Positions 1-53,144 of a stretch of 53,144 nt of DNA are shown here, piece after piece (the stretch's first letter is position 1; every line of letters starts with the position of its first letter). Under the pieces are notes generated by a model that saw nothing but the letters and a program-made list of their open reading frames with translations, did no database searches and was not told the DNA's origin. The stretch lies in contig JAIQFZ010000014.1 in assembly GCA_020073015.1 (NCBI GenBank), positions 1 to 53,144 of the forward strand. The letters are read 5' to 3'. The position numbers were made by a program, and so were the translations under genes. This DNA is from Terriglobia bacterium. GTDB taxonomy: Bacteria; Acidobacteriota; Terriglobia; Terriglobales; Acidobacteriaceae.

Positions 1-778
1 CGGTCACCATATCCCAGGCCAATGTCACTGGAGCGGCTTTCTCGCTCAGCGGACTGACGTTGCCAACTACGCTATCCTCGAACCAGAGCGTGACGTTCAC
101 GGTCACCTTTACCCCAACCAGCGCAGGCTCGGCCAGCGGGACGGTGTCGATTGTCTCGAACGCATCCAATTCCCCGCTCTCCATCGGCCTCTCCGGCACC
201 GGCACAACTCCGGGGCAGTTAGCGGTTTCTCCGGCATCATTGAGTTTTGGGAACGTGGTCGACGGATCGAGTTCTTCGCTCAGCGGAACCCTGAACGCCA
301 CCGGCGCATCGGTCACGATTTCCTCGGCCGGCATCACGAACAGCGAATTCGTGCTGTCGGGAATCACGTTGCCTGTGACTCTCGCGGCGGGTTCGTCGGC
401 TCCCTTCACGGTCACCTTCACGCCGCAGTCGAGCGGAACGGCTTCGGGGACCCTGTCTTTTACCTGTCTTTTACGAGCAACGCGACGAACTCTCCGGCAG
501 TCCAGTCCCTGACCGGGACGGGCACGGCTCCGTCACCACATTCCGTCGACCTGACGTGGAATAGTTCGACTAATGCCGTCGGCTATAACGTCTATCGCGG
601 TAGCGTATCGGGCGGTCCATACTCGATGATCAACACTTCCCTGGATGCTTCGACCGCGTTCACCGATAACAGTGTTACTGCGGGTCAAACCTACTACTAC
701 GTAGTTACCGCGGTGGATGCCAGTTCGAACGAGAGCGGCTACTCGAATGAGACCTCGGCGGTGATCCCAACCCCTTAG
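1..778 (+). pseudogene. choice-of-anchor D / Fn3 surface protein, 5'-truncated by window edge and frameshifted
   Basis: The reading frame is open from base 3 with no start, so the gene begins outside the window. It encodes Ser/Thr/Gly-rich beta-sandwich repeats (SFGNV, FTVTFTP and GLSGTGT motifs, typical of choice-of-anchor D / ASPM-SPD-2-Hydin domains). After position 474 the frame shifts and stops at 512. The matching continuation is in the next frame and runs to the TAG at 776-778, giving a C-terminal Fn3 module (VGYNVYRGSVSGGPY, TYYYVVTAVD) that ends in VIPTP. Deleting one copy of an 11-bp tandem repeat at 453-474 restores a single frame colinear with the intact paralogue at 5232-6215, which also ends in VIPTP. 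It is called a pseudogene on this basis; a sequencing or assembly error, or a slippage-switchable gene, remain possible. Confidence 0.8.
453..474 (+). repeat. 11-bp perfect tandem duplication that breaks the reading frame
   Basis: The unit ctgtcttttac occurs twice in direct succession (453-463 and 464-474). Because 11 is not a multiple of 3, the second copy shifts the frame of the surface-protein gene. The intact paralogue has a single unit at the equivalent place (…ALSFSSDAAN…). Removing one unit gives TLSFTSNATNSP. Confidence 0.9.
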
Positions 779-871
779 CGTCGATGACCGCCGTAGCGGT
801 GAGTCTGAAGGCGCTGCGAGGTCTCCGCTTTAACGTTGCATTTCCTTGCAACAGTTGCAAAATCTATCATC

Positions 872-908
872 TTGACAGCCACTTACAGAGAGCAAAGAAT
901 GTAAGTGG
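872..908 (+). promoter_or_regulatory. candidate promoter with an overlapping 8-bp inverted repeat upstream of the exosortase substrate
   Basis: TTGACA (872-877) is followed after 17 bp by AAGAAT (895-900), a plausible -35/-10 pair. A perfect dyad CCACTTAC (879-886) / GTAAGTGG (901-908) with a 14-bp gap covers the spacer and the -10 region. A protein bound there would compete with RNA polymerase. The substrate start codon lies about 95 bp downstream. The function is inferred from sequence alone. Confidence 0.4.
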
Positions 909-1000
909 CGCAACGGATTCTTTTTCGGAACTGTCGAATGCGGACTCCCCTCGCGCGGCAGCTTTTCTCCGTTGTGTCGTAGTTGAAGGGAGTCGTCTTA

Positions 1001-1216
1001 ATGAGAATGATCAATCGAAAATGGTGGCTGACCACGGTGGCACTCTTGCTCATGGTGCCCGCCGCTTTCGCCACCCTCCCAAAGCACAAGCCGAAACCCA
1101 GAAATTGGAATGTGCCGGAGGGCGGGTCTGCTCTGGTTTACGTGGTGGGAGCGGGCATCACATGTTTGGGCGCGATGGTTGTGCGGTCTCGAGAAGCAAG
1201 ACCGAAGCAATTGTAA
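1001..1216 (+). CDS. 71-residue predicted exosortase (PEP-CTERM-like) substrate
   Basis: This is a tiny secreted protein. ATG at 1001 is preceded by AAGGGAG (986-992) at 8-nt spacing; an upstream in-frame TTG at 983 is less likely. Residues 1-24 form a classic signal peptide (MRMINRKWW, hydrophobic core, AFA cleavage site). Residues 38-42 are VPEGG, followed by a hydrophobic segment (about 43-61) and a basic tail (RSREARPK). Short motif, membrane helix, positive end is the tripartite layout of exosortase sorting signals. Only about 13 residues (TLPKHKPKPRNWN, Lys/Pro-rich) lie between the predicted signal-peptide site and the sorting motif, so the mature product would be a very short peptide. 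The gene is convergent with an exosortase gene 160 bp away, which supports an enzyme-substrate pair. The substrate role is inferred. Confidence 0.75.
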   Translation: MRMINRKWWLTTVALLLMVPAAFATLPKHKPKPRNWNVPEGGSALVYVVGAGITCLGAMVVRSREARPKQL

Positions 1217-1230
1217 GTTACTAACACAGG

Positions 1231-1278
1231 AAACCGGCCTTGATCCCGAGCAGGCATGCACAGGATCGAGGCCGTTTT
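1231..1278 (+). terminator. long imperfect hairpin followed by TTTT, after the exosortase substrate
   Basis: AAACCGGCCTTGATCC (1231-1246) can pair with GGATCGAGGCCGTTTT (1263-1278) around a 16-nt loop, with a few mismatches. The 3' side ends in TTTTGCTT. It lies 14 bp after the substrate stop codon and fits an intrinsic terminator. Confidence 0.55.
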
Positions 1279-1378
1279 GCTTCTGTCGTGGGTCAGGGCT
1301 GCCACTCCTCTCTTCGCCTACGATGCTGCCGGCGGTCAAAGCAGGCGCAGTCACGGGTTTGGTGATCGCAATCGCAGA

Positions 1379-2230
1379 CTACGAAGGCCCTTCACTTTTT
1401 CGCAGAATCCAAATGAACACGATCACGATCGCCACCGCAATCGCAAGAAACACGAACCCGCCGTGGTGATGGAGGTTTCCGTCCAGGAACCCCGGATCGA
1501 CCCGAGTTCCAAGTTCTGCGATCACGAAAATACGGAGACCATTCTTGGCGACCGACAGCGGAATTGCCGCCGCGATGACTATGCCCTTCCGCCACCAGGA
1601 GCGCAGGAAAAGATGCGCCAGGACCATGGTCATCACGATCAACACTAAGCTGGATCGGATGCTGCTGCACTCGCGTGCCACTTCGATAGTCAGCCCTGGG
1701 ATGTCCAGAACGGTCCTATCCTGAGTCACCGGAACTCCGGCCATACGGAACAAGATTCGCGCTGAGACTGCAGACTCGTTTTGCAGGAACAGAATGATCC
1801 AGTTCAGCACAGCCCCTGGAATCGGAACCATCCAGAACAGGAAGCCGAGCGGAAAAAGAAATGACCGGAGCGCTCGCACGCCGAAACAGAAGACGACGCT
1901 GGCGATCCACCACGCGACGAGCGCAAACATACTCAACGACAGCCGGAGATCGTCGGCCATACCCGGCGCGCCCCATTTCGCAAAGCCAGCGATCAACAGA
2001 GCCCCTGCCAGCACAAGTGAACCCGCGTTAGCGTTTGATTCAGAACCCTGCGGGTGCATCCTCCATTGCAGGTAAATCAGCGCAAAGCTCAAGGGCGCAA
2101 CCAGGAGGATATGCGTGTATGCCTCGTTGCCTAGTGCGAGCCGAAACGTGACCACCAGAGCATGCCACCAGACAACAATCGACACACCGCACAAGAACGT
2201 GAAAGCGATGAATTGCGTGCGTTTGGTCAT
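1379..2230 (-). CDS. exosortase (transpeptidase for VPEGG-tagged proteins)
   Basis: This is a polytopic inner-membrane cysteine transpeptidase of 283 residues with about eight hydrophobic segments. The family signature is complete: ARECSSIRSS with the nucleophile Cys188, NGLRI with Arg233, and HHHGG with His254-256 in the last membrane region. Exosortases cleave C-terminal sorting signals of secreted proteins and are usually linked to extracellular polysaccharide loci. Here the predicted substrate (1001-1216) is convergent, and dTDP-rhamnose genes start 190 bp away on the other strand. The length and the VPEGG partner resemble acidobacterial exosortases; the subfamily (for example XrtJ) cannot be assigned by eye. 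ATG at 2230 is the obvious start. Confidence 0.9.
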   Translation of the reverse strand: MTKRTQFIAFTFLCGVSIVVWWHALVVTFRLALGNEAYTHILLVAPLSFALIYLQWRMHPQGSESNANAGSLVLAGALLIAGFAKWGAPGMADDLRLSLSMFALVAWWIASVVFCFGVRALRSFLFPLGFLFWMVPIPGAVLNWIILFLQNESAVSARILFRMAGVPVTQDRTVLDIPGLTIEVARECSSIRSSLVLIVMTMVLAHLFLRSWWRKGIVIAAAIPLSVAKNGLRIFVIAELGTRVDPGFLDGNLHHHGGFVFLAIAVAIVIVFIWILRKSEGPS

Positions 2231-2419
2231 TGAAGATCGGTGAGCCTGGTGTCGAGCTCACCCCTTGGCTACCCTGACCGGCCCAAATACATTCCTGAAG
2301 CCTTGGTCAGAGCAGTTCTAGTAGAATCGTACTGAAGTCTCACGTCTCACACTTGCGAAAACGACACATTTTACTCACCGAAGTTTTGCCATCCTTCCCT
2401 ACCGGCGAGGCCATCTAAC

Positions 2420-3487
2420 ATGCAGAACCTGATTCTGGTGACCGGGGGCGCCGGCTTCATCGGGTCAAACTTCGTTTTGCAGTGGCTCGCGCACGAATCG
2501 GCGCGCGTCGTTAATCTCGACAAACTCACTTATGCCGGGAATCCGCGCAACCTTGAATCGGTCGCCGAACATCCCGGATACAGGTTTCAGCAGGGCGACA
2601 TCGTGGACCGCGAACTGGTGGCCCGCTTGCTCCAAAGCGAGCGCCCTCGCGCCATCGTTCATTTTGCGGCGGAAAGCCATGTGGACCGGTCCATTCATGG
2701 ACCGGACGACTTTGTCCGCACCAATGTAAACGGAACGTTCAGCTTGCTGGAAGAGGCGCGCGCATACTGGTCTGCCCTCCCGGAGGCTGACCGGCGGGAT
2801 TTTCGCTTTTTGCATGTGTCGACCGATGAGGTCTATGGCTCGCTTGGCCCGAACGACCCGGCGTTCACCGAGACTACGCCTTACGCGCCCAACAGTCCGT
2901 ACTCGGCCTCGAAGGCTGCTTCCGACCATCTCGTCCGCGCCTATCATCACACTTATGGACTGCCGACGGTCACGACGAACTGCTCGAACAACTATGGGCC
3001 GTATCAGTTTCCGGAAAAGCTGATTCCGTTGATGATCCTGAATGCATGCGGCGGGAAGCCCCTCCCGGTTTACGGCGACGGGCAGAACGTGCGCGACTGG
3101 CTGTACGTGGAAGACCACTGCAGCGCGATTCGCACCGTGCTCGCGCAAGGGCGGGCGGGCGAAACCTATAACATTGGCGGTTGCAACGAAAAAAAGAACA
3201 TGGAGATCGTAACCACGATTTGCGAGCTTTTGGATGAGTTGCGGCCGGGAGACCCGGTAATTCCGCATCGGAAACTGGTGTCTTTTGTGAAGGACCGTCC
3301 AGGGCACGATCGTCGCTATGCGATGGACGCAAGTAAAATCGAACGCGAACTGAACTGGCGGCCAAAGGAGACCTTTGAGACCGGAATCCGCAAGACGGTC
3401 GTCTGGTACCTGCAGCATGAGGACTGGGTGCGCGACGTCACCAGCGGCAGCTACCGGCAGTGGATCGCGAAACATTACTCCGTCTGA
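2420..3487 (+). CDS. rfbB: dTDP-glucose 4,6-dehydratase
   Basis: Cytoplasmic extended-SDR enzyme that converts dTDP-glucose to dTDP-4-keto-6-deoxyglucose, the second step of dTDP-rhamnose synthesis. The N-terminal TGGAGFIGS binds [12 protein letters not shown] carries the catalytic Asp-Glu pair, and YSASK holds the Tyr/Lys couple. At 355 residues it has the normal family length. ATG at 2420 follows GGCGAGG at 2403-2409. It is first of three consecutive rhamnose genes with short gaps (18 and 38 bp to the next starts), so they are very likely co-transcribed. The product would feed cell-surface polysaccharide made near the exosortase. Confidence 0.97.
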
Positions 3488-3505
3488 GCAAACAACGACT
3501 TCAAC

Positions 3506-4405
3506 ATGACGACTTCATCGCAGCCAAACTATAAGGGCATCATTCTGGCCGGCGGTTCCGGCACGCGGCTGTATCCCGTGACCCATGCAGTCTGCAAGAG
3601 CCTGCTGCCGGTCTACGACAAGCCGATGGTCTACTACCCGCTCTCGATCCTGATGCTGGCCGGCATTCGTGACATCCTGCTGATTTCGACTCCCGACGAC
3701 CTACCCCGATTCCAACACCTGCTCGACGATGGCAGCCGCTACGGAATTCGCATCCAGTACGCGGCCCAGCCCAAGCCTGAAGGGATCGCGCAAGCATTTC
3801 TGATCGGAAAAGAGTTCATCGGCGCAAGTTGTTGCTCGCTAGTGCTGGGCGACAATATCTTTTACGGGCACGACCTCGCAAAGGACGTGCGGGATGCGAC
3901 GCAGAAATCGAGTGGGGCGCGCGTATTCGCCTACCCGGTGCAGGACCCGGAGCGTTACGGAGTAGTGGAATTCGATCAGGATGGGAAGGCCCTCAGCATT
4001 GAAGAAAAGCCCAAGCAGCCGAAGTCGCGCTACGCAGTTACGGGACTTTACTTCTACGACCATCAGGTCGCAGAGATCGCGGCCAAGCTGCAGCCATCCG
4101 CGCGCGGAGAACTGGAGATCACCGATGTGAACCGCGAGTATCTGCGCCGCGGCCAACTGGATGTGTGCGTGATGGGGCGGGGCATGGCATGGCTGGATAC
4201 CGGTACGCACGAAGCCCTGATGGATGCCGCCCTCTTCATCCAGACGCTGGAGAAGCGGCAGGGCCTGATGGTAGCCTGCCCGGAAGAGATTGCCTATCGC
4301 TCCGGCTACATCTCGGCGCAGCAATTGGAAGCGATCGCTCAGCCGATGCGGAACAACTCGTACGGAGCGTACTTGCTGCAGCTATTGAAAGAGCATGTGT
4401 TCTAG
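3506..4405 (+). CDS. rfbA: glucose-1-phosphate thymidylyltransferase
   Basis: Makes dTDP-glucose from glucose-1-phosphate and dTTP, the first step of dTDP-rhamnose synthesis. The nucleotidyltransferase signature [11 protein letters not shown] is at the N-terminus (about residues 16-26), followed by [24 protein letters not shown] and EEKPKQPKS, as in the short RmlA class. The length of 299 residues matches the family. It lies between rfbB and rfbC in the same direction. Confidence 0.97.
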
Positions 4406-4443
4406 GGCCGGTTCGTCCTGACTGAATCGCGAGTGCCATCGCA

Positions 4444-4986
4444 ATGAAGAAGACAGAAACCACTCTGCCCGGAGTCCTGATCCTTGAGCCTCGCGTTTTC
4501 GGCGATGATCGGGGATTTTTCCTGGAGAGTTACAACGAGCGTGTCTTCGCAGAGCTCGGCATCCGCGACAGATTCGTCCAGGACAATCATTCCTATTCCA
4601 GCCGGAACGTGGTGCGCGGACTGCACTACCAGATTCAGCAGCCGCAAGGAAAGCTGGTCCGGGTGATCATGGGAGAGATCGTCGATATCGCGGTCGATCT
4701 CCGGCAAAGTTCGGCCACCCTCGGCAAGTGGGAATCCTTCCGGCTATCGGGCGAGAACAAGCGCATGCTGTGGCTGCCCGTCGGGTTTGCACACGGCTTC
4801 TGCGTCGTCTCCGAGACAGCTCATGTCCTGTACAAGACCACCGATTATTATGCCCCGGAGCATGAGCGGACGGTGGCGTGGAACGATCCCGCCCTCCACA
4901 TCGACTGGCAACTCGATGGCGAGCCGATCGTCTCAGCCAAAGACAAACACGGCCAACCCTTTTTGGAATGCGAGAAATTCCGGTAG
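4444..4986 (+). CDS. rfbC: dTDP-4-dehydrorhamnose 3,5-epimerase
   Basis: Cupin-fold epimerase of the dTDP-rhamnose pathway, 180 residues. VVRGLHYQ contains the catalytic His, and LPVGFAHGFCV and KTTDYYAPEHE are family blocks. It is third in the rfbBAC run. The last pathway gene, rfbD (dTDP-4-dehydrorhamnose reductase), is not found after it or elsewhere in the window, so the pathway must be completed from another locus. Confidence 0.96.
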   Translation: MKKTETTLPGVLILEPRVFGDDRGFFLESYNERVFAELGIRDRFVQDNHSYSSRNVVRGLHYQIQQPQGKLVRVIMGEIVDIAVDLRQSSATLGKWESFRLSGENKRMLWLPVGFAHGFCVVSETAHVLYKTTDYYAPEHERTVAWNDPALHIDWQLDGEPIVSAKDKHGQPFLECEKFR

Positions 4987-5231
4987 ATGTCCTCGCTGAA
5001 TCTTCGCAGAAAGCAGTCTGCCCAAACTATTTGTCCCGCGTCCACTTCTCCTAAGTATCTGATCTGCAGTCGGATAGCCTTATCGCTTTGTGTGTTTTCC
5101 GACCCAAGGTACCTTCGGAACCTCGCGAACTCCACTCGATCTGAATAGACTGCGCATATCGAGCCGCGTCGTGGCGGACTCCGAGTCTCGTAAAGCACGC
5201 AAGCACAACTGAATTAAAAGGAATTGGGCCC

Positions 5232-6215
5232 TTGCAGGTTTTTCCATCGTGTCGCCGAGTCTTCCCCGCCCTCTTGATTGCCAGCGGAATCGCGCTGCTT
5301 ACCGGTTGTCAGAGCTTGGCCTCGGGCGGCTCCCAAGGAGGCTCCACCTTGGCCGCGTCCTCGTCCACGCTTTCCTTTGGCAACGTGCAGAAGAATAAGA
5401 GCTCCAACCTTTCGGAGACACTGACCAACACTGGTGGAGCAACGGTGACCATCTCGGAAGCCAACGCCAGTGGCACGGGCTTTTCGGTGAGCGGACTCAG
5501 CTTGCCGATGGCACTCTCCCCAAAACAGAGCGTGACGTTCACCGTGACTTTTTCTCCCACGGCTACAGGATCCACCACCGGGACGCTCGCCGTTGTATCG
5601 ACTGCAGACAACTCGACCCTGAGCATTGCGCTCTCCGGGACCGGTACGGCACAAGGCCAATTGTCGGTCTCACCGGCGAGCCTGAGTTTTGGCAACGTTG
5701 TGGTCGGTGCCAGCGGCTCGCTGAACGGCACACTGGGCGCGACCGGATCATCGGTGACCGTTTCGTCGGCGAGCACCAACAGCAGCGAATTTGTGCTCTC
5801 CGGAATCTCTCTGCCCACAACTCTCGCTGCTGGTCAGACAACATCTTTCACGGTCACGTTCTCACCGGCGACATCCGGCACGGCCTCAGCCGCACTTTCG
5901 TTTTCGAGCGACGCTGCGAATTCGCCGACCGCGCAAGGGTTGACCGGCAAGGGCACAGCCGCGACCCAGCACAGCGTGGCTCTGAGCTGGAATGCCAGTA
6001 CTAGTTCAGGCGTGGTCGGTTACAACATCTATCGTGGCAGCGTGTCGGGCGGACCGTACGCGCGGATCAATTCTGCGCTCGAAGCCGCCACCGCTTACAC
6101 GGACAGCAACGTCAGCGCAGGTCTGACCTATTACTACGTCACGACGGCCGTCGACGGGAGTGCAAACGAGAGTGGCTACTCCAATCAAACCCGGGCCGTG
6201 ATTCCCACTCCGTAA
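5232..6215 (+). CDS. lipoprotein with two choice-of-anchor D repeats and a C-terminal Fn3 domain
   Basis: Residues 1-26 form a lipoprotein signal (hydrophobic stretch then LTGC), so the protein should be lipidated and exported. Two beta-sandwich repeats follow (each with SFGNV and FTVTFSP motifs and ending GLSGTGT/GLTGKGT), then an Fn3 module (VGYNIYRGSVSGGPY, TYYYVTTAVD) ending in VIPTP. It is the intact paralogue of the broken gene at 1-778. The start is the TTG at 5232, 9 nt after AAAGGA (5217-5222); no in-frame ATG precedes the signal peptide. The function is unknown. Such repeats often serve as spacers in surface proteins, and the setting beside rhamnose and exosortase genes suggests an envelope role. 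Confidence 0.85.
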   Translation: MQVFPSCRRVFPALLIASGIALLTGCQSLASGGSQGGSTLAASSSTLSFGNVQKNKSSNLSETLTNTGGATVTISEANASGTGFSVSGLSLPMALSPKQSVTFTVTFSPTATGSTTGTLAVVSTADNSTLSIALSGTGTAQGQLSVSPASLSFGNVVVGASGSLNGTLGATGSSVTVSSASTNSSEFVLSGISLPTTLAAGQTTSFTVTFSPATSGTASAALSFSSDAANSPTAQGLTGKGTAATQHSVALSWNASTSSGVVGYNIYRGSVSGGPYARINSALEAATAYTDSNVSAGLTYYYVTTAVDGSANESGYSNQTRAVIPTP

Positions 6216-6301
6216 ACTCTGCCCACAACCGACCGGGAAGCGCTGCTCGGAACTGAAGACACCCCAGAACAGAGAACCCTTCATTCGGTGGGAACCGCTG
6301 C

Positions 6302-6718
6302 CTAGAGCCCTTTGCGGACCGCGGAGTGGGCCAGGGCATTGGCCTCGGTGTTGTTCTCACGAGGGACGTGGGAGATCGAAAAATCGAGGAACTGAGCCAA
6401 TTTTCGGCAGGTCCAGTTCAGGGAATAGAGACGCGGGCTGCGGCAGGTGTAATCGCCCAGCATCTGCTTGACCACGACTTCGGAGTCTGAAAACACGTGG
6501 AGCGCTCTGGCTCTGAGTCCGACAGCACACTGCAAAGCCTCGAGCAGAGCGACGTACTCGGCAACATTGTTGTCGTGATGTCCAATCCACTTCGCGATTC
6601 TGATTGGGCCGTCTTGGGAGCCGTCGATCACGACTCCAATACCGGATGGTCCCGGATTCCCCAGAGATCCGCCGTCAACATAGGCAACTAGATCTGTCAT
6701 TGTGTCCGCTGTCATCAC
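6302..6718 (-). CDS. ribonuclease HI-family protein
   Basis: A 138-residue RNase H fold protein of the short archaeal/Gram-positive type. The first carboxylate is in YVDGGSLGNPGPSG (Asp15), the second in NNVAEY (Glu54), the third in VFSDSE (Asp78). At the fourth site, where this group usually has EADALA, the sequence is EANALA (Asn127 in place of Asp). Known members cleave the RNA strand of RNA:DNA hybrids. Two later Met codons are possible starts; one gives MTDLVAYVDG from 6700. It stands alone between a lipoprotein gene and a long non-coding gap. Confidence 0.85.
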   Translation of the reverse strand: MMTADTMTDLVAYVDGGSLGNPGPSGIGVVIDGSQDGPIRIAKWIGHHDNNVAEYVALLEALQCAVGLRARALHVFSDSEVVVKQMLGDYTCRSPRLYSLNWTCRKLAQFLDFSISHVPRENNTEANALAHSAVRKGL

Positions 6719-6941
6719 TATGGGCGACGAAGGATTGTGGCGTCAAGATTCTTCCTTGGTTCGTCGTCATTATTCGGCCTTGGTCGGTCACGGCCCTCAA
6801 CGGTCTTGGGGTCCCTGTGAATGATTCTGTGGAAAACAGGGACCATCGACTTCTTGCTATTCAACAAACGTTAACAATTCAAGGAGTTGCAGTTCTCAAA
6901 TTCCAGATCTTTGCAAAGGCACATTGCACCGAAAAATGGCA

Positions 6942-6970
6942 TTGACACTTTTGCAGCAAGTGTTTACTTT
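6942..6970 (+). promoter_or_regulatory. candidate sigma-70 type promoter in front of the structured RNA region
   Basis: TTGACA (6942-6947), 17-bp spacer, TACTTT (6965-6970). The -35 matches consensus perfectly and the spacing is ideal. No plus-strand coding frame follows, so any transcript would be non-coding. Confidence 0.4.
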
Positions 6971-6976
6971 GGCTTC

Positions 6977-7205
6977 CGTCGACGGCTGAAAGGGTTGGCT
7001 TAAATAAAATTTTGCCAGTCCGAAGTAGGCTGAGTGATTAGCCCGGCGGGGTGACCCGAAGGGCAGCCAAACCTGAAAAAACCGACTGCTCTGCGAGGAG
7101 GAGTTGGGGTTTGGGACTGCGAAAGCAGTGATCGCATCAAGGGCTGTGACGGTGCATGCCTCCACGCCGTGGGCTCCCTCGCAGGAGCTGGCGGCTAGAG
7201 CATAA
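6977..7205 (+). ncRNA. candidate structured non-coding RNA, family unknown
   Basis: This sits inside a 655-bp stretch (6719-7373) with no convincing gene on either strand. Nested pairings by eye are CCAAACC (7067-7073) with GGTTTGG (7108-7114), continued by CCGACT (7082-7087) with AGTTGG (7102-7107); ACTGC-GAAA-GCAGT (7116-7129), a GNRA-type tetraloop hairpin; GCTCC-CTCGCA-GGAGC (7173-7188); and GCCC/GGGC (7041-7044/7061-7064) enclosing GGG/CCC. A good promoter lies just upstream. The sequence does not fit tmRNA, RNase P, 6S, SRP, TPP, cobalamin, SAM or c-di-GMP-I patterns that I know. The strand is inferred from the promoter; the pairings could also form on the minus strand, upstream of the RNase H gene. 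The ends are approximate. Confidence 0.4.
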
Positions 7206-7373
7206 CCAATGTCACAGCCTTTACCTTTTCTGCTTTCCGTCTCTCCGGCATCGCTCCGCGCGCCTCGCAGTTTCCAACCGAATTCCTCAATTCCCAAGTA
7301 TCGGACGCTCCCAACATTGCTTTAGCTGCTAACGCTGAAGGAACCCTCAACTGAACTCGCGCCTTTGGCTGAC

Positions 7374-8438
7374 TCAACCTGCCAGCAGGGCCGCGATGCG
7401 CTCCCCGGCGTGACCATCCCACAAAGGCGGTACAGCTCCCTTCTTCGCCTTGCCCGCGAGTACGCGGGAGAGTTCGGACCGCAATCTGTCCGGATCGCTT
7501 CCGACGAGAATGTTCGTACCCAGAGAGACTGTGATGGGTCGCTCGGTGTTCTCGCGGAGGGTCAGGCAAGGTACGCCGAGATACGTGGTTTCTTCCTGGA
7601 TGCCTCCGGAGTCCGTGATTACCACGGTCGCGCGAGACTGCAGACCCAGAAAATCTATGTATGGCAGCGGATCGAGCAGCTGAAGTTGCCCCGCATTCAG
7701 TCCGAAATCAGAAATCCGTTGGCGAGTGCGTGGATGCGCCGGGAAAACCACCGATAGATCGCGATTCACCTCGAGCAACGACTGCAGGATGCTCTTCAGC
7801 GTGGCACTCTCGTCAACATTCGCTGGACGGTGCAGTGTGACCAGGGCATAGCGCTCGGGAAGACCGTTCTTGTTTTGACGTTGCGCCAGCGGCAACAGCT
7901 TCACGAGAGAGTCAATCATGACATTGCCGACACGGAAGATTTTCTCGGGCGCAATTCCTTCGCGGCGAAGGTTCCTGTCTCCGTCTTCCGAGGGCGTATA
8001 CAACACATCAGCGAGCTGATCGGTGACCAGCCGATTGATTTCCTCCGGCATGCCGCGATCGAAAGAACGCAGCCCGGCCTCGACGTGGCCCACGCGGACT
8101 CCAAGCTTTGCGCAGACCAGAGCGGCCGCAACCGTGGAATTGACGTCACCATAGACGAGCACGATGTCGGGCTTGCGTTCGAGCACCACCGGCTCGAAAC
8201 GGGTCATGATTTCGGCCGTCTGCCGGGCATGCGTCCCGGAACCCACCGCCAGGTTTACGTCTGGAGCCGGGATGCCAAGCTGCTCAAAGAACACGTCCGA
8301 CATATTCGCGTCGTAGTGCTGACCAGTATGGACCACGGCCTGAACGACATGCCGGCGGGATTTCAGGGCGTTCAGTACTGGCGCTACCTTCATGAAATTC
8401 GGGCGCGCCCCCACAATGTGAAGCACATTCACCGGCAT
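7374..8438 (-). CDS. wecB: UDP-N-acetylglucosamine 2-epimerase (non-hydrolysing)
   Basis: Interconverts UDP-GlcNAc and UDP-ManNAc in the cytoplasm for surface polysaccharide synthesis. At 354 residues it has the standard length. Family blocks are IVGARPNFMKVAPV at the N-terminus, TGQHYDANMSD, VYGDVNST, GHVEAGLRS, the TLHRPANVD region, and TDSGGIQEE near the C-terminus. ATG at 8438. It extends the polysaccharide theme of the first 8 kb but is not in an operon with rfbBAC. Confidence 0.97.
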   Translation of the reverse strand: MPVNVLHIVGARPNFMKVAPVLNALKSRRHVVQAVVHTGQHYDANMSDVFFEQLGIPAPDVNLAVGSGTHARQTAEIMTRFEPVVLERKPDIVLVYGDVNSTVAAALVCAKLGVRVGHVEAGLRSFDRGMPEEINRLVTDQLADVLYTPSEDGDRNLRREGIAPEKIFRVGNVMIDSLVKLLPLAQRQNKNGLPERYALVTLHRPANVDESATLKSILQSLLEVNRDLSVVFPAHPRTRQRISDFGLNAGQLQLLDPLPYIDFLGLQSRATVVITDSGGIQEETTYLGVPCLTLRENTERPITVSLGTNILVGSDPDRLRSELSRVLAGKAKKGAVPPLWDGHAGERIAALLAG

Positions 8439-8533
8439 ATCCCACTGATGATCATGCAGACTAGATTACCCGATTACGAGCGGGGAAGGTGGGCGGCGAA
8501 GATTGTGGAGGGACGGGCGTCTCGCGAGCCTGC

Positions 8534-8577
8534 CCTGAGCGCAGTCGAAGGGTCCAGCCGGGCGGGGACGCCCGGCT
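8534..8577 (+). repeat. dispersed intergenic repeat: cctgagcg-type core plus 9-bp hairpin
   Basis: CCTGAGCGCAGTCGAAGG begins at 8534 and is related to copies near 14885, 19188 and 46533. Immediately after it, AGCCGGGCG (8556-8564) and CGCCCGGCT (8569-8577) form a perfect 9-bp stem with loop GGGA. It lies in the 178-bp gap between two minus-strand genes. Confidence 0.7.
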
Positions 8578-8616
8578 CTCCATCACACCCGCGGTAAGAA
8601 TCACCTGATCGCGGCG

Positions 8617-9546
8617 CTAGTGTGAAACCGCCGCAAACAGCTCCGAGTGCATCAGCGACTGAAACTTCTGATCGTCGCTCTTGAAATGCACCTGCAGGTT
8701 GGAACTGTCGGAGTCGACCGTGGTGCTGTCGATCGCGGTCTTCTCAATCGGACTGGCGTTCATCTTCTTGTAAAGCATGACGCCCTTGACGATCGTGGAA
8801 AGTGTAGCCGCCGTCATTGAGTCGGCTGTGAGAACACTTAGATCGAGACTCACTCCGCTCTGGAAGTTCATGGTGTAGCGGGAAGCCAGAATGCGCTTCT
8901 TGATGGTCTCGTAGTCGGCGACCTTGGCCGCATCGCCCATCGCCGAACGCATCATGTTCTGGGTGCCCTGCTGGTCGAGAATGCTCCACACCGGCGCCCC
9001 GTCCACGGCCGCCATCTGCTCCGCCATCTGCGGGTTCGAATCCAGCGACGACCGCTTCCCGTCGCGCGTATCGAGCGCACTCTGCAGGGACGCCTGAGTG
9101 CCGAAGGCAAGCGTGTTCTCGTCCAGGAAGGTCATCACCAGACCGCCCTGCATGGGATAGAGAAGCGCACTGCCGTACTTGGTACCGGCAATCTTCTTCA
9201 CTTTCATCTTCTTGAGCACGGCCTTGGCGGAAAACGAACCCTGTGCCACTCCGATCGTCTGGATCCCCTGTTTCCCTGAGCGGAAAGCAGCAAACGTCAG
9301 CTGCTCCAGATCGTGGTCGGCATCAATTCCAATGGCCTTCAGCGAGGTCTCGAGTTGCTTCAGATTCTCCGGCAGCACCTGCTCCTTCAATTGCTGCGCC
9401 GTCGGCGAATCCTTCAGTGCGCGATAATCCACGCCGATAAGCTGCTGAATTTCCGCCGGCACCAGGGACCGGGCCGACGACGCGATCGGCATGGCATAGC
9501 CAGCCGTGGCACAGAGAAGGAGCGCTGCAAACCACAAATTCTTCAT
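8617..9546 (-). CDS. secreted protein of unknown function
   Basis: 309 residues. The start is taken as ATG at 9546 because GAGGAA lies a few bases upstream and residues 1-18 then form a clean signal peptide (MKNLWFAALLLCATAGYA); an in-frame start at 9657 would bury it. The mature part is soluble-looking, with an acidic/Lys mix, a LVPAEIQQLIGVDYRAL opening, and alternating beta-like stretches (GLVMTFLDENTLAFGT). It has no cysteines in the mature chain and no recognisable catalytic motif. It may belong to a family of acidobacterial exported proteins, but I cannot name it. It is monocistronic by spacing. Confidence 0.7.
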   Translation of the reverse strand: MKNLWFAALLLCATAGYAMPIASSARSLVPAEIQQLIGVDYRALKDSPTAQQLKEQVLPENLKQLETSLKAIGIDADHDLEQLTFAAFRSGKQGIQTIGVAQGSFSAKAVLKKMKVKKIAGTKYGSALLYPMQGGLVMTFLDENTLAFGTQASLQSALDTRDGKRSSLDSNPQMAEQMAAVDGAPVWSILDQQGTQNMMRSAMGDAAKVADYETIKKRILASRYTMNFQSGVSLDLSVLTADSMTAATLSTIVKGVMLYKKMNASPIEKTAIDSTTVDSDSSNLQVHFKSDDQKFQSLMHSELFAAVSH

Positions 9547-9728
9547 AAATTCCTCAAGACGATCTGCATCGGTTAGATGCGAAACGCACGTTGGACGTTG
9601 GAGATCTGAGTTTATTTTAATCCGGAACTGGGCCAGGTGACCGGTACTAAAGTGCATCCCCTGCTTATTCCGAGAACGAGGGTAGACAAGAGAACTTGCG
9701 CGGCAATGAAGACCGCTGGCGCCTTACT

Positions 9729-10247
9729 TCAGGGCCTCGGCTGCCCAGAGTGAGGTGCCGCGCTGCCCTTGGAGGTCTTCTCGGATGCTATGGACGCGTC
9801 GATGATCGCCAACCTCGTGTCCAGAGCTTTCAGAAGGTCTTCGGCGGACGGAAGCGGTTTCGTGGGCTTACTTTTCAGATAGCCATAGTTTTCAATCGGT
9901 GGCCCTGAGGCTTGGTTTACGTCGATGTCTAGGTAGCTTTGACCCAGCAGTCCTTCTGTTTGGATTGCGACGATTGCATCCTTGGGAACGCGCAGATCAT
10001 AGGATGTAATAAGGGCCATTTCCACCTCAGCGGGGCAGTTTTTATTCTGCGGGTTGGCGCGAACCGAGCGAGCAGTCCCGACATCCACCCCCGCGATCCT
10101 CACCCCGGCTCCTTCCCTGAGTCCCTGTACATCACTAAAACAAGACTTTAGCGCTTGACGCGACAAATGAAGATTGCCGACAAACAGGATGCCGATGGCG
10201 GCGAGTCCGACGGCAACGATCAGCACGAGGACCGATCTTCTGAGCAT
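9729..10247 (-). CDS. MCE/MlaD-domain lipid-transport-like protein
   Basis: 172 residues with one N-terminal membrane anchor (SVLVLIVAVGLAAIGILFVG, about 5-24) followed by an MCE domain (FSDVQGLREGAGVRIAGVDVGTARSV ... VAIQTEGLLGQSYLDID). In characterised systems MCE proteins form periplasmic rings that move phospholipids with an MlaE permease and an MlaF ATPase. No such partners are adjacent, so this is an orphan gene. It starts 2 bp after the ftcD stop with AAGGTG six bases upstream of ATG, so the two are translationally close. The C-terminal tail (about 140-172) is low-complexity. Confidence 0.8.
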   Translation of the reverse strand: MLRRSVLVLIVAVGLAAIGILFVGNLHLSRQALKSCFSDVQGLREGAGVRIAGVDVGTARSVRANPQNKNCPAEVEMALITSYDLRVPKDAIVAIQTEGLLGQSYLDIDVNQASGPPIENYGYLKSKPTKPLPSAEDLLKALDTRLAIIDASIASEKTSKGSAAPHSGQPRP

Positions 10248-10249
10248 GA

Positions 10250-11725
10250 TTACACCTTCAGGGCTAGCGCTCTCTTCCTTATCTCCGCCACAAACCCCTC
10301 GTCCTTCAACGACTCCAGGTTAATCTCTACATTCGCCAGCGCGCCCGTCAGCGCCGCTTTCGCCAACGCAACCGCTGTCGTCAAATCCGACTTCATGTTT
10401 GGGTTGGTTATCGGACCAAGTTTCCCGGCGATCTGCGCCACCTCGACCACCCGCTCCGCCACTCCCAGCGGAACACTGGTCGCCTGTTTCAGCGCGGCAT
10501 TGATCGCCCCATCGCCATCCGAAGATTCCTTCGCCGCCTTGTACGCTTTCATGACGAGATTGTACGACTCAGCATCGGCGTCAATCGCCGCCTTCAGTTC
10601 CTCGCGCAGCTGGCTCAATCGCGCGATAGCTTCGCTGAGGGCAGCCTCGTGCTGCAAGTAAGCCTTCTTTCCCCGCGACATCGAAGCGACCATAGTGGCG
10701 ATTCCGGCCGCCATCGCCCCGCTCGCTGCCGCCGCGCTGCCCCCGCCCGGCGTCGCGGTCGGAGCAGCCAGTTGCTCTATGAACGGCTCAACTCCTGCCC
10801 GCAGCCCGCCTACCGCCATCTTGCCACCCATTACCGCGGCCAGCCGGTTCTCCAGAATCAGCGACGAGTCGAAATTCTCCACTTGCAGAAACCATTCCGC
10901 CGCCTGTTCCAAGGCCTTCTTCGGAATCAGCCCGACAATCTCACTCGAAACCGGCACCACGCCATAGCGGGCGGCCTCGCGCTTCACGTATTCGAAAACG
11001 CGATGGATCGGCGTCTGCTCGAAGTCCGTCAGGTTCATCGAGACCTGCGCCAGCCCGCGCACCAGAAATCCCGCGCCCTTTACAAAGCGCAGCCCGCCCC
11101 CCGAAAAACGCACCGCCTTCGCGATTTTCTTGGCGATCTCCACATCCGGCGTATTCAAAAAGACGTTGTAGGCAATCAGAAACTTGCGCGCCCCAACCAC
11201 CGTCGCCCCGGCCGTAGGATGCACCCGCGCCTCACCAAAATCCGGCTTGCGGGCTGGATGGGTCGCAATCTCCGCCCGGATCCCCTCGAACTGCCCCCGC
11301 CGAATGTTCTCCAGATTCTGCCGCTCGGGCGTGGTTGCGGCCGCCTCGTACAGATAAACCGGAATCTCAAACCGCTTCCAAATCTCCGCGCCCACGTGGC
11401 GAGCCATGGCCACGCAGTCTTCGATCGTCACGCCATCAATCGGAATGAACGGCACAACGTCGGACGCGCCCATGCGCGGGTGCGCTCCCTGATGCTTCGT
11501 CAGGTCAATCAACTCCGCGGCCTTCCCTACCCCGCGAATCGCCGCTTCCTGAATGGCGTCGCGCTCACCGACCAGCGTAATGACGCAGCGGTTGTGATCG
11601 GAGTCCATCTCGCGATCCAGCAGAAAAACACCAGGGATCTTCATCGCCTCGACAATGGCATCGACTTTCGCCTTGTCCCGGCCTTCGGAAAAATTAGGAA
11701 CGCATTCAACCAGAGTGGTAGGCAT
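10250..11725 (-). CDS. ftcD: bifunctional glutamate formimidoyltransferase / formimidoyltetrahydrofolate cyclodeaminase
   Basis: A fusion of 491 residues. The N-terminal transferase (about 1-300; VECVPNFSEGRD, HQGAHPRMGASDVVPFIP) passes the formimino group of formiminoglutamate to tetrahydrofolate. The C-terminal cyclodeaminase (about 305-491; AAPTATPGGGSAAAASGAMAAG) releases ammonia and yields methenyl-THF. This is the last stage of histidine breakdown by the formiminoglutamate route. The fused form is the animal-type layout, also found in some bacteria. No hut genes are nearby. It is followed at once by an MCE gene. Confidence 0.95.
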   Translation of the reverse strand: MPTTLVECVPNFSEGRDKAKVDAIVEAMKIPGVFLLDREMDSDHNRCVITLVGERDAIQEAAIRGVGKAAELIDLTKHQGAHPRMGASDVVPFIPIDGVTIEDCVAMARHVGAEIWKRFEIPVYLYEAAATTPERQNLENIRRGQFEGIRAEIATHPARKPDFGEARVHPTAGATVVGARKFLIAYNVFLNTPDVEIAKKIAKAVRFSGGGLRFVKGAGFLVRGLAQVSMNLTDFEQTPIHRVFEYVKREAARYGVVPVSSEIVGLIPKKALEQAAEWFLQVENFDSSLILENRLAAVMGGKMAVGGLRAGVEPFIEQLAAPTATPGGGSAAAASGAMAAGIATMVASMSRGKKAYLQHEAALSEAIARLSQLREELKAAIDADAESYNLVMKAYKAAKESSDGDGAINAALKQATSVPLGVAERVVEVAQIAGKLGPITNPNMKSDLTTAVALAKAALTGALANVEINLESLKDEGFVAEIRKRALALKV

Positions 11726-11787
11726 ACGCGAGAAGGATAAAGGGCGATGGTTAACTCAGGCAACCTGAGGCACGGTCAGGTGGTTAG

Positions 11788-11917
11788 AGCTGGTTCAAGA
11801 ATGCTTTTTGAGGGCTAAGAAACGCGGCCCTCAGGAGCTGAAGCCCGTAATTTTGGGGGCTCATAGCGGCACGGCTAAAGCCGTGCCCTTCCCAAAACCA
11901 ATTTTTGAAACCAGTTC
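11788..11917 (+). repeat. dispersed palindromic element (gcacggct-aaagccgtgc core) with imperfect terminal inverted repeats
   Basis: The core GGCACGGCTAAAGCCGTGCC (about 11868-11887) is a near-perfect hairpin. It is preceded by caggagctgaagcccg (about 11832) and followed by cccaaaacca. The outer ends look like imperfect inverted repeats: CTGGTTCAAGAA near 11790 against TTTTTGAAACCAG near 11903. A second copy in the opposite orientation lies inside the CusB gene (about 40007-40074). A short open frame through this element reads QELKP...GTAKAVPFPKP, but it has no other sign of being a gene. Confidence 0.75.
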
Positions 11918-11979
11918 ACGTTTGGACAGGCCAGGGGAGGCATTCCCTCAGAAACCCGCGCAGGTATTAGCATTTGAAC

Positions 11980-12465
11980 ATGACCAAGGCGTGGAAGCGA
12001 CACATGCGATGGTTCCTGAACCTCTATCCTCCGTTCTTGGGCGCGGGAATCCGCGTCAGGCGCCTCCAGCCCGACTGGAAGGCAATTGACGTCGAGATGA
12101 AACTACGGTTCTGGAACTCCAATTACGTCGGCACCCATTTCGGAGGCTCGCTCTATTCGATGACCGACCCGTTTTACATGCTGATGCTCATCGAAACTCT
12201 GGGCCGCGATTACATCGTATGGGACAAGAGCGCGACCATCCGTTTTAGAAAACCTGGCAAAGGCAAGGTGCGCACAGAATTTCGTTTAGCCGATGCCCAA
12301 TTGGACGAAATCCGCGATAAGTTAAAGACGCAGGACAAGATCGAGCCGACTTTCCTGGTCGAAGTCAGGGACGAGTCCGGCGCTCTGGTCGCAGAGGTCG
12401 AGAAGGTTTTACACGTCCGGAGGAAACAACCAGAGAATTCCAAAAGCATCTCCGACCGGATTTGA
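11980..12465 (+). CDS. DUF4442 hotdog-fold protein (thioesterase-like)
   Basis: 161 residues from ATG 11980 (a TTG two codons earlier is also possible). The sequence fits the DUF4442 / hotdog group: PFLGAGIRVRRLQPDWKAIDVEMKLR, then NYVGTHFGGSLYSMTDPFYMLMLI, with the HFGG block at the position of the hotdog active-site helix, and a KPGKGKVRTEF beta strand. Related proteins are thought to act on acyl-CoA-type thioesters; the substrate is unknown. It stands alone, downstream of the dispersed repeat. Confidence 0.8.
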   Translation: MTKAWKRHMRWFLNLYPPFLGAGIRVRRLQPDWKAIDVEMKLRFWNSNYVGTHFGGSLYSMTDPFYMLMLIETLGRDYIVWDKSATIRFRKPGKGKVRTEFRLADAQLDEIRDKLKTQDKIEPTFLVEVRDESGALVAEVEKVLHVRRKQPENSKSISDRI

Positions 12466-12616
12466 CAGGCCGCCGCCTCAACAGGCAGACTGCAAAACTA
12501 TGCGGTGGACACCCCGACTTTCCGGCCGCGGCTTTACCTGACTCTAGTCCTGCCTAAAACGTCCGTCGGCCGTTTCCCTTGTCATCACAATCTGATGTAA
12601 GCGAAAGGATGTCGCT

Positions 12617-13621
12617 ATGCTCCGTCGCAGCCTGATTGTTTGTCTGGTCATGTTGTCGTCCATCTCAGCTCTCGCCCAAAAAGAGCGCCACTTCGATTTT
12701 CACTACACCTTCACGGTGAAGAACGTCACCCCCGGCGAGGGCGTCCGCGTTTGGATTCCCCTCGCCCACGCAGACGCCTTCCAGGATGTAAAGATAAGCT
12801 CAAAATCGGGCGATCTGCCGCTGAAGCAAGTCCACCAGCCGGAGTATGGCAACGAGCTTCTCTACGCCGAAGCCGCCAAAGCGGACAAGGGCGAATACAA
12901 GTTCTCGGTGGACTACGACATTGTGCGCCGCGAGCACGTCGTGCTCTTGAACGGAAAGCCCGCGCCCGACCTGCGCCCCGAGTACTCGCCCCGCCTCCAG
13001 TTGGCAAGATTTCTCGAACCTGACCGTCTGGTACCAGTCACCGGGGTCCCGGCCCAACTCGCCGCCGAGCAGACCAAAACCGCGACCACCCAGCTCGAAA
13101 GAGCGAAAAACATCTACGACTACGTCTTCCGCACCATGAAGTATGACAAGTCCGGCACCGGATGGGGACACGGCGATACCCTCTGGGCCTGCGATTCCAA
13201 GCACGGCAACTGTACCGACTTTCACTCCGTTTTTATCTCCATGGCGCGCTCGCAGAAAATTCCCGCCCGCTTCCAGATCGGATTCCCCCTCCCCGCTGAC
13301 AAAACCTCCGCTGAGATCCCCGGCTACCACTGCTGGGCCGAGTTCTACCTCGACTCCGCCGGCTGGGTTCCCGTCGACATCTCCGAGGCGTGGAAGCATC
13401 AGGAAAAACACGACTACTTCTTCGGAGCGCACGATGTGAATCGCGTGCAATTCACCCAAGGGCGCGATCTGAAGCTCGTTCCCGCGCAGCAGGGCGCAGC
13501 GCTGAACTATTTTGTCTACCCCTACGTGGAAGTTGCCGGAAAGGAATACCCAAACGTATCCATCGCCTTCTCTTTTAAAGAAGTCGCTGCCAAGCCTGCT
13601 AGCGCAAGCGCGACTCAATAG
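12617..13621 (+). CDS. secreted transglutaminase-like cysteine protease family protein
   Basis: 334 residues. Signal peptide 1-20 (ends ALA before QKERHF). A beta-rich N-terminal half (TFTVKNVTPGEGVRVWIPL) precedes a transglutaminase core with a complete triad: Cys199 in KHGNCTDFHS, His238 in GYHCWAEFY and Asp254 in WVPVDISEAW. Members of this bacterial family are exported and may act as proteases or cross-linking enzymes; the substrate is unknown. It may be co-transcribed with the DUF4242 gene 89 bp downstream. Confidence 0.85.
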   Translation: MLRRSLIVCLVMLSSISALAQKERHFDFHYTFTVKNVTPGEGVRVWIPLAHADAFQDVKISSKSGDLPLKQVHQPEYGNELLYAEAAKADKGEYKFSVDYDIVRREHVVLLNGKPAPDLRPEYSPRLQLARFLEPDRLVPVTGVPAQLAAEQTKTATTQLERAKNIYDYVFRTMKYDKSGTGWGHGDTLWACDSKHGNCTDFHSVFISMARSQKIPARFQIGFPLPADKTSAEIPGYHCWAEFYLDSAGWVPVDISEAWKHQEKHDYFFGAHDVNRVQFTQGRDLKLVPAQQGAALNYFVYPYVEVAGKEYPNVSIAFSFKEVAAKPASASATQ

Positions 13622-13710
13622 GAAATCCGCCGGGCGCAAACACAACCGGGCGGTAATGCTAGAATCCTTTGCGCAGTCGAGGCAGCAGGAATTTCAACCA
13701 GGAGTACGCC

Positions 13711-13986
13711 ATGCCAAAATACGTAATCGAACGTGAGATCCCCAACGCCGGCAAACTCACTCCCCAGGAACTGCACGGAATCTCGCAGAAATCCTGCGGA
13801 ATCCTCCAGAAACTCGGACCGCAAGTGCAGTGGGTGGAGAGCTTCGTCACCGACGACAAAATCTATTGCGTCTACATCGCTCCGAACGAGGAGATCATCC
13901 GCGAACACGCCCGCCAGGGAGGTTTCCCGGCCAACCGCATTTCAGCTGTTCGTTCCATCATCGGCCCGACCACGGCGGAAGGCTGA
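13711..13986 (+). CDS. DUF4242 (SCO4226-type nickel-binding) small protein
   Basis: 91 residues. ATG at 13711 is preceded by CAGGAG at 13700-13705. The protein is a small ferredoxin-like fold opening MPKYVIEREIPNAGKL and ending in an NRISAVRSIIGPTTAE block, with a WVESFVTDDKIYCVYIAP core, as in DUF4242. A Streptomyces member binds nickel; the function here is unknown. It ends 12 bp before the murI start, so the two are probably co-transcribed. Confidence 0.8.
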   Translation: MPKYVIEREIPNAGKLTPQELHGISQKSCGILQKLGPQVQWVESFVTDDKIYCVYIAPNEEIIREHARQGGFPANRISAVRSIIGPTTAEG

Positions 13987-13998
13987 GTCCGAGTCAGC

Positions 13999-14826
13999 GT
14001 GAGCAGCATTCGCAGGCCGACCATCGGCGTATTCGACTCAGGCGTAGGCGGCCTCACCGTGCTGCGGGCGCTGCTCAACCGCATCCCCGACGCCGATTAT
14101 CTTTACTTCGGCGACACCGCCCGCCTGCCTTACGGATCCAAGTCCGCAGCCACCGTAGCGCATTACGCCGTCGGGGCCGTGAGCTACCTGCAGGATCAGG
14201 GCGCAGAATTACTCGTCATCGCCTGCAATACCGCCACCGCCCTCGCTCTGGACGAGATCAAAGCCGGCTCGCACGTGGAGGTGATCGGCGTAGTCGAACC
14301 GGGAGCCGACGCCGCGGCGCACGCCAGTACCAAACGCAGCGTCGTAGTCATCGGCACCGAAGCCACCGTCGCGAGCCATGCCTATCGCCGCGCACTGGAG
14401 GCCAAGGGCGTCGCGGTACGAGAAAAAGCCTGCCCGTTGCTCGTGCCCCTGGTCGAAGAAGGTTGGACCGAGCATCCCGTCACCGAGCAAGTCGCCAGAA
14501 TTTACCTGTCAGAAGCCTTTTCCGAAGACTCGCGCGACGCAGACGTACTATTACTCGGCTGTACTCACTACCCTTTGCTGAAGCCACTGCTGCGGCGAAT
14601 CGTGCCTGATCACATCAGCATCGTCGACTCAGCCGAATCCACTGCCCAAGCAGTTGCCCGGCAACTCCAGATTGATCCTCTTCACACGCCCAATGATCCC
14701 GAACGAAGAAGCGTCCCACGCCTGAAGTTCTACGCCACCGACTCCGCAGAAAAGTTCAGAAAAATGGGCACGCGCTTCCTGGGACATCCCGTGGAAGATG
14801 TGGTGCACGCGGACCTGAAAGAGTAG
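13999..14826 (+). CDS. murI: glutamate racemase
   Basis: Converts L-glutamate to D-glutamate for peptidoglycan. 275 residues, GTG start at 13999. Family motifs are IGVFDSGVGGLTVL (catalytic Asp), FGDTARLPYGSKS, the first catalytic Cys in VIACNTATA and the second in LLGCTHYPLL. It follows the DUF4242 gene closely, and a run of repeats follows it. Confidence 0.96.
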   Translation: MSSIRRPTIGVFDSGVGGLTVLRALLNRIPDADYLYFGDTARLPYGSKSAATVAHYAVGAVSYLQDQGAELLVIACNTATALALDEIKAGSHVEVIGVVEPGADAAAHASTKRSVVVIGTEATVASHAYRRALEAKGVAVREKACPLLVPLVEEGWTEHPVTEQVARIYLSEAFSEDSRDADVLLLGCTHYPLLKPLLRRIVPDHISIVDSAESTAQAVARQLQIDPLHTPNDPERRSVPRLKFYATDSAEKFRKMGTRFLGHPVEDVVHADLKE

Positions 14827-14845
14827 CGCCGGCGCCTCGCTGGCA

Positions 14846-14933
14846 ATCGTGGTGGCCTCCACCTGCGAGGGCAAAGGTGCCCTCGCCCTTCGGCGTTGCT
14901 CAGGGCAGGCTAGCCGGCAAGTTGCCGGCGCTA
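14846..14933 (+). repeat. cluster of short intergenic palindromes
   Basis: Between murI and the TonB gene lie GAGGGC/GCCCTC (about 14866-14883) and CCGGCAA/TTGCCGG (about 14914-14928). Between them is a reverse-oriented variant of the cctgagcg...cgaagg element (14885-14910; gcccttcggcgttgctcagggc). No coding frame is credible here. Confidence 0.6.
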
Positions 14934-14935
14934 CA

Positions 14936-14965
14936 CAAACAAAAACGGCCGCTTGCGCGGCCGTT
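14936..14965 (-). terminator. intrinsic terminator of the TonB-family gene
   Basis: Read on the minus strand: AACGGCCGC - loop GCAA - GCGGCCGTT (14965 to 14944) followed by TTTGTTTG. The perfect 9-bp stem begins 23 bp after the TonB-family stop codon. Confidence 0.85.
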
Positions 14966-14987
14966 CTCTGGGCTCCTAACCTCGATC

Positions 14988-15986
14988 TCAGTACAACCGG
15001 AAACTCACTTCGACGTTGATCATCACCGCTACCGGCTTCCCATCCTTCATCGCCGGCTCGAAGCGCCAGTTCTTCACCGCTTCGATCGCTTTTTCATCCA
15101 GGCCCAGTCCCAACGTGCGCGCCGGCCGGATATCATGCGGTCTGCCGTCCGGCCCGACGATCAGCCACAGCACGCACACGCCCTGGTACTTCGCTTTCCG
15201 CGCTTCCTCAGAGTACTCGGGATCCGGAGCGTAGATCGCTTTCGGGGCCGAAACCCCTCCACCTACGCGAAACGCGCCGCCACCTGTACCGCCGCCGTGG
15301 CCCGGTCCAAATCCGGGGCCTTCACCCGAACCCACACCGCCACCGTTGCCCGATCCAATGCCTCCACCCGAACCGGTGCCATTCGATGGTGGGCCCGAGG
15401 GCAGATGCGAAAGCGGATCGCCCAGGTTCGGCAGATTGGGCTGCGCCAAATGAACTTGCGGCGGAACCACGATCGTCGGATCCATCACTAACTTCGGGTG
15501 CTCATTCCGCACCACAACGACCGGTGGAGTAAACTGCTGCATCGACTGCTTCGGCAAGCGTCCCTGCGTGGCCTGCAATTTGTCGCGGTCGCCACCGCCG
15601 CCACCGCCGCCCGACCGAGTTTTCGAAGCCTCGAGCACCGGCAAGTCACTCGGGGCAATCAACTCGACGGTCTGCTGCGGCTTGACCTCCGTAATGATCT
15701 TCCTTCCCAACATCGTGCCAGCGATGATCACCGCCAGCCCGAGCACGTGGATCGCGGTCGAGCCCGCTGCTCCCCTCCCCTTGTAGTTGTAGAAACCCCA
15801 GATGTCCCGGACCGGGACAGGCTTCGAAGTCAGCACCAGCGGGGGCAGTTTCTTGGGGAAGAAAAAATCGTCCAGGTTGCGGAACAGCGATTTCCAGATC
15901 GGCTCGTCCAGGGTCTGATTGTGCAGCAGAAGATGGAGCTCCGGTTCTGGTTGCTGCAAATTCCGCGGTGTTTCGTTTTCAGCCAT
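14988..15986 (-). CDS. TonB-family energy-transducer-like protein
   Basis: 332 residues: a cytoplasmic N-terminus of about 75 residues, one membrane helix (about 78-95, TAIHVLGLAVIIAGTMLG), a Pro/Gly-rich periplasmic linker (GGGGGGG at about 127-133 and a long Gly/Ser tract around 205-245), and a C-terminal TonB domain (PDPEYSEEARKAKYQGVCVLWLIVGPDGRP ... KNWRFEPAMKDGKPVAVMINVEVSF). TonB domains pass energy to outer-membrane receptors. The unusually long cytoplasmic N-terminus hints at fusion with a regulatory region. No ExbB/ExbD genes are adjacent. A strong terminator follows. Confidence 0.9.
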   Translation of the reverse strand: MAENETPRNLQQPEPELHLLLHNQTLDEPIWKSLFRNLDDFFFPKKLPPLVLTSKPVPVRDIWGFYNYKGRGAAGSTAIHVLGLAVIIAGTMLGRKIITEVKPQQTVELIAPSDLPVLEASKTRSGGGGGGGDRDKLQATQGRLPKQSMQQFTPPVVVVRNEHPKLVMDPTIVVPPQVHLAQPNLPNLGDPLSHLPSGPPSNGTGSGGGIGSGNGGGVGSGEGPGFGPGHGGGTGGGAFRVGGGVSAPKAIYAPDPEYSEEARKAKYQGVCVLWLIVGPDGRPHDIRPARTLGLGLDEKAIEAVKNWRFEPAMKDGKPVAVMINVEVSFRLY

Positions 15987-16223
15987 ATTTTCCCGAAAGC
16001 GTAAGCCCCAACTTGACAGTTCGGGGGAAAGTCTAACTACTCCCTGGTCGGACTAGCCAAGCCACTCCCACCCCTTTAGATGCACGACCCATCCCCGATG
16101 GTCGCCCTAAATCGCTGGGCACCACCCGGATCTTTTACTTAAGCCGATTAGATGCTTGATCTCTACGATCTGTAAAAATTGTACACGCTTTTTCCCAACC
16201 CGAAACAGTACTTTTTGAGTTCT

Positions 16224-16236
16224 GCCGGTAACCGGC
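16224..16236. promoter_or_regulatory. 13-bp perfect palindrome upstream of the ileS promoter
   Basis: GCCGGT-A-ACCGGC, ending 8 bp before the -35 element of the ileS promoter. This would be a typical place for an activator or repressor site. No regulator can be named. Confidence 0.3.
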
Positions 16237-16244
16237 GAGTCCAA

Positions 16245-16273
16245 TAGACGTGTCCTTCCGCGCTCCCTATAAT
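16245..16273 (+). promoter_or_regulatory. promoter of ileS
   Basis: TAGACG (16245-16250), 17-bp spacer, and a perfect TATAAT (16268-16273). The predicted 5' UTR is about 25 nt and contains GGGAGA (16292-16297), 8 nt before GTG at 16306. Confidence 0.7.
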
Positions 16274-16305
16274 GAAAAGATTCAATCATTTGGGAGAACC
16301 TGCTA

Positions 16306-19137
16306 GTGCCGATGGACCTTAAATCCACCATCAACCTGCCCAAGACCGGCTTCCCCATGAAGGCCAACCTGCCTCAGAACGAGCCCAAAATGCTGGCTCG
16401 CTGGGAAGAGCAGCACATCTACGACCGAATCCGGGAAAAACGCAAGGGTTCGCCCCCCTACGTTTTACACGACGGCCCGCCCTATACCAGCGGCCCCATC
16501 CATCTCGGCACCGCCCTCAACAAGTGCCTCAAGGATTTCATCGTCAAGTCCAAGACGATGTCCGGTTTCGACGCGCCCTACGTCCCTGGCTGGGACTGTC
16601 ACGGGCTACCCATCGAAATCAAGGTCGACAAGGAACTGGGCGGCAAGAAACTCCAGATGCATCCTTCCGATGTCCGCGCCGAATGCCGTAAATACGCACA
16701 GAAATTCCTCGACCTGCAGCGCCAGCAGTTCAAGCGCATCGGCGTCTTCGGCCGATTCGACCAGCCGTACTCCACCATGACGCCGCAGTACGAGTCCGTC
16801 GTGCTCGAGACCTTCTACTCCTTCTACGAAAACGGATTCGTCTACAAAGGCCTGCGTGCCGTTTACTGGTGCATGCACGACGAGACCGCCCTTGCCGAAG
16901 CCGAGGTTGAATACGAGAATCACACCAGCTCGACCGTCTGGGTGAAATACGCGCTCCTCGACGATCCCGCAAAAATCGACCCCGCGCTCGCCGGCAGGAA
17001 ACTTTCCACCATCATCTGGACCACCACTCCCTGGACGCTGCCCGCCTCGATGGCTGTGGCCTTCCATCCCGATGAAGAATACGTGGCGCTCGAATCCGGC
17101 GGCGAGGCCTACATCGTTGCCTCCAAACTTGCCAAAGACGCTGCTGAGAAATGCGGCCTCGCCAACCCGCGTGAACTCGCCCACTTCCCCGGCCGCAAAC
17201 TCGAGCGCCTCAACTTCCAGCATCCCTTCCTCGACCGCAAAGTTCTCGGGGTGCTCGCCGACTACGTCACCATGGATACCGGAACCGGTGTCGTCCACAC
17301 CGCGCCCTCGCACGGTGCCGAGGACTTCGCCACCGGCGTCAAGTATGGCCTCGACGCCACCAGCAACGTCGACGAAAAAGGCATCCTGCGCAACGGCCTG
17401 CCCGAGTACGACGGCAAGCGCGTCTGGGACGCCAATCAGCCCATCATCGACCTGGTCAAACGCCGCGGCGCCCTGCTGCACACGGAAAAAACCGAGCACT
17501 CGTATCCGCACTGCTGGCGCTGCCACAATCCCGTGATCTTCCGCGCCACCGAGCAGTGGTTCATCTCCATGGAAACGCCCATGCCCGGCGGCCAGGGGAA
17601 AGAAGATACGCTGCGCACCCGCACGCTCAGTGAGATCAAGAACGTCAAATGGGATCCGGCGTGGGGCGAAGAGCGCCTCTCGAACATGATTCAAACCCGC
17701 CCCGACTGGTGCATCTCGCGCCAGCGCGTGTGGGGCGTCCCAATCGCCGTCTTTCTCTGCGAAAGCTGTGGTAAGCCGCTCCACGACCACGCCATCAACC
17801 GCAAGGTCGTCGCACTCTTCGCGCGCTCAGGCGCCGATGCCTGGTTTACCTCCGAGTCCGACACTATTCTTCCTGCCGGGACCAAGTGTCCGCACTGCGG
17901 TGGTAACAAGTTTGAAAAGGAAACCGACATCTTCGACGTCTGGCTGGAGTCGGGCGCCAGTTATTTGGCCCTGATCGGGGCCGAGCCCGACTACCCGTGG
18001 CCCTCTGATCTCTACCTCGAAGGCGGCGACCAATACCGCGGATGGTTCCAGTCTTCCCTGCTCTGCGCCATGGGCACGCGGGCTACGCCACCCTACCGCG
18101 GCGTAGTGACCCCCGGCTGGACGCTTGACGAAAAAGGTCAGGCCATGTCGAAGTCCCGGGGCAACGATGTAGACCCGGTCGACATCGCCAGCCGCCTGGG
18201 GGGAGAAATCGTGCGCTTTTGGACGGCGTCGGTCGACTTCCGCGAAGACGTAGTCGGCTCGGAAGCACTGATGCAACGGGTGGGCGAAAACTACAAGAAG
18301 ATTCGCAACACGTTTCGCTACATTCTGAGCAACCTCTACGATTTCGATCCGGTCAAAGACGCAGTTTCCTTCGAGAAGATGGAAGAACTCGACCAGTACA
18401 TGCTGCGGCAGACGTGCTCATTCGCGTCCGATGTAAGGAACTGGTACGACGAGTTCGCCTTTCACAAGATCTACCATCGCGTAAATCACTTTTGTATCGT
18501 CGATCTAAGCGCGTTCTACTTCGACGTGCTCAAGGATCGCCTCTACACCTCGGCGCCGAAATCGCAGGCTCGCCGGTCAGCGCAGACCGCGGTCTGGCGC
18601 ATCGGCGAGGCCCTGGTTCGCTTCCTCGCGCCCATCATGACCTTCACCTCCGAAGAAGTCTGGCGATATCTGCCCAAGGTCGACGGCCGTTCCGACAGCG
18701 TGCATTTGGCCATGTTCCCAACCGCCGCCGACATTCTTGGAGGCCAGGTCGCCGAGCAGGACGAGTTGCAGCAAAAAGACTGGCTGAGTTTGCGTGGCGT
18801 GCGCGACGAAGTCCTCAAAGCCCTGGAAGAGGCTCGCAACAACAAACTGATCGGCAGTGGTCTGGAAGCCCAGGTCCATCTCAGCGCGCCGGATCCGTTG
18901 TACGCGCTCCTGAAACGCTACGAGGCCCAACTGCGTTACCTGTTCATCGTGTCTTCCGTCAGCCTGAGGCAAGGCCCTGGTAACGGCACTGCTAGCGTGC
19001 ACGTAGAGATCAAGAAAGCCGAGGGTGCCAAGTGCGAGCGCTGCTGGAACTACTCAGCCCACGTGGGCGAGGACAAGAACTATCCCACGGTGTGCGAGCG
19101 CTGCAGCGCCGTGCTCAAAGAAATTGAAGGAGCGTGA
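16306..19137 (+). CDS. ileS: isoleucyl-tRNA synthetase
   Basis: 943 residues. Charges tRNA-Ile. The HIGH-type motif is in GPPYTSGPIHLGTALNK, the editing domain has TTTPWTLPAS, and the KMSKS-type motif appears as QAMSKSRGN. The C-terminal zinc finger is complete (CERCWNYSAHVG ... CERCSAVL). GTG at 16306 is chosen over ATG 16312 because of GGGAGA at 8-nt spacing. lspA follows after a 193-bp gap with a large inverted repeat; ileS-lspA adjacency is common in bacteria. Confidence 0.98.
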   Translation: MPMDLKSTINLPKTGFPMKANLPQNEPKMLARWEEQHIYDRIREKRKGSPPYVLHDGPPYTSGPIHLGTALNKCLKDFIVKSKTMSGFDAPYVPGWDCHGLPIEIKVDKELGGKKLQMHPSDVRAECRKYAQKFLDLQRQQFKRIGVFGRFDQPYSTMTPQYESVVLETFYSFYENGFVYKGLRAVYWCMHDETALAEAEVEYENHTSSTVWVKYALLDDPAKIDPALAGRKLSTIIWTTTPWTLPASMAVAFHPDEEYVALESGGEAYIVASKLAKDAAEKCGLANPRELAHFPGRKLERLNFQHPFLDRKVLGVLADYVTMDTGTGVVHTAPSHGAEDFATGVKYGLDATSNVDEKGILRNGLPEYDGKRVWDANQPIIDLVKRRGALLHTEKTEHSYPHCWRCHNPVIFRATEQWFISMETPMPGGQGKEDTLRTRTLSEIKNVKWDPAWGEERLSNMIQTRPDWCISRQRVWGVPIAVFLCESCGKPLHDHAINRKVVALFARSGADAWFTSESDTILPAGTKCPHCGGNKFEKETDIFDVWLESGASYLALIGAEPDYPWPSDLYLEGGDQYRGWFQSSLLCAMGTRATPPYRGVVTPGWTLDEKGQAMSKSRGNDVDPVDIASRLGGEIVRFWTASVDFREDVVGSEALMQRVGENYKKIRNTFRYILSNLYDFDPVKDAVSFEKMEELDQYMLRQTCSFASDVRNWYDEFAFHKIYHRVNHFCIVDLSAFYFDVLKDRLYTSAPKSQARRSAQTAVWRIGEALVRFLAPIMTFTSEEVWRYLPKVDGRSDSVHLAMFPTAADILGGQVAEQDELQQKDWLSLRGVRDEVLKALEEARNNKLIGSGLEAQVHLSAPDPLYALLKRYEAQLRYLFIVSSVSLRQGPGNGTASVHVEIKKAEGAKCERCWNYSAHVGEDKNYPTVCERCSAVLKEIEGA

Positions 19138-19187
19138 CCGCACCTTCCGCAAACGCGCTAAGCTAGTATTGTGTTCCACATCCATCC

Positions 19188-19264
19188 TGTCATCCTGAGC
19201 GAAGCGAAGGACCTATGTATTTGGCTGCGGAATGCATAGGTCCTTCGCTTCGCTCAGGATGACA
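19188..19264. repeat. 77-bp palindrome with perfect 30-bp arms
   Basis: Left arm 19188-19217 and right arm 19235-19264 are exact reverse complements, starting TGTCATCCTGAGCGAAGCG and separated by 17 bp. It lies between ileS and lspA in the 3'-untranslated zone. In RNA it would form a very stable hairpin that could reduce read-through or protect ileS mRNA. The arm sequence recurs as single copies near 8534, 14885 (reverse) and 46533, so the element looks like two head-to-head copies of one dispersed unit. Confidence 0.9.
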
Positions 19265-19330
19265 ACTTAAACTTATGTCGCGAATTTACGGGACGCGACC
19301 TACGAGAAACATAAGAAGAATTTTCCGGAC

Positions 19331-19816
19331 ATGCGCAAATATCATTTCCTGATTGCCCTGCTGGTCATCGCCCTCGACCGTTTCACCAAGTGGACGATCG
19401 CCCATAAACTCTCCGTGCACGACGGTATTCAGGTGATCCCCGGCTTCTTCCGCATCATTCACGCCGAAAACCCCGGCGCCGCGTTCGGAATCTTTGCCGA
19501 CTCCCCTTCTCCGTGGAAAGTTGGCATGTTGATTCTGTTTTCCATGATCGCGCTGGTCATCGTCTGCGCGCTGCTCTGGAAGAACAGCCACACCCTCACC
19601 ACCACCGGCGCTGGGCTCTCCTTGATTCTGGGTGGCGCAATCGGAAATCTGTGGGACCGCCTGGTCAGCGGCCACGTCGTGGATTTCTTGCTCTTCTACA
19701 TCGGCCGCTATCAGTGGCCCGCCTTCAATGTAGCCGACAGCGCCATCGTGGTAGGCGCCGGGCTCCTGGTGTTTGAAATCTTGTTCACGAAATCGCCGAC
19801 GCAGAAGACAGCGTAA
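19331..19816 (+). CDS. lspA: lipoprotein signal peptidase (signal peptidase II)
   Basis: 161 residues, four membrane segments. Removes signal peptides from lipidated prolipoproteins in the inner membrane, which the lipoprotein at 5232-6215 would need. Conserved blocks are IALDRFTKW, ENPGAAFG, the catalytic region GGAIGNLWDRLVSGHVVDF and FNVADSAIV, with the two aspartates of the aspartyl dyad. ATG at 19331. Confidence 0.96.
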   Translation: MRKYHFLIALLVIALDRFTKWTIAHKLSVHDGIQVIPGFFRIIHAENPGAAFGIFADSPSPWKVGMLILFSMIALVIVCALLWKNSHTLTTTGAGLSLILGGAIGNLWDRLVSGHVVDFLLFYIGRYQWPAFNVADSAIVVGAGLLVFEILFTKSPTQKTA

Positions 19817-19881
19817 CATCGGCTTCTGGCTGCTAGCTCCTAGCCACCCGCAAGCAGAGAAAGCTAGTAGCTAGTGGCCCA

Positions 19882-22149
19882 CTACGGCGTCCCGTACAGC
19901 TGCCGGTAGACGCTCGCATTCCGCAGGATGGCTTGCACGTACTCGCGCGTTTCGGTGAACGGGATGGACTCGACGAATTCCTGCGGATCGCGGTAGTGGC
20001 CTTGTCCCAGCCAGTCTTCCACGCGGTCCGTGCCCGCGTTATAGGCAGCAAGCGCGTACTCGAACTGTCCGTTGTACTTGTCGACCATGTCTTTGAAGTA
20101 GCGCGTGCCCAGCTGGAGGTTGACCGCGGGCGTGTACAGTTGCGGCGCGGTGTAGCCTCTCAGTTTGACTTGCTTTGCGACGGTCTTGCCGGTCTTGGGT
20201 AGAAGCTGCATGAGCCCGACAGCGTTTGCATGGGAAATGGCCGCTGCATTGAACTCCGACTCCTGGCGGATCAGCGAAGCAACCAGGTATGGATCGAGCC
20301 CGTTAAGGGTCGAATACTTGCGGAGATCAGTCCAGTAAGCCTTCGGGAAAAGCGCTTCCCAGTACGGCCGCGGCAGGTCGGGAATATCGACGGCGAAGTA
20401 GTTGGGCGTGGTGCGCTTCATGATCTCGATCCCGCGATCGTACCGGCCGCCATCCTGATAGACGCGCGCCATCTCGGGCGGCGCCCACGTTCCGCCCTCT
20501 TCGGTGGCGGCGGCCTGCAACTCGCGCACGGCCTGCTCGGCGAGCGCGCCGTTCGAAAGCAGGCGAGCCCGTTCGACTCGCAGGTTGTCTTCGGGGGGTA
20601 TGGTCGCGGCGATTTTTCCGTTCGTCGAAAGCGCTGGAACGCGATCGAGCAAGGCGTAATGCAACGGCTCTTCGCTGGCAGCGTGCAGGCTCTTGAGCCT
20701 TTGGCGTCCCAACTCGGCGTAATAGAAATTGCGATAGCGATCGGAAAGCTTCTGATAGAACGCCCGCGCCATTCCCGGCTTGTTTTCTTCTTCCGCTAGG
20801 CGCCCGCGCCAGTAGAGCGCGGCGGGAATTTCCGCCGAATCGGGATAGAGAGCGATCTGGTCTTCAAAGCCCTGGCGCGCTTCCTCGACTCGTAACTGCC
20901 GGAAGCACAACCAGGCAGCTTTCCAATGCGCGTACGAGGAACGAGAGCCATTTGGGAAGCGCTGCTGCACCTCGCGGAAATAGTCGATCGCCCGATCGTA
21001 GTCGCGCTTCAACATGTACATGTTCGCGGCGGAAAACAACGCCTGTTCCAGCCACGGGCTCGACGGACCAAACTGGCGCAACTGGTCCAGCGTGCGCTGG
21101 ACCGCATCCTCGTCGCTGGTCGAGCGCGCAGTCTCGTTGAGCAGGTAAAGGCGTTGCGCTTCGGCATCGCCGGTCTGCGGGCCCATCGACGTCAGGAGTT
21201 GGCGAGCATCGCGGCTTCGGTCGCTTTTCTCCAGAGCGGCCGCCAGCTCAAGTTGCAGGCCCGGACGATCGGGCGGACTGGCCTGATCCAGCAGTTCGCG
21301 ATAATCGTGCGCAGCATCGCTGTAGTGCTTCGACTTGAAAAGAAGATCGGCTCGGGTCCGGCGTTGGGCAATACTCCCGGAAATTCCGAGTTTGCGCAAT
21401 TCAACTCCGGCCGCGTCTTCTTCCGAACTGTTGGGCAGGTTGTAGAAGACATTGCGGAAGGCGCTGCCCGCTTTCTGCTTTTCTCCGGCCGCCAGGTACG
21501 CGCGGCCGATCGACAGTTCCACATCGCTGCGCACGGGTGTCCGCTCCGTTTCAAGCAGGGCCACCGCTTCCTGCGCGCGGCCTTCCTTCAGGAGCGCGTT
21601 TGCGTAGCTCAGGTGGGCGTCGCGGATGAGTAACGAATCGGGAAAATTCTTGCTGAAGTCACCCAGAGTAGAGAGCGCCTCCGCGTTGTGTCCCGTGTCT
21701 AGGTAGGCATCGCCAAGATAGTATGCGACGTAGTCTCCCAGTTCACTGGCGCCGGCCTTGGCGCGGCTGAGGGGATCGATGGCCTTGGCCGGGTCATGAT
21801 CGAGTGTGCGAGCGTAGCCGACCACGAGCCAGGCGAGTGCGCCGGCATCTTCTTTCGAGTGGCGGCGCGCGTAGCCTTCCACCCCGGCATAGGCGGCCGG
21901 GGTACGGTCCTGCAGCAATTGCTGCGCCATGGGGCGGAGGCTGGCGGAGGCGACGAATGCCTGCTTCACGCGTCGCACGCGCGGGGATACTCGTTTCCGT
22001 TTCTTTGTGCTCGTTTTCTTTTTGTTCGTTGTGGCAGGATGCGCGGTCTTGCGCGGAGGGTGCGCAGTTTGCGCTGCGGCTCTGTGCGAATCCATCGGCC
22101 AGAGCAGGAGAAGTGCTCCGGCAAAAACCCAGACTGACAAACGACCCAC
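19882..22149 (-). CDS. periplasmic lytic transglycosylase with long TPR-like N-terminus
   Basis: 755 residues. N-terminal hydrophobic signal (VWVFAGALLLLWPM), then a Lys/Arg-rich stretch (KKKTSTKKRKR), then about 500 residues of helical tetratricopeptide-like repeats, and a C-terminal SLT domain with catalytic Glu in RQESEFNAAAISHANAVGLMQLLP and the AAYNAGTDRVEDWL block. It is a Slt70-type muramidase that cuts peptidoglycan glycans to anhydromuropeptides. The GTG start at 22149 is 11 bp after the stop of the upstream GAF-like gene, with AGGTAGGG overlapping that stop, so the two are an operon. Confidence 0.93.
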   Translation of the reverse strand: MGRLSVWVFAGALLLLWPMDSHRAAAQTAHPPRKTAHPATTNKKKTSTKKRKRVSPRVRRVKQAFVASASLRPMAQQLLQDRTPAAYAGVEGYARRHSKEDAGALAWLVVGYARTLDHDPAKAIDPLSRAKAGASELGDYVAYYLGDAYLDTGHNAEALSTLGDFSKNFPDSLLIRDAHLSYANALLKEGRAQEAVALLETERTPVRSDVELSIGRAYLAAGEKQKAGSAFRNVFYNLPNSSEEDAAGVELRKLGISGSIAQRRTRADLLFKSKHYSDAAHDYRELLDQASPPDRPGLQLELAAALEKSDRSRDARQLLTSMGPQTGDAEAQRLYLLNETARSTSDEDAVQRTLDQLRQFGPSSPWLEQALFSAANMYMLKRDYDRAIDYFREVQQRFPNGSRSSYAHWKAAWLCFRQLRVEEARQGFEDQIALYPDSAEIPAALYWRGRLAEEENKPGMARAFYQKLSDRYRNFYYAELGRQRLKSLHAASEEPLHYALLDRVPALSTNGKIAATIPPEDNLRVERARLLSNGALAEQAVRELQAAATEEGGTWAPPEMARVYQDGGRYDRGIEIMKRTTPNYFAVDIPDLPRPYWEALFPKAYWTDLRKYSTLNGLDPYLVASLIRQESEFNAAAISHANAVGLMQLLPKTGKTVAKQVKLRGYTAPQLYTPAVNLQLGTRYFKDMVDKYNGQFEYALAAYNAGTDRVEDWLGQGHYRDPQEFVESIPFTETREYVQAILRNASVYRQLYGTP

Positions 22150-22160
22150 TCGAACCCTAC

Positions 22161-23366
22161 CTAGCGCCGGAAATTGGCTCCCATGATGGAGATGTCGTCT
22201 TCTGCGAGACTACGCACTACTTCATCTTGGAAGTAATTGGCGGAAGCTGCAACCGTGTTCCCGTAACGTTTCTGGTACGTCGTGCGACTCTTTTCAATCG
22301 CTTCTTTTAAGCGGTCGTAAAGGTCTTTTTTCTTTCGGCCTTCCGAAACATGTGCCTGGTTGTAGAGCTTGATCTCATCGACCAGGAGTCGGGCAAAGCG
22401 CTGAGCTTTGCGGTGAACTTCCTGGTCCTCAGGCGAAACGCCAGAGGCAGCCGGAGTCATTGCTTCGCTGGCAGCGGCTTCCGATTGAGCCGTCGGCTGT
22501 GGATATAGATCCGGTGGGGCAGCCTCAGCTTCGATGACTGCGGATTGGACCTCTGTGGCAGCGTGCTGATCCCCGGCCGCCGGGGACGCAATCCCAGCTG
22601 CCAGCGGCGCGGACGCCTCGGCAGCCGCCACCGCCGCCAGGGCGTGACCAGGAGCATGCGACGCGAATGGATCGTTGTAAGCGGGAGACGCTTGCGACGC
22701 GGCCACGGGACGGCTCTCAGTGGGCTCAGCGGCTGGTTCCTTGTGCGCCTGCTTGCGCAGCGAATTCACTTCCAGCCATGCGCTGGTGGAAAGGACCAGG
22801 AGTTCAAGGGAACCCGCATCCAGCTTTCCCCCTGCATCGGCGCCCCCGTCGGCGTAAACCAGGGCGGCAACTTTGTCTTTCAACACGAGCGGCAGAAGGC
22901 GAATCTCTCCGCTGGCCGGAGTTCCAAACTCCTCGAGAAAGCGGGCATCGGATTCGGCAGGCGGAGCGTTTACGACCACACGGTCGTGGATCGTGCGCCC
23001 CACGGCCGGAGCATTTGAGTCGAGACCAAAATCTTTGAGCTGATCGTTCTTGGCGAACCCACGTCCCTGCCAGCCGCTGGCGTGGCCGCCCTTGACAACG
23101 AACAACGCGACTCTGGCGGCGTAGCGTGAGCAGGTGTCGAGCAGAGCGCCGAGGATTTCCCTTTGCGAGGTTCCCATCTGGATCTCGGCGACGGCGCGAG
23201 CCAGATCTGTGCCCACGTCGGAATTGGAAGGTGCCGCTGCCGAGTCCGCTTCCAACTCTTCCATCACTCGGCGGACAATCTCGCTGCGCAGTTGGGCAGC
23301 GTGGCTGTCCAGGACTTGGCCAACCACCCGTTCCACAATTGGTTCCATCCAACCGCGGTCCTTCAT
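22161..23366 (-). CDS. GAF-like domain protein of unknown function
   Basis: 401 residues, no signal peptide or membrane helix. The N-terminus (1-60) is helical. About 60-200 looks like a GAF domain (GALLDTCSRYAARVALFVVKGG ... LPLVLKDKVAALVYADG). About 205-310 is an Ala/Pro-rich linker. The last 90 residues form a conserved-looking helical module (HRKAQRFARLLVDEIKLYNQ ... DRLKEAIEKSRTTYQKRYG) ending in NFRR. The ligand is unknown. It is upstream of and tightly coupled to the lytic transglycosylase gene, and divergent from the sigma factor gene at 23620, separated by 253 bp. Confidence 0.75.
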   Translation of the reverse strand: MKDRGWMEPIVERVVGQVLDSHAAQLRSEIVRRVMEELEADSAAAPSNSDVGTDLARAVAEIQMGTSQREILGALLDTCSRYAARVALFVVKGGHASGWQGRGFAKNDQLKDFGLDSNAPAVGRTIHDRVVVNAPPAESDARFLEEFGTPASGEIRLLPLVLKDKVAALVYADGGADAGGKLDAGSLELLVLSTSAWLEVNSLRKQAHKEPAAEPTESRPVAASQASPAYNDPFASHAPGHALAAVAAAEASAPLAAGIASPAAGDQHAATEVQSAVIEAEAAPPDLYPQPTAQSEAAASEAMTPAASGVSPEDQEVHRKAQRFARLLVDEIKLYNQAHVSEGRKKKDLYDRLKEAIEKSRTTYQKRYGNTVAASANYFQDEVVRSLAEDDISIMGANFRR

Positions 23367-23619
23367 TCCTACTCCGAGAGCGAAGATTGCTGGGGGCTAG
23401 AGGGATCTTCCCCCTAAACTCTGATTATACGGCTACTTGCAGGCGTTCTGGACACCTTGGTAGAGGTTCTTCCGGGTACGAAAGTCACCCGCCCTCGTCG
23501 TCGCCGAGACAATTCCTCCAGTCGCACGTCGAAACTGAGCACCGCAAATCGCGGCTAACCATTACAATAGCACTCTGGGTTTTGCCGCGAGGGACGGAAA
23601 AATCTGCATCGAGTAACGA

Positions 23620-24249
23620 ATGAGTGCCATCCAACCCAACGTACGAGAGCCCGTCAGCGATGAACTAGCGCTGGTCCGGGCAGCCAAGGGCGGCGACGAT
23701 AAAGCGTTTGAAGAATTGGTTCGACGCTATGATCGGAACGTATTTCGCATCGCACAGCACATTACGCAGAATCGCGAGGACGCAGAAGACGTAGTTCAGG
23801 ATGCCTTCCTCAAGGCGTATGGAAACCTGGCTCAGTTCCAGGAACAGTCCAAGTTTTACACCTGGCTGGTGCGAATTGCGGTCAACGAAGCCCTGATGAA
23901 GCTGCGCCGGAGACGACCAGAACGCATGGTCTCTCTGGACGAGGACGTAAAAACCGAGGACGACTCGCTGCCCCGCGAGGTCGCGGATTGGAGTCCCAAT
24001 CCGGAACAAATGTATAAACAGGCGGAGCTGCGAGAGATTCTGACTCGCACGATCCAGGGATTGCCAGCTGGGTTCCGGACCGTTTTCGTGCTGCGGGATG
24101 TCGAAGGCCTTTCGACCGAAGAAACGGCCCAGGCATTGGAGTTGAGTATTCCGGCCGTGAAGTCGCGTTTGCTGCGCGCCCGGCTGCAATTGCGGGAGCG
24201 GCTGAGCCGCTACTTTCAGAAACGAGCGAGTGGAGACGGCAACCAGTGA
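23620..24249 (+). CDS. ECF-type RNA polymerase sigma factor
   Basis: 209 residues. Region 2 (about 20-90: FEELVRRYDRNVFRIAQHIT, EDVVQDAFLKAYGNL, FYTWLVRIAVNEALMKLRRR) and region 4 (about 140-195: LPAGFRTVFVLRDVEGLSTEETAQALELSIPAVKSRLLRAR) are both complete. It is RpoE-like. The gene overlaps a zinc anti-sigma gene (GTGA overlap at 24246-24249), so the pair is co-translated. Confidence 0.95.
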   Translation: MSAIQPNVREPVSDELALVRAAKGGDDKAFEELVRRYDRNVFRIAQHITQNREDAEDVVQDAFLKAYGNLAQFQEQSKFYTWLVRIAVNEALMKLRRRRPERMVSLDEDVKTEDDSLPREVADWSPNPEQMYKQAELREILTRTIQGLPAGFRTVFVLRDVEGLSTEETAQALELSIPAVKSRLLRARLQLRERLSRYFQKRASGDGNQ

Positions 24250-24503
24250 AGTGTTCTGAATTCCTTAACGAGTTAACCAACTACCTGGATGGCGCGCTGG
24301 ACGATCGGACCAAGTCCGAGCTGGAAGACCATCTCGCCTGGTGCCACAACTGCTACGTCGTCTGCGACACGACCCGCAAAACCATCGAAATCTATCGGAA
24401 TTCGGAGCTCTACGAACTACCCGACGATCTGCGGGGCCGCCTGCGCTCGGCGATCATGAGCAAGTGCTCGCAGCAGAAGAAGCCCGGCCCGCAGGGCGTT
24501 TGA
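24246..24503 (+). CDS. zinc-finger anti-sigma factor
   Basis: 85 residues, soluble. MKCSEFLNELTNYLDGAL then HLAWCHNC gives the H-x3-C-x2-C zinc anti-sigma (ZAS) motif. The GTG start is chosen because it overlaps the sigma-factor stop by 4 bases. Without a membrane helix it is a cytosolic, possibly redox-sensitive, ZAS of the RsrA/ChrR style; this is inferred from layout. Confidence 0.9.
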   Translation: MKCSEFLNELTNYLDGALDDRTKSELEDHLAWCHNCYVVCDTTRKTIEIYRNSELYELPDDLRGRLRSAIMSKCSQQKKPGPQGV

Positions 24504-24638
24504 GCAATCTGAGACGTTACCTTTCGGATTCCCCCATCCTGCTGATTCGCGGCTAGCTACGGGTCTGCAAGCGCCACCAAATCAGGCTAAGTCGAACCTT
24601 TTCCTCACAAACTGAATCTAAATATGTAACAACTGCCC

Positions 24639-24679
24639 AGTGAGTTGGATCACTGAAACGGTCGAGTGAGTTGGATCAC
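24639..24679 (+). promoter_or_regulatory. two identical-spacer GTGA-N6-TCAC dyads, 26 bp apart
   Basis: AGTGAGTTGGATCACT (24639-24654) and AGTGAGTTGGATCACA (24665-24680). Each is a GTGA...TCAC dyad with the same six-base centre, GTTGGA. The arrangement fits paired sites for a dimeric CRP/FNR-like or similar regulator, 45-90 bp upstream of the small CxxC gene. The regulator is unknown. Confidence 0.5.
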
Positions 24680-24725
24680 AATTAGCACGTAGGCAGGTTT
24701 CTCGGGTTTTCTGGGGGGATTAAAC

Positions 24726-24956
24726 ATGCTATCCAGGATGTTCGACGCAGTGTTCGGGTGCTGGCATTCTCACTACAGTTTTCCTATCACGGTTCGGGCA
24801 GGTTCGCGGCGCAATGGCACGGTTGCTCGCAAGGGAACATATGTGGTGTGCCTCGACTGCGGCAAGGAACTTGCCTACGACTGGCACGAAATGAAGATTG
24901 TAGACTCGCCCCGGAGCGAGTCCGCACGCACGCTGGTGACGAAGGAAGCCGCATAA
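24726..24956 (+). CDS. small CxxC protein of unknown function
   Basis: 76 residues. ATG at 24726 follows a GGGGGGA tract (about 24713-24719). The protein has a CWHSHYSFPI opening, a basic middle, and a compact block THVVCLDCGKEL-like (actual: TYVVCLDCGKELAYDWHEMK), i.e. one CxxC plus an upstream Cys/His pair that could bind zinc. The length and block suggest a conserved small protein rather than a chance frame. It sits behind the twin dyads and in front of a strong terminator, so it is a single-gene unit. Confidence 0.7.
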   Translation: MLSRMFDAVFGCWHSHYSFPITVRAGSRRNGTVARKGTYVVCLDCGKELAYDWHEMKIVDSPRSESARTLVTKEAA

Positions 24957-24978
24957 CGCCCTGGTCGCTTTCTTAGCC

Positions 24979-25011
24979 GCCGCCACGAATCCTGTGGCGG
25001 CTTTTGTTTTT
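24979..25011 (+). terminator. intrinsic terminator of the small CxxC gene
   Basis: GCCGCCAC (24979-24986), loop GAATCCT, GTGGCGGC (24994-25001), then TTTTGTTTTTTT. Perfect 8-bp stem with a T-run, 23 bp after the stop codon. Confidence 0.92.
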
Positions 25012-25184
25012 TTCCGAACACAATCGGGTCGGTTCCCTTTTTGGGACGACGGGAGCGTCCTCCGAAATAATTCACTCCCCAACCCCGGGCGGTGGGCGGA
25101 TAATGCAGGTAGAGCCGAACCGCAGATCGTGCTTCGGCGGTCCCTACGAAGCGTCCCGCCATGCGGTTTGGCCGGGAGGTAACT

Positions 25185-25670
25185 GTGCCTCTTTCAATGC
25201 TCCGGGAGTTTCTGGATCGCAACCACATCAAGTACCTCGTGATCTCCCACTCCGTGGCTTACACGGCGCAGGGGATTGCCGCCTTAACGCACACGCCGGG
25301 CAAAGAGTTGGCCAAGACTGTCATGGTCATGGTGGATGGCAAACTTGCCATGGCGGTAGTACCGGCTTCTTATCGGGTGGATTTGTTCAAGCTGAAACGA
25401 TATCTGGGCGCAGGCACGGTAGAACTTGCCACCGAAAACGAATTTCGCGACCGCTTCCCGGATTGCGAAACCGGATCCATGCCGCCGTTCGGTAATCTCT
25501 ATGGCATGGATGTTTTCGCCGACGAGAAACTGGCGGAAGACAAGGAAATCGCCTTTAACGCCGGATCGCACCGGGAACTGGTGCGGATGAGCTACACGGA
25601 TTTCCACGACCTGGTGAAACCGGCCGTCATCCCGCTGGCCGCGGGCAAGGCGGGCGCTCGCGCCGCCTGA
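25185..25670 (+). CDS. YbaK/EbsC-type aminoacyl-tRNA deacylase
   Basis: 161 residues. The start is taken at GTG 25185 because GGGAGG lies 6 nt upstream; an ATG at 25161 would put that signal inside the gene. The YbaK fold is seen in HIKYLVISHSVAYTAQGIAALTHTPGKELAKTVMV, the KLKRYLG lysine helix, the GSMPPFGNLYGMDVFAD glycine-rich loop and the FNAGSHRELVRMSYTDF end. Relatives remove mischarged amino acids from tRNA (Cys/Ala from tRNA-Pro); the exact substrate is not clear. Confidence 0.88.
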   Translation: MPLSMLREFLDRNHIKYLVISHSVAYTAQGIAALTHTPGKELAKTVMVMVDGKLAMAVVPASYRVDLFKLKRYLGAGTVELATENEFRDRFPDCETGSMPPFGNLYGMDVFADEKLAEDKEIAFNAGSHRELVRMSYTDFHDLVKPAVIPLAAGKAGARAA

Positions 25671-25867
25671 GCAGCCGGCAAGCCAGCGCGTGATCCGGGC
25701 AATTTCCTTGGCTCTCGCCGTTCGTGGGCCTGAGGACGCCTCCCGGCCACGAGCAGCACAAGGTGTCCGGGGATTTTTTTGTCTTTTTTCATACAATCTT
25801 CACAAATCGCTGTGTTAGATTTTTCCTTCCCGGTCATCGTCGACTCTTCTCTCTGGAGGAAAATGAA

Positions 25868-26425
25868 TTGGGCAAGGACATGGTCCCGAAGCGGATCTTC
25901 TTCACCAAGGGTGTGGGTAAGCATCGCGAGCGTCTGACATCCTTTGAGCTTGCCCTGCGCGATGCAGGCATTGCGGCACAGAACCTGGTAAGGGTCTCGT
26001 CCATCTTTCCACCCAATTGCAAACTGATTCCCCGCTCCCAGGGCTTGAAGTATTTGCATCCTGGCGAAGTCGTCTTCGCCGTGGTCGCGGAAAATTCGAC
26101 CCACGAACCGCATCGCCTGCTGGCGTCTTCGATCGGCGTAGCCATTCCAGCGGACCGGAACACTTACGGATATCTCAGCGAACACCATTCTTTCGGAGAG
26201 ACCGAAGATGCGGCGGGAGATTACGCGGAAGAGTTGGCGGCCGAGATGCTGGCCACCACTCTGAACGTGGAGTTCGACTCCGACCGCTCCTGGGACGAGA
26301 AGAAAGAAATTTATCGCATCTCGAACAAGATCGTGCGCACGGCGAACGTCACGCAGTCGGCCGTGGGTGATAAACGCGGGCTTTGGACCACCGTGATTGC
26401 GGCCGCCGTCACGATCTTCGACTGA
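25868..26425 (+). CDS. pyruvoyl-dependent arginine decarboxylase
   Basis: Makes agmatine from arginine. 185 residues. The self-cleavage site VSSIFPPNC (Ser44-Ser45) would split the proenzyme and turn the second Ser into the pyruvoyl cofactor. Other family blocks are [29 protein letters not shown] and [12 protein letters not shown]. The start is taken as TTG at 25868 because GGAGGA (25855-25860) is 7 nt upstream; ATG 25880 would be 19 nt from it. It is first of a polyamine gene group, followed by convergent repeats and the DHS-like gene. Confidence 0.92.
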
Positions 26426-26433
26426 TTGTGTGG

Positions 26434-26516
26434 GGACGGGCGCCCTGCGCCCGTCCAAGCCGAGCGCAAGCTCGGCATCTACCCCCGTCCGAGTGAGACG
26501 CGGCCAGCCGCGTCTC
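26434..26516. repeat. three consecutive perfect hairpins between convergent genes
   Basis: GGACGGGCGC/GCGCCCGTCC (26434-26456, loop CCT), GCCGAGC/GCTCGGC (26459-26476, loop GCAA) and GAGACGCGGC/GCCGCGTCTC (26495-26516, 2-nt loop). The last is followed on the plus strand by TACTTTTTT and can end the arginine decarboxylase transcript. Its last base is the first base of the DHS-like stop codon read on the minus strand. They look like mobile palindromic units packed together. Confidence 0.8.
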
Positions 26517-27643
26517 TACTTTTTTGCCGTCGCTACCACTGCTTTCTTCTCTGCCGGTTTTTTCTTCAGGCGTTCCAGCACGGCCGCAACGATCAAGGGT
26601 AGCCCGACCGTCGCATCGACGAAGACCTCGCCGAATTTCCCGCCTTCTGCGGGCGGCACAAATTTTCCCCAGGAAACGGCTTCGCTGTAGGGACTGCCTG
26701 ACAACCCACCCCAGTACACCGGCTCCGGACAGATGCGGAGGCCGTAGTGATAGCGCTTCAGAGGCAGGTCTTCCCCGCCCCGGCGATGGCGCAATTCGAT
26801 GAACGGGCCGAACTGCTGCGACCAGTTGCGCGGAACGCCTCCGCCAATGGTGAAGATGCCAAGTCGTTTCTGACTGAGGAGCGTGGCGGCAAAGTATTCC
26901 AGATCTTCAAAAGGATCGAAGCGGAAACGCGGCTTCCCTTCTTTGTCGCGTTCGCGGTTGGTGAGGGCGAAGTCCAGGCCGAGTTCGGAGTCGGAAAACG
27001 CCGGGACGAATACCGGCACATGGTTCTCGTACGCCGATTTCAGAATGCCGCGCTGCCCTTTCGCATGCTTGGAGAGATGCGCTCCGATGGCTCGGTTGAG
27101 CTTGTAGGAACACATCACTTCGTTGGCGTCCCAGCCTTTGAAAACCGCGGCCATCACGCGCTCGACGTCGTCGAGGTTCTGCTCGGGCTCGAGTGTGTCG
27201 TAAACGCGGTTATAACCGGCCTCGTAAAGCTCCTCGTCGCTAAAGTCAGGATTGTGGCGGAAGTGGGCGCGACCGGTGGCCTCGACCAAGCCATGCGCCA
27301 TGAGCGCACCGGTCGAGACGATAGCGTTGACCATGCCGCGCTCGATCAACTCGGAGATGATCAGGCCCTGCTTGGCGACGGTCATGGCGCCCGCGAGCGT
27401 CATCACGACGAACGCGTCCTGGTCGCGGGCCATCGCTTCGAGCACGTCAGCGGCTTCGCCAAGCTGGCGGCCGGTGAACGCGGTCTTCGACATGGCGCGC
27501 ACCAGATCGTCGATGGACTTCACTTCCGCAAGATCGAGTGGCGCGAGCGGAATCAGCCGATCTTCCACCGGGTCGTGCAGTTTGCGGTCAATGCCCGCGC
27601 CTTCGTGATGATTGCCGTGTTTGGAGCCATTTTTGTGCTTCAA
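26516..27643 (-). CDS. deoxyhypusine-synthase-like protein (putative polyamine synthase)
   Basis: 375 residues. The start is TTG at 27643, with GGAGGG (27651-27656) 7 nt upstream; an in-frame ATG at 27670 lies upstream of this signal. Deoxyhypusine synthase family blocks are seen: VVMTLAGAMTVAKQGLIISELIERGMVNAIVSTGALMAHGL (NAD-binding half), GIFTIGGGVPRNW and PYSEAVSWGKF near the C-terminus. Eukaryotic DHS has GGGVVKHH, in which the Lys forms the enzyme intermediate; here the position is Arg272. Bacteria lack the usual eIF5A substrate, and relatives make homospermidine or related polyamines. It lies among arginine-to-putrescine genes, so a spermidine/homospermidine role is inferred. The C-terminus is Lys/Ala-rich. 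Confidence 0.85.
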   Translation of the reverse strand: MKHKNGSKHGNHHEGAGIDRKLHDPVEDRLIPLAPLDLAEVKSIDDLVRAMSKTAFTGRQLGEAADVLEAMARDQDAFVVMTLAGAMTVAKQGLIISELIERGMVNAIVSTGALMAHGLVEATGRAHFRHNPDFSDEELYEAGYNRVYDTLEPEQNLDDVERVMAAVFKGWDANEVMCSYKLNRAIGAHLSKHAKGQRGILKSAYENHVPVFVPAFSDSELGLDFALTNRERDKEGKPRFRFDPFEDLEYFAATLLSQKRLGIFTIGGGVPRNWSQQFGPFIELRHRRGGEDLPLKRYHYGLRICPEPVYWGGLSGSPYSEAVSWGKFVPPAEGGKFGEVFVDATVGLPLIVAAVLERLKKKPAEKKAVVATAKK

Positions 27644-27842
27644 GGACTGACCCTCCGAAAAGAAAAACAAATTTTGATTGAAGAAACAATTTACTAGAAG
27701 TGAGGGGGATGCGGCGACCTGCTTTTACCGCAGTGTTCATGCCTCATCTTGCAGTTTGATATTCTAGAGCGCGTGTTGAGAGTCAGGCTGGAATGTTGCC
27801 TGAACAAAACCCTTCAAAGTCTAGCGATTTCCCGGAGAGAAA

Positions 27843-28748
27843 GTGCAAGAGAAGTTCACCGCCGCGCTGGTCCAGATGTCGTGCGGGCCCGAGCCCGCGG
27901 ACAACATGGCCAAGGCGCTCGATCGCGTCGCGGAGTCGGCGCGCAAAGGCGCACACGTCGTCTGTCTGCCTGAGCTGTTTCAAACGCAATATTTCTGCCA
28001 GCGTGAGGATGCCACACTGTTTGATCTGGCCGAGCCGATTCCCGGACCGGGAACAGAAACACTGGCGGCTGCGGCCCGGCAGAATAACGTGGTGCTAGTG
28101 GCGTCGCTGTTCGAAAAGCGCGCGCCCGGGGTCTATCACAATACGGCGGCAATCTTGGATTCCGACGGCGCTCTGCGCGGGATCTACCGCAAGATGCACA
28201 TCCCGGACGATCCGCTCTACTACGAGAAGTTTTATTTCACTCCCGGCGACCTGGGATTCAAGGCTTTCGACACTACCGCTGGACGACTTGGCACACTGGT
28301 CTGTTGGGACCAGTGGTATCCGGAGGGGGCGCGCCTGACGGCGCTGCAAGGCGCAAGCATTCTGTTTTATCCCACGGCGATTGGGTGGCATCCCGCGGAG
28401 AAGGCCGAGTTCGGCGTCGCGCAGCACGATGCCTGGCGGACGATCCAACGCGCGCACGCTATCGCCAACGGCGTGTATGTCGGGGTTGTGAATCGAGTCG
28501 GATTCGAGACCGGCGACATTCGCGGCAATGCCACGCCGGGGAAAGGGCTGGAGTTCTGGGGAGGATCGTTTCTGTGCGATCCGTTTGGACGTGTTCTTGC
28601 CGAGGCTTCGCACGACAAAGAAGAAATCCTCATGGGCGAAGTCGATCTGCGCCACATGGAAGATATCCGGCGCAATTGGCCATTTCTGCGGGACCGCCGC
28701 ATCGATAGCTACGGTTCCATCACCAGCCGCATGATTGACGGAAAATGA
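27843..28748 (+). CDS. aguB: N-carbamoylputrescine amidase
   Basis: Hydrolyses N-carbamoylputrescine to putrescine, CO2 and ammonia. 301 residues, nitrilase superfamily: Glu in VVCLPELFQT, Lys in YRKMHIPDD, Cys in GTLVCWDQWYPEGARL. GTG at 27843 follows GGAGAG a few bases upstream. It ends just before aguA (28759), so the two are an operon. Divergent from the DHS-like gene. Confidence 0.95.
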   Translation: MQEKFTAALVQMSCGPEPADNMAKALDRVAESARKGAHVVCLPELFQTQYFCQREDATLFDLAEPIPGPGTETLAAAARQNNVVLVASLFEKRAPGVYHNTAAILDSDGALRGIYRKMHIPDDPLYYEKFYFTPGDLGFKAFDTTAGRLGTLVCWDQWYPEGARLTALQGASILFYPTAIGWHPAEKAEFGVAQHDAWRTIQRAHAIANGVYVGVVNRVGFETGDIRGNATPGKGLEFWGGSFLCDPFGRVLAEASHDKEEILMGEVDLRHMEDIRRNWPFLRDRRIDSYGSITSRMIDGK

Positions 28749-28758
28749 TCGACGGAAT

Positions 28759-29850
28759 ATGACCAGGCGATCCCGGACCAAATCGCTTCTGCCCTCTGCC
28801 CACGGATATCGCATGCCCGCGGAATGGGAACCGCATGAGTCTACCTGGCTGGCCTGGCCGCATTTTCGCGGGGACTGGCCGGGAAAGTTTGAGCCGATTC
28901 CCTGGGTGTACGCCGAGATCATCCGCAACCTGGCGCGGCACGAACGAGTGGACCTCATCGTCAACAGTGAGCATGCGGAAAAGTGGGCGCGGGCGGTGCT
29001 GGAACTCGCCGATGCGCTGTCCGATAACGTTTGCTTCCACCGCTGGCGCACCGAGCGGGTATGGATCCGCGATTCGGGATGCATTTACCTGACGCCGCCG
29101 GCGGGCGAGAACGATGCCAGGCTGATCGCCTTGCATTTTCAGTTCAACGCCTGGGCGAAGTATCCCAATTACGAATTCGATGCCAAGCTGGGCGCTCGAA
29201 TGGCGAAGGCAGCGGGCGCGCATGTGGTGCACCCGGCTTCCGGCGATCACCGCGTGGTGCTAGAGGGCGGTTCGATCGATGTCAACGGCCGTGGAACCCT
29301 GTTGACCACCGAAGAGTGCTTGCTTTCCACCACGCAGCAGCGGAATCAACCGATGGATCGCGTGGCCTATGAGCAGATGTTTGCGGAATATTTCGGAACG
29401 CAGCACGTGATCTGGCTGGATGAGGGCATTACCGGCGATGATACGCACGGACACGTGGACGACATTGCGCGCTTTGTCGCTCCCGACACGGTGATCACCA
29501 TGATCGAGCCGAATGCGCAGCACGAAGACTACTCTGCCCTGCAGCACAATCTTGGGCGCCTGAAGGCGGCGCGCGATCAAGACGGTCAGCGTCTGAACGT
29601 GATCGAAATTCCGTTGCCGCGACCCGTGGTGTTTGAGGGGCGTCGGCTTCCGGCGAGCTATGCCAATTTCTATATTGCGAATGGAATTGTGCTGGTGCCC
29701 GTCTTCAACGATCCAAACGATCGGATCGCGCTGAACACGCTGGCTGCGGTGTTTCCCTCCCGCGAGATTGTGCCGATCTACTCCGGCGATCTGATCTGGG
29801 GGTTTGGCGCGCTGCACTGTATGACGCAGCAGCAACCACTAAGTCAGTAG
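28759..29850 (+). CDS. aguA: agmatine deiminase
   Basis: Converts agmatine to N-carbamoylputrescine and ammonia. 363 residues from ATG 28759; a TTG at 28735 that overlaps aguB is also possible. Family blocks are MPAEWEPHESTWLAWPH, RTERVWIRDSGC, LEGGSIDVNGRGTLLTTEECLL, the HGHVDDIARF histidine motif and a C-terminal GFGALHCMTQQQP with the catalytic Cys. It follows aguB directly. With the upstream arginine decarboxylase it completes arginine to putrescine. Confidence 0.96.
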   Translation: MTRRSRTKSLLPSAHGYRMPAEWEPHESTWLAWPHFRGDWPGKFEPIPWVYAEIIRNLARHERVDLIVNSEHAEKWARAVLELADALSDNVCFHRWRTERVWIRDSGCIYLTPPAGENDARLIALHFQFNAWAKYPNYEFDAKLGARMAKAAGAHVVHPASGDHRVVLEGGSIDVNGRGTLLTTEECLLSTTQQRNQPMDRVAYEQMFAEYFGTQHVIWLDEGITGDDTHGHVDDIARFVAPDTVITMIEPNAQHEDYSALQHNLGRLKAARDQDGQRLNVIEIPLPRPVVFEGRRLPASYANFYIANGIVLVPVFNDPNDRIALNTLAAVFPSREIVPIYSGDLIWGFGALHCMTQQQPLSQ

Positions 29851-30002
29851 CTGGTAGCAGGCCCACATACCGAGCCTGTTTCCCAGCGTCGTCAACGACT
29901 TAGGGAAGGAATCAAACTTCTTCCCGGACCTGCGTCTTTTCTTGGCCTTGCCCCGTATGTATCGGTAGCATGAACGCGACTACCTGCTATTTCGTGAGTG
30001 CG

Positions 30003-30566
30003 ATGGCGGACGAAAACAGCGAGATCGCTCGTGGACTTCGACGTCGCGACGCAGACCTGCTCGACCGCCTGATCGAGAAGTACCAGCACCGCCTTCTGCG
30101 CTACCTCGTGTCCCTGACCGGGCGCCGCGAACTGGCCGAAGACCTCTTCCAGGAAACCTGGATTCGCGTGCTCGAGCGCGGCCGCCAGTACGATGCGCGT
30201 CATGAGTTCAGTACGTGGCTATTCGCGATCGCGCGCAATCTCGCCATCGACCACTTGCGCCGCAAGCAACCTGTGAGCCTGGACGGGCTCGCACATGACA
30301 ACGATGCTCCCCCATTCGATCTTCCGGCCACCCGGCTGCCCTCGGCACTCGACTGGACTATTCGTCGCGAACAGAACGAACAGATTTCGGCCGGGATGCA
30401 ACACCTCGCGTCCGAGTACCGCGAAGCGCTGGTGCTTCGTTTCCAGGAAGGAATGTCGCTCGAAGAGATTGCGACGGTAACCGGTGCGCCTCTAGGCACG
30501 GTGAAATCGCGAGTGTATCGCGGCCTGAGCGCCCTGGGGCCGTGGTTGAAGGGAGCCCGCTTATGA
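30003..30566 (+). CDS. ECF-type RNA polymerase sigma factor
   Basis: 187 residues from ATG 30003 (another in-frame ATG at 29970 gives a longer, less typical N-terminus). Region 2: LLDRLIEKYQHRLLRYLVSLTG, EDLFQETWIRVLE, FSTWLFAIARNLAIDHLRR. Region 4: YREALVLRFQEGMSLEEIATVTGAPLGTVKSRVYRGL. First gene of a three-gene unit with an anti-sigma factor and a zinc-ribbon membrane protein. Confidence 0.94.
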   Translation: MADENSEIARGLRRRDADLLDRLIEKYQHRLLRYLVSLTGRRELAEDLFQETWIRVLERGRQYDARHEFSTWLFAIARNLAIDHLRRKQPVSLDGLAHDNDAPPFDLPATRLPSALDWTIRREQNEQISAGMQHLASEYREALVLRFQEGMSLEEIATVTGAPLGTVKSRVYRGLSALGPWLKGARL

Positions 30567-31045
30567 CCGCCGACCCTCATGAACGCGCACGAGTGTTGAT
30601 CGCGCTGTCCGGCCCGGAAGAGGTCCCCCACGCGGAGCGCTCGTGGCTGACCGAACATCTGGAGTCCTGCGCACCCTGTCGCGAGTTCGCGGAAAACTCC
30701 GCTGCTGCGATCCGTTTATTGCGAGCGAATCCTGTCACCGCCGGCGTGAGTCTGGTGGCCACGACGCAGATGCGAGTACGCCAACGGGCGCGCGAGTTGC
30801 AGCGCCGGCAAGAACGCTTGTGGATGATCTGGGCTTGCAGTGTCGCAGTGACGCTCTGCACGGCATGCACCACCGTCGTAACGTGGCGCGGCTTTGCGTG
30901 GATTGGGCAACAGGCACGGCTTTCTGCGCCTGTATGGGAAATCGGCTTCGTTGTGTTCTGCCTGATGCCGGCGATCCTGGCGGGAATTCTTCTGCTTGCT
31001 CAGGGCACCCATCTGGTGGACCACAACGGCTCCTACCAGGCGTGA
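30563..31045 (+). CDS. membrane zinc-finger anti-sigma factor
   Basis: 160 residues. ATG at 30563 overlaps the sigma-factor stop (ATGA). The N-terminus has the ZAS-type motif HLESCAPC. Two hydrophobic segments follow (about 95-118 and 130-152). It would hold the sigma factor at the membrane. Its short outside loop (WRGFAWIGQQARLSAPVW) is a possible sensor. Confidence 0.88.
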   Translation: MTADPHERARVLIALSGPEEVPHAERSWLTEHLESCAPCREFAENSAAAIRLLRANPVTAGVSLVATTQMRVRQRARELQRRQERLWMIWACSVAVTLCTACTTVVTWRGFAWIGQQARLSAPVWEIGFVVFCLMPAILAGILLLAQGTHLVDHNGSYQA

Positions 31046-31102
31046 CTGACAGGCCACGGAAATGTTGGAACCGATTCGTACGTGAACTGAAGGGGGTCTG
31101 CG

Positions 31103-31633
31103 ATGCCAGTCAGGAATGAAACTTCCACGCGCTTTATGGACGAGGTGCGCATCATCTCGCCGTGGGCGTTCTTTATTGCTCTGCTCGGATTCGTGGCAGC
31201 GGTCGTGGGATTAGCGGTTGCCGCTCATGCGGACAAGAATCATCCGTCGATGGCGGTCATGGTGGCTTTTGGAATCGTCGCTGGCACCGCGCTCGCGGGC
31301 TACATCCTGCTGATCGGCTACGTAAACCGCGACGCCGGACGCCGCGGAATGAGCCGCGTCCTCTGGACGCTGCTCGCAATCTTCATCCCCAACGCCCTCG
31401 GTATCGTCCTGTATTTCATCCTGCGCAAACCGCGCATATTGAACTGTCCGCAGTGCGGCGCGCTTGTGGAGCCTGGGTTTGGCTTCTGCCCCCGGTGCCG
31501 GCATCGCTTGAGCCCGGTATGCCCGCAGTGCCAGCGCGGGGTGCACGTCGGTGACAAATTCTGCCCGTATTGTGGCAGCGACCTTGCGGCTGGCGTAAAC
31601 GCTGTCTCCGTGCCGGCCCCCAATCAGGGTTGA
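31103..31633 (+). CDS. membrane protein with two C-terminal zinc ribbons
   Basis: 176 residues. Three hydrophobic segments in the first 105 residues (PWAFFIALLGFVAAVVGLAVA, VMVAFGIVAGTALAGYILLIG, VLWTLLAIFIPNALGIVLYFIL) then two double-Cys ribbons: NCPQCGALVEPGFGFCPRC and VCPQCQRGVHVGDKFCPYC. The function is unknown. It starts 57 bp after the anti-sigma gene in the same direction, so it is likely an effector or accessory part of that ECF unit. Confidence 0.8.
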   Translation: MPVRNETSTRFMDEVRIISPWAFFIALLGFVAAVVGLAVAAHADKNHPSMAVMVAFGIVAGTALAGYILLIGYVNRDAGRRGMSRVLWTLLAIFIPNALGIVLYFILRKPRILNCPQCGALVEPGFGFCPRCRHRLSPVCPQCQRGVHVGDKFCPYCGSDLAAGVNAVSVPAPNQG

Positions 31634-31721
31634 GGATCTTGGGTTTCGCCCACCGCGCCCGGGGCTCATCGCGCTGACTCCCGACTACTGACTTCCGACT
31701 CCCTCATTTACACTGCTATCC

Positions 31722-32966
31722 GTGAACGCCGAAATCATCGCCGTGGGGTCGGAACTTCTTACGCCCCTCCGGCAGGACACGAACTCGCTCTATCTGACCG
31801 AGAAACTGAACGAACTGGGCGTCGAGGTTCGCTTCAAATCCATTGTCGGCGATGAGCGCGAGGGCCTGGTAGCGGCCGCCAAGTTGGCCATGCGTCGTTC
31901 GGACATCATCATTTTTTCTGGCGGGCTTGGGCCCACCGAAGATGACCTGACACGGGAAGCTGTTGCCGAAGCGCTGGGGCTGAAGCTGAACCGTGATCCT
32001 CAGCTTCTGGCGAAACTGGAGGAGCGTTTTGCCAAGCGCGGCATGAAGATGTCGGCCAACAACCTGAAGCAGGCGGACATACTAGCGAGCGCGGCCGTGC
32101 TACCGAATACGCTAGGGACGGCTCCGGGACAGTGGATCAGTGGTAAGTACGATGGCCAGGAACGGATCCTGCTGCTGCTTCCCGGACCACCTTACGAGCT
32201 CAAGACCATGTTTGACGCCGAATGCATTTCGCGGCTGCGCGCCAAGATCCCGCCGCAACACATTGCCAGGCGCATTCTGAAAATCGCGCTGATGCCGGAA
32301 TCACAGGTGGACGCCCGGGTTTCGCCCCTCTACAAAGCTTACACCGATGTAGAGACGACCATTCTTGCCGGAGCGGGTGAGATCCAGCTTCATTTCCGCT
32401 GCCGGAAGCCCTCGCAATCCGAGGCGGAGGCGCGCGTGGAAGAGCTCGCAGGAAAAATCGAGGACGAGTTGGGCGATGCGATCTTTTCGCGCAAAGGCGA
32501 AACCATCGAGCAGATTGTGAGCTACCTGCTGCAGATGCGCGGCATGACACTAGCTGTAGCCGAATCCTGCACGGGTGGCTTGCTGGCGGAACGCATCACA
32601 TCGCTGAGTGGGAGTTCGCGCTATTTTCTAGGCGGGGCGGTCGTGTATTCGAATGAACTCAAGACCCAGTTCGCCAATGTTCCGAAGACGCTGATCGACA
32701 AGCACGGCGCAGTGAGCCGGGAGGTGGCGGCCGCCATGGCGGAAGGGATCCGAAAGCGCTGCCTGTCGAGTTATGGAGTGGGCATCACAGGAGTGGCGGG
32801 ACCGACCGGTGGCACGGACCAGAAACCGGTCGGCCTGGTATATATCGCGTTGGCAGGTGACGAGGGTACGCAGGTCGTCGAGCGCAATTTTCCAGGCGAC
32901 CGCAAACGCATTCGGACCTTTGCGACGCAACAAGCTTTGGAGATGATCCGGCGGGCTCTGCTGTGA
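31722..32966 (+). CDS. cinA: CinA family protein, nicotinamide-nucleotide amidase
   Basis: 414 residues, GTG start at 31722. The N-terminal domain (about 1-170) resembles molybdopterin-binding/ADP-ribose pyrophosphatase modules (AEIIAVGSELL ... FSGGLGPTEDDLTREAVAEALG). The C-terminal amidase (about 255-414) has AESCTGGLLAERITSLSGSS and GITGVAGPTGGT. The protein recycles NMN in the pyridine nucleotide cycle and, in some bacteria, is tied to competence. Next come thpR, plsY and gpsA in the same direction. Confidence 0.94.
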   Translation: MNAEIIAVGSELLTPLRQDTNSLYLTEKLNELGVEVRFKSIVGDEREGLVAAAKLAMRRSDIIIFSGGLGPTEDDLTREAVAEALGLKLNRDPQLLAKLEERFAKRGMKMSANNLKQADILASAAVLPNTLGTAPGQWISGKYDGQERILLLLPGPPYELKTMFDAECISRLRAKIPPQHIARRILKIALMPESQVDARVSPLYKAYTDVETTILAGAGEIQLHFRCRKPSQSEAEARVEELAGKIEDELGDAIFSRKGETIEQIVSYLLQMRGMTLAVAESCTGGLLAERITSLSGSSRYFLGGAVVYSNELKTQFANVPKTLIDKHGAVSREVAAAMAEGIRKRCLSSYGVGITGVAGPTGGTDQKPVGLVYIALAGDEGTQVVERNFPGDRKRIRTFATQQALEMIRRALL

Positions 32967-33097
32967 CGACCTGCCTACCAGCAGATGGCAAGAGTGAGAA
33001 CGCGCCCTCAGCCCTCCATTCGGAAGATCAAGAACGGTGCTGATCGTGCCTCGCTCCGCACTGACTTTCAAAACGGACGGATAGCTAACCAAGGCCT

Positions 33098-33685
33098 ATG
33101 CGAATCTTCATCGGCATTGAGCTCGACGACGAAGTCCGGACGAAGATCGCGCGCTTCCTGGATGGCGTGCGGGGTTTCGCCCCGGATGCCCGCTGGGTGC
33201 GCCCGGAGTCGCTGCACATCACATTGAAGTTTATCGGCGAACAGAAATCGGAGCAGGTAGAAGCTGTCTCCGAACGCTTGCGGCAGGTAGAGGGCAGGCC
33301 AATCGACATTCGTCTGGGCGGGCACGGTTTCTTCCCAACTGCGAAATCGCCGCGAGTCTTCTGGATCGGAATTCAGGCCGGTCCAGAACTGGCGGCACTG
33401 GCCGCGAACATCGACGCGGGTGTCGCGGAGCTGGGCATTCCGCGCGAAGATCGCCCATTCAGCCCGCACTTAACCCTGGCGCGTGGAGGAGGCGGATCGG
33501 GTTCGCCGAAATGGCGGAAAGGTGACGGCCCAAACTCTGCGTTTGCGGTGCTCGAGAAACGCCTGGCAGCGATGGGCGATCTCGATTTCGGTGCAATGAC
33601 GGCCCGTGAGTTTATCCTGTATCAAAGCCAGCTTTCACCGAAGGGATCGAAGTACACCAAGCTGCAGCGCTTTCCTTTAAAGTAG
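33098..33685 (+). CDS. thpR: RNA 2',3'-cyclic phosphodiesterase
   Basis: 195 residues, 2H phosphoesterase fold. The two HxTx motifs are HITLKFIGE (about residues 46-54) and HLTLARG (about 124-130), with opening MRIFIGIELDD. It opens 2',3'-cyclic ends of RNA, though some members ligate tRNA halves in vitro. 12 bp separates it from plsY, so co-transcription is likely. Confidence 0.93.
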   Translation: MRIFIGIELDDEVRTKIARFLDGVRGFAPDARWVRPESLHITLKFIGEQKSEQVEAVSERLRQVEGRPIDIRLGGHGFFPTAKSPRVFWIGIQAGPELAALAANIDAGVAELGIPREDRPFSPHLTLARGGGGSGSPKWRKGDGPNSAFAVLEKRLAAMGDLDFGAMTAREFILYQSQLSPKGSKYTKLQRFPLK

Positions 33686-33696
33686 CCTGGACACGA

Positions 33697-34323
33697 ATGC
33701 ACGGATCGACGCCGATGAGTGTCTACTTGATTACCGCGCTGGCGAGCTATCTGCTCGGAACGATCCCGTTCGGATACCTCTTGGTACGGGTCCTTCGCGG
33801 AGAGGACGTGCGTTCCAGCGGCAGCGGAAACATTGGAGCAACGAATGTTGCGCGCATGTCCCCGTCGCTCGGTGTGGCGACGCTTGTTCTGGACGCGGGC
33901 AAGGGCCTGGCGGCTGTCGTTCTTGCGCGTGCCTTGTCCGGAGGGGAACATCAGAAACTTGTGATGACGGTTGCAGCCTTTTGTGCCATCCTGGGCCATC
34001 TGTTCCCGGTCTGGCTGAAGTTTCACGGCGGCAAGGGCGTTGCCACCAGTCTTGGATCCTTTGCTCTGATCGCGCCGAAATCGATCCTGTGCATGGTGGG
34101 GTTGTTTCTGCTCATCGTGGCTGCGACTCGCTATGTGTCGATGGGCTCCGTGGTAGCCGCGGCTGCCTTCCCGGTGCTGGTCTGGGTCCTCCACGAATAT
34201 GTTGAGCCGGTCCAGTTGATTCTGATTGCTCTCGGCTCGGTGCTCGTCATCTGGAAGCACCGGCAAAATATCGGGCGACTGCTTGCGGGAACCGAATCGA
34301 AGATTTGGGTAAAACGCGGATGA
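33697..34323 (+). CDS. plsY: acyl-phosphate glycerol-3-phosphate acyltransferase
   Basis: 208 residues, about five membrane helices. Transfers acyl groups from acyl-phosphate to glycerol-3-phosphate in phospholipid synthesis. Conserved loops are SSGSGNIGATNVAR, DAGKG and GHLFPVWLKFHGGKGVATSLG. ATG at 33697 is used; a later ATG at 33715 is also possible. Its stop overlaps the gpsA start (ATGA), so both steps around glycerol-3-phosphate are translationally coupled. Confidence 0.95.
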   Translation: MHGSTPMSVYLITALASYLLGTIPFGYLLVRVLRGEDVRSSGSGNIGATNVARMSPSLGVATLVLDAGKGLAAVVLARALSGGEHQKLVMTVAAFCAILGHLFPVWLKFHGGKGVATSLGSFALIAPKSILCMVGLFLLIVAATRYVSMGSVVAAAAFPVLVWVLHEYVEPVQLILIALGSVLVIWKHRQNIGRLLAGTESKIWVKRG

Positions 34324-35330
34324 GCCGGATTGCCATCATCGGTGCGGGAGCGTGGGGCACAGCCCTGGCGATAGTGCTGGGACGTAAGGGCACGCATACT
34401 GTTCGTCTCTGGGCCCATGAGAGAGAAGTCTACGAAAGCATTACGAAAGAACGAATCAATCAGCATTTTCTGCCCGGCTTCACGCTGCCGGAGTCGGTCG
34501 AGCCGGCCACCGACCTGACCCCGGCGATCGAAGGGGCGGAGATGATCGTCAGCGTGATGCCCTCGCAGCATTGCCGGGAACTATTTGAGCGGATGGCGCC
34601 CAGCCTGCGTCCGGAGACGCTCTTTGTCAGCTGCACGAAGGGACTGGAAGACCGGACCCTCTTGCGCATGACCGAGGTGATTGCCGACGTTCTGCGAAGC
34701 CGCAAGTTCAGCCCTCACGTGGGAGCATTGAGCGGGCCGACGTTCGCAAAGGAAGTCGCGCGCGGTGATCCGACGGCGGTGACCATGGCCTCCACCGATG
34801 CCGAACTGGCCCGCGCGGTGCAACAGGCATTTAATGATTCGCGCTTCCGCGTCTATACGAACGATGATGTGACCGGCGTAGAACTGGGTGGCGCGCTCAA
34901 GAACATTATTGCGATCGCGGCCGGCGTCTGCGACGGCCTGGGCCTCGGACACAATTCACGGGCGGCGCTGATCACGCGCGGTCTTGCCGAGGTTGTCCGC
35001 CTGGTTGTGGCTTGCGGCGGGCGCCTCGAAACCATGGCCGGTCTGGCTGGCCTGGGCGACCTGGTGCTAACCTGCACGGGGGATCTTTCGCGAAACCGCA
35101 GCGTCGGCGTCGAACTCGGAAAAGGCCGCAAACTTCCCGATATTATCGCTAGCATGCACGGAGCGGTCGCCGAAGGGGTATTCACCACCAAGGCTGCCGT
35201 GGGTCTGGCGCGAAAGAGGGGCGTGGAGATGCCAATCACGGAACAGATGTGCGCCATCCTCGAGGATGGCAAGTCTCCGCAACAGGCGATCGAAGAACTC
35301 ATGACGCGCGCCGCCAAAAGCGAGAGCTAG
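34320..35330 (+). CDS. gpsA: glycerol-3-phosphate dehydrogenase [NAD(P)+]
   Basis: 336 residues. Makes sn-glycerol-3-phosphate from dihydroxyacetone phosphate. N-terminal IAIIGAGAWGTALAIVLGR, then LSGPTFAKEVARGDP and the catalytic Lys in GVELGGALKNIIAIAAGVCDGLGLGHNSRAALITRGL. The start ATG overlaps the plsY stop. It supplies the PlsY substrate. Confidence 0.97.
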   Translation: MSRIAIIGAGAWGTALAIVLGRKGTHTVRLWAHEREVYESITKERINQHFLPGFTLPESVEPATDLTPAIEGAEMIVSVMPSQHCRELFERMAPSLRPETLFVSCTKGLEDRTLLRMTEVIADVLRSRKFSPHVGALSGPTFAKEVARGDPTAVTMASTDAELARAVQQAFNDSRFRVYTNDDVTGVELGGALKNIIAIAAGVCDGLGLGHNSRAALITRGLAEVVRLVVACGGRLETMAGLAGLGDLVLTCTGDLSRNRSVGVELGKGRKLPDIIASMHGAVAEGVFTTKAAVGLARKRGVEMPITEQMCAILEDGKSPQQAIEELMTRAAKSES

Positions 35331-35380
35331 CAAACTTGCCCGGCGGGCGCCCAAGGGCGCGCTCGAGTAACCAAAAGAGG

Positions 35381-35410
35381 AACCGCGGAGACGCCGAGAA
35401 CGCAGCGCAA
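35381..35410 (+). repeat. possible accgc-gag type dispersed repeat fragment
   Basis: AACCGCGGAGACGCCGAGAACGC resembles, loosely, the reverse-oriented stretch at 52971-53003 (caccgcagaggtcgcagag). It lies in the short gap between gpsA and the cusA stop codon. The copies differ at several positions, so the link is tentative. Confidence 0.3.
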
Positions 35411-35420
35411 GACGGTAAAG

Positions 35421-38400
35421 CTAAACACGCTTGCGCCGGATCTCCCATTCGCGAAGCCACGTGAAGATCACCGGAGTCACGATCAGAACGTGCAACAGTG
35501 AGGAAACCATACCACCCAGTACCGGGGTGGCCAGGGGTTTCATCACTTCCGCGCCGGTGCGGCTTGACCACATCAGCGGCAGCAGGCCGGCAACCACGGT
35601 CGACACCGTCATCACCTTGGGACGCAAGCGCAGAAGCGCACCCTCCATCACCGCCTCGTGCAGCCCTTGCACGGTGAGCTCGCCCGTCGCAGCTCTCTTT
35701 CGCGCAACCGCTTCCTCCAGGTAAATGACCATCACCACACCCGTTTGCACGGCGGTACCAAAGAGCGCGATGAAGCCGACCCAGACTGCTACCGAGAAGT
35801 TGTAGCCCAGAATCTTCAGCAGGAAAATTCCTCCGGTCAGCGCGAAGGGCACCGCCAGCATGACGTGCAGAGCTTCTTTGAGCGAGTCGTAAATCTTGTA
35901 GAGCAGCACGGACATGATGATGAACACGGCAGGGATAACCAACATCAAGCGGCGGCGGGCGCTCAGTTGATTTTCGTATTGTCCACTCCATTCGACGTAG
36001 TAGCCCGAGGGGAGCTTAACCTCACGTCCCACGGCACGTTGTGCTTGCTCCACAAACGAACCAACGTCTCGGCCGCGCACGTTCATTAGAACGGAGCCAC
36101 GAAGCAGGCCGTTCTCGCTGCTGATCATGGAAGGTCCCATGACGACCCGGACCGAAGCCAATTGCGTCAGCGGAATCTGCGCGCCGGTGGACGAGGTGAC
36201 CAGCACGTTGCGCAGAGCTTCCGGCGTCTCCCGAAAATCACGGGCATAGCGCACGCTGACGGGCAAGCGCTGCCGGCCGTCGATCGCGGTCGTCAGGTTC
36301 TTGCCGCCGATCGCCGTCTCGATGACATCCTGCACCTCGCCTACGTTAATTCCGTAGCGGGCGGCTGCCGCACGATCGGTCTCGATCTCCAGATAGGGTG
36401 CGCCTGTGATGCGCTCAGCATAGAGGTCTACCGCTCCAGGCACGCGGCGCACCACCTGCTCAACCTCTCCGGAAAGGCGCTCAATGGTAGCCAGGTCCGA
36501 GCCGAAGATTTTGACGCCAACTTGCGTGCGAATGCCGGTCGAAAGCATGTCAATGCGGTTGCGTATGGGTTGCGTCCAGATATTCGTGACTCCGGGCATG
36601 CGCAGCTTCGTGTCCAGCCGCTGCAGGATATCTTCTTTCGTGGTTCCAGCTGGCCATTGATCAGGCGGCTTGAGCGTAATGATGGTCTCCGTCATGTTGA
36701 TGGGTGCGGGATCGGTCGACGTGTCTGCTCGGCCGATTTTGCCCACGACGTTCTCGACTGCGGGGTCTTGGGCGATGATGCGATCTTGCTCACGTAAGAT
36801 CTCGGTGGCCTTCGTCAACGATATGGCCGGATCGGTGATCGGCATGAACATCGCGGTTTCTTCGTTGAGGGGCGGCATGAATTCCGAGCCGATCGTGGTC
36901 GCCAAAAACATGGCGAGAACAAAGAGTGCCAAAGCTCCCGCCAGCGTTGTGATGCGGTGCTTCAGCGCCCATGTGAGAGCGGGCTTGTAAATCCGCTGTA
37001 GGAAATGCATCACGGGGTTGGCTTCTTCTCGGTGGAGTTTCCCGCGAATCAGGTACGTGCACAGGACCGGCACGAGCGTGACCGCGATGAGGGTCGAACC
37101 CACCATCGCAAATGTTTTGGTAAATGCCAGCGGGTGGAACAGTTTGCCCTCCATGCCCACCAGGGCAAACACTGGGATGAAGGCCAGGATGATGATGGTC
37201 ATGGCATAGAAGATCGGCCGCCCGACAAGCTTGGTAGCGTCGAGGGTGATCTCTGTGATCTTCGAGCGGTACTCGCCATGTTCCTCGGAGTAGGCCTCGG
37301 CGTGACGAATGACATTCTCCGTGACGACAATGCCCGCATCGACCAGCACCCCGATCGCAATCGCAATTCCTCCCAGCGACATGATGTTCGAGGAGATTCC
37401 GAAATAGTGCATGAACAGGAACGAGGAAGCCACTGCCAGCGGTAACGGCAGGGTCACAATCAAGATGCTCCGGAAGTGCCAGAGAAAGATCACGTGCGCC
37501 AGCGTAACCAGCAGGATTTCCTCGATCAGCGCATGCTTCAGCGTGTCCACCGCATGGTGGATCAGAGAGCTGCGGTCGTAAAACGACGTAATCCGAACTC
37601 CTGGCGGTAGTCCGGGCTGCAGGTCTGTGATCTTCTTTTTGACGGCGTCGATGACTTCCAGCGCGTTGGCCCCCGAACGAATTACGACCACTCCGCCGAC
37701 CGTTTCTTTGCCATCCCGATCGAGCACGCCCCGGCGGAAGTCAGGTCCGAAATGTACGTTGGCCACGTTGCGCAGATAGACGGGCGTACCGTTACTTGCG
37801 GTGAGCACAATGTTTTCGATGTCGGCAATGGAGCGGATCAGGCCGATGCCGCGCACCGCCATCTCCGTGTCGTTCACTTCCATAACCTTGGCGCCGACGT
37901 TGGTGTTGCTGCGCTGGATGGATTCAAAGACCATGCGCAGCGGAATGTTGTAAGCACGCAGTTTCACCGGGTCGACATCGACCTGGTACTCGCGGAAGAA
38001 ACCGCCGATGGTGCCCACTTCGGCGACTCCCGGCACCGAGTTCAACTGATAACGGATAAACCAGTGCTGCAGGGAATGCAGTGTACCCGGATCGTAGGGA
38101 CCGTCAACGGTGTACCAGTAAACCTGCCCGACACCGGTAGCGTCGGGGCCGAGCACGGGCGTCACTCCCTCCGGCAAAATTCCCGAGGAAAGATTCAGCT
38201 TCTCCAGCACGCGCGCCCGCGCAAAATACAGGTCTACGCTGTCCTCGAAGATTAAATTGATCATCGAGAAGCCAAACGCCGAGGAGGAACGGACTGTCTT
38301 GATGCCCGCCAACCCCTGCAGATTGACAGTCAGTGGGTAGGTGATCTGGTCTTCGACCTCCTGCGGGCTGCGTCCGGGCCAGTCACTGAAAACGATGACT

Positions 38401-38537
38401 TGATTTTCGCTGAGATCGGGAATGGCATCGATCGGTGTGCGCAACAACGCCCAGTAGCCCCACGCCGCCAACACGATGTAAGCGAGCAGAATGAGGCCAC
38501 GATTCTTGAGTGAAAATTCGATCATTCGTTGGATCAT
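35421..38537 (-). CDS. cusA: heavy-metal efflux RND inner-membrane pump (CusA/CzcA family)
   Basis: 1038 residues, twelve membrane segments in two halves with large periplasmic loops. HME-RND blocks: [31 protein letters not shown] near the N-terminus, [53 protein letters not shown] in TM4 (proton relay) and [19 protein letters not shown]. It exports Cu/Ag or Zn/Co/Cd together with an adaptor and an outer-membrane channel; the metal cannot be read by eye. It lies 12 bp after the adaptor gene stop, last of the cus operon. Confidence 0.95.
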
Positions 38538-38549
38538 CGTTGCCTCTCC

Positions 38550-40232
38550 TTATCTCGCATTCAGCGTGCTGCGGTAGTTGGTGAGCAGCTGACCGCCCCG
38601 GCTTACCTCCACCGTGACCGTCCACGTGCCGGAGGTCGGCACCTTGATGCGGCCCGCATACTCGGAACCGCTGGCCGTCAGGGTCGCGGCCTCGCGCATC
38701 TCACCCATCCCCATCGCGGGCATCGCCGGCATGAACAAGGTCACCTGGACTTGGGCATCGGTTACGGGTTTTCCTGCGGCATCCTGTACAGAGACGTGGA
38801 CCGTAGCCTCCGTGCCACCCTGCGGCGTCGCCGGATCACTGCGGAGCGACACTTTCGGCTGCGCAGATGTGGAAGCGGTTTGCTGCTGGTTGAACTCCTT
38901 GGAGCCGCCGAACAAGCCGCTCATGCCGCCGCTGATGCGGGTCTGGGAGTCGAGCAGGAAATTGCCCTCGGTGACGATCCGGTCTCCTTCGCGCAGACCG
39001 GCCGATACCGGGTAGTAGTCGTCGGCCACGGGGCCAAGTTGCACTTCGTGAGCTTCGAAGACGCCGTTGCCCTTGGCCACGTACACCAACTTGCGTGTGC
39101 CCGTGTCGACGACAGCGGAACGCGGCACTGCGAGCGCGTGTTCTCCTGAAAGGGCAAAGCGTACCTGCACAAACATGCCGGGACGGAGGCGCATGCCCGG
39201 ATTCGAAACTTCGATTCGGGCAACAGTCGTCCGCGTCTGCGCGTTAACCATCGGCTCCAGAAAACCAACTTGACCTCGTAACCTGGCGCCGGGCGCGGAT
39301 TCTGACGTAATCTCGACCGCCTGCCCCACGTGGATCTGGGGCAGATCAGCCTCATAAATATCGGCCTTCACCCAGATTCTGCTCAAGTCGGTCACGGTGT
39401 ACAGCACATCGCCGGCATTGACGTACTGTCCCTGCGTTACCTTCCGTTCGGTCACGATGCCACTCGCAGGGGAGAAGATCGTGAGGTCGATCTGAGGCTT
39501 GTCGGAGGTCGCGATCGTGTCGATCTGTTGTGGAGTCAGGCCCCACAATTCCAGGCGGCGACGGCTGGCGGCGATGAGTTCGTCGGCACCGGAAATCGCC
39601 CCGGACTCGGCGCTGCCGGCCAACCGCTTGCGGTTCTCGATCGCGAGCTTGTACTCCTCGGCACTGCTGAGAATCTCCGGACTGTAGATCTCGGCGATGG
39701 GCTGGCCCCGCCGCACGGGCTGGCCGGTAAAATCCACGTGCAGTTTGTCGATCCGCCCGCCAATGCGCGCGCTGATGCTGGCCAGTTGGGTTTCGGGCTC
39801 ATCCACGCGCGCCACCGCCAGGAGTTCACGGCGGATCATGCGGTGCTGGACCACGGCGGTCTGTAGACCGATGGAGCGTTGCTCGTCCTCCGTCATCTGA
39901 AGGCTGGCGGCTGGCTCGGTCGCTGCGGAGGAAGCAGCGGAACCGTGCTGATGTCCGCTGTGCTGGGCAGAAGCATTCTCGGAACTGGACCGCGCCTCAT
40001 CAAACGGTTTTGGGTAGGGCACGGCTTCAGCCGTGCCGATCAGGGCCCCGGAGGATGCGGGCTTTAGCTCCTGAGAGAACCCCGCTTGGGATTCTGGCCC
40101 AGGTGGCATCTCTTCTGTCGTGGCCGCGCTCGCTTCCGGGCGAAGCACTCGCGAAACACCGAAAATCACGCCCGCGATGAACAAACCGAGAACCAGTCCT
40201 GCAGCGATCAGATATCTCTCACGCGTCGTCAT
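38550..40232 (-). CDS. cusB: efflux RND periplasmic adaptor (CusB-like) with repeat-derived segment
   Basis: 560 residues: N-terminal membrane anchor (about 8-27), a low-complexity linker (28-115) with a His-rich patch (HSGHQHG), the membrane-fusion core (about 118-430; RIGGRIDKLHVDFTGQPVRRGQPIAEIYSPEI lipoyl-like half, then QGQYVNAGDVLYTVTDLSRIWVKADIYEADL), and a C-terminal beta-sandwich of about 100 residues (TEATVHVSVQDAAGKPVTDAQVQVTLFMPAMPAMGMGEM) resembling YtkA-type metal-resistance domains. Linker residues 54-78 (QELKP...GTAEAVPYPKPFD) are encoded by a dispersed genomic repeat (also at 11788-11917). The start overlaps the TolC-family stop by one base. Confidence 0.92.
   Translation of the reverse strand: MTTRERYLIAAGLVLGLFIAGVIFGVSRVLRPEASAATTEEMPPGPESQAGFSQELKPASSGALIGTAEAVPYPKPFDEARSSSENASAQHSGHQHGSAASSAATEPAASLQMTEDEQRSIGLQTAVVQHRMIRRELLAVARVDEPETQLASISARIGGRIDKLHVDFTGQPVRRGQPIAEIYSPEILSSAEEYKLAIENRKRLAGSAESGAISGADELIAASRRRLELWGLTPQQIDTIATSDKPQIDLTIFSPASGIVTERKVTQGQYVNAGDVLYTVTDLSRIWVKADIYEADLPQIHVGQAVEITSESAPGARLRGQVGFLEPMVNAQTRTTVARIEVSNPGMRLRPGMFVQVRFALSGEHALAVPRSAVVDTGTRKLVYVAKGNGVFEAHEVQLGPVADDYYPVSAGLREGDRIVTEGNFLLDSQTRISGGMSGLFGGSKEFNQQQTASTSAQPKVSLRSDPATPQGGTEATVHVSVQDAAGKPVTDAQVQVTLFMPAMPAMGMGEMREAATLTASGSEYAGRIKVPTSGTWTVTVEVSRGGQLLTNYRSTLNAR
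40007..40074 (-). repeat. second copy of the dispersed palindromic repeat, inside the cusB reading frame
   Basis: On the minus strand it reads caggagctaaagcccg, a 20-bp divergent stretch, ggcacggctgaagccgtgcc, then ctacccaaaacc. This matches the intergenic copy at about 11831-11899 almost base for base in the core. It is read in the same frame as the chance peptide of the intergenic copy (GTAEAVPYPKP against GTAKAVPFPKP). Confidence 0.85.
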
Positions 40233-41635
40233 TACCGCACCTCCTGGTCGGGCTGAGTCCGTTGTACTTGCGTTCCTAGAGAAATCGTGGAACTGCTGGC
40301 TGTGCTTCGAGGCAATTGAGTACCAACGGCACGCTCCAAGTCCGCCAATCGCGTCTCAAATTCCGCGGCAGCCTTGATGTAGCCGAGTTCCACGTCCAAG
40401 GTTGTGTTCTGGCTATCGAGCAGGTTCAGGAAGTCGGTCCGGTCCGCCTGATAGGCGGCGACGGTCGCCTTGAGCACGGCCTGGGTCTGCGGACGCAGAG
40501 TGTCGCGGTACAAAGTCGCAAGCTTTTGCGCCACGCGTGCCCGCACCAGCGATTCCTGCACCTCCGCAAAAACCGCAGCGCGTTGACTTTCGTAGTCTGC
40601 CTTTCTGGCAGCAACCATCGCGCTGGCCTCCGCGATCTCCGCGTCGTGACGTCCGCGGTTAAGCCACGGCAAAGTAACCGAGAGCTCCGCCATATACGTA
40701 TTGCGATAGGTGGCACCCTCCGGCATCAGCATGTAGCCTCCGCTCAGCGTGTAGTCGGGCTTGAGAGATTTCTCCGCCAACTGTCTGCGGGTTTCGTCCT
40801 GCCGGATTGCGGCGGAGATGGCCGTCAACTCGGGACGGTTTTCCAGAGCAATCTTCTCCAGGTCGATGAGTCCCGGAAGCCGGCCTGGTGGCGAGTAGGC
40901 GCCCAGCGCCTCCAGCGGTTCGCCTGGGTCGCGCCCCAGGAGCGTGTTCAACCGCACGCGCGCAAGATCGCCGTCCTGCTGAACCATGACCAGGTGCTCA
41001 ACCAGTCGGGTGAGTGCGATCTGCGCCTTCAGCATGTCCTGCTGCGGGACTTTGCCGACCACGTACTTGATGCGGGCGGACTCGAGTCCCTGACGCGCGA
41101 GCGCGACCTGCTCGTCGTGAAAGCGGAGTTCATCCTGATTCCGCAGGAGCTCGTAGAAGGATCGGCGAACCTGTGCCAGGACGTCACGCTTTTTTGCTTC
41201 AAGCTGCGCCTTCGTGACTTCAACGTCACCGTCCGCCAACCGCGCCCGGAGTTCGCGCTTGCCTCCCCCCGGAAGGTTCTGGCTGAACATGAACATGTGC
41301 TGGGTCTGATTCAGATCCCACGGCTTGGCCAGCGGCGTCCCCCAGCCGCGATACATGAACGAGGGATCCTCCAGCGCACCAGCGCTGCCTCTACGTGCTT
41401 CCGCAACCGAGACCTGCCGTCCGGATGCCCGAATTTCCGCATTGTTTGCGAGAGCGGCCGCTTCCAGTTCGGCGAGCGTTAGTGGGACCGCATTCAGAGC
41501 GTGATGCGGTTGAGGGGACGGCAGCATGGCTTCAGCGCCAGCCAGGAGGTCAGCATCCGGCACGGGAGCGTCCAACTGCTGAGCACGTGCGGTTGCAGCA
41601 AGTAGTATGAGTACAAGAAAAGCATGAACCTTCAT
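40232..41635 (-). CDS. cusC: TolC-family outer-membrane efflux protein (CusC-like)
   Basis: 467 residues with a signal peptide (MKVHAFLVLILLAATARA). The two long coiled-coil repeats typical of outer-membrane efflux proteins are visible (ALNAVPLTLAELEAAALANNAEIRASGRQVSVAEA ... and GLIDLEKIALENRPELTAISAAIRQDETRRQLAEKS). It forms the outer-membrane duct of the Cus complex. The operon order is Cys/His-rich protein, cusC, cusB, cusA on the minus strand. Confidence 0.93.
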   Translation of the reverse strand: MKVHAFLVLILLAATARAQQLDAPVPDADLLAGAEAMLPSPQPHHALNAVPLTLAELEAAALANNAEIRASGRQVSVAEARRGSAGALEDPSFMYRGWGTPLAKPWDLNQTQHMFMFSQNLPGGGKRELRARLADGDVEVTKAQLEAKKRDVLAQVRRSFYELLRNQDELRFHDEQVALARQGLESARIKYVVGKVPQQDMLKAQIALTRLVEHLVMVQQDGDLARVRLNTLLGRDPGEPLEALGAYSPPGRLPGLIDLEKIALENRPELTAISAAIRQDETRRQLAEKSLKPDYTLSGGYMLMPEGATYRNTYMAELSVTLPWLNRGRHDAEIAEASAMVAARKADYESQRAAVFAEVQESLVRARVAQKLATLYRDTLRPQTQAVLKATVAAYQADRTDFLNLLDSQNTTLDVELGYIKAAAEFETRLADLERAVGTQLPRSTASSSTISLGTQVQRTQPDQEVR

Positions 41636-41734
41636 TTCTCTTCTCCACGATCAACACAATTCGAACGGGACACGGCTGGCGGTGGCGGACTGCGCCTGCA
41701 CACACCAATGCCTGGAAATGAGAAAAGAGGGTTC

Positions 41735-42112
41735 TTAGATTCTCAGGACAGACGACGAACAGGATGGCGCTAAGCCTGGCGGGGACTCAAGAAAGCCCAG
41801 AGACCGTAACGATGTGGCAGGAACAGCGGTCCCATGCATGTGAGCGGCGACCGGAACTGCAGCGACCAGGTTCTTCAGCGGCAAGTTAGTCTGCGCCTGC
41901 ACCACCACGGTTTCCGGATGGACGGGCGCCTGGCAGCAGACATGGCTGACCGGCATGACCGATTGCCCGCAATGCTCAGCCATGTGATGGCAGCACGCGC
42001 GCTCGGCTTCCGTTGGCACCAACCCAGGCAACAAACACGCCATCGTAGGCGTCGCTGCCCACAGCAGGACAGCCCCCAGCACGACGGCGGTTCGTAGGCG
42101 GTTCACTCTCAC
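41735..42112 (-). CDS. small secreted Cys/His-rich protein at the head of the cus operon
   Basis: 125 residues from GTG 42112 (GTG 42106 is close behind; an ATG at 42217 would add about 35 unlikely residues and run through the dyad at 42176). Hydrophobic export segment TAVVLGAVLLWAATPTMA, then ACLLPG and a dense cluster ACCHHMAEHCGQSVMPVSHVCCQAPVHP with Cys, His and Met ligands suited to copper or zinc. The second half is ordinary. It lies 100 bp before cusC in the same direction, so a periplasmic metal-binding or sensing role in the efflux system is inferred. The family is not one I can name. Confidence 0.7.
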   Translation of the reverse strand: MRVNRLRTAVVLGAVLLWAATPTMACLLPGLVPTEAERACCHHMAEHCGQSVMPVSHVCCQAPVHPETVVVQAQTNLPLKNLVAAVPVAAHMHGTAVPATSLRSLGFLESPPGLAPSCSSSVLRI

Positions 42113-42175
42113 GAGTCTATATCCTGGTCCATCGCCCGACAATAAACAAGTTACCGATTGGCGAGAACAGCGCGC

Positions 42176-42191
42176 TGTGACTACCGTCACA
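42176..42191. promoter_or_regulatory. CRP/FNR-like dyad upstream of the cus operon
   Basis: TGTGACTACCGTCACA is a perfect TGTGA-N6-TCACA dyad, the classic half-site pattern of CRP-family regulators. It lies 64 bp upstream of the GTG start of the Cys/His-rich protein and 70 bp after the tRNA-Leu. No CRP-family gene is in the window. Confidence 0.45.
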
Positions 42192-42261
42192 GGCACTTGG
42201 CAGACCCAGACAACCATTGCAGCAAAGAATTCAGTAAGCCTATGAAGAGCCGGAGGATAGG

Positions 42262-42350
42262 TGGTGCCCGGAACCGGAATCGAACCGGTACGTCCTGTTA
42301 GGGACCCGGGATTTTAAGTCCCGTGCGTCTGCCAGTTTCGCCATCCGGGC
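42262..42350 (-). tRNA. tRNA-Leu, anticodon UAA
   Basis: 89 nt with CCA encoded (42262-42264). On the minus strand the acceptor starts GCCCGGA and ends TCCGGGC-A-CCA. The anticodon stem is CGGGA/TCCCG with loop CTTAAAA, giving TAA (reads UUA). The T-arm shows GGTTCGATTCC, and the long variable arm fits a class II tRNA. Confidence 0.97.
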
Positions 42351-42508
42351 ATTACGCCTTCTCCTGAATTGTACAGAAGTCACCGCTTCGCGCTGGAATT
42401 GCCTGGCTTCCGTGTAGACGGATAGCGTGGGCTTGTTCCTGCGCCAAATCCCCCAATTTGACGCCACCGGCCTGTATCCCGCACTATTCTTGCGAATCCA
42501 ATGGGGAT

Positions 42509-43666
42509 ATGGCTGGAGCGCGCTTGAAAATCGGGATTACCTGTTATCCAACCTACGGCGGCAGCGGTGTGGTTGCCACCGAACTGGGGCTCGAACTGGC
42601 CCGGCGAGATCACGAGATCCATTTCATCTCCTATTCGCAGCCCATTCGACTGACCGGGCCGGAACCGAACATTCATTATCACGAGGTTGAGGTTACGCGC
42701 TATCCCCTGTTTGAATATCCGCCGTATGACCTGGCGCTGGCCACCCGCATGGCGGAGGTCTCGCAGCTTTACGAACTCGATCTGCTGCATGTGCACTACG
42801 CGATCCCGCACTCGGTGAGCGCGATGCTGGCCAAGCAAATGCTGGCCGCGACTCCCCCGCGGCGCAACCTGCCGTTTGTTACGACCCTGCACGGGACTGA
42901 CATCACCCTCGTTGGCCTCGATCGCTCGTATCTGCCGATCACCCGCTTCTCGATCGAGCAGAGCGATGGTGTGACGGCCATCTCGCAGTATTTGCGCGAT
43001 CGTACGGTGAAGATATTCGATATCAAGAACAAGATCGAGGTCATTCCCAATTTTGTGAACTGTGACGATTACATGCGCAAGCCGGAGTGGCACGACCAGC
43101 GGCACGAATATGCTGCCGACGACCAGCGCATCCTGGTCCATCTCTCCAACTTTCGTCCGGTCAAGCGCGTCATGGACGTGATCGAGATTTTCGACCGCGT
43201 GCGCAAGAAGATTCCTTCGAAGCTGCTCTTGATCGGGGATGGTCCTGACCGCTCCCAAGCCGAGTGGCTGGCGGTGCAGAAAGGAATTCATGACCATGTG
43301 ATGTTCCTCGGCAAACAGGATCAGATCCGCGAGAAACTGGCCATGGCCGACGTGATGCTTCTGCCCAGCGAACTGGAATCGTTCGGGTTGGCTGCGCTCG
43401 AGGCCATGGCGTGTGAGGTTGTGCCCATTGCCACACGCGCCGGAGGCTTGCCGGAAGTGGTCGAGCACGGCGTGACCGGATTCCTGGCCGACGTGGGCGA
43501 CGTCGAGACCATGGCGCGCTATGCCATTGAGCTGTTAAGCGACGATTCGCGGCTGCGCCAGATGGGAAAACAGGCGCGTGCCGGAGCCCAGGCGAAATTC
43601 TGCACGAGCAGGATTATTCCGCTTTACGAAGACTTTTACCGGCGGGTGCTGGAGCGATCGTCGTAG
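42509..43666 (+). CDS. bshA: N-acetyl-alpha-D-glucosaminyl L-malate synthase (bacillithiol pathway)
   Basis: 385 residues from ATG 42509. GT4-family glycosyltransferase joining UDP-GlcNAc to L-malate as the first step of bacillithiol synthesis. BshA blocks are [57 protein letters not shown] and the C-terminal [31 protein letters not shown]. No bshB or bshC gene is nearby. Its 3' end overlaps the convergent histidine kinase gene by 53 bp. Confidence 0.92.
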
Positions 43667-45017
43667 TGGTCATCAATTCTTCCGGATTGGGCAGGATTGG
43701 CAAACGCAGCCGGATCAGGGTGCCAACGCCCTCGCGACTGTCGATCATCATCTTGGCAGTATCGCCGTAGAGGACTTTCAGGCGCTCGGCCACGTTGGCC
43801 ATGCCGATTCCCGTACCGCCCAGGCCATCCGGCGGATCGAACAGTTGGGCGGCTCCCATACCCACTCCATTGTCTTCCACCTCGACCACCAGCCGTGACT
43901 TGATCACGCGGCTGCGCAGCGTGATGCTGCCTCCTTCGACTTTGGGAGCAAGCCCGTGCTTGATGCAGTTCTCCACCAGCGGCTGCAGGAGCATGCTGGG
44001 TACCATGGCTTCCAGCGAGGCGGGATCGAGATCCTTGATCACTTTGAGCTTGTCCCGCCCAAAGCGCACCACTTCGATGTCCAGGTAATTGTCGATAAAC
44101 TCCACTTCCTCGCGCAGCGGGACGAACGAATCCGTGCTGTGCAGGAGTCGGCGGAGAATCGTGGCGAGTTTGAGGATCATTTCCCGCGCGGTGTCGGGAT
44201 CAAACCGCACCAACGAAGAAATCGTATTCAGTGTGTTGAACAGAAAGTGCGGGTTGATCTGGTTCTGCAGCGCCGCCATGCGCGCCTGGAGCAGCAGCCG
44301 CTCCTGTTCTTCCAGCTTCATCTGGATGCGCACACTGTTGAAAATTTTCAGCTCCGTGCCCACCACCATGACCACCGCCAGATAAATCGCGCTCTCCACT
44401 AAGTACCCGTTCCGAGTTCCGCCCTCCACCCAAAGACCAGGGCTCTCCAGACTGAAGATGGAGTTCGGCAAGAATCGCCAGATTTCCGTCTGCAGAAAAC
44501 GCAAGCCCACGATGGTCGCGAAGAAAGTGACCTGCCAATCGAACACGCGCGGCCGAGGAAGATTGCGGCGAATCAAGCGATAGAGGCTGAGGTCGATGAA
44601 CGGCGAGAACGACCAGATGTCTTCCTGTTCGGGCGCGAACCGGCGCAACTGGCCGGCGATGATTCCCGCAAGTACGTTCAACGGCAAGCTTGCCCACTCC
44701 CCGTGGAGCGCCGCCGGCAGTGCCATCAACGCGCCGCCCAGCCCGCCGGACAGCCGCCCGCCGATGACGCCTAAGAGCAGGGTCGTTTCCAGCGCAAGAT
44801 CGCCCGCCAGGAAACTGCGGGCGCTGAAGCGAATCCAGACGCCGAGGGCAATCGGGATCGCCATCCAGAGTGCGAGGTAGATTTTGTGGCGAGTCTCGCG
44901 CCGTTCACGAAAGAGGAGACTCTTGAACTCCTTCGAGCGTACCAACGCGCTCGACACGGCGGCGGCTACACCGAGCTTAATCAGGAGATTGACGAGGATC
45001 AGCCGTTGTTCGAGCAT
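43614..45017 (-). CDS. LytS-type sensor histidine kinase
   Basis: 467 residues from ATG 45017 (the frame is open further upstream but the extra residues are not typical). Five or six N-terminal membrane segments (5TM-LYT-like: LETTLLLGVIGGRLSGGLGGALMALPAAL), a helical linker (KLEEQERLLLQARMAALQNQ), the His-kinase box QINPHFLFNTLNTISSLVRF with phospho-acceptor His, and an HATPase domain (LVENCIKHGLAP, VEDNGVGMG). LytTR-type response regulators usually pair with these; none is adjacent. Confidence 0.93.
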   Translation of the reverse strand: MLEQRLILVNLLIKLGVAAAVSSALVRSKEFKSLLFRERRETRHKIYLALWMAIPIALGVWIRFSARSFLAGDLALETTLLLGVIGGRLSGGLGGALMALPAALHGEWASLPLNVLAGIIAGQLRRFAPEQEDIWSFSPFIDLSLYRLIRRNLPRPRVFDWQVTFFATIVGLRFLQTEIWRFLPNSIFSLESPGLWVEGGTRNGYLVESAIYLAVVMVVGTELKIFNSVRIQMKLEEQERLLLQARMAALQNQINPHFLFNTLNTISSLVRFDPDTAREMILKLATILRRLLHSTDSFVPLREEVEFIDNYLDIEVVRFGRDKLKVIKDLDPASLEAMVPSMLLQPLVENCIKHGLAPKVEGGSITLRSRVIKSRLVVEVEDNGVGMGAAQLFDPPDGLGGTGIGMANVAERLKVLYGDTAKMMIDSREGVGTLIRLRLPILPNPEELMTTTTIAPAPAGKSLRKAE

Positions 45018-45057
45018 AGAACGATTCGTTCCCGCGAAGTGCCGTGAATAGACCGGA

Positions 45058-46287
45058 TCAGGCTTCGATTGTAGCTGCTGCCTGCCGCAAAAGCTGCTCG
45101 ACATTGGTGCCGACGGGCACCCCGCCCTGCGCGAAATCACGGCTCCCGCCGCCCCGGCCTCCGACCGACGTCAAGACCTGCTTCAGCAGCCCGCCCATGT
45201 CGGCCGTGCCGCCAGCCGATTGCGAGAACACCAGACCCGGGGGATCCATGGTGCTCGCAACCAGCGCGATCGCGGGAACGCCGGTCCGAACCGCTTTCTG
45301 CGCAAACAGTTTGGCGAAACTGATGTCGCGATCAGCAAACGAGCGCACCACTAACCGGCGGCCCTTGGTTTCTGGTACGTCATTCAGCGCGCCGGCAGCG
45401 ATGGCTTCGGCCAGTTGCTCGAGTGCGTCGTCTTTCTGTCTCCGCAGCAGTTTAGAATCGTCAAACGACTTTCGAATCTGGTTGGGAACGTCCCAGAGCT
45501 GCGCCGAAAACAGCGCAGCGGCATCGCTGAGACCAGCAAAGTCTCGGCGGGCTGTGCGAATGGCTCGATCACCGCAAACGAACTCCACGCGTGTTCCCTG
45601 CCGAACCTTCTCGGTTTTGCGCAGCAGGATGGCGCCGATCTGGCCAGTCGCCGCAACGTGAGTTCCGCCACAGGCTGACAGATCGAAGCCGGCAACCTCG
45701 ATCAGACGCAACTGGTCGCGTTCAGCGGGAGGGAGTTTTCTCAATCCGAGCTTTTCAGCCTCGGCGCGGGAAACGTAGCGAATCTGCACGGGACGATTCT
45801 CGACGACGATCTGATTCGCTCGCGTCTCGGCCTCAGCAACCTGCTCGGCATTCAGAACTGGCGTTGCCAGATCGATTGAGCAATAGTCGTCGCCCATGTG
45901 GAATGAGACTGTCGGCATCTGATACAGCTCGACAAAAGCTGCCGAAAGAACGTGCTGTCCCGAGTGCTGCTGCATGTGGTCGCGGCGACGATCCGAATCG
46001 ATGACCCCGCGCACGGCCGTGCCTGCCGCAACCCGCACCGGCGCTTCCAGGTAATGAATGATCCGCCCGTCTTCGTGCTCGGCCACTTCGCTGACGCAGA
46101 AGCGATCCGTCGAGTCGAGCGTCAGCCAACCGGTATCGTGGAGCTGCCCGCCGCTGGTCGGATAAAACGCGGTTTCGCGCAAGATGACACCGGTTCGCGG
46201 CTGCTCTGCGGACTGGACAAGCACACCCTCAACGACCGATTCGAATTCCCGCAGTTCGGGACTATCGTAGTAAAGCCGTGTCGTCAT
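45058..46287 (-). CDS. AlaX-type alanyl-tRNA editing protein with DHHA1 domain
   Basis: 409 residues. Clears Ser/Gly-tRNA-Ala. The zinc-site motifs of the AlaRS editing domain are present: HMQQHSGQHVLSAAF (HxxxH) and FDLSACGGTHVAATGQIG (CxxxH). The C-terminal part (about 310-409; RSFADRDISFAKLFAQKAV ... GGRGGGSRDFAQGG) is a DHHA1 domain, so this is the long AlaX form. ATG at 46287 lies 19 bp after the SRP RNA 3' end. Confidence 0.92.
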   Translation of the reverse strand: MTTRLYYDSPELREFESVVEGVLVQSAEQPRTGVILRETAFYPTSGGQLHDTGWLTLDSTDRFCVSEVAEHEDGRIIHYLEAPVRVAAGTAVRGVIDSDRRRDHMQQHSGQHVLSAAFVELYQMPTVSFHMGDDYCSIDLATPVLNAEQVAEAETRANQIVVENRPVQIRYVSRAEAEKLGLRKLPPAERDQLRLIEVAGFDLSACGGTHVAATGQIGAILLRKTEKVRQGTRVEFVCGDRAIRTARRDFAGLSDAAALFSAQLWDVPNQIRKSFDDSKLLRRQKDDALEQLAEAIAAGALNDVPETKGRRLVVRSFADRDISFAKLFAQKAVRTGVPAIALVASTMDPPGLVFSQSAGGTADMGGLLKQVLTSVGGRGGGSRDFAQGGVPVGTNVEQLLRQAAATIEA

Positions 46288-46305
46288 ACTCGCGGGTCAA
46301 AAAAA

Positions 46306-46411
46306 GCCAGGCACCGGCGACCCACTGCACACGAAAGAGCCCGTTACCGTTGCTTCCTTCCGGACCTGGCGGGGTTGGCGGGAATACGTCGCGCGGGACC
46401 GATGCCTGACC
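46306..46411 (-). ncRNA. ffs: signal recognition particle RNA, small (4.5S) type
   Basis: The minus strand contains the conserved apical core CCAGGTCCGGAAGGAAGCA (about 46368-46350), which binds Ffh. The two ends pair (CAGGCATCGG with CCGGTGCCTG), closing a single long hairpin of about 105 nt, and TTTTTTT follows (46305-46299). This is the bacterial 4.5S form without an Alu domain. Ends are good to a few bases. Confidence 0.95.
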
Positions 46412-46532
46412 CTCCATAGTATCAAACAGATTGGCCAGCAATTGTCAGTCGCGCAGGTCCCAGGTCTCAGGAAGTGCGATGGGGAAGCGCGCGAACGGTT
46501 GCCCACCCGATCATCTCCCCACAGTCTGCCTT

Positions 46533-46556
46533 CCTGAGCGAAGCGAAGGACCCATG
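46533..46556 (+). repeat. single copy of the cctgagcgaagcgaagg element
   Basis: CCTGAGCGAAGCGAAGGACC followed by CATG is identical to the core of the 30-bp arms at 19188-19264. It lies in the 240-bp gap between ffs and the methyltransferase stop. No gene is seen in that gap. Confidence 0.85.
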
Positions 46557-46654
46557 CACTCTGCCCGTCCCATTTTCATCGCACCGCGCCGGGCAACGAA
46601 GCCAATCCCATGGGATTCTGACGGGCAACTGCTGGCACAGAGCGGCTACCAAGC

Positions 46655-47347
46655 TCAGCGCACGACCAGCACTTCGCGGATGGCGTCGCGCGCAAGAAAG
46701 AACTTGATGGAGGCAAAGTCGCGAAACAGGTTCTCGATGTGGCGATTGTTAAACACTCGCTGCAAGCGCGGAGATTGCTTCTCTCCCGTCGGACGGCCCG
46801 CCGGCGGCAACTTGATTTCCTGCATCTCCAACGTGTCCGTGCCCGTGACGTGGTAGCGATAGCAGATTGAGTCCGGGCCCGCATCGCGGGTGTGGAAGAA
46901 GGTCAGCAGCAGTCCGCCTGGTTTCATTACGGACCACAATCGGTCTATGGTTGGCTTGACCAAGCTTTCTTCCATGTAGTCGGGCAGGTTCCAGCACAAC
47001 ACCACGTCAAACAAAGCGTTGGAGTACACCAGGTTTTCGGCGAGGAATTTCTTGCTGTCCAGGACCGTGTTTCCCTTTTCGTCCTGAATTCGCAGTGCGG
47101 GATCGAGCGCAGCCCGCAAAAGATCCTCGCTGTAGCTCTTGTGTCCTTTGGCGGTAAAGAAGCGGATGTTGTTGGCCGAGGTCGCGCCCATGTCAAGAAC
47201 GCACAATCCGTCCTGCGAGTTCAGCAGCCGCGAGATTTCCGCCATGCCGCTGGAGCGGCGTGTCAGCTTCTGCGGAGGAGCAGCCGAGGCCGCCTGTTTC
47301 GAAGAGCTCCGAAAGAATTTCATTGGATTGTCAGCGACAGATGCCAT
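46655..47347 (-). CDS. class I SAM-dependent methyltransferase-like protein
   Basis: 230 residues. A Rossmann methyltransferase layout is seen: VLDMGATSANNIRFF as an atypical motif I, FDVVLCWNLPDYMEESL as motif IV and MKPGGLLLTFF as motif V/VI. The N-terminal 35 residues are Ser/Ala/Gln-rich and likely disordered. The substrate is unknown. Its start lies 57 bp after the bactofilin stop, in the same direction, so the two probably form an operon. Confidence 0.82.
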   Translation of the reverse strand: MASVADNPMKFFRSSSKQAASAAPPQKLTRRSSGMAEISRLLNSQDGLCVLDMGATSANNIRFFTAKGHKSYSEDLLRAALDPALRIQDEKGNTVLDSKKFLAENLVYSNALFDVVLCWNLPDYMEESLVKPTIDRLWSVMKPGGLLLTFFHTRDAGPDSICYRYHVTGTDTLEMQEIKLPPAGRPTGEKQSPRLQRVFNNRHIENLFRDFASIKFFLARDAIREVLVVR

Positions 47348-47404
47348 GGATTAAGGCGCTTGCACCGACCAGAGACGAGCGCAATCCTCGGGAAGCGGTG
47401 CCAG

Positions 47405-47755
47405 TCACGCCTTGCCGGAGTCTTTCTGTATGTCAACCTTTCCCTTCAAGAACGCGCCTTCTTCAATCGAGATCCGTTGGGTGGTCACGTCCCCGGTCAC
47501 CACCGCCGACTGCCGTAGCTCGACGCGATCGGAAGCATTCACGCTCCCATCCAGTTTGCCCTGAATGACCACGCCCTTGGCGGTGACGTTGGCTTTCACA
47601 TTGCCATTGGGTCCGACCGTCAGGCTATGATTGCGCAGTTCGATGCTGCCTTCAACATGCCCATCCAGATAGAGATCCTCGGAGCCGGACAGCTCTCCTT
47701 TGATCACCACCGACTTGCCAATGTGGGCGAATTCTCCCGTTTTCGGGGTATCCAT
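47405..47755 (-). CDS. bactofilin (polymer-forming cytoskeletal protein)
   Basis: 116 residues. A right-handed beta-helix pattern of short repeats: HIGKSVVIKGELSGSEDLYLDGHVEGSIELRNHSLTVGPNGNVKANVTAKGVVIQGKLDGSV, typical of bactofilins. These self-assemble into filaments that help shape cell wall or appendages. It starts at ATG 47755 and is divergent from the secreted protein gene at 47961. Confidence 0.93.
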   Translation of the reverse strand: MDTPKTGEFAHIGKSVVIKGELSGSEDLYLDGHVEGSIELRNHSLTVGPNGNVKANVTAKGVVIQGKLDGSVNASDRVELRQSAVVTGDVTTQRISIEEGAFLKGKVDIQKDSGKA

Positions 47756-47960
47756 TCTTTGGCCTCCATCTCGCCGCGCTCAGGTCGGGCCGCGGATTTC
47801 CTGATTGTAAATCATTCGCTCGCCCCGCACCCTGATTCCGGGCGTCGAAATCATTCTCCGCCATGAAGTTATGTCGACGCATGGAAATCCCGGTTCGGCG
47901 GAATCGAACGCCCGGGTTTGCTACTATCGTCTGAACGGGGTGCACACACCCCTTCGATTT

Positions 47961-48866
47961 ATGCCGCACGTCCGAATGCTGTCGCGCATTCTTATCTGGA
48001 TTGTTCTGCTGACCGCCGCCTGCTTTGCGGAACAGCAGACGACTGTTCCTTCCCGTCCGGACCCCGGCGATCTCGTGCGAAAAGCGGTACAAAACGAAAT
48101 CAAGACGGTCCATGAAGAAACCGATCGCTTCCTGTTCCGCGGAACCAAGACCACCCCCAAGGGATCGACCACGAAGGTTTACGTTGAGACCAAGGAAGCG
48201 ACTGCCGGCCTGGTGGTCGCCTACAACGGCAAGCCTCTGACGCCGGACCAGCGCCGGGCCGAAGAAGCCCGCGTTGCACGCTTCCTCAACAATCCAGCAG
48301 AACTGAAGAAGAAACGCAACCAGGAACGAGAGGACGAAGAGCGCACTCTCCGCATCGTCCGTGCCATTCCCGATGCCTTCCTGTTTGAATACGCGGGCGA
48401 AGAACAGGGATCGGCTGGGATAGGCCGGGCCGGTGACCCGCTGGTCAAACTGAAGTTCCGGCCGAATCCACGCTATCAACCGCCCTCGCGCGTGGAGCAG
48501 GTCCTCACCGGCATGCAGGGTTTCGTGCTGGTGGACGTCGCGCGCTACCGGATCGCCAGCATCGACGGCACGCTCTTTAAGGACGTCAGTTTTGGTTGGG
48601 GAATTTTGGGACACCTCGACCGAGGTGGGCACTTTCTGGTTCAGCAGCAGGAGCTCGGAGACGATCGCTGGGACATTTCGCGCATGAGTCTCAATTTCAC
48701 CGGCAAGATTCTGCTCGTGAAAAACCTGATGATCAGTTCGACCGAGGTCTTCAGCGGCTTCAAGAAGGTCCCGCCGGACCTAACCTTTGCCGAAGCGCTG
48801 GAACTGCTGAAGAAAGAGGAGACGGTGGCGGAGAATCCGACCACCAGCAAGCTCGCGCTGAAATGA
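47961..48866 (+). CDS. secreted protein of unknown function
   Basis: 301 residues. ATG 47961 or 47976 gives a signal peptide (MLSRILIWIVLLTAACFA). A charged central helix (AEEARVARFLNNPAELKKKRNQEREDEERTLRIVR) follows a short beta part, then a beta-rich second half (RIASIDGTLFKDVSFGWGILGHLDRGGHFLVQQQELGDDRWD, then MSLNFTGKILLVKNLMISSTEVFSGFKKV). The second half repeats beta hairpins as in outer-membrane or lipid-binding proteins, but I see no family motif. It is divergent from the bactofilin gene and convergent with the enolase-family gene. Confidence 0.7.
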   Translation: MPHVRMLSRILIWIVLLTAACFAEQQTTVPSRPDPGDLVRKAVQNEIKTVHEETDRFLFRGTKTTPKGSTTKVYVETKEATAGLVVAYNGKPLTPDQRRAEEARVARFLNNPAELKKKRNQEREDEERTLRIVRAIPDAFLFEYAGEEQGSAGIGRAGDPLVKLKFRPNPRYQPPSRVEQVLTGMQGFVLVDVARYRIASIDGTLFKDVSFGWGILGHLDRGGHFLVQQQELGDDRWDISRMSLNFTGKILLVKNLMISSTEVFSGFKKVPPDLTFAEALELLKKEETVAENPTTSKLALK

Positions 48867-48876
48867 TGGGTGGCCC

Positions 48877-49998
48877 CTATAGCGTGGTTCCGGCACGCCA
48901 CGTTTCTTCCCGCACCGTGAACTTCTGGACCAAATCCTCGCGCACGCGGTAGCCGGTTCCAGGCGCATCGCTGATAGGAATCATTCCGTCGGCCCGCACT
49001 TCGACCTGGGGCTCAATGATGTCCTCTTTCCAATAGCGCTTCGAAGCGGAGACGTCGCCCGGCAGCCGGAAATTTTCCAGTGTTGACAATGCGATGTTGT
49101 GCGCACGTCCGACTCCTGACTCCAGCATCCCGCCGCACCACACTGGGATCCCGTGCTGCTGGGCCACGTCGTGGATCTTCTTCGCCTCCGTGAACCCTCC
49201 CACGCGGCCGACTTTGATATTGATGATCCGGCACGCCCCGGTCTCCAGCGCAAAGTCGGCGTCGCGCGCGTGATGGATGGACTCATCCAGGCAAATCGAG
49301 GTCTGAATCGCTTTCTGCAGCCGCGCATGAAGATAGATTTCGTCGTTCCACAGCGGCTGCTCGATCATGAGCAGGTGATACGCGTCGAATTTGCGCAAGT
49401 GTTCGGTCTGATCCAGCGTGTAAGCGGAGTTCGCGTCCACGCTCAGGACAATGTCGGCCCAGCGCGCACGAATCTTTTCCAGCACATTCAGATCCCATCC
49501 CGGCTTTACCTTGATCTTGATGCGACGGTAGCCGGCGGCGAGTTCTGTTTCGATTTTCTGAAGAAGTTGCTCCGGCGAATCCTGAATGCCGATCGAGACC
49601 CCGCAGGCAATTTCACGGCGCGTTCCCCCCAGCAGTTTCCATAGCGGCTGCTGTTTCTGGCGTGCTTCCGCGTCCCACACAGCGTTTTCCAGGGCTGCCT
49701 TGGCCATGTTGTGGCCGCGGACTCGAGCGAAAAGCGCAGCACACTCGCGGCCCGACTCCACTCCGTTCTTGAGCAACGCCGGTGCCAGATACCGCTTGAT
49801 GGTCGGCCACGCCGTCTCAATCCACTCCGGACTGTAAAACGGATCCTCGCCGGCGACGCATTCACCCCACCCGCGAACCCCATCGCCTTCCACCGAGACC
49901 AGCAGGATGCGCCGGCCGTAGACCCGCCCAAAACTCGTTTCAAAGAAGTGCACGAGCGGCATTTGAATTTCGCGCAGAGTGACGGATTCGATTTTCAT
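48877..49998 (-). CDS. enolase-superfamily enzyme, o-succinylbenzoate synthase / dipeptide epimerase type
   Basis: 373 residues. Catalytic residues of the muconate-lactonising subgroup are visible: KIKVKPG (two Lys), VDANSAY (Asp ligand), IEQPL (Glu ligand), CLDESI (Asp) and NIKVGRVGG (Lys on the other side of the pocket). This set fits MenC (OSB synthase) or N-succinylamino acid racemase/dipeptide epimerase, which cannot be separated by eye. No other men genes are nearby. ATG at 49998. Confidence 0.85.
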   Translation of the reverse strand: MKIESVTLREIQMPLVHFFETSFGRVYGRRILLVSVEGDGVRGWGECVAGEDPFYSPEWIETAWPTIKRYLAPALLKNGVESGRECAALFARVRGHNMAKAALENAVWDAEARQKQQPLWKLLGGTRREIACGVSIGIQDSPEQLLQKIETELAAGYRRIKIKVKPGWDLNVLEKIRARWADIVLSVDANSAYTLDQTEHLRKFDAYHLLMIEQPLWNDEIYLHARLQKAIQTSICLDESIHHARDADFALETGACRIINIKVGRVGGFTEAKKIHDVAQQHGIPVWCGGMLESGVGRAHNIALSTLENFRLPGDVSASKRYWKEDIIEPQVEVRADGMIPISDAPGTGYRVREDLVQKFTVREETWRAGTTL

Positions 49999-50269
49999 GA
50001 GGATTCAGTACAAGAACTCATGGGGAAGACGAAGCGGGAGTATAAAACGCGAACCGAAATCGAGCAAGCCGAACCCGGCGAGCATACTCAGTCCGCACTC
50101 GGCCAGCGAGCCCGGCAGCTTCGTCAATTCGATCGGCCGCCCAGTACCTGCTCCGGGCGCGAGATGGCTTGGGGTGGCTGGCCATTCGATCTCGGCGCTC
50201 TTTTCGCTGAAGACTCGCGCCGACCGGAGTAGAATCTTTGCGTTTGCTAAATCTAAACGAGACGCTTCA

Positions 50270-50521
50270 ATGAAATCGAATCGCCTTTTGATCGTATCCG
50301 TCGTTTTCCTGGCGGCCGGCCTGGGATGGATTCTGAGCTATTGCCACGGCAACGCCGGCTTCAGTGCTGTCTTTCCGGTGGCGGGAACCTCACTCCAAGT
50401 CAACCTGACCACCACCGGAATGCCGGCCATGGGTGGCTTGGTGTTGGCCGTGATTGGCCTCCTATTGCTGATCGGGGCGCTGTTCGCGGCAATTACGGAA
50501 CAAGTGAAATCGCCTCGCTGA
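50270..50521 (+). CDS. small membrane protein of unknown function
   Basis: 83 residues with two hydrophobic helices (about 6-24 and 52-73) separated by a polar loop (CHGNAGFSAVFPVAGTSLQVNLTTTG). ATG at 50270 is chosen because the longer upstream frame is proline/serine-rich with no start signal. It is single-gene, divergent from the enolase-family gene and convergent with the GNAT gene. Confidence 0.6.
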   Translation: MKSNRLLIVSVVFLAAGLGWILSYCHGNAGFSAVFPVAGTSLQVNLTTTGMPAMGGLVLAVIGLLLLIGALFAAITEQVKSPR

Positions 50522-50551
50522 GCGACAGCACGCTGAGGGTCAGCGCCAGAA

Positions 50552-51322
50552 TCAGTAGTGCCAGGTTTCATCCCAAGCGCCCAGCCAGAACCGCCCGTTT
50601 CCTTTTTCGTCGCGCTCGTAGCCGAGTACGGACAACCCGGCTGCGAATGCCTTCGTGAGCTGCTCCCGATTCCGCTCTTGCACCTCGAACGCCCTCGGAC
50701 GCGCCGCTGTGGAAGCCTTCCACTCATAAACCTGCGCAGGAACATCCACCCTCAGGCGGCGCTCAAACTTAGGCAGTCCCGCGCCGCTGAGCAGACCTGT
50801 CACGCGCTCTGATTTCATCCACCACTCCGCCACCAACCGATCGGAAGGCAACCCACCCTGCAGCGGCGAAGAAGTGATCCCGTACTGATTCACGTTGTAG
50901 CGGCGAGCGATGGCACCCAACTTCTCAATATTTAAATATGCATTCTTGATTTCGAGCGGATCGAAGGTCCACTCCATCAGATCAAATCCGCGCGCCAGAG
51001 CATCGTCGCGTTGAAAAAGCTTCATGCGCCGCCCCAGCCCGCCATTGCGATACTGCTGACGAACGGCCAGCATGTGCGAATGCAGGTAGGAGTGACCGCC
51101 GCGCATTCCCGGAATCGCCAGCGCAAAGCCGATCAGTTCCTGCCCGTCGAACGCGCCTATGACGTGGCCTCCGATCTTGGTCGCCAGAACGAAGATCCGC
51201 ACCGGAACCAGTTCGGCATCCGAGAACTTCCATACTTCCTTCTGGAGCGCGAAGCAGGCCTGCATTTCTTCGAGCGCTTCGCACTTGCGGACAGTTGCCG
51301 ACTCCGCCGCCCCTCTGGTCAC
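50552..51322 (-). CDS. GNAT-family N-acetyltransferase-like protein
   Basis: 256 residues from GTG 51322, which overlaps the mazG stop (GTGA); ATG 51355 inside mazG is an alternative. GNAT motif A is seen in LAVRQQYRNGGLGRRMKLFQRDDAL (acetyl-CoA loop), preceded by FDGQELIGFALAIPGMRGG and followed by DPLEIKNAYLNIEKLGAIARRYNVNQYG. The substrate is unknown. Its translation is probably coupled to mazG. Confidence 0.85.
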   Translation of the reverse strand: MTRGAAESATVRKCEALEEMQACFALQKEVWKFSDAELVPVRIFVLATKIGGHVIGAFDGQELIGFALAIPGMRGGHSYLHSHMLAVRQQYRNGGLGRRMKLFQRDDALARGFDLMEWTFDPLEIKNAYLNIEKLGAIARRYNVNQYGITSSPLQGGLPSDRLVAEWWMKSERVTGLLSGAGLPKFERRLRVDVPAQVYEWKASTAARPRAFEVQERNREQLTKAFAAGLSVLGYERDEKGNGRFWLGAWDETWHY

Positions 51323-52215
51323 GGTTGTTTTTCCTGCTGTTTCGCTTGCTGCCATAGTTCTTCGAGTTCGTTCATGGATGCCTGCTGCGGCCCTCGTCCA
51401 CTGGCGCGCAACCGCTCCTCCATCCACTGGAAGCGGCGCTTGAATTTGCGGTTCGTCTTCTTGAGAGCCGACTCTGGATCGAGCGACAGGTACCGCGCAA
51501 TGTTTACAAGGACGAAGAAAAGATCTCCCACCTCGTCTTCCATGCGTTCGCGAAGTTCCAGTGACACTCGCGGCTTCCCCGACCCGGCGATCCCGGTCCC
51601 CGACGGCCCTTTGATGGGCGCTGCTTTCAGTTCCTCGCGCAGCTCCGCAGTTTCTTCGGCGAGCTTTTCAAACAGACCTTCAATCTCCGGCCAGTCGAAT
51701 CCCACATGCGCGGCGCGCGAACTGAGTTTGTGGGCTTCGAGGAGGGCAGGCATCTTCGACGACACGCCCGCCAGCACCGACTGCGCATCATCGGTGTTTT
51801 CCGCCTTCTTGCCGCCGCCCGCGTCCAACCGTTTCTTCTTCTCCTCAGCCTTTAGCGCCTCCCAGTTGCGCAGCACCTCCGCCGGAGTATCGGCTTTCAC
51901 GTCGCCAAACACATGCGGATGCCGATCCACCAGCTTGTTCGAAAGCCGGTCGAGCACGTCATCGATCGCGAAATGGCCTTCCTCGCGAGCCATCTGCGAA
52001 TAGAACAGCACCTGGAGTAGCAGGTCGCCCAACTCGCCGGTGAGTTCGTGCCAGTCGCGATTGTCGATGGCTTCTAGAACTTCGTAGGTCTCTTCGAGCG
52101 TGTACGGTTTGATGGTGTCGAAGGTCTGCTCGCGGTCCCACGGACATCCATCCGGAGCCCGCAGTCGCGCCATGATTTGAACCGCTCGTTCGAACCGTTC
52201 GCCGGTGGTGGGCAT
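51319..52215 (-). CDS. mazG: nucleoside triphosphate pyrophosphohydrolase MazG
   Basis: 298 residues with two MazG domains. The first has CPWDREQTFDTIKPYTLEETYEVLEAID and ELGDLLLQVLFYSQMAREEG with the EExxE/ExxD metal set; the second has LRERMEDEVGDLFFVLVNIARYL. It hydrolyses NTPs to NMPs plus pyrophosphate and limits damaged nucleotides or (p)ppGpp. The length is slightly above that of E. coli MazG because of an inserted charged linker. ATG at 52215. Confidence 0.94.
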   Translation of the reverse strand: MPTTGERFERAVQIMARLRAPDGCPWDREQTFDTIKPYTLEETYEVLEAIDNRDWHELTGELGDLLLQVLFYSQMAREEGHFAIDDVLDRLSNKLVDRHPHVFGDVKADTPAEVLRNWEALKAEEKKKRLDAGGGKKAENTDDAQSVLAGVSSKMPALLEAHKLSSRAAHVGFDWPEIEGLFEKLAEETAELREELKAAPIKGPSGTGIAGSGKPRVSLELRERMEDEVGDLFFVLVNIARYLSLDPESALKKTNRKFKRRFQWMEERLRASGRGPQQASMNELEELWQQAKQQEKQP

Positions 52216-52273
52216 GATCTTCCAATGTAAATGAGCGCTCTGGGAGGGGCAAACGGCGGGAATGAGCCAAGCT

Positions 52274-52918
52274 TCAGGAAATCTGTCGAACCGCCAGCTC
52301 AGTCTTGTCCGAGATGATCGCGTCCACGCCCCAGTCCGACAATTGCCGCATCTTCTCGATGCGATTCACGGTCCAAACCATGATTCTTTTCCCGGACGAG
52401 TGCACCTGATCGATCAACTCCCGATCGACGAGTTCCACCTGAGGAATCACCCACTCAGCCGGCGAGCGGGGCCAGTGACGGAGTTGGGAGCGGCTTTCGC
52501 AGAGAAATCCGAGCGGGATCGACGCATCGAGGATATGAATTGCCGTGAGCACATCCGGCAGGAACGACGAAACGACGTATTGCCTTTGTGGCGAATGCTG
52601 ACGTAACGCGGCGATCGTCTGCGGCTCGAGTCCTGCAACTTTCAGCTCGATGTCGAGAAACGCCGGCGACGAGAAGTGCTGAAGAACTTCATCCAGCCTG
52701 GGCAGCGCCAAGCTTTTCGAAGGCGTTTTCGCAATCTCCGCTCCCTTGTACTTGGCGTCGTGGCAGATTACAGCCTCGCCATCGAGCGATTGCCGCACAT
52801 CGAATTCAAATCCGTCGCAGCCGTGCTGCAAGCACAACTCGAATGCTGCCAGCGTGTTTTCTGGAATCTGACGGGAGGCACGCGCGCCACGATGACCGAG
52901 AAGGAGAGGTCGGGTCAT
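52274..52918 (-). CDS. glycerophosphodiester phosphodiesterase
   Basis: 214 residues, no signal peptide, so cytoplasmic (UgpQ-like). Opening GHRGARASRQIPENTLAAFELCLQHGCDGFEFDVRQSLDG gives the HRG and E-x-D metal/catalytic sites; CHDAKYKG supplies the second catalytic His, and the C-terminal VWTVNRIEKM is typical. It frees glycerol-3-phosphate from deacylated phospholipids. ATG at 52918. Confidence 0.93.
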   Translation of the reverse strand: MTRPLLLGHRGARASRQIPENTLAAFELCLQHGCDGFEFDVRQSLDGEAVICHDAKYKGAEIAKTPSKSLALPRLDEVLQHFSSPAFLDIELKVAGLEPQTIAALRQHSPQRQYVVSSFLPDVLTAIHILDASIPLGFLCESRSQLRHWPRSPAEWVIPQVELVDRELIDQVHSSGKRIMVWTVNRIEKMRQLSDWGVDAIISDKTELAVRQIS

Positions 52919-52970
52919 TCAAGTCCTAAGCAAGAAAGAGCGGAGGAACAGTCAAAAGGGATTGCTCTTC

Positions 52971-53003
52971 TCGGCGCACTCTGCGACCTCTGCGGTGAAG
53001 GTT
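52971..53003 (-). repeat. possible caccgcagagg-type repeat fragment
   Basis: On the minus strand it reads ccttcaccgcagaggtcgcagag. It resembles a common bacterial intergenic motif and, more weakly, the stretch at 35381-35410. It lies between the last partial gene and the glycerophosphodiesterase gene. Confidence 0.35.
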
Positions 53004-53144
53004 CTAGTCCAGATCAAAGTCCCGAATCGGCCGTCCCGTATCCGGCGTCTCTTTGGCCTTCTTCACTGCTTCCTGGAATTTTTTCTCCAGCACATCTGAG
53101 GCATGTTTCTGCGCCTCCACCGACTGGCGGAAGATGGACTCGCG
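53004..53144 (-). CDS. 3' end of a gene of unknown function (cut by window edge)
   Basis: A minus-strand frame is open from the window edge to TAG at 53006-53004, giving 46 residues that end RESIFRQSVEAQKHASDVLE, KKFQEAVKKAKETPDTGRP, IRDFDLD. The helix-rich acidic-basic pattern and continuity to the edge make a real gene likely. The product cannot be named from its tail. Confidence 0.6.
   Translation of the reverse strand, partial: RESIFRQSVEAQKHASDVLEKKFQEAVKKAKETPDTGRPIRDFDLD

Follow-up and report, generated by a model that had tools for sequence, protein, structure and literature searches.

The window (the whole stretch of 53,144 nucleotides analysed here) encodes an exosortase and, convergent with it, a short gene whose product ends in a sorting tail that we term VPEGG-CTERM. 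In the explanation that we consider probable, the two form a dedicated, lineage-specific pair that displays a very short peptide and is separate from the XrtA-like exosortase and the PEP-CTERM proteins of the same cell. The comparisons across genomes suggest that signal, enzyme, and dedicated promoter constitute one system in this soil acidobacterium, which current signal models miss. While exosortase/CTERM sorting itself is already known, the VPEGG-CTERM sorting signal, the enzyme subclass, the near-minimal substrate, and the gene-specific promoter element are new. Neither VPEGG nor VPDSG occurs in the literature searched (subscription papers being mostly outside the reach of this search). 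The features of the window discussed below are:

2-778, + strand: C-terminal part of an ASH/choice-of-anchor protein with an FnIII-like end (...AVIPTP), cut by the contig start (ORFs, domain searches)
846-877, + strand: conserved, putative promoter-operator TTGCAACAGTTGCAAAATCTATCATCTTGACA, with a 7-1-7 palindrome at 846-860 and the -35 box TTGACA at 872-877 (cross-genome comparison)
895-900, + strand: putative -10-like hexamer AAGAAT, 17 bp after the -35 box (consensus scan)
1001-1216, + strand: short VPEGG-CTERM gene, putative exosortase substrate, 71 aa (ORF translation, alignment, HMM matches, codon analysis)
1001-1072, + strand: signal peptide, residues 1-24 (alignment; predicted cleavage)
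1073-1111, + strand: predicted mature segment TLPKHKPKPRNWN, residues 25-37, evolving near-neutrally (codon analysis, survey of short products)
1112-1213, + strand: VPEGG-CTERM tail, with VPEGG (1112-1126), a helix with conserved Tyr and Cys, and a basic end (tail alignments)
1379-2230, - strand: exosortase, 283 aa, with Cys188 (1667-1669), Arg233 (1532-1534), and His254 (1469-1471) (HMM scores, alignment, structure model)
2420-4986, + strand: three genes read as dTDP-rhamnose genes (putative names)
5232-6215, + strand: second ASH-FnIII lipoprotein, a recurrent exosortase neighbour (domain searches, neighbour clustering)
7374-8438, - strand: UDP-N-acetylglucosamine 2-epimerase, wecB type (PF02350, 362.6 bits)

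Divided at its predicted parts, the 71-residue translation reads MRMINRKWWLTTVALLLMVPAAFA, TLPKHKPKPRNWN, VPEGG, SALVYVVGAGITCLGAMVV, and RSREARPKQL. ORF translation thereby confirms the layout that an earlier note on this DNA had given, namely a signal peptide (1-24), about 13 residues, VPEGG, a hydrophobic segment, and a basic tail. The signal peptide ends in an A-F-A site, VPEGG occupies residues 38-42, and the hydrophobic segment is a helix; the near-minimal size claimed for the substrate is borne out by the 13 residues between the two signals. Matches to the small protein occur in 14 of 101 genomes (its own and 100 relatives), two of them weak, and the HMM matches 11 genus genomes besides the window's own. 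In the 12-row alignment, the signal peptide is conserved, the middle is variable, and the end, PEGGS..Y....G..TC.GAM..RSR, is strongly conserved. Position -1 of the signal-peptidase site is Ala in all 11 aligned genus sequences, and position -3 is Ala, Ser, or Thr.

Codon-level conservation, the lack of which would have refuted the system according to the earlier note, is found at both ends of the frame. Across all 55 pairs of 11 genus genes (G045, G019, and the second copies of G004 and G011 were omitted), pooled pN/pS is 0.39 for the signal peptide, 0.30 for the tail, and 0.82 for the mature part. Among the 8 of 55 pairs listed, dN/dS ranges from 0.09 to 0.28 in the signal peptide, from 0.02 to 0.24 in the tail, and, in the five unsaturated pairs, from 0.52 to 1.21 in the mature part. 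The closest pair (G000/G001) is the exception, with 0.59 in the tail and 0.6 over the whole gene, and counts against our preferred explanation. Selection acts at the protein level on both ends of the frame; the middle is close to neutral. Because 11 further genus genomes match and both ends are under purifying selection, the small gene is not a chance frame. The signalling or scaffold peptide that had been envisaged is narrowed by these values: since the mature part is variable and near-neutral, one fixed peptide message common to the genus is not supported, and the candidates that fit the data are a spacer, a diversifying core, or a tag that is displayed but not strict in sequence.

To describe the mature part, we compared 18 short products, those with a short frame read, with signal-peptide cuts set by eye and one LPEGG variant among them. 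Omitted from this set were two genes that do contain a Cys pair (the broken one of G019 and the second copy in G004), a second G011 fragment, and, because of their ambiguous starts, short frames in G323, G389, and G419. The predicted mature parts comprise 10-30 residues and are hydrophilic, with Arg, Gly, Asp, His, and Lys abundant. In 11 of the 18, there are exactly two Cys, separated by 5-10 residues, of which the second precedes the motif by 2-4 residues (8 in one case); the window protein and six others have none in the mature part. For these 11 among 18 related proteins, the simplest reading would be a disulfide-closed loop just outside the membrane. The Cys pair, the promoter element, and the FnIII neighbours were all unforeseen by the earlier note.

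The convergent enzyme is an exosortase by family and by its intact Cys/Arg/His residues, with putative substrate cleavage and transfer activity. It exceeds the cut-offs of Pfam PF09721 (144.9 bits, cut-off 25.7) and of the NCBIfam 8TM_EpsH model TIGR02602 (119.5 bits, cut-off 105.55), and Cys188, Arg233, and His254 are invariant among 32 aligned exosortases, including two XrtA-like ones, so that the assignment made earlier from Cys188, Arg233, and a His holds. Its predicted model (mean pLDDT 91.9) consists mostly of long helices, as in a polytopic membrane protein. PDB relatives were found neither by sequence at E 1 nor by fold of the model at E 0.001; consequently, the structure offers no mechanism. 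The convergent arrangement, put at about 160 bp before, is real, with 162 bp between the stop codons.

Against the named models, the enzyme stays below every exosortase subfamily cut-off. XrtC is its best subfamily HMM, yet its 163 bits lie far under the 300-bit cut-off of TIGR04151, and an XrtC/VPDSG-CTERM identity was rejected, as were XrtA (126.4 bits vs a cut-off of 208, TIGR03109) and XrtJ (30.2 bits vs 200, TIGR04199). The VPDSG tail form resembles, we presume, the VPEGG tail in its VP, acidic residue, small residues, helix, and basic end, but the VPDSG-CTERM model (TIGR03778) matched in none of 19 genomes at E 0.1. A PEP-CTERM identity of the tail was likewise rejected, TIGR02595 leaving all 12 VPEGG members unmatched (E 10, HMMER filters on), and none of the NCBIfam sorting-tail models matched any of these 12. 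PEP-CTERM matches are present in all 24 genus genomes; the five in the window genome (E 0.01) all lie at other loci. The window genome has one other exosortase, which is XrtA-like and lies on contig C238.

To our knowledge, bacterial exosortase chemistry (cut site, acceptor, and product) is still largely inferred. We propose that the small precursor would be exported by Sec and cut by signal peptidase I after Ala24. The C-terminal helix would then keep the 13-residue segment at the inner membrane, on its outer face, where exosortase Cys188, aided by Arg233 and His254, would cut in or next to VPEGG and transfer the newly formed C-terminus to a lipid or glycan acceptor. The functional product would be a very short, hydrophilic, surface-tethered peptide, with one disulfide probable in 11 of the 18 short relatives, and its gene lies in an envelope-polysaccharide region together with ASH-FnIII lipoproteins. 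As far as the accessible parts of the papers go, the models proposed for exosortase (PMC1569441) and archaeosortase A (PMC7157517) likewise let an active-site Cys take the new C-terminus and hand it to an acceptor, and the available portions of PMC12188702 and PMC7726332 contain no cut-site data.

Other genera have this tail at the end of proteins that are about 70 to about 270 aa long. Some of these are Gly-rich, and some, of about 240 aa, carry a CDDF-type stretch; no Pfam domain was detected at E 0.01 in the four proteins scanned, and no NCBIfam model scored above its cut-off in seven VPEGG proteins. In an alignment of 24 of 30 tails (five near-copies and one odd end omitted), P, E, G, G, and the helix Tyr are invariant, while V and the Cys reach at least 90%. 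Of 399 genomes sampled from the class, 9 matched; all five hits that exceed 30 bits fall in the window's family, and two weak hits (23 bits) in another family.

This distribution bears on an alternative in which the small protein keeps its C-terminus and, as a two-helix membrane protein, partners or regulates the exosortase. Conservation covers both hydrophobic segments, the 13-residue loop between them is near-neutral as in an inter-helix spacer, and the conserved Tyr and Cys lie inside the helix, all of which such a protein would explain; moreover, the gene of the "exosortase F system-associated protein" has the locus number next after xrtF in the available text of PMC10936215. However, the 11 aligned genus sequences retain an A-x-A-like signal-peptidase site, and the tail is also attached to longer mature parts (about 50 to 200 residues), in several cases under the same promoter element, as would suit a sorting tail that is portable. 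We consider an unprocessed partner or regulator unlikely.

The element TGCAACNNTYGCAAAANNTATCA(N)TCTTGACAG, give or take a base, is common to 9 of 11 genus genes, where it lies about 120-155 bp upstream of the start codon and runs into the -35 box; it has diverged in G010, and none is recognisable in G003. A search for its 32-base form was positive in 9 of 24 genus genomes: in eight it precedes the small gene, and in the ninth, G014 (85% complete; gene and enzyme both not found), it is a relic kept with three mismatches at L159:1500-1531, beside FnIII genes and with no small ORF next to it. The pattern GCAANANNTATCAN{0,1}TCTTGACA occurs in 12 of the 32 genomes searched, with one hit each; these hits come from two genera, and all of them precede a VPEGG gene, whether short or long, as checked individually for the hit in G365. 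Since 24 of the 32 genomes have a VPEGG gene, the exact pattern is missing in 12 of these 24, a point against the preferred explanation, and none of the eight genomes without a VPEGG gene has it. Diverged forms precede further long VPEGG genes; no form was found before the VPEGG genes of G345 and G157 or the short frames of G323 and G419. A weight matrix applied to 669 kb of neighbourhoods yielded 18 sites over threshold, all upstream of VPEGG genes by coordinates, a result that is partly circular because most of the 18 sites built the matrix; within the same 669 kb, no site precedes an exosortase or FnIII gene. Rfam RNA elements were not found in positions 1-8000 of the window at gathering scores. 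As part of our joint explanation, we regard it as probable that the VPEGG gene is driven by a dedicated promoter-operator.

On the upstream side, the gene at 2-778 shows a frame break at an 11-bp tandem duplication (ctgtcttttac twice, 453-474), the ASH part being read in the same frame as ORF 60-512 and the FnIII part in the one that closes at 778; a recent disruption and a fault in the assembly are the two explanations. The genes at 2420-4986 we take, from their sequences, to be the putative rfbB, rfbA, and rfbC. Across the enzyme loci, an ASH-FnIII (...AVIPTP) or small FnIII protein is encoded on the fetched stretch in 23 of 31, including 8 of 10 tail-negative ones, and a UDP-GlcNAc 2-epimerase in 11 of 31, directly adjoining the enzyme in several. 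ASH-FnIII neighbours were located at 2-778 and 5232-6215 of the window and in L141, L142, L144, L145, L137, L138, and L143; in VPEGG-negative loci, this family stands beside the exosortase mostly as two to four tandem copies. Genome-wide, the FnIII-like domain occurs 0-7 times per genome (12 genomes, E 1e-8), and nine of these genomes bear the enzyme; there, by position, 26 of 49 copies map to within 10 kb of the enzyme gene. In several genus genomes (L050:10646-10972, L055:6226-6552, L057:4788-5114, L159:1035-1364), the VPEGG promoter is flanked by an opposite-strand gene for a separate FnIII lipoprotein of 109 aa. These neighbours would fit an envelope-polysaccharide role, as is proposed for exosortases generally in the accessible part of PMC1569441.

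More tentatively, the exosortase may tether a microprotein of 10-30 residues, often with a single disulfide, whose sequence diversifies between species while leader, tail, and promoter stay fixed, and which would work as a variable surface tag together with the ASH-FnIII lipoproteins of its locus. The same conserved leader and processing tail could also belong to a diversifying peptide signal, with the variable core released as a species-specific message. Its conserved ends, the indels in its variable core, and the one Cys pair in 11 of 18 cores would suit such a signal, but the recurrent neighbours among those clustered or searched are the exosortase, FnIII proteins, and sugar genes, with no receptor gene noticed to recur there, dN/dS is not clearly above 1, and in the archaeal relative for which the chemistry is known, substrates become anchored and are not released (PMC7157517). 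We judge a released signal to be quite improbable.

The preferred reading, a dedicated exosortase/VPEGG-CTERM pair, is carried by co-occurrence. All 398 genomes of the family were examined with misses counted (tail at E 1e-3, enzyme at 190 bits or more), the enzyme test having been run first on 29 of 40 non-genus tail-positive genomes and then on all 398. Both tail and enzyme are present in 35 genomes, the tail only in 17, the enzyme only in 10, and neither in 336 (52 tail-positive, 45 enzyme-positive); a stricter tail cut of 30 bits gives 32, 7, 13, and 346, respectively. In the genus alone (24 genomes), the corresponding counts are 11, 1, 1, and 11. Fisher p is about 2e-28 for the 398 genomes and 5.4e-5 for the genus, values that overstate the association because related genomes share ancestry. 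The one genus genome with the gene and no enzyme found, G019, is 75% complete, and its gene carries an in-frame stop; G006, with the enzyme and no small gene found, is 98% complete. Some of the 17 tail-only genomes have weak tail hits or incomplete assemblies. A structure-based scan of 6.5-20 kb round the enzyme in the 10 tail-negative genomes revealed no alternative tail-bearing ORF, and on control loci the same scan recovered the VPEGG gene alone in 3 of 3.

The exosortase tree points in the same direction. It comprises 48 sequences, 45 of the window type and its neighbours plus three XrtA-like ones; several partial or unfetched exosortases (such as G017, G110, G127, G157, G189, and G208) were omitted. 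All 27 exosortases from VPEGG-positive genomes belong to a single clade with 31 members (98/92), which lies far from the XrtA-like exosortases, and the labels require 4 changes compared to a mean of 16 in shuffles, which shows clustering only. The correlation between enzyme and small-protein distances is weak (r 0.25, Mantel p 0.04, 11 genomes) and counts against the preferred explanation. G000, G001, G010, and G003 have Cys-less small proteins that are alike by eye, at 70-79% to the window's, with the others at 55% or less, and the enzymes of these four genomes are not grouped together in the tree. Because alike small proteins pair with tree-separated enzymes, these relationships suggest that substrates have been swapped. 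At E 1e-3, G000 has one VPEGG tail, in line with a single-target sorting system, and 9 of the 52 tail-positive genomes have two or three hits. In G011, the exosortase copy near the small gene (L052, G011:C153:33733-34571) is split over two frames, and a second, full-length copy lies on C117; G365 contains short fragments resembling decayed exosortase copies.

The stricter form of the pairing, in which a short VPEGG gene always sits beside this enzyme, did not survive. Among the 35 genomes with both, gene and enzyme lie within about 1.3 kb in 9 (convergent in 7) and on different contigs in 13, the assemblies being fragmented. No tail was found in 10 of 45 enzyme genomes, and elsewhere the tail ends much longer proteins. 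Relatives with the enzyme but without the small gene, which the earlier note had said would refute the system, do exist, 1 of 12 in the genus (G006) and 9 of 33 outside it. They refute a strict pair; the statistical pair is still strong, resting on the co-occurrence in 398 genomes, the single clade, and the stop codon in G019. That the small protein is instead a substrate of the genome's XrtA-like exosortase, its neighbouring enzyme being unrelated, is very unlikely: such an exosortase is present in the window genome, and another exosortase lies within about 10 kb of the small gene on the same contig in G008, G011, G017, G018, and G020, but 23 of 24 genus genomes have another exosortase and 12 have the VPEGG gene, so that the tail follows the window enzyme type and not exosortases generally, and TIGR02595 does not match it.

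Known systems, as described in the accessible portions of the papers cited, share single traits with this pair. EpsH/XrtA with PEP-CTERM (TIGR02602, TIGR03109, TIGR02595) has the same enzyme family, a tripartite tail, and a polysaccharide gene neighbourhood (PMC1569441). However, PEP-CTERM substrates are many, with a median of eight per genome (PMC1569441), whereas the window genome has one tiny VPEGG substrate with a tail unmatched by TIGR02595. XrtF of Flavobacterium also combines an enzyme with one associated gene of adjoining number, the exosortase F system-associated protein, and both genes were validated as surface-colonisation genes (PMC10936215); it belongs to a different phylum, and we liken it by description. 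Single-target sorting systems are an established idea: dedicated rhombosortase/GlyGly-CTERM systems have one enzyme and one target, often adjacent (PMC3237569), although the protease family is unrelated. Archaeosortase A/PGF-CTERM is a distant homologue with an active-site Cys and a proposed transfer of the new C-terminus to lipid (PMC7157517), but it is archaeal and its substrates include the large S-layer glycoprotein.

A one-substrate enzyme with a predicted product of about 13-18 residues would provide an unusually tractable test, because mass spectrometry can read the whole product. The pair also prompts one to ask what function a displayed peptide of this length could have. Further, an as yet unnamed sorting signal with its own promoter element may help to find substrates regardless of their mature part.
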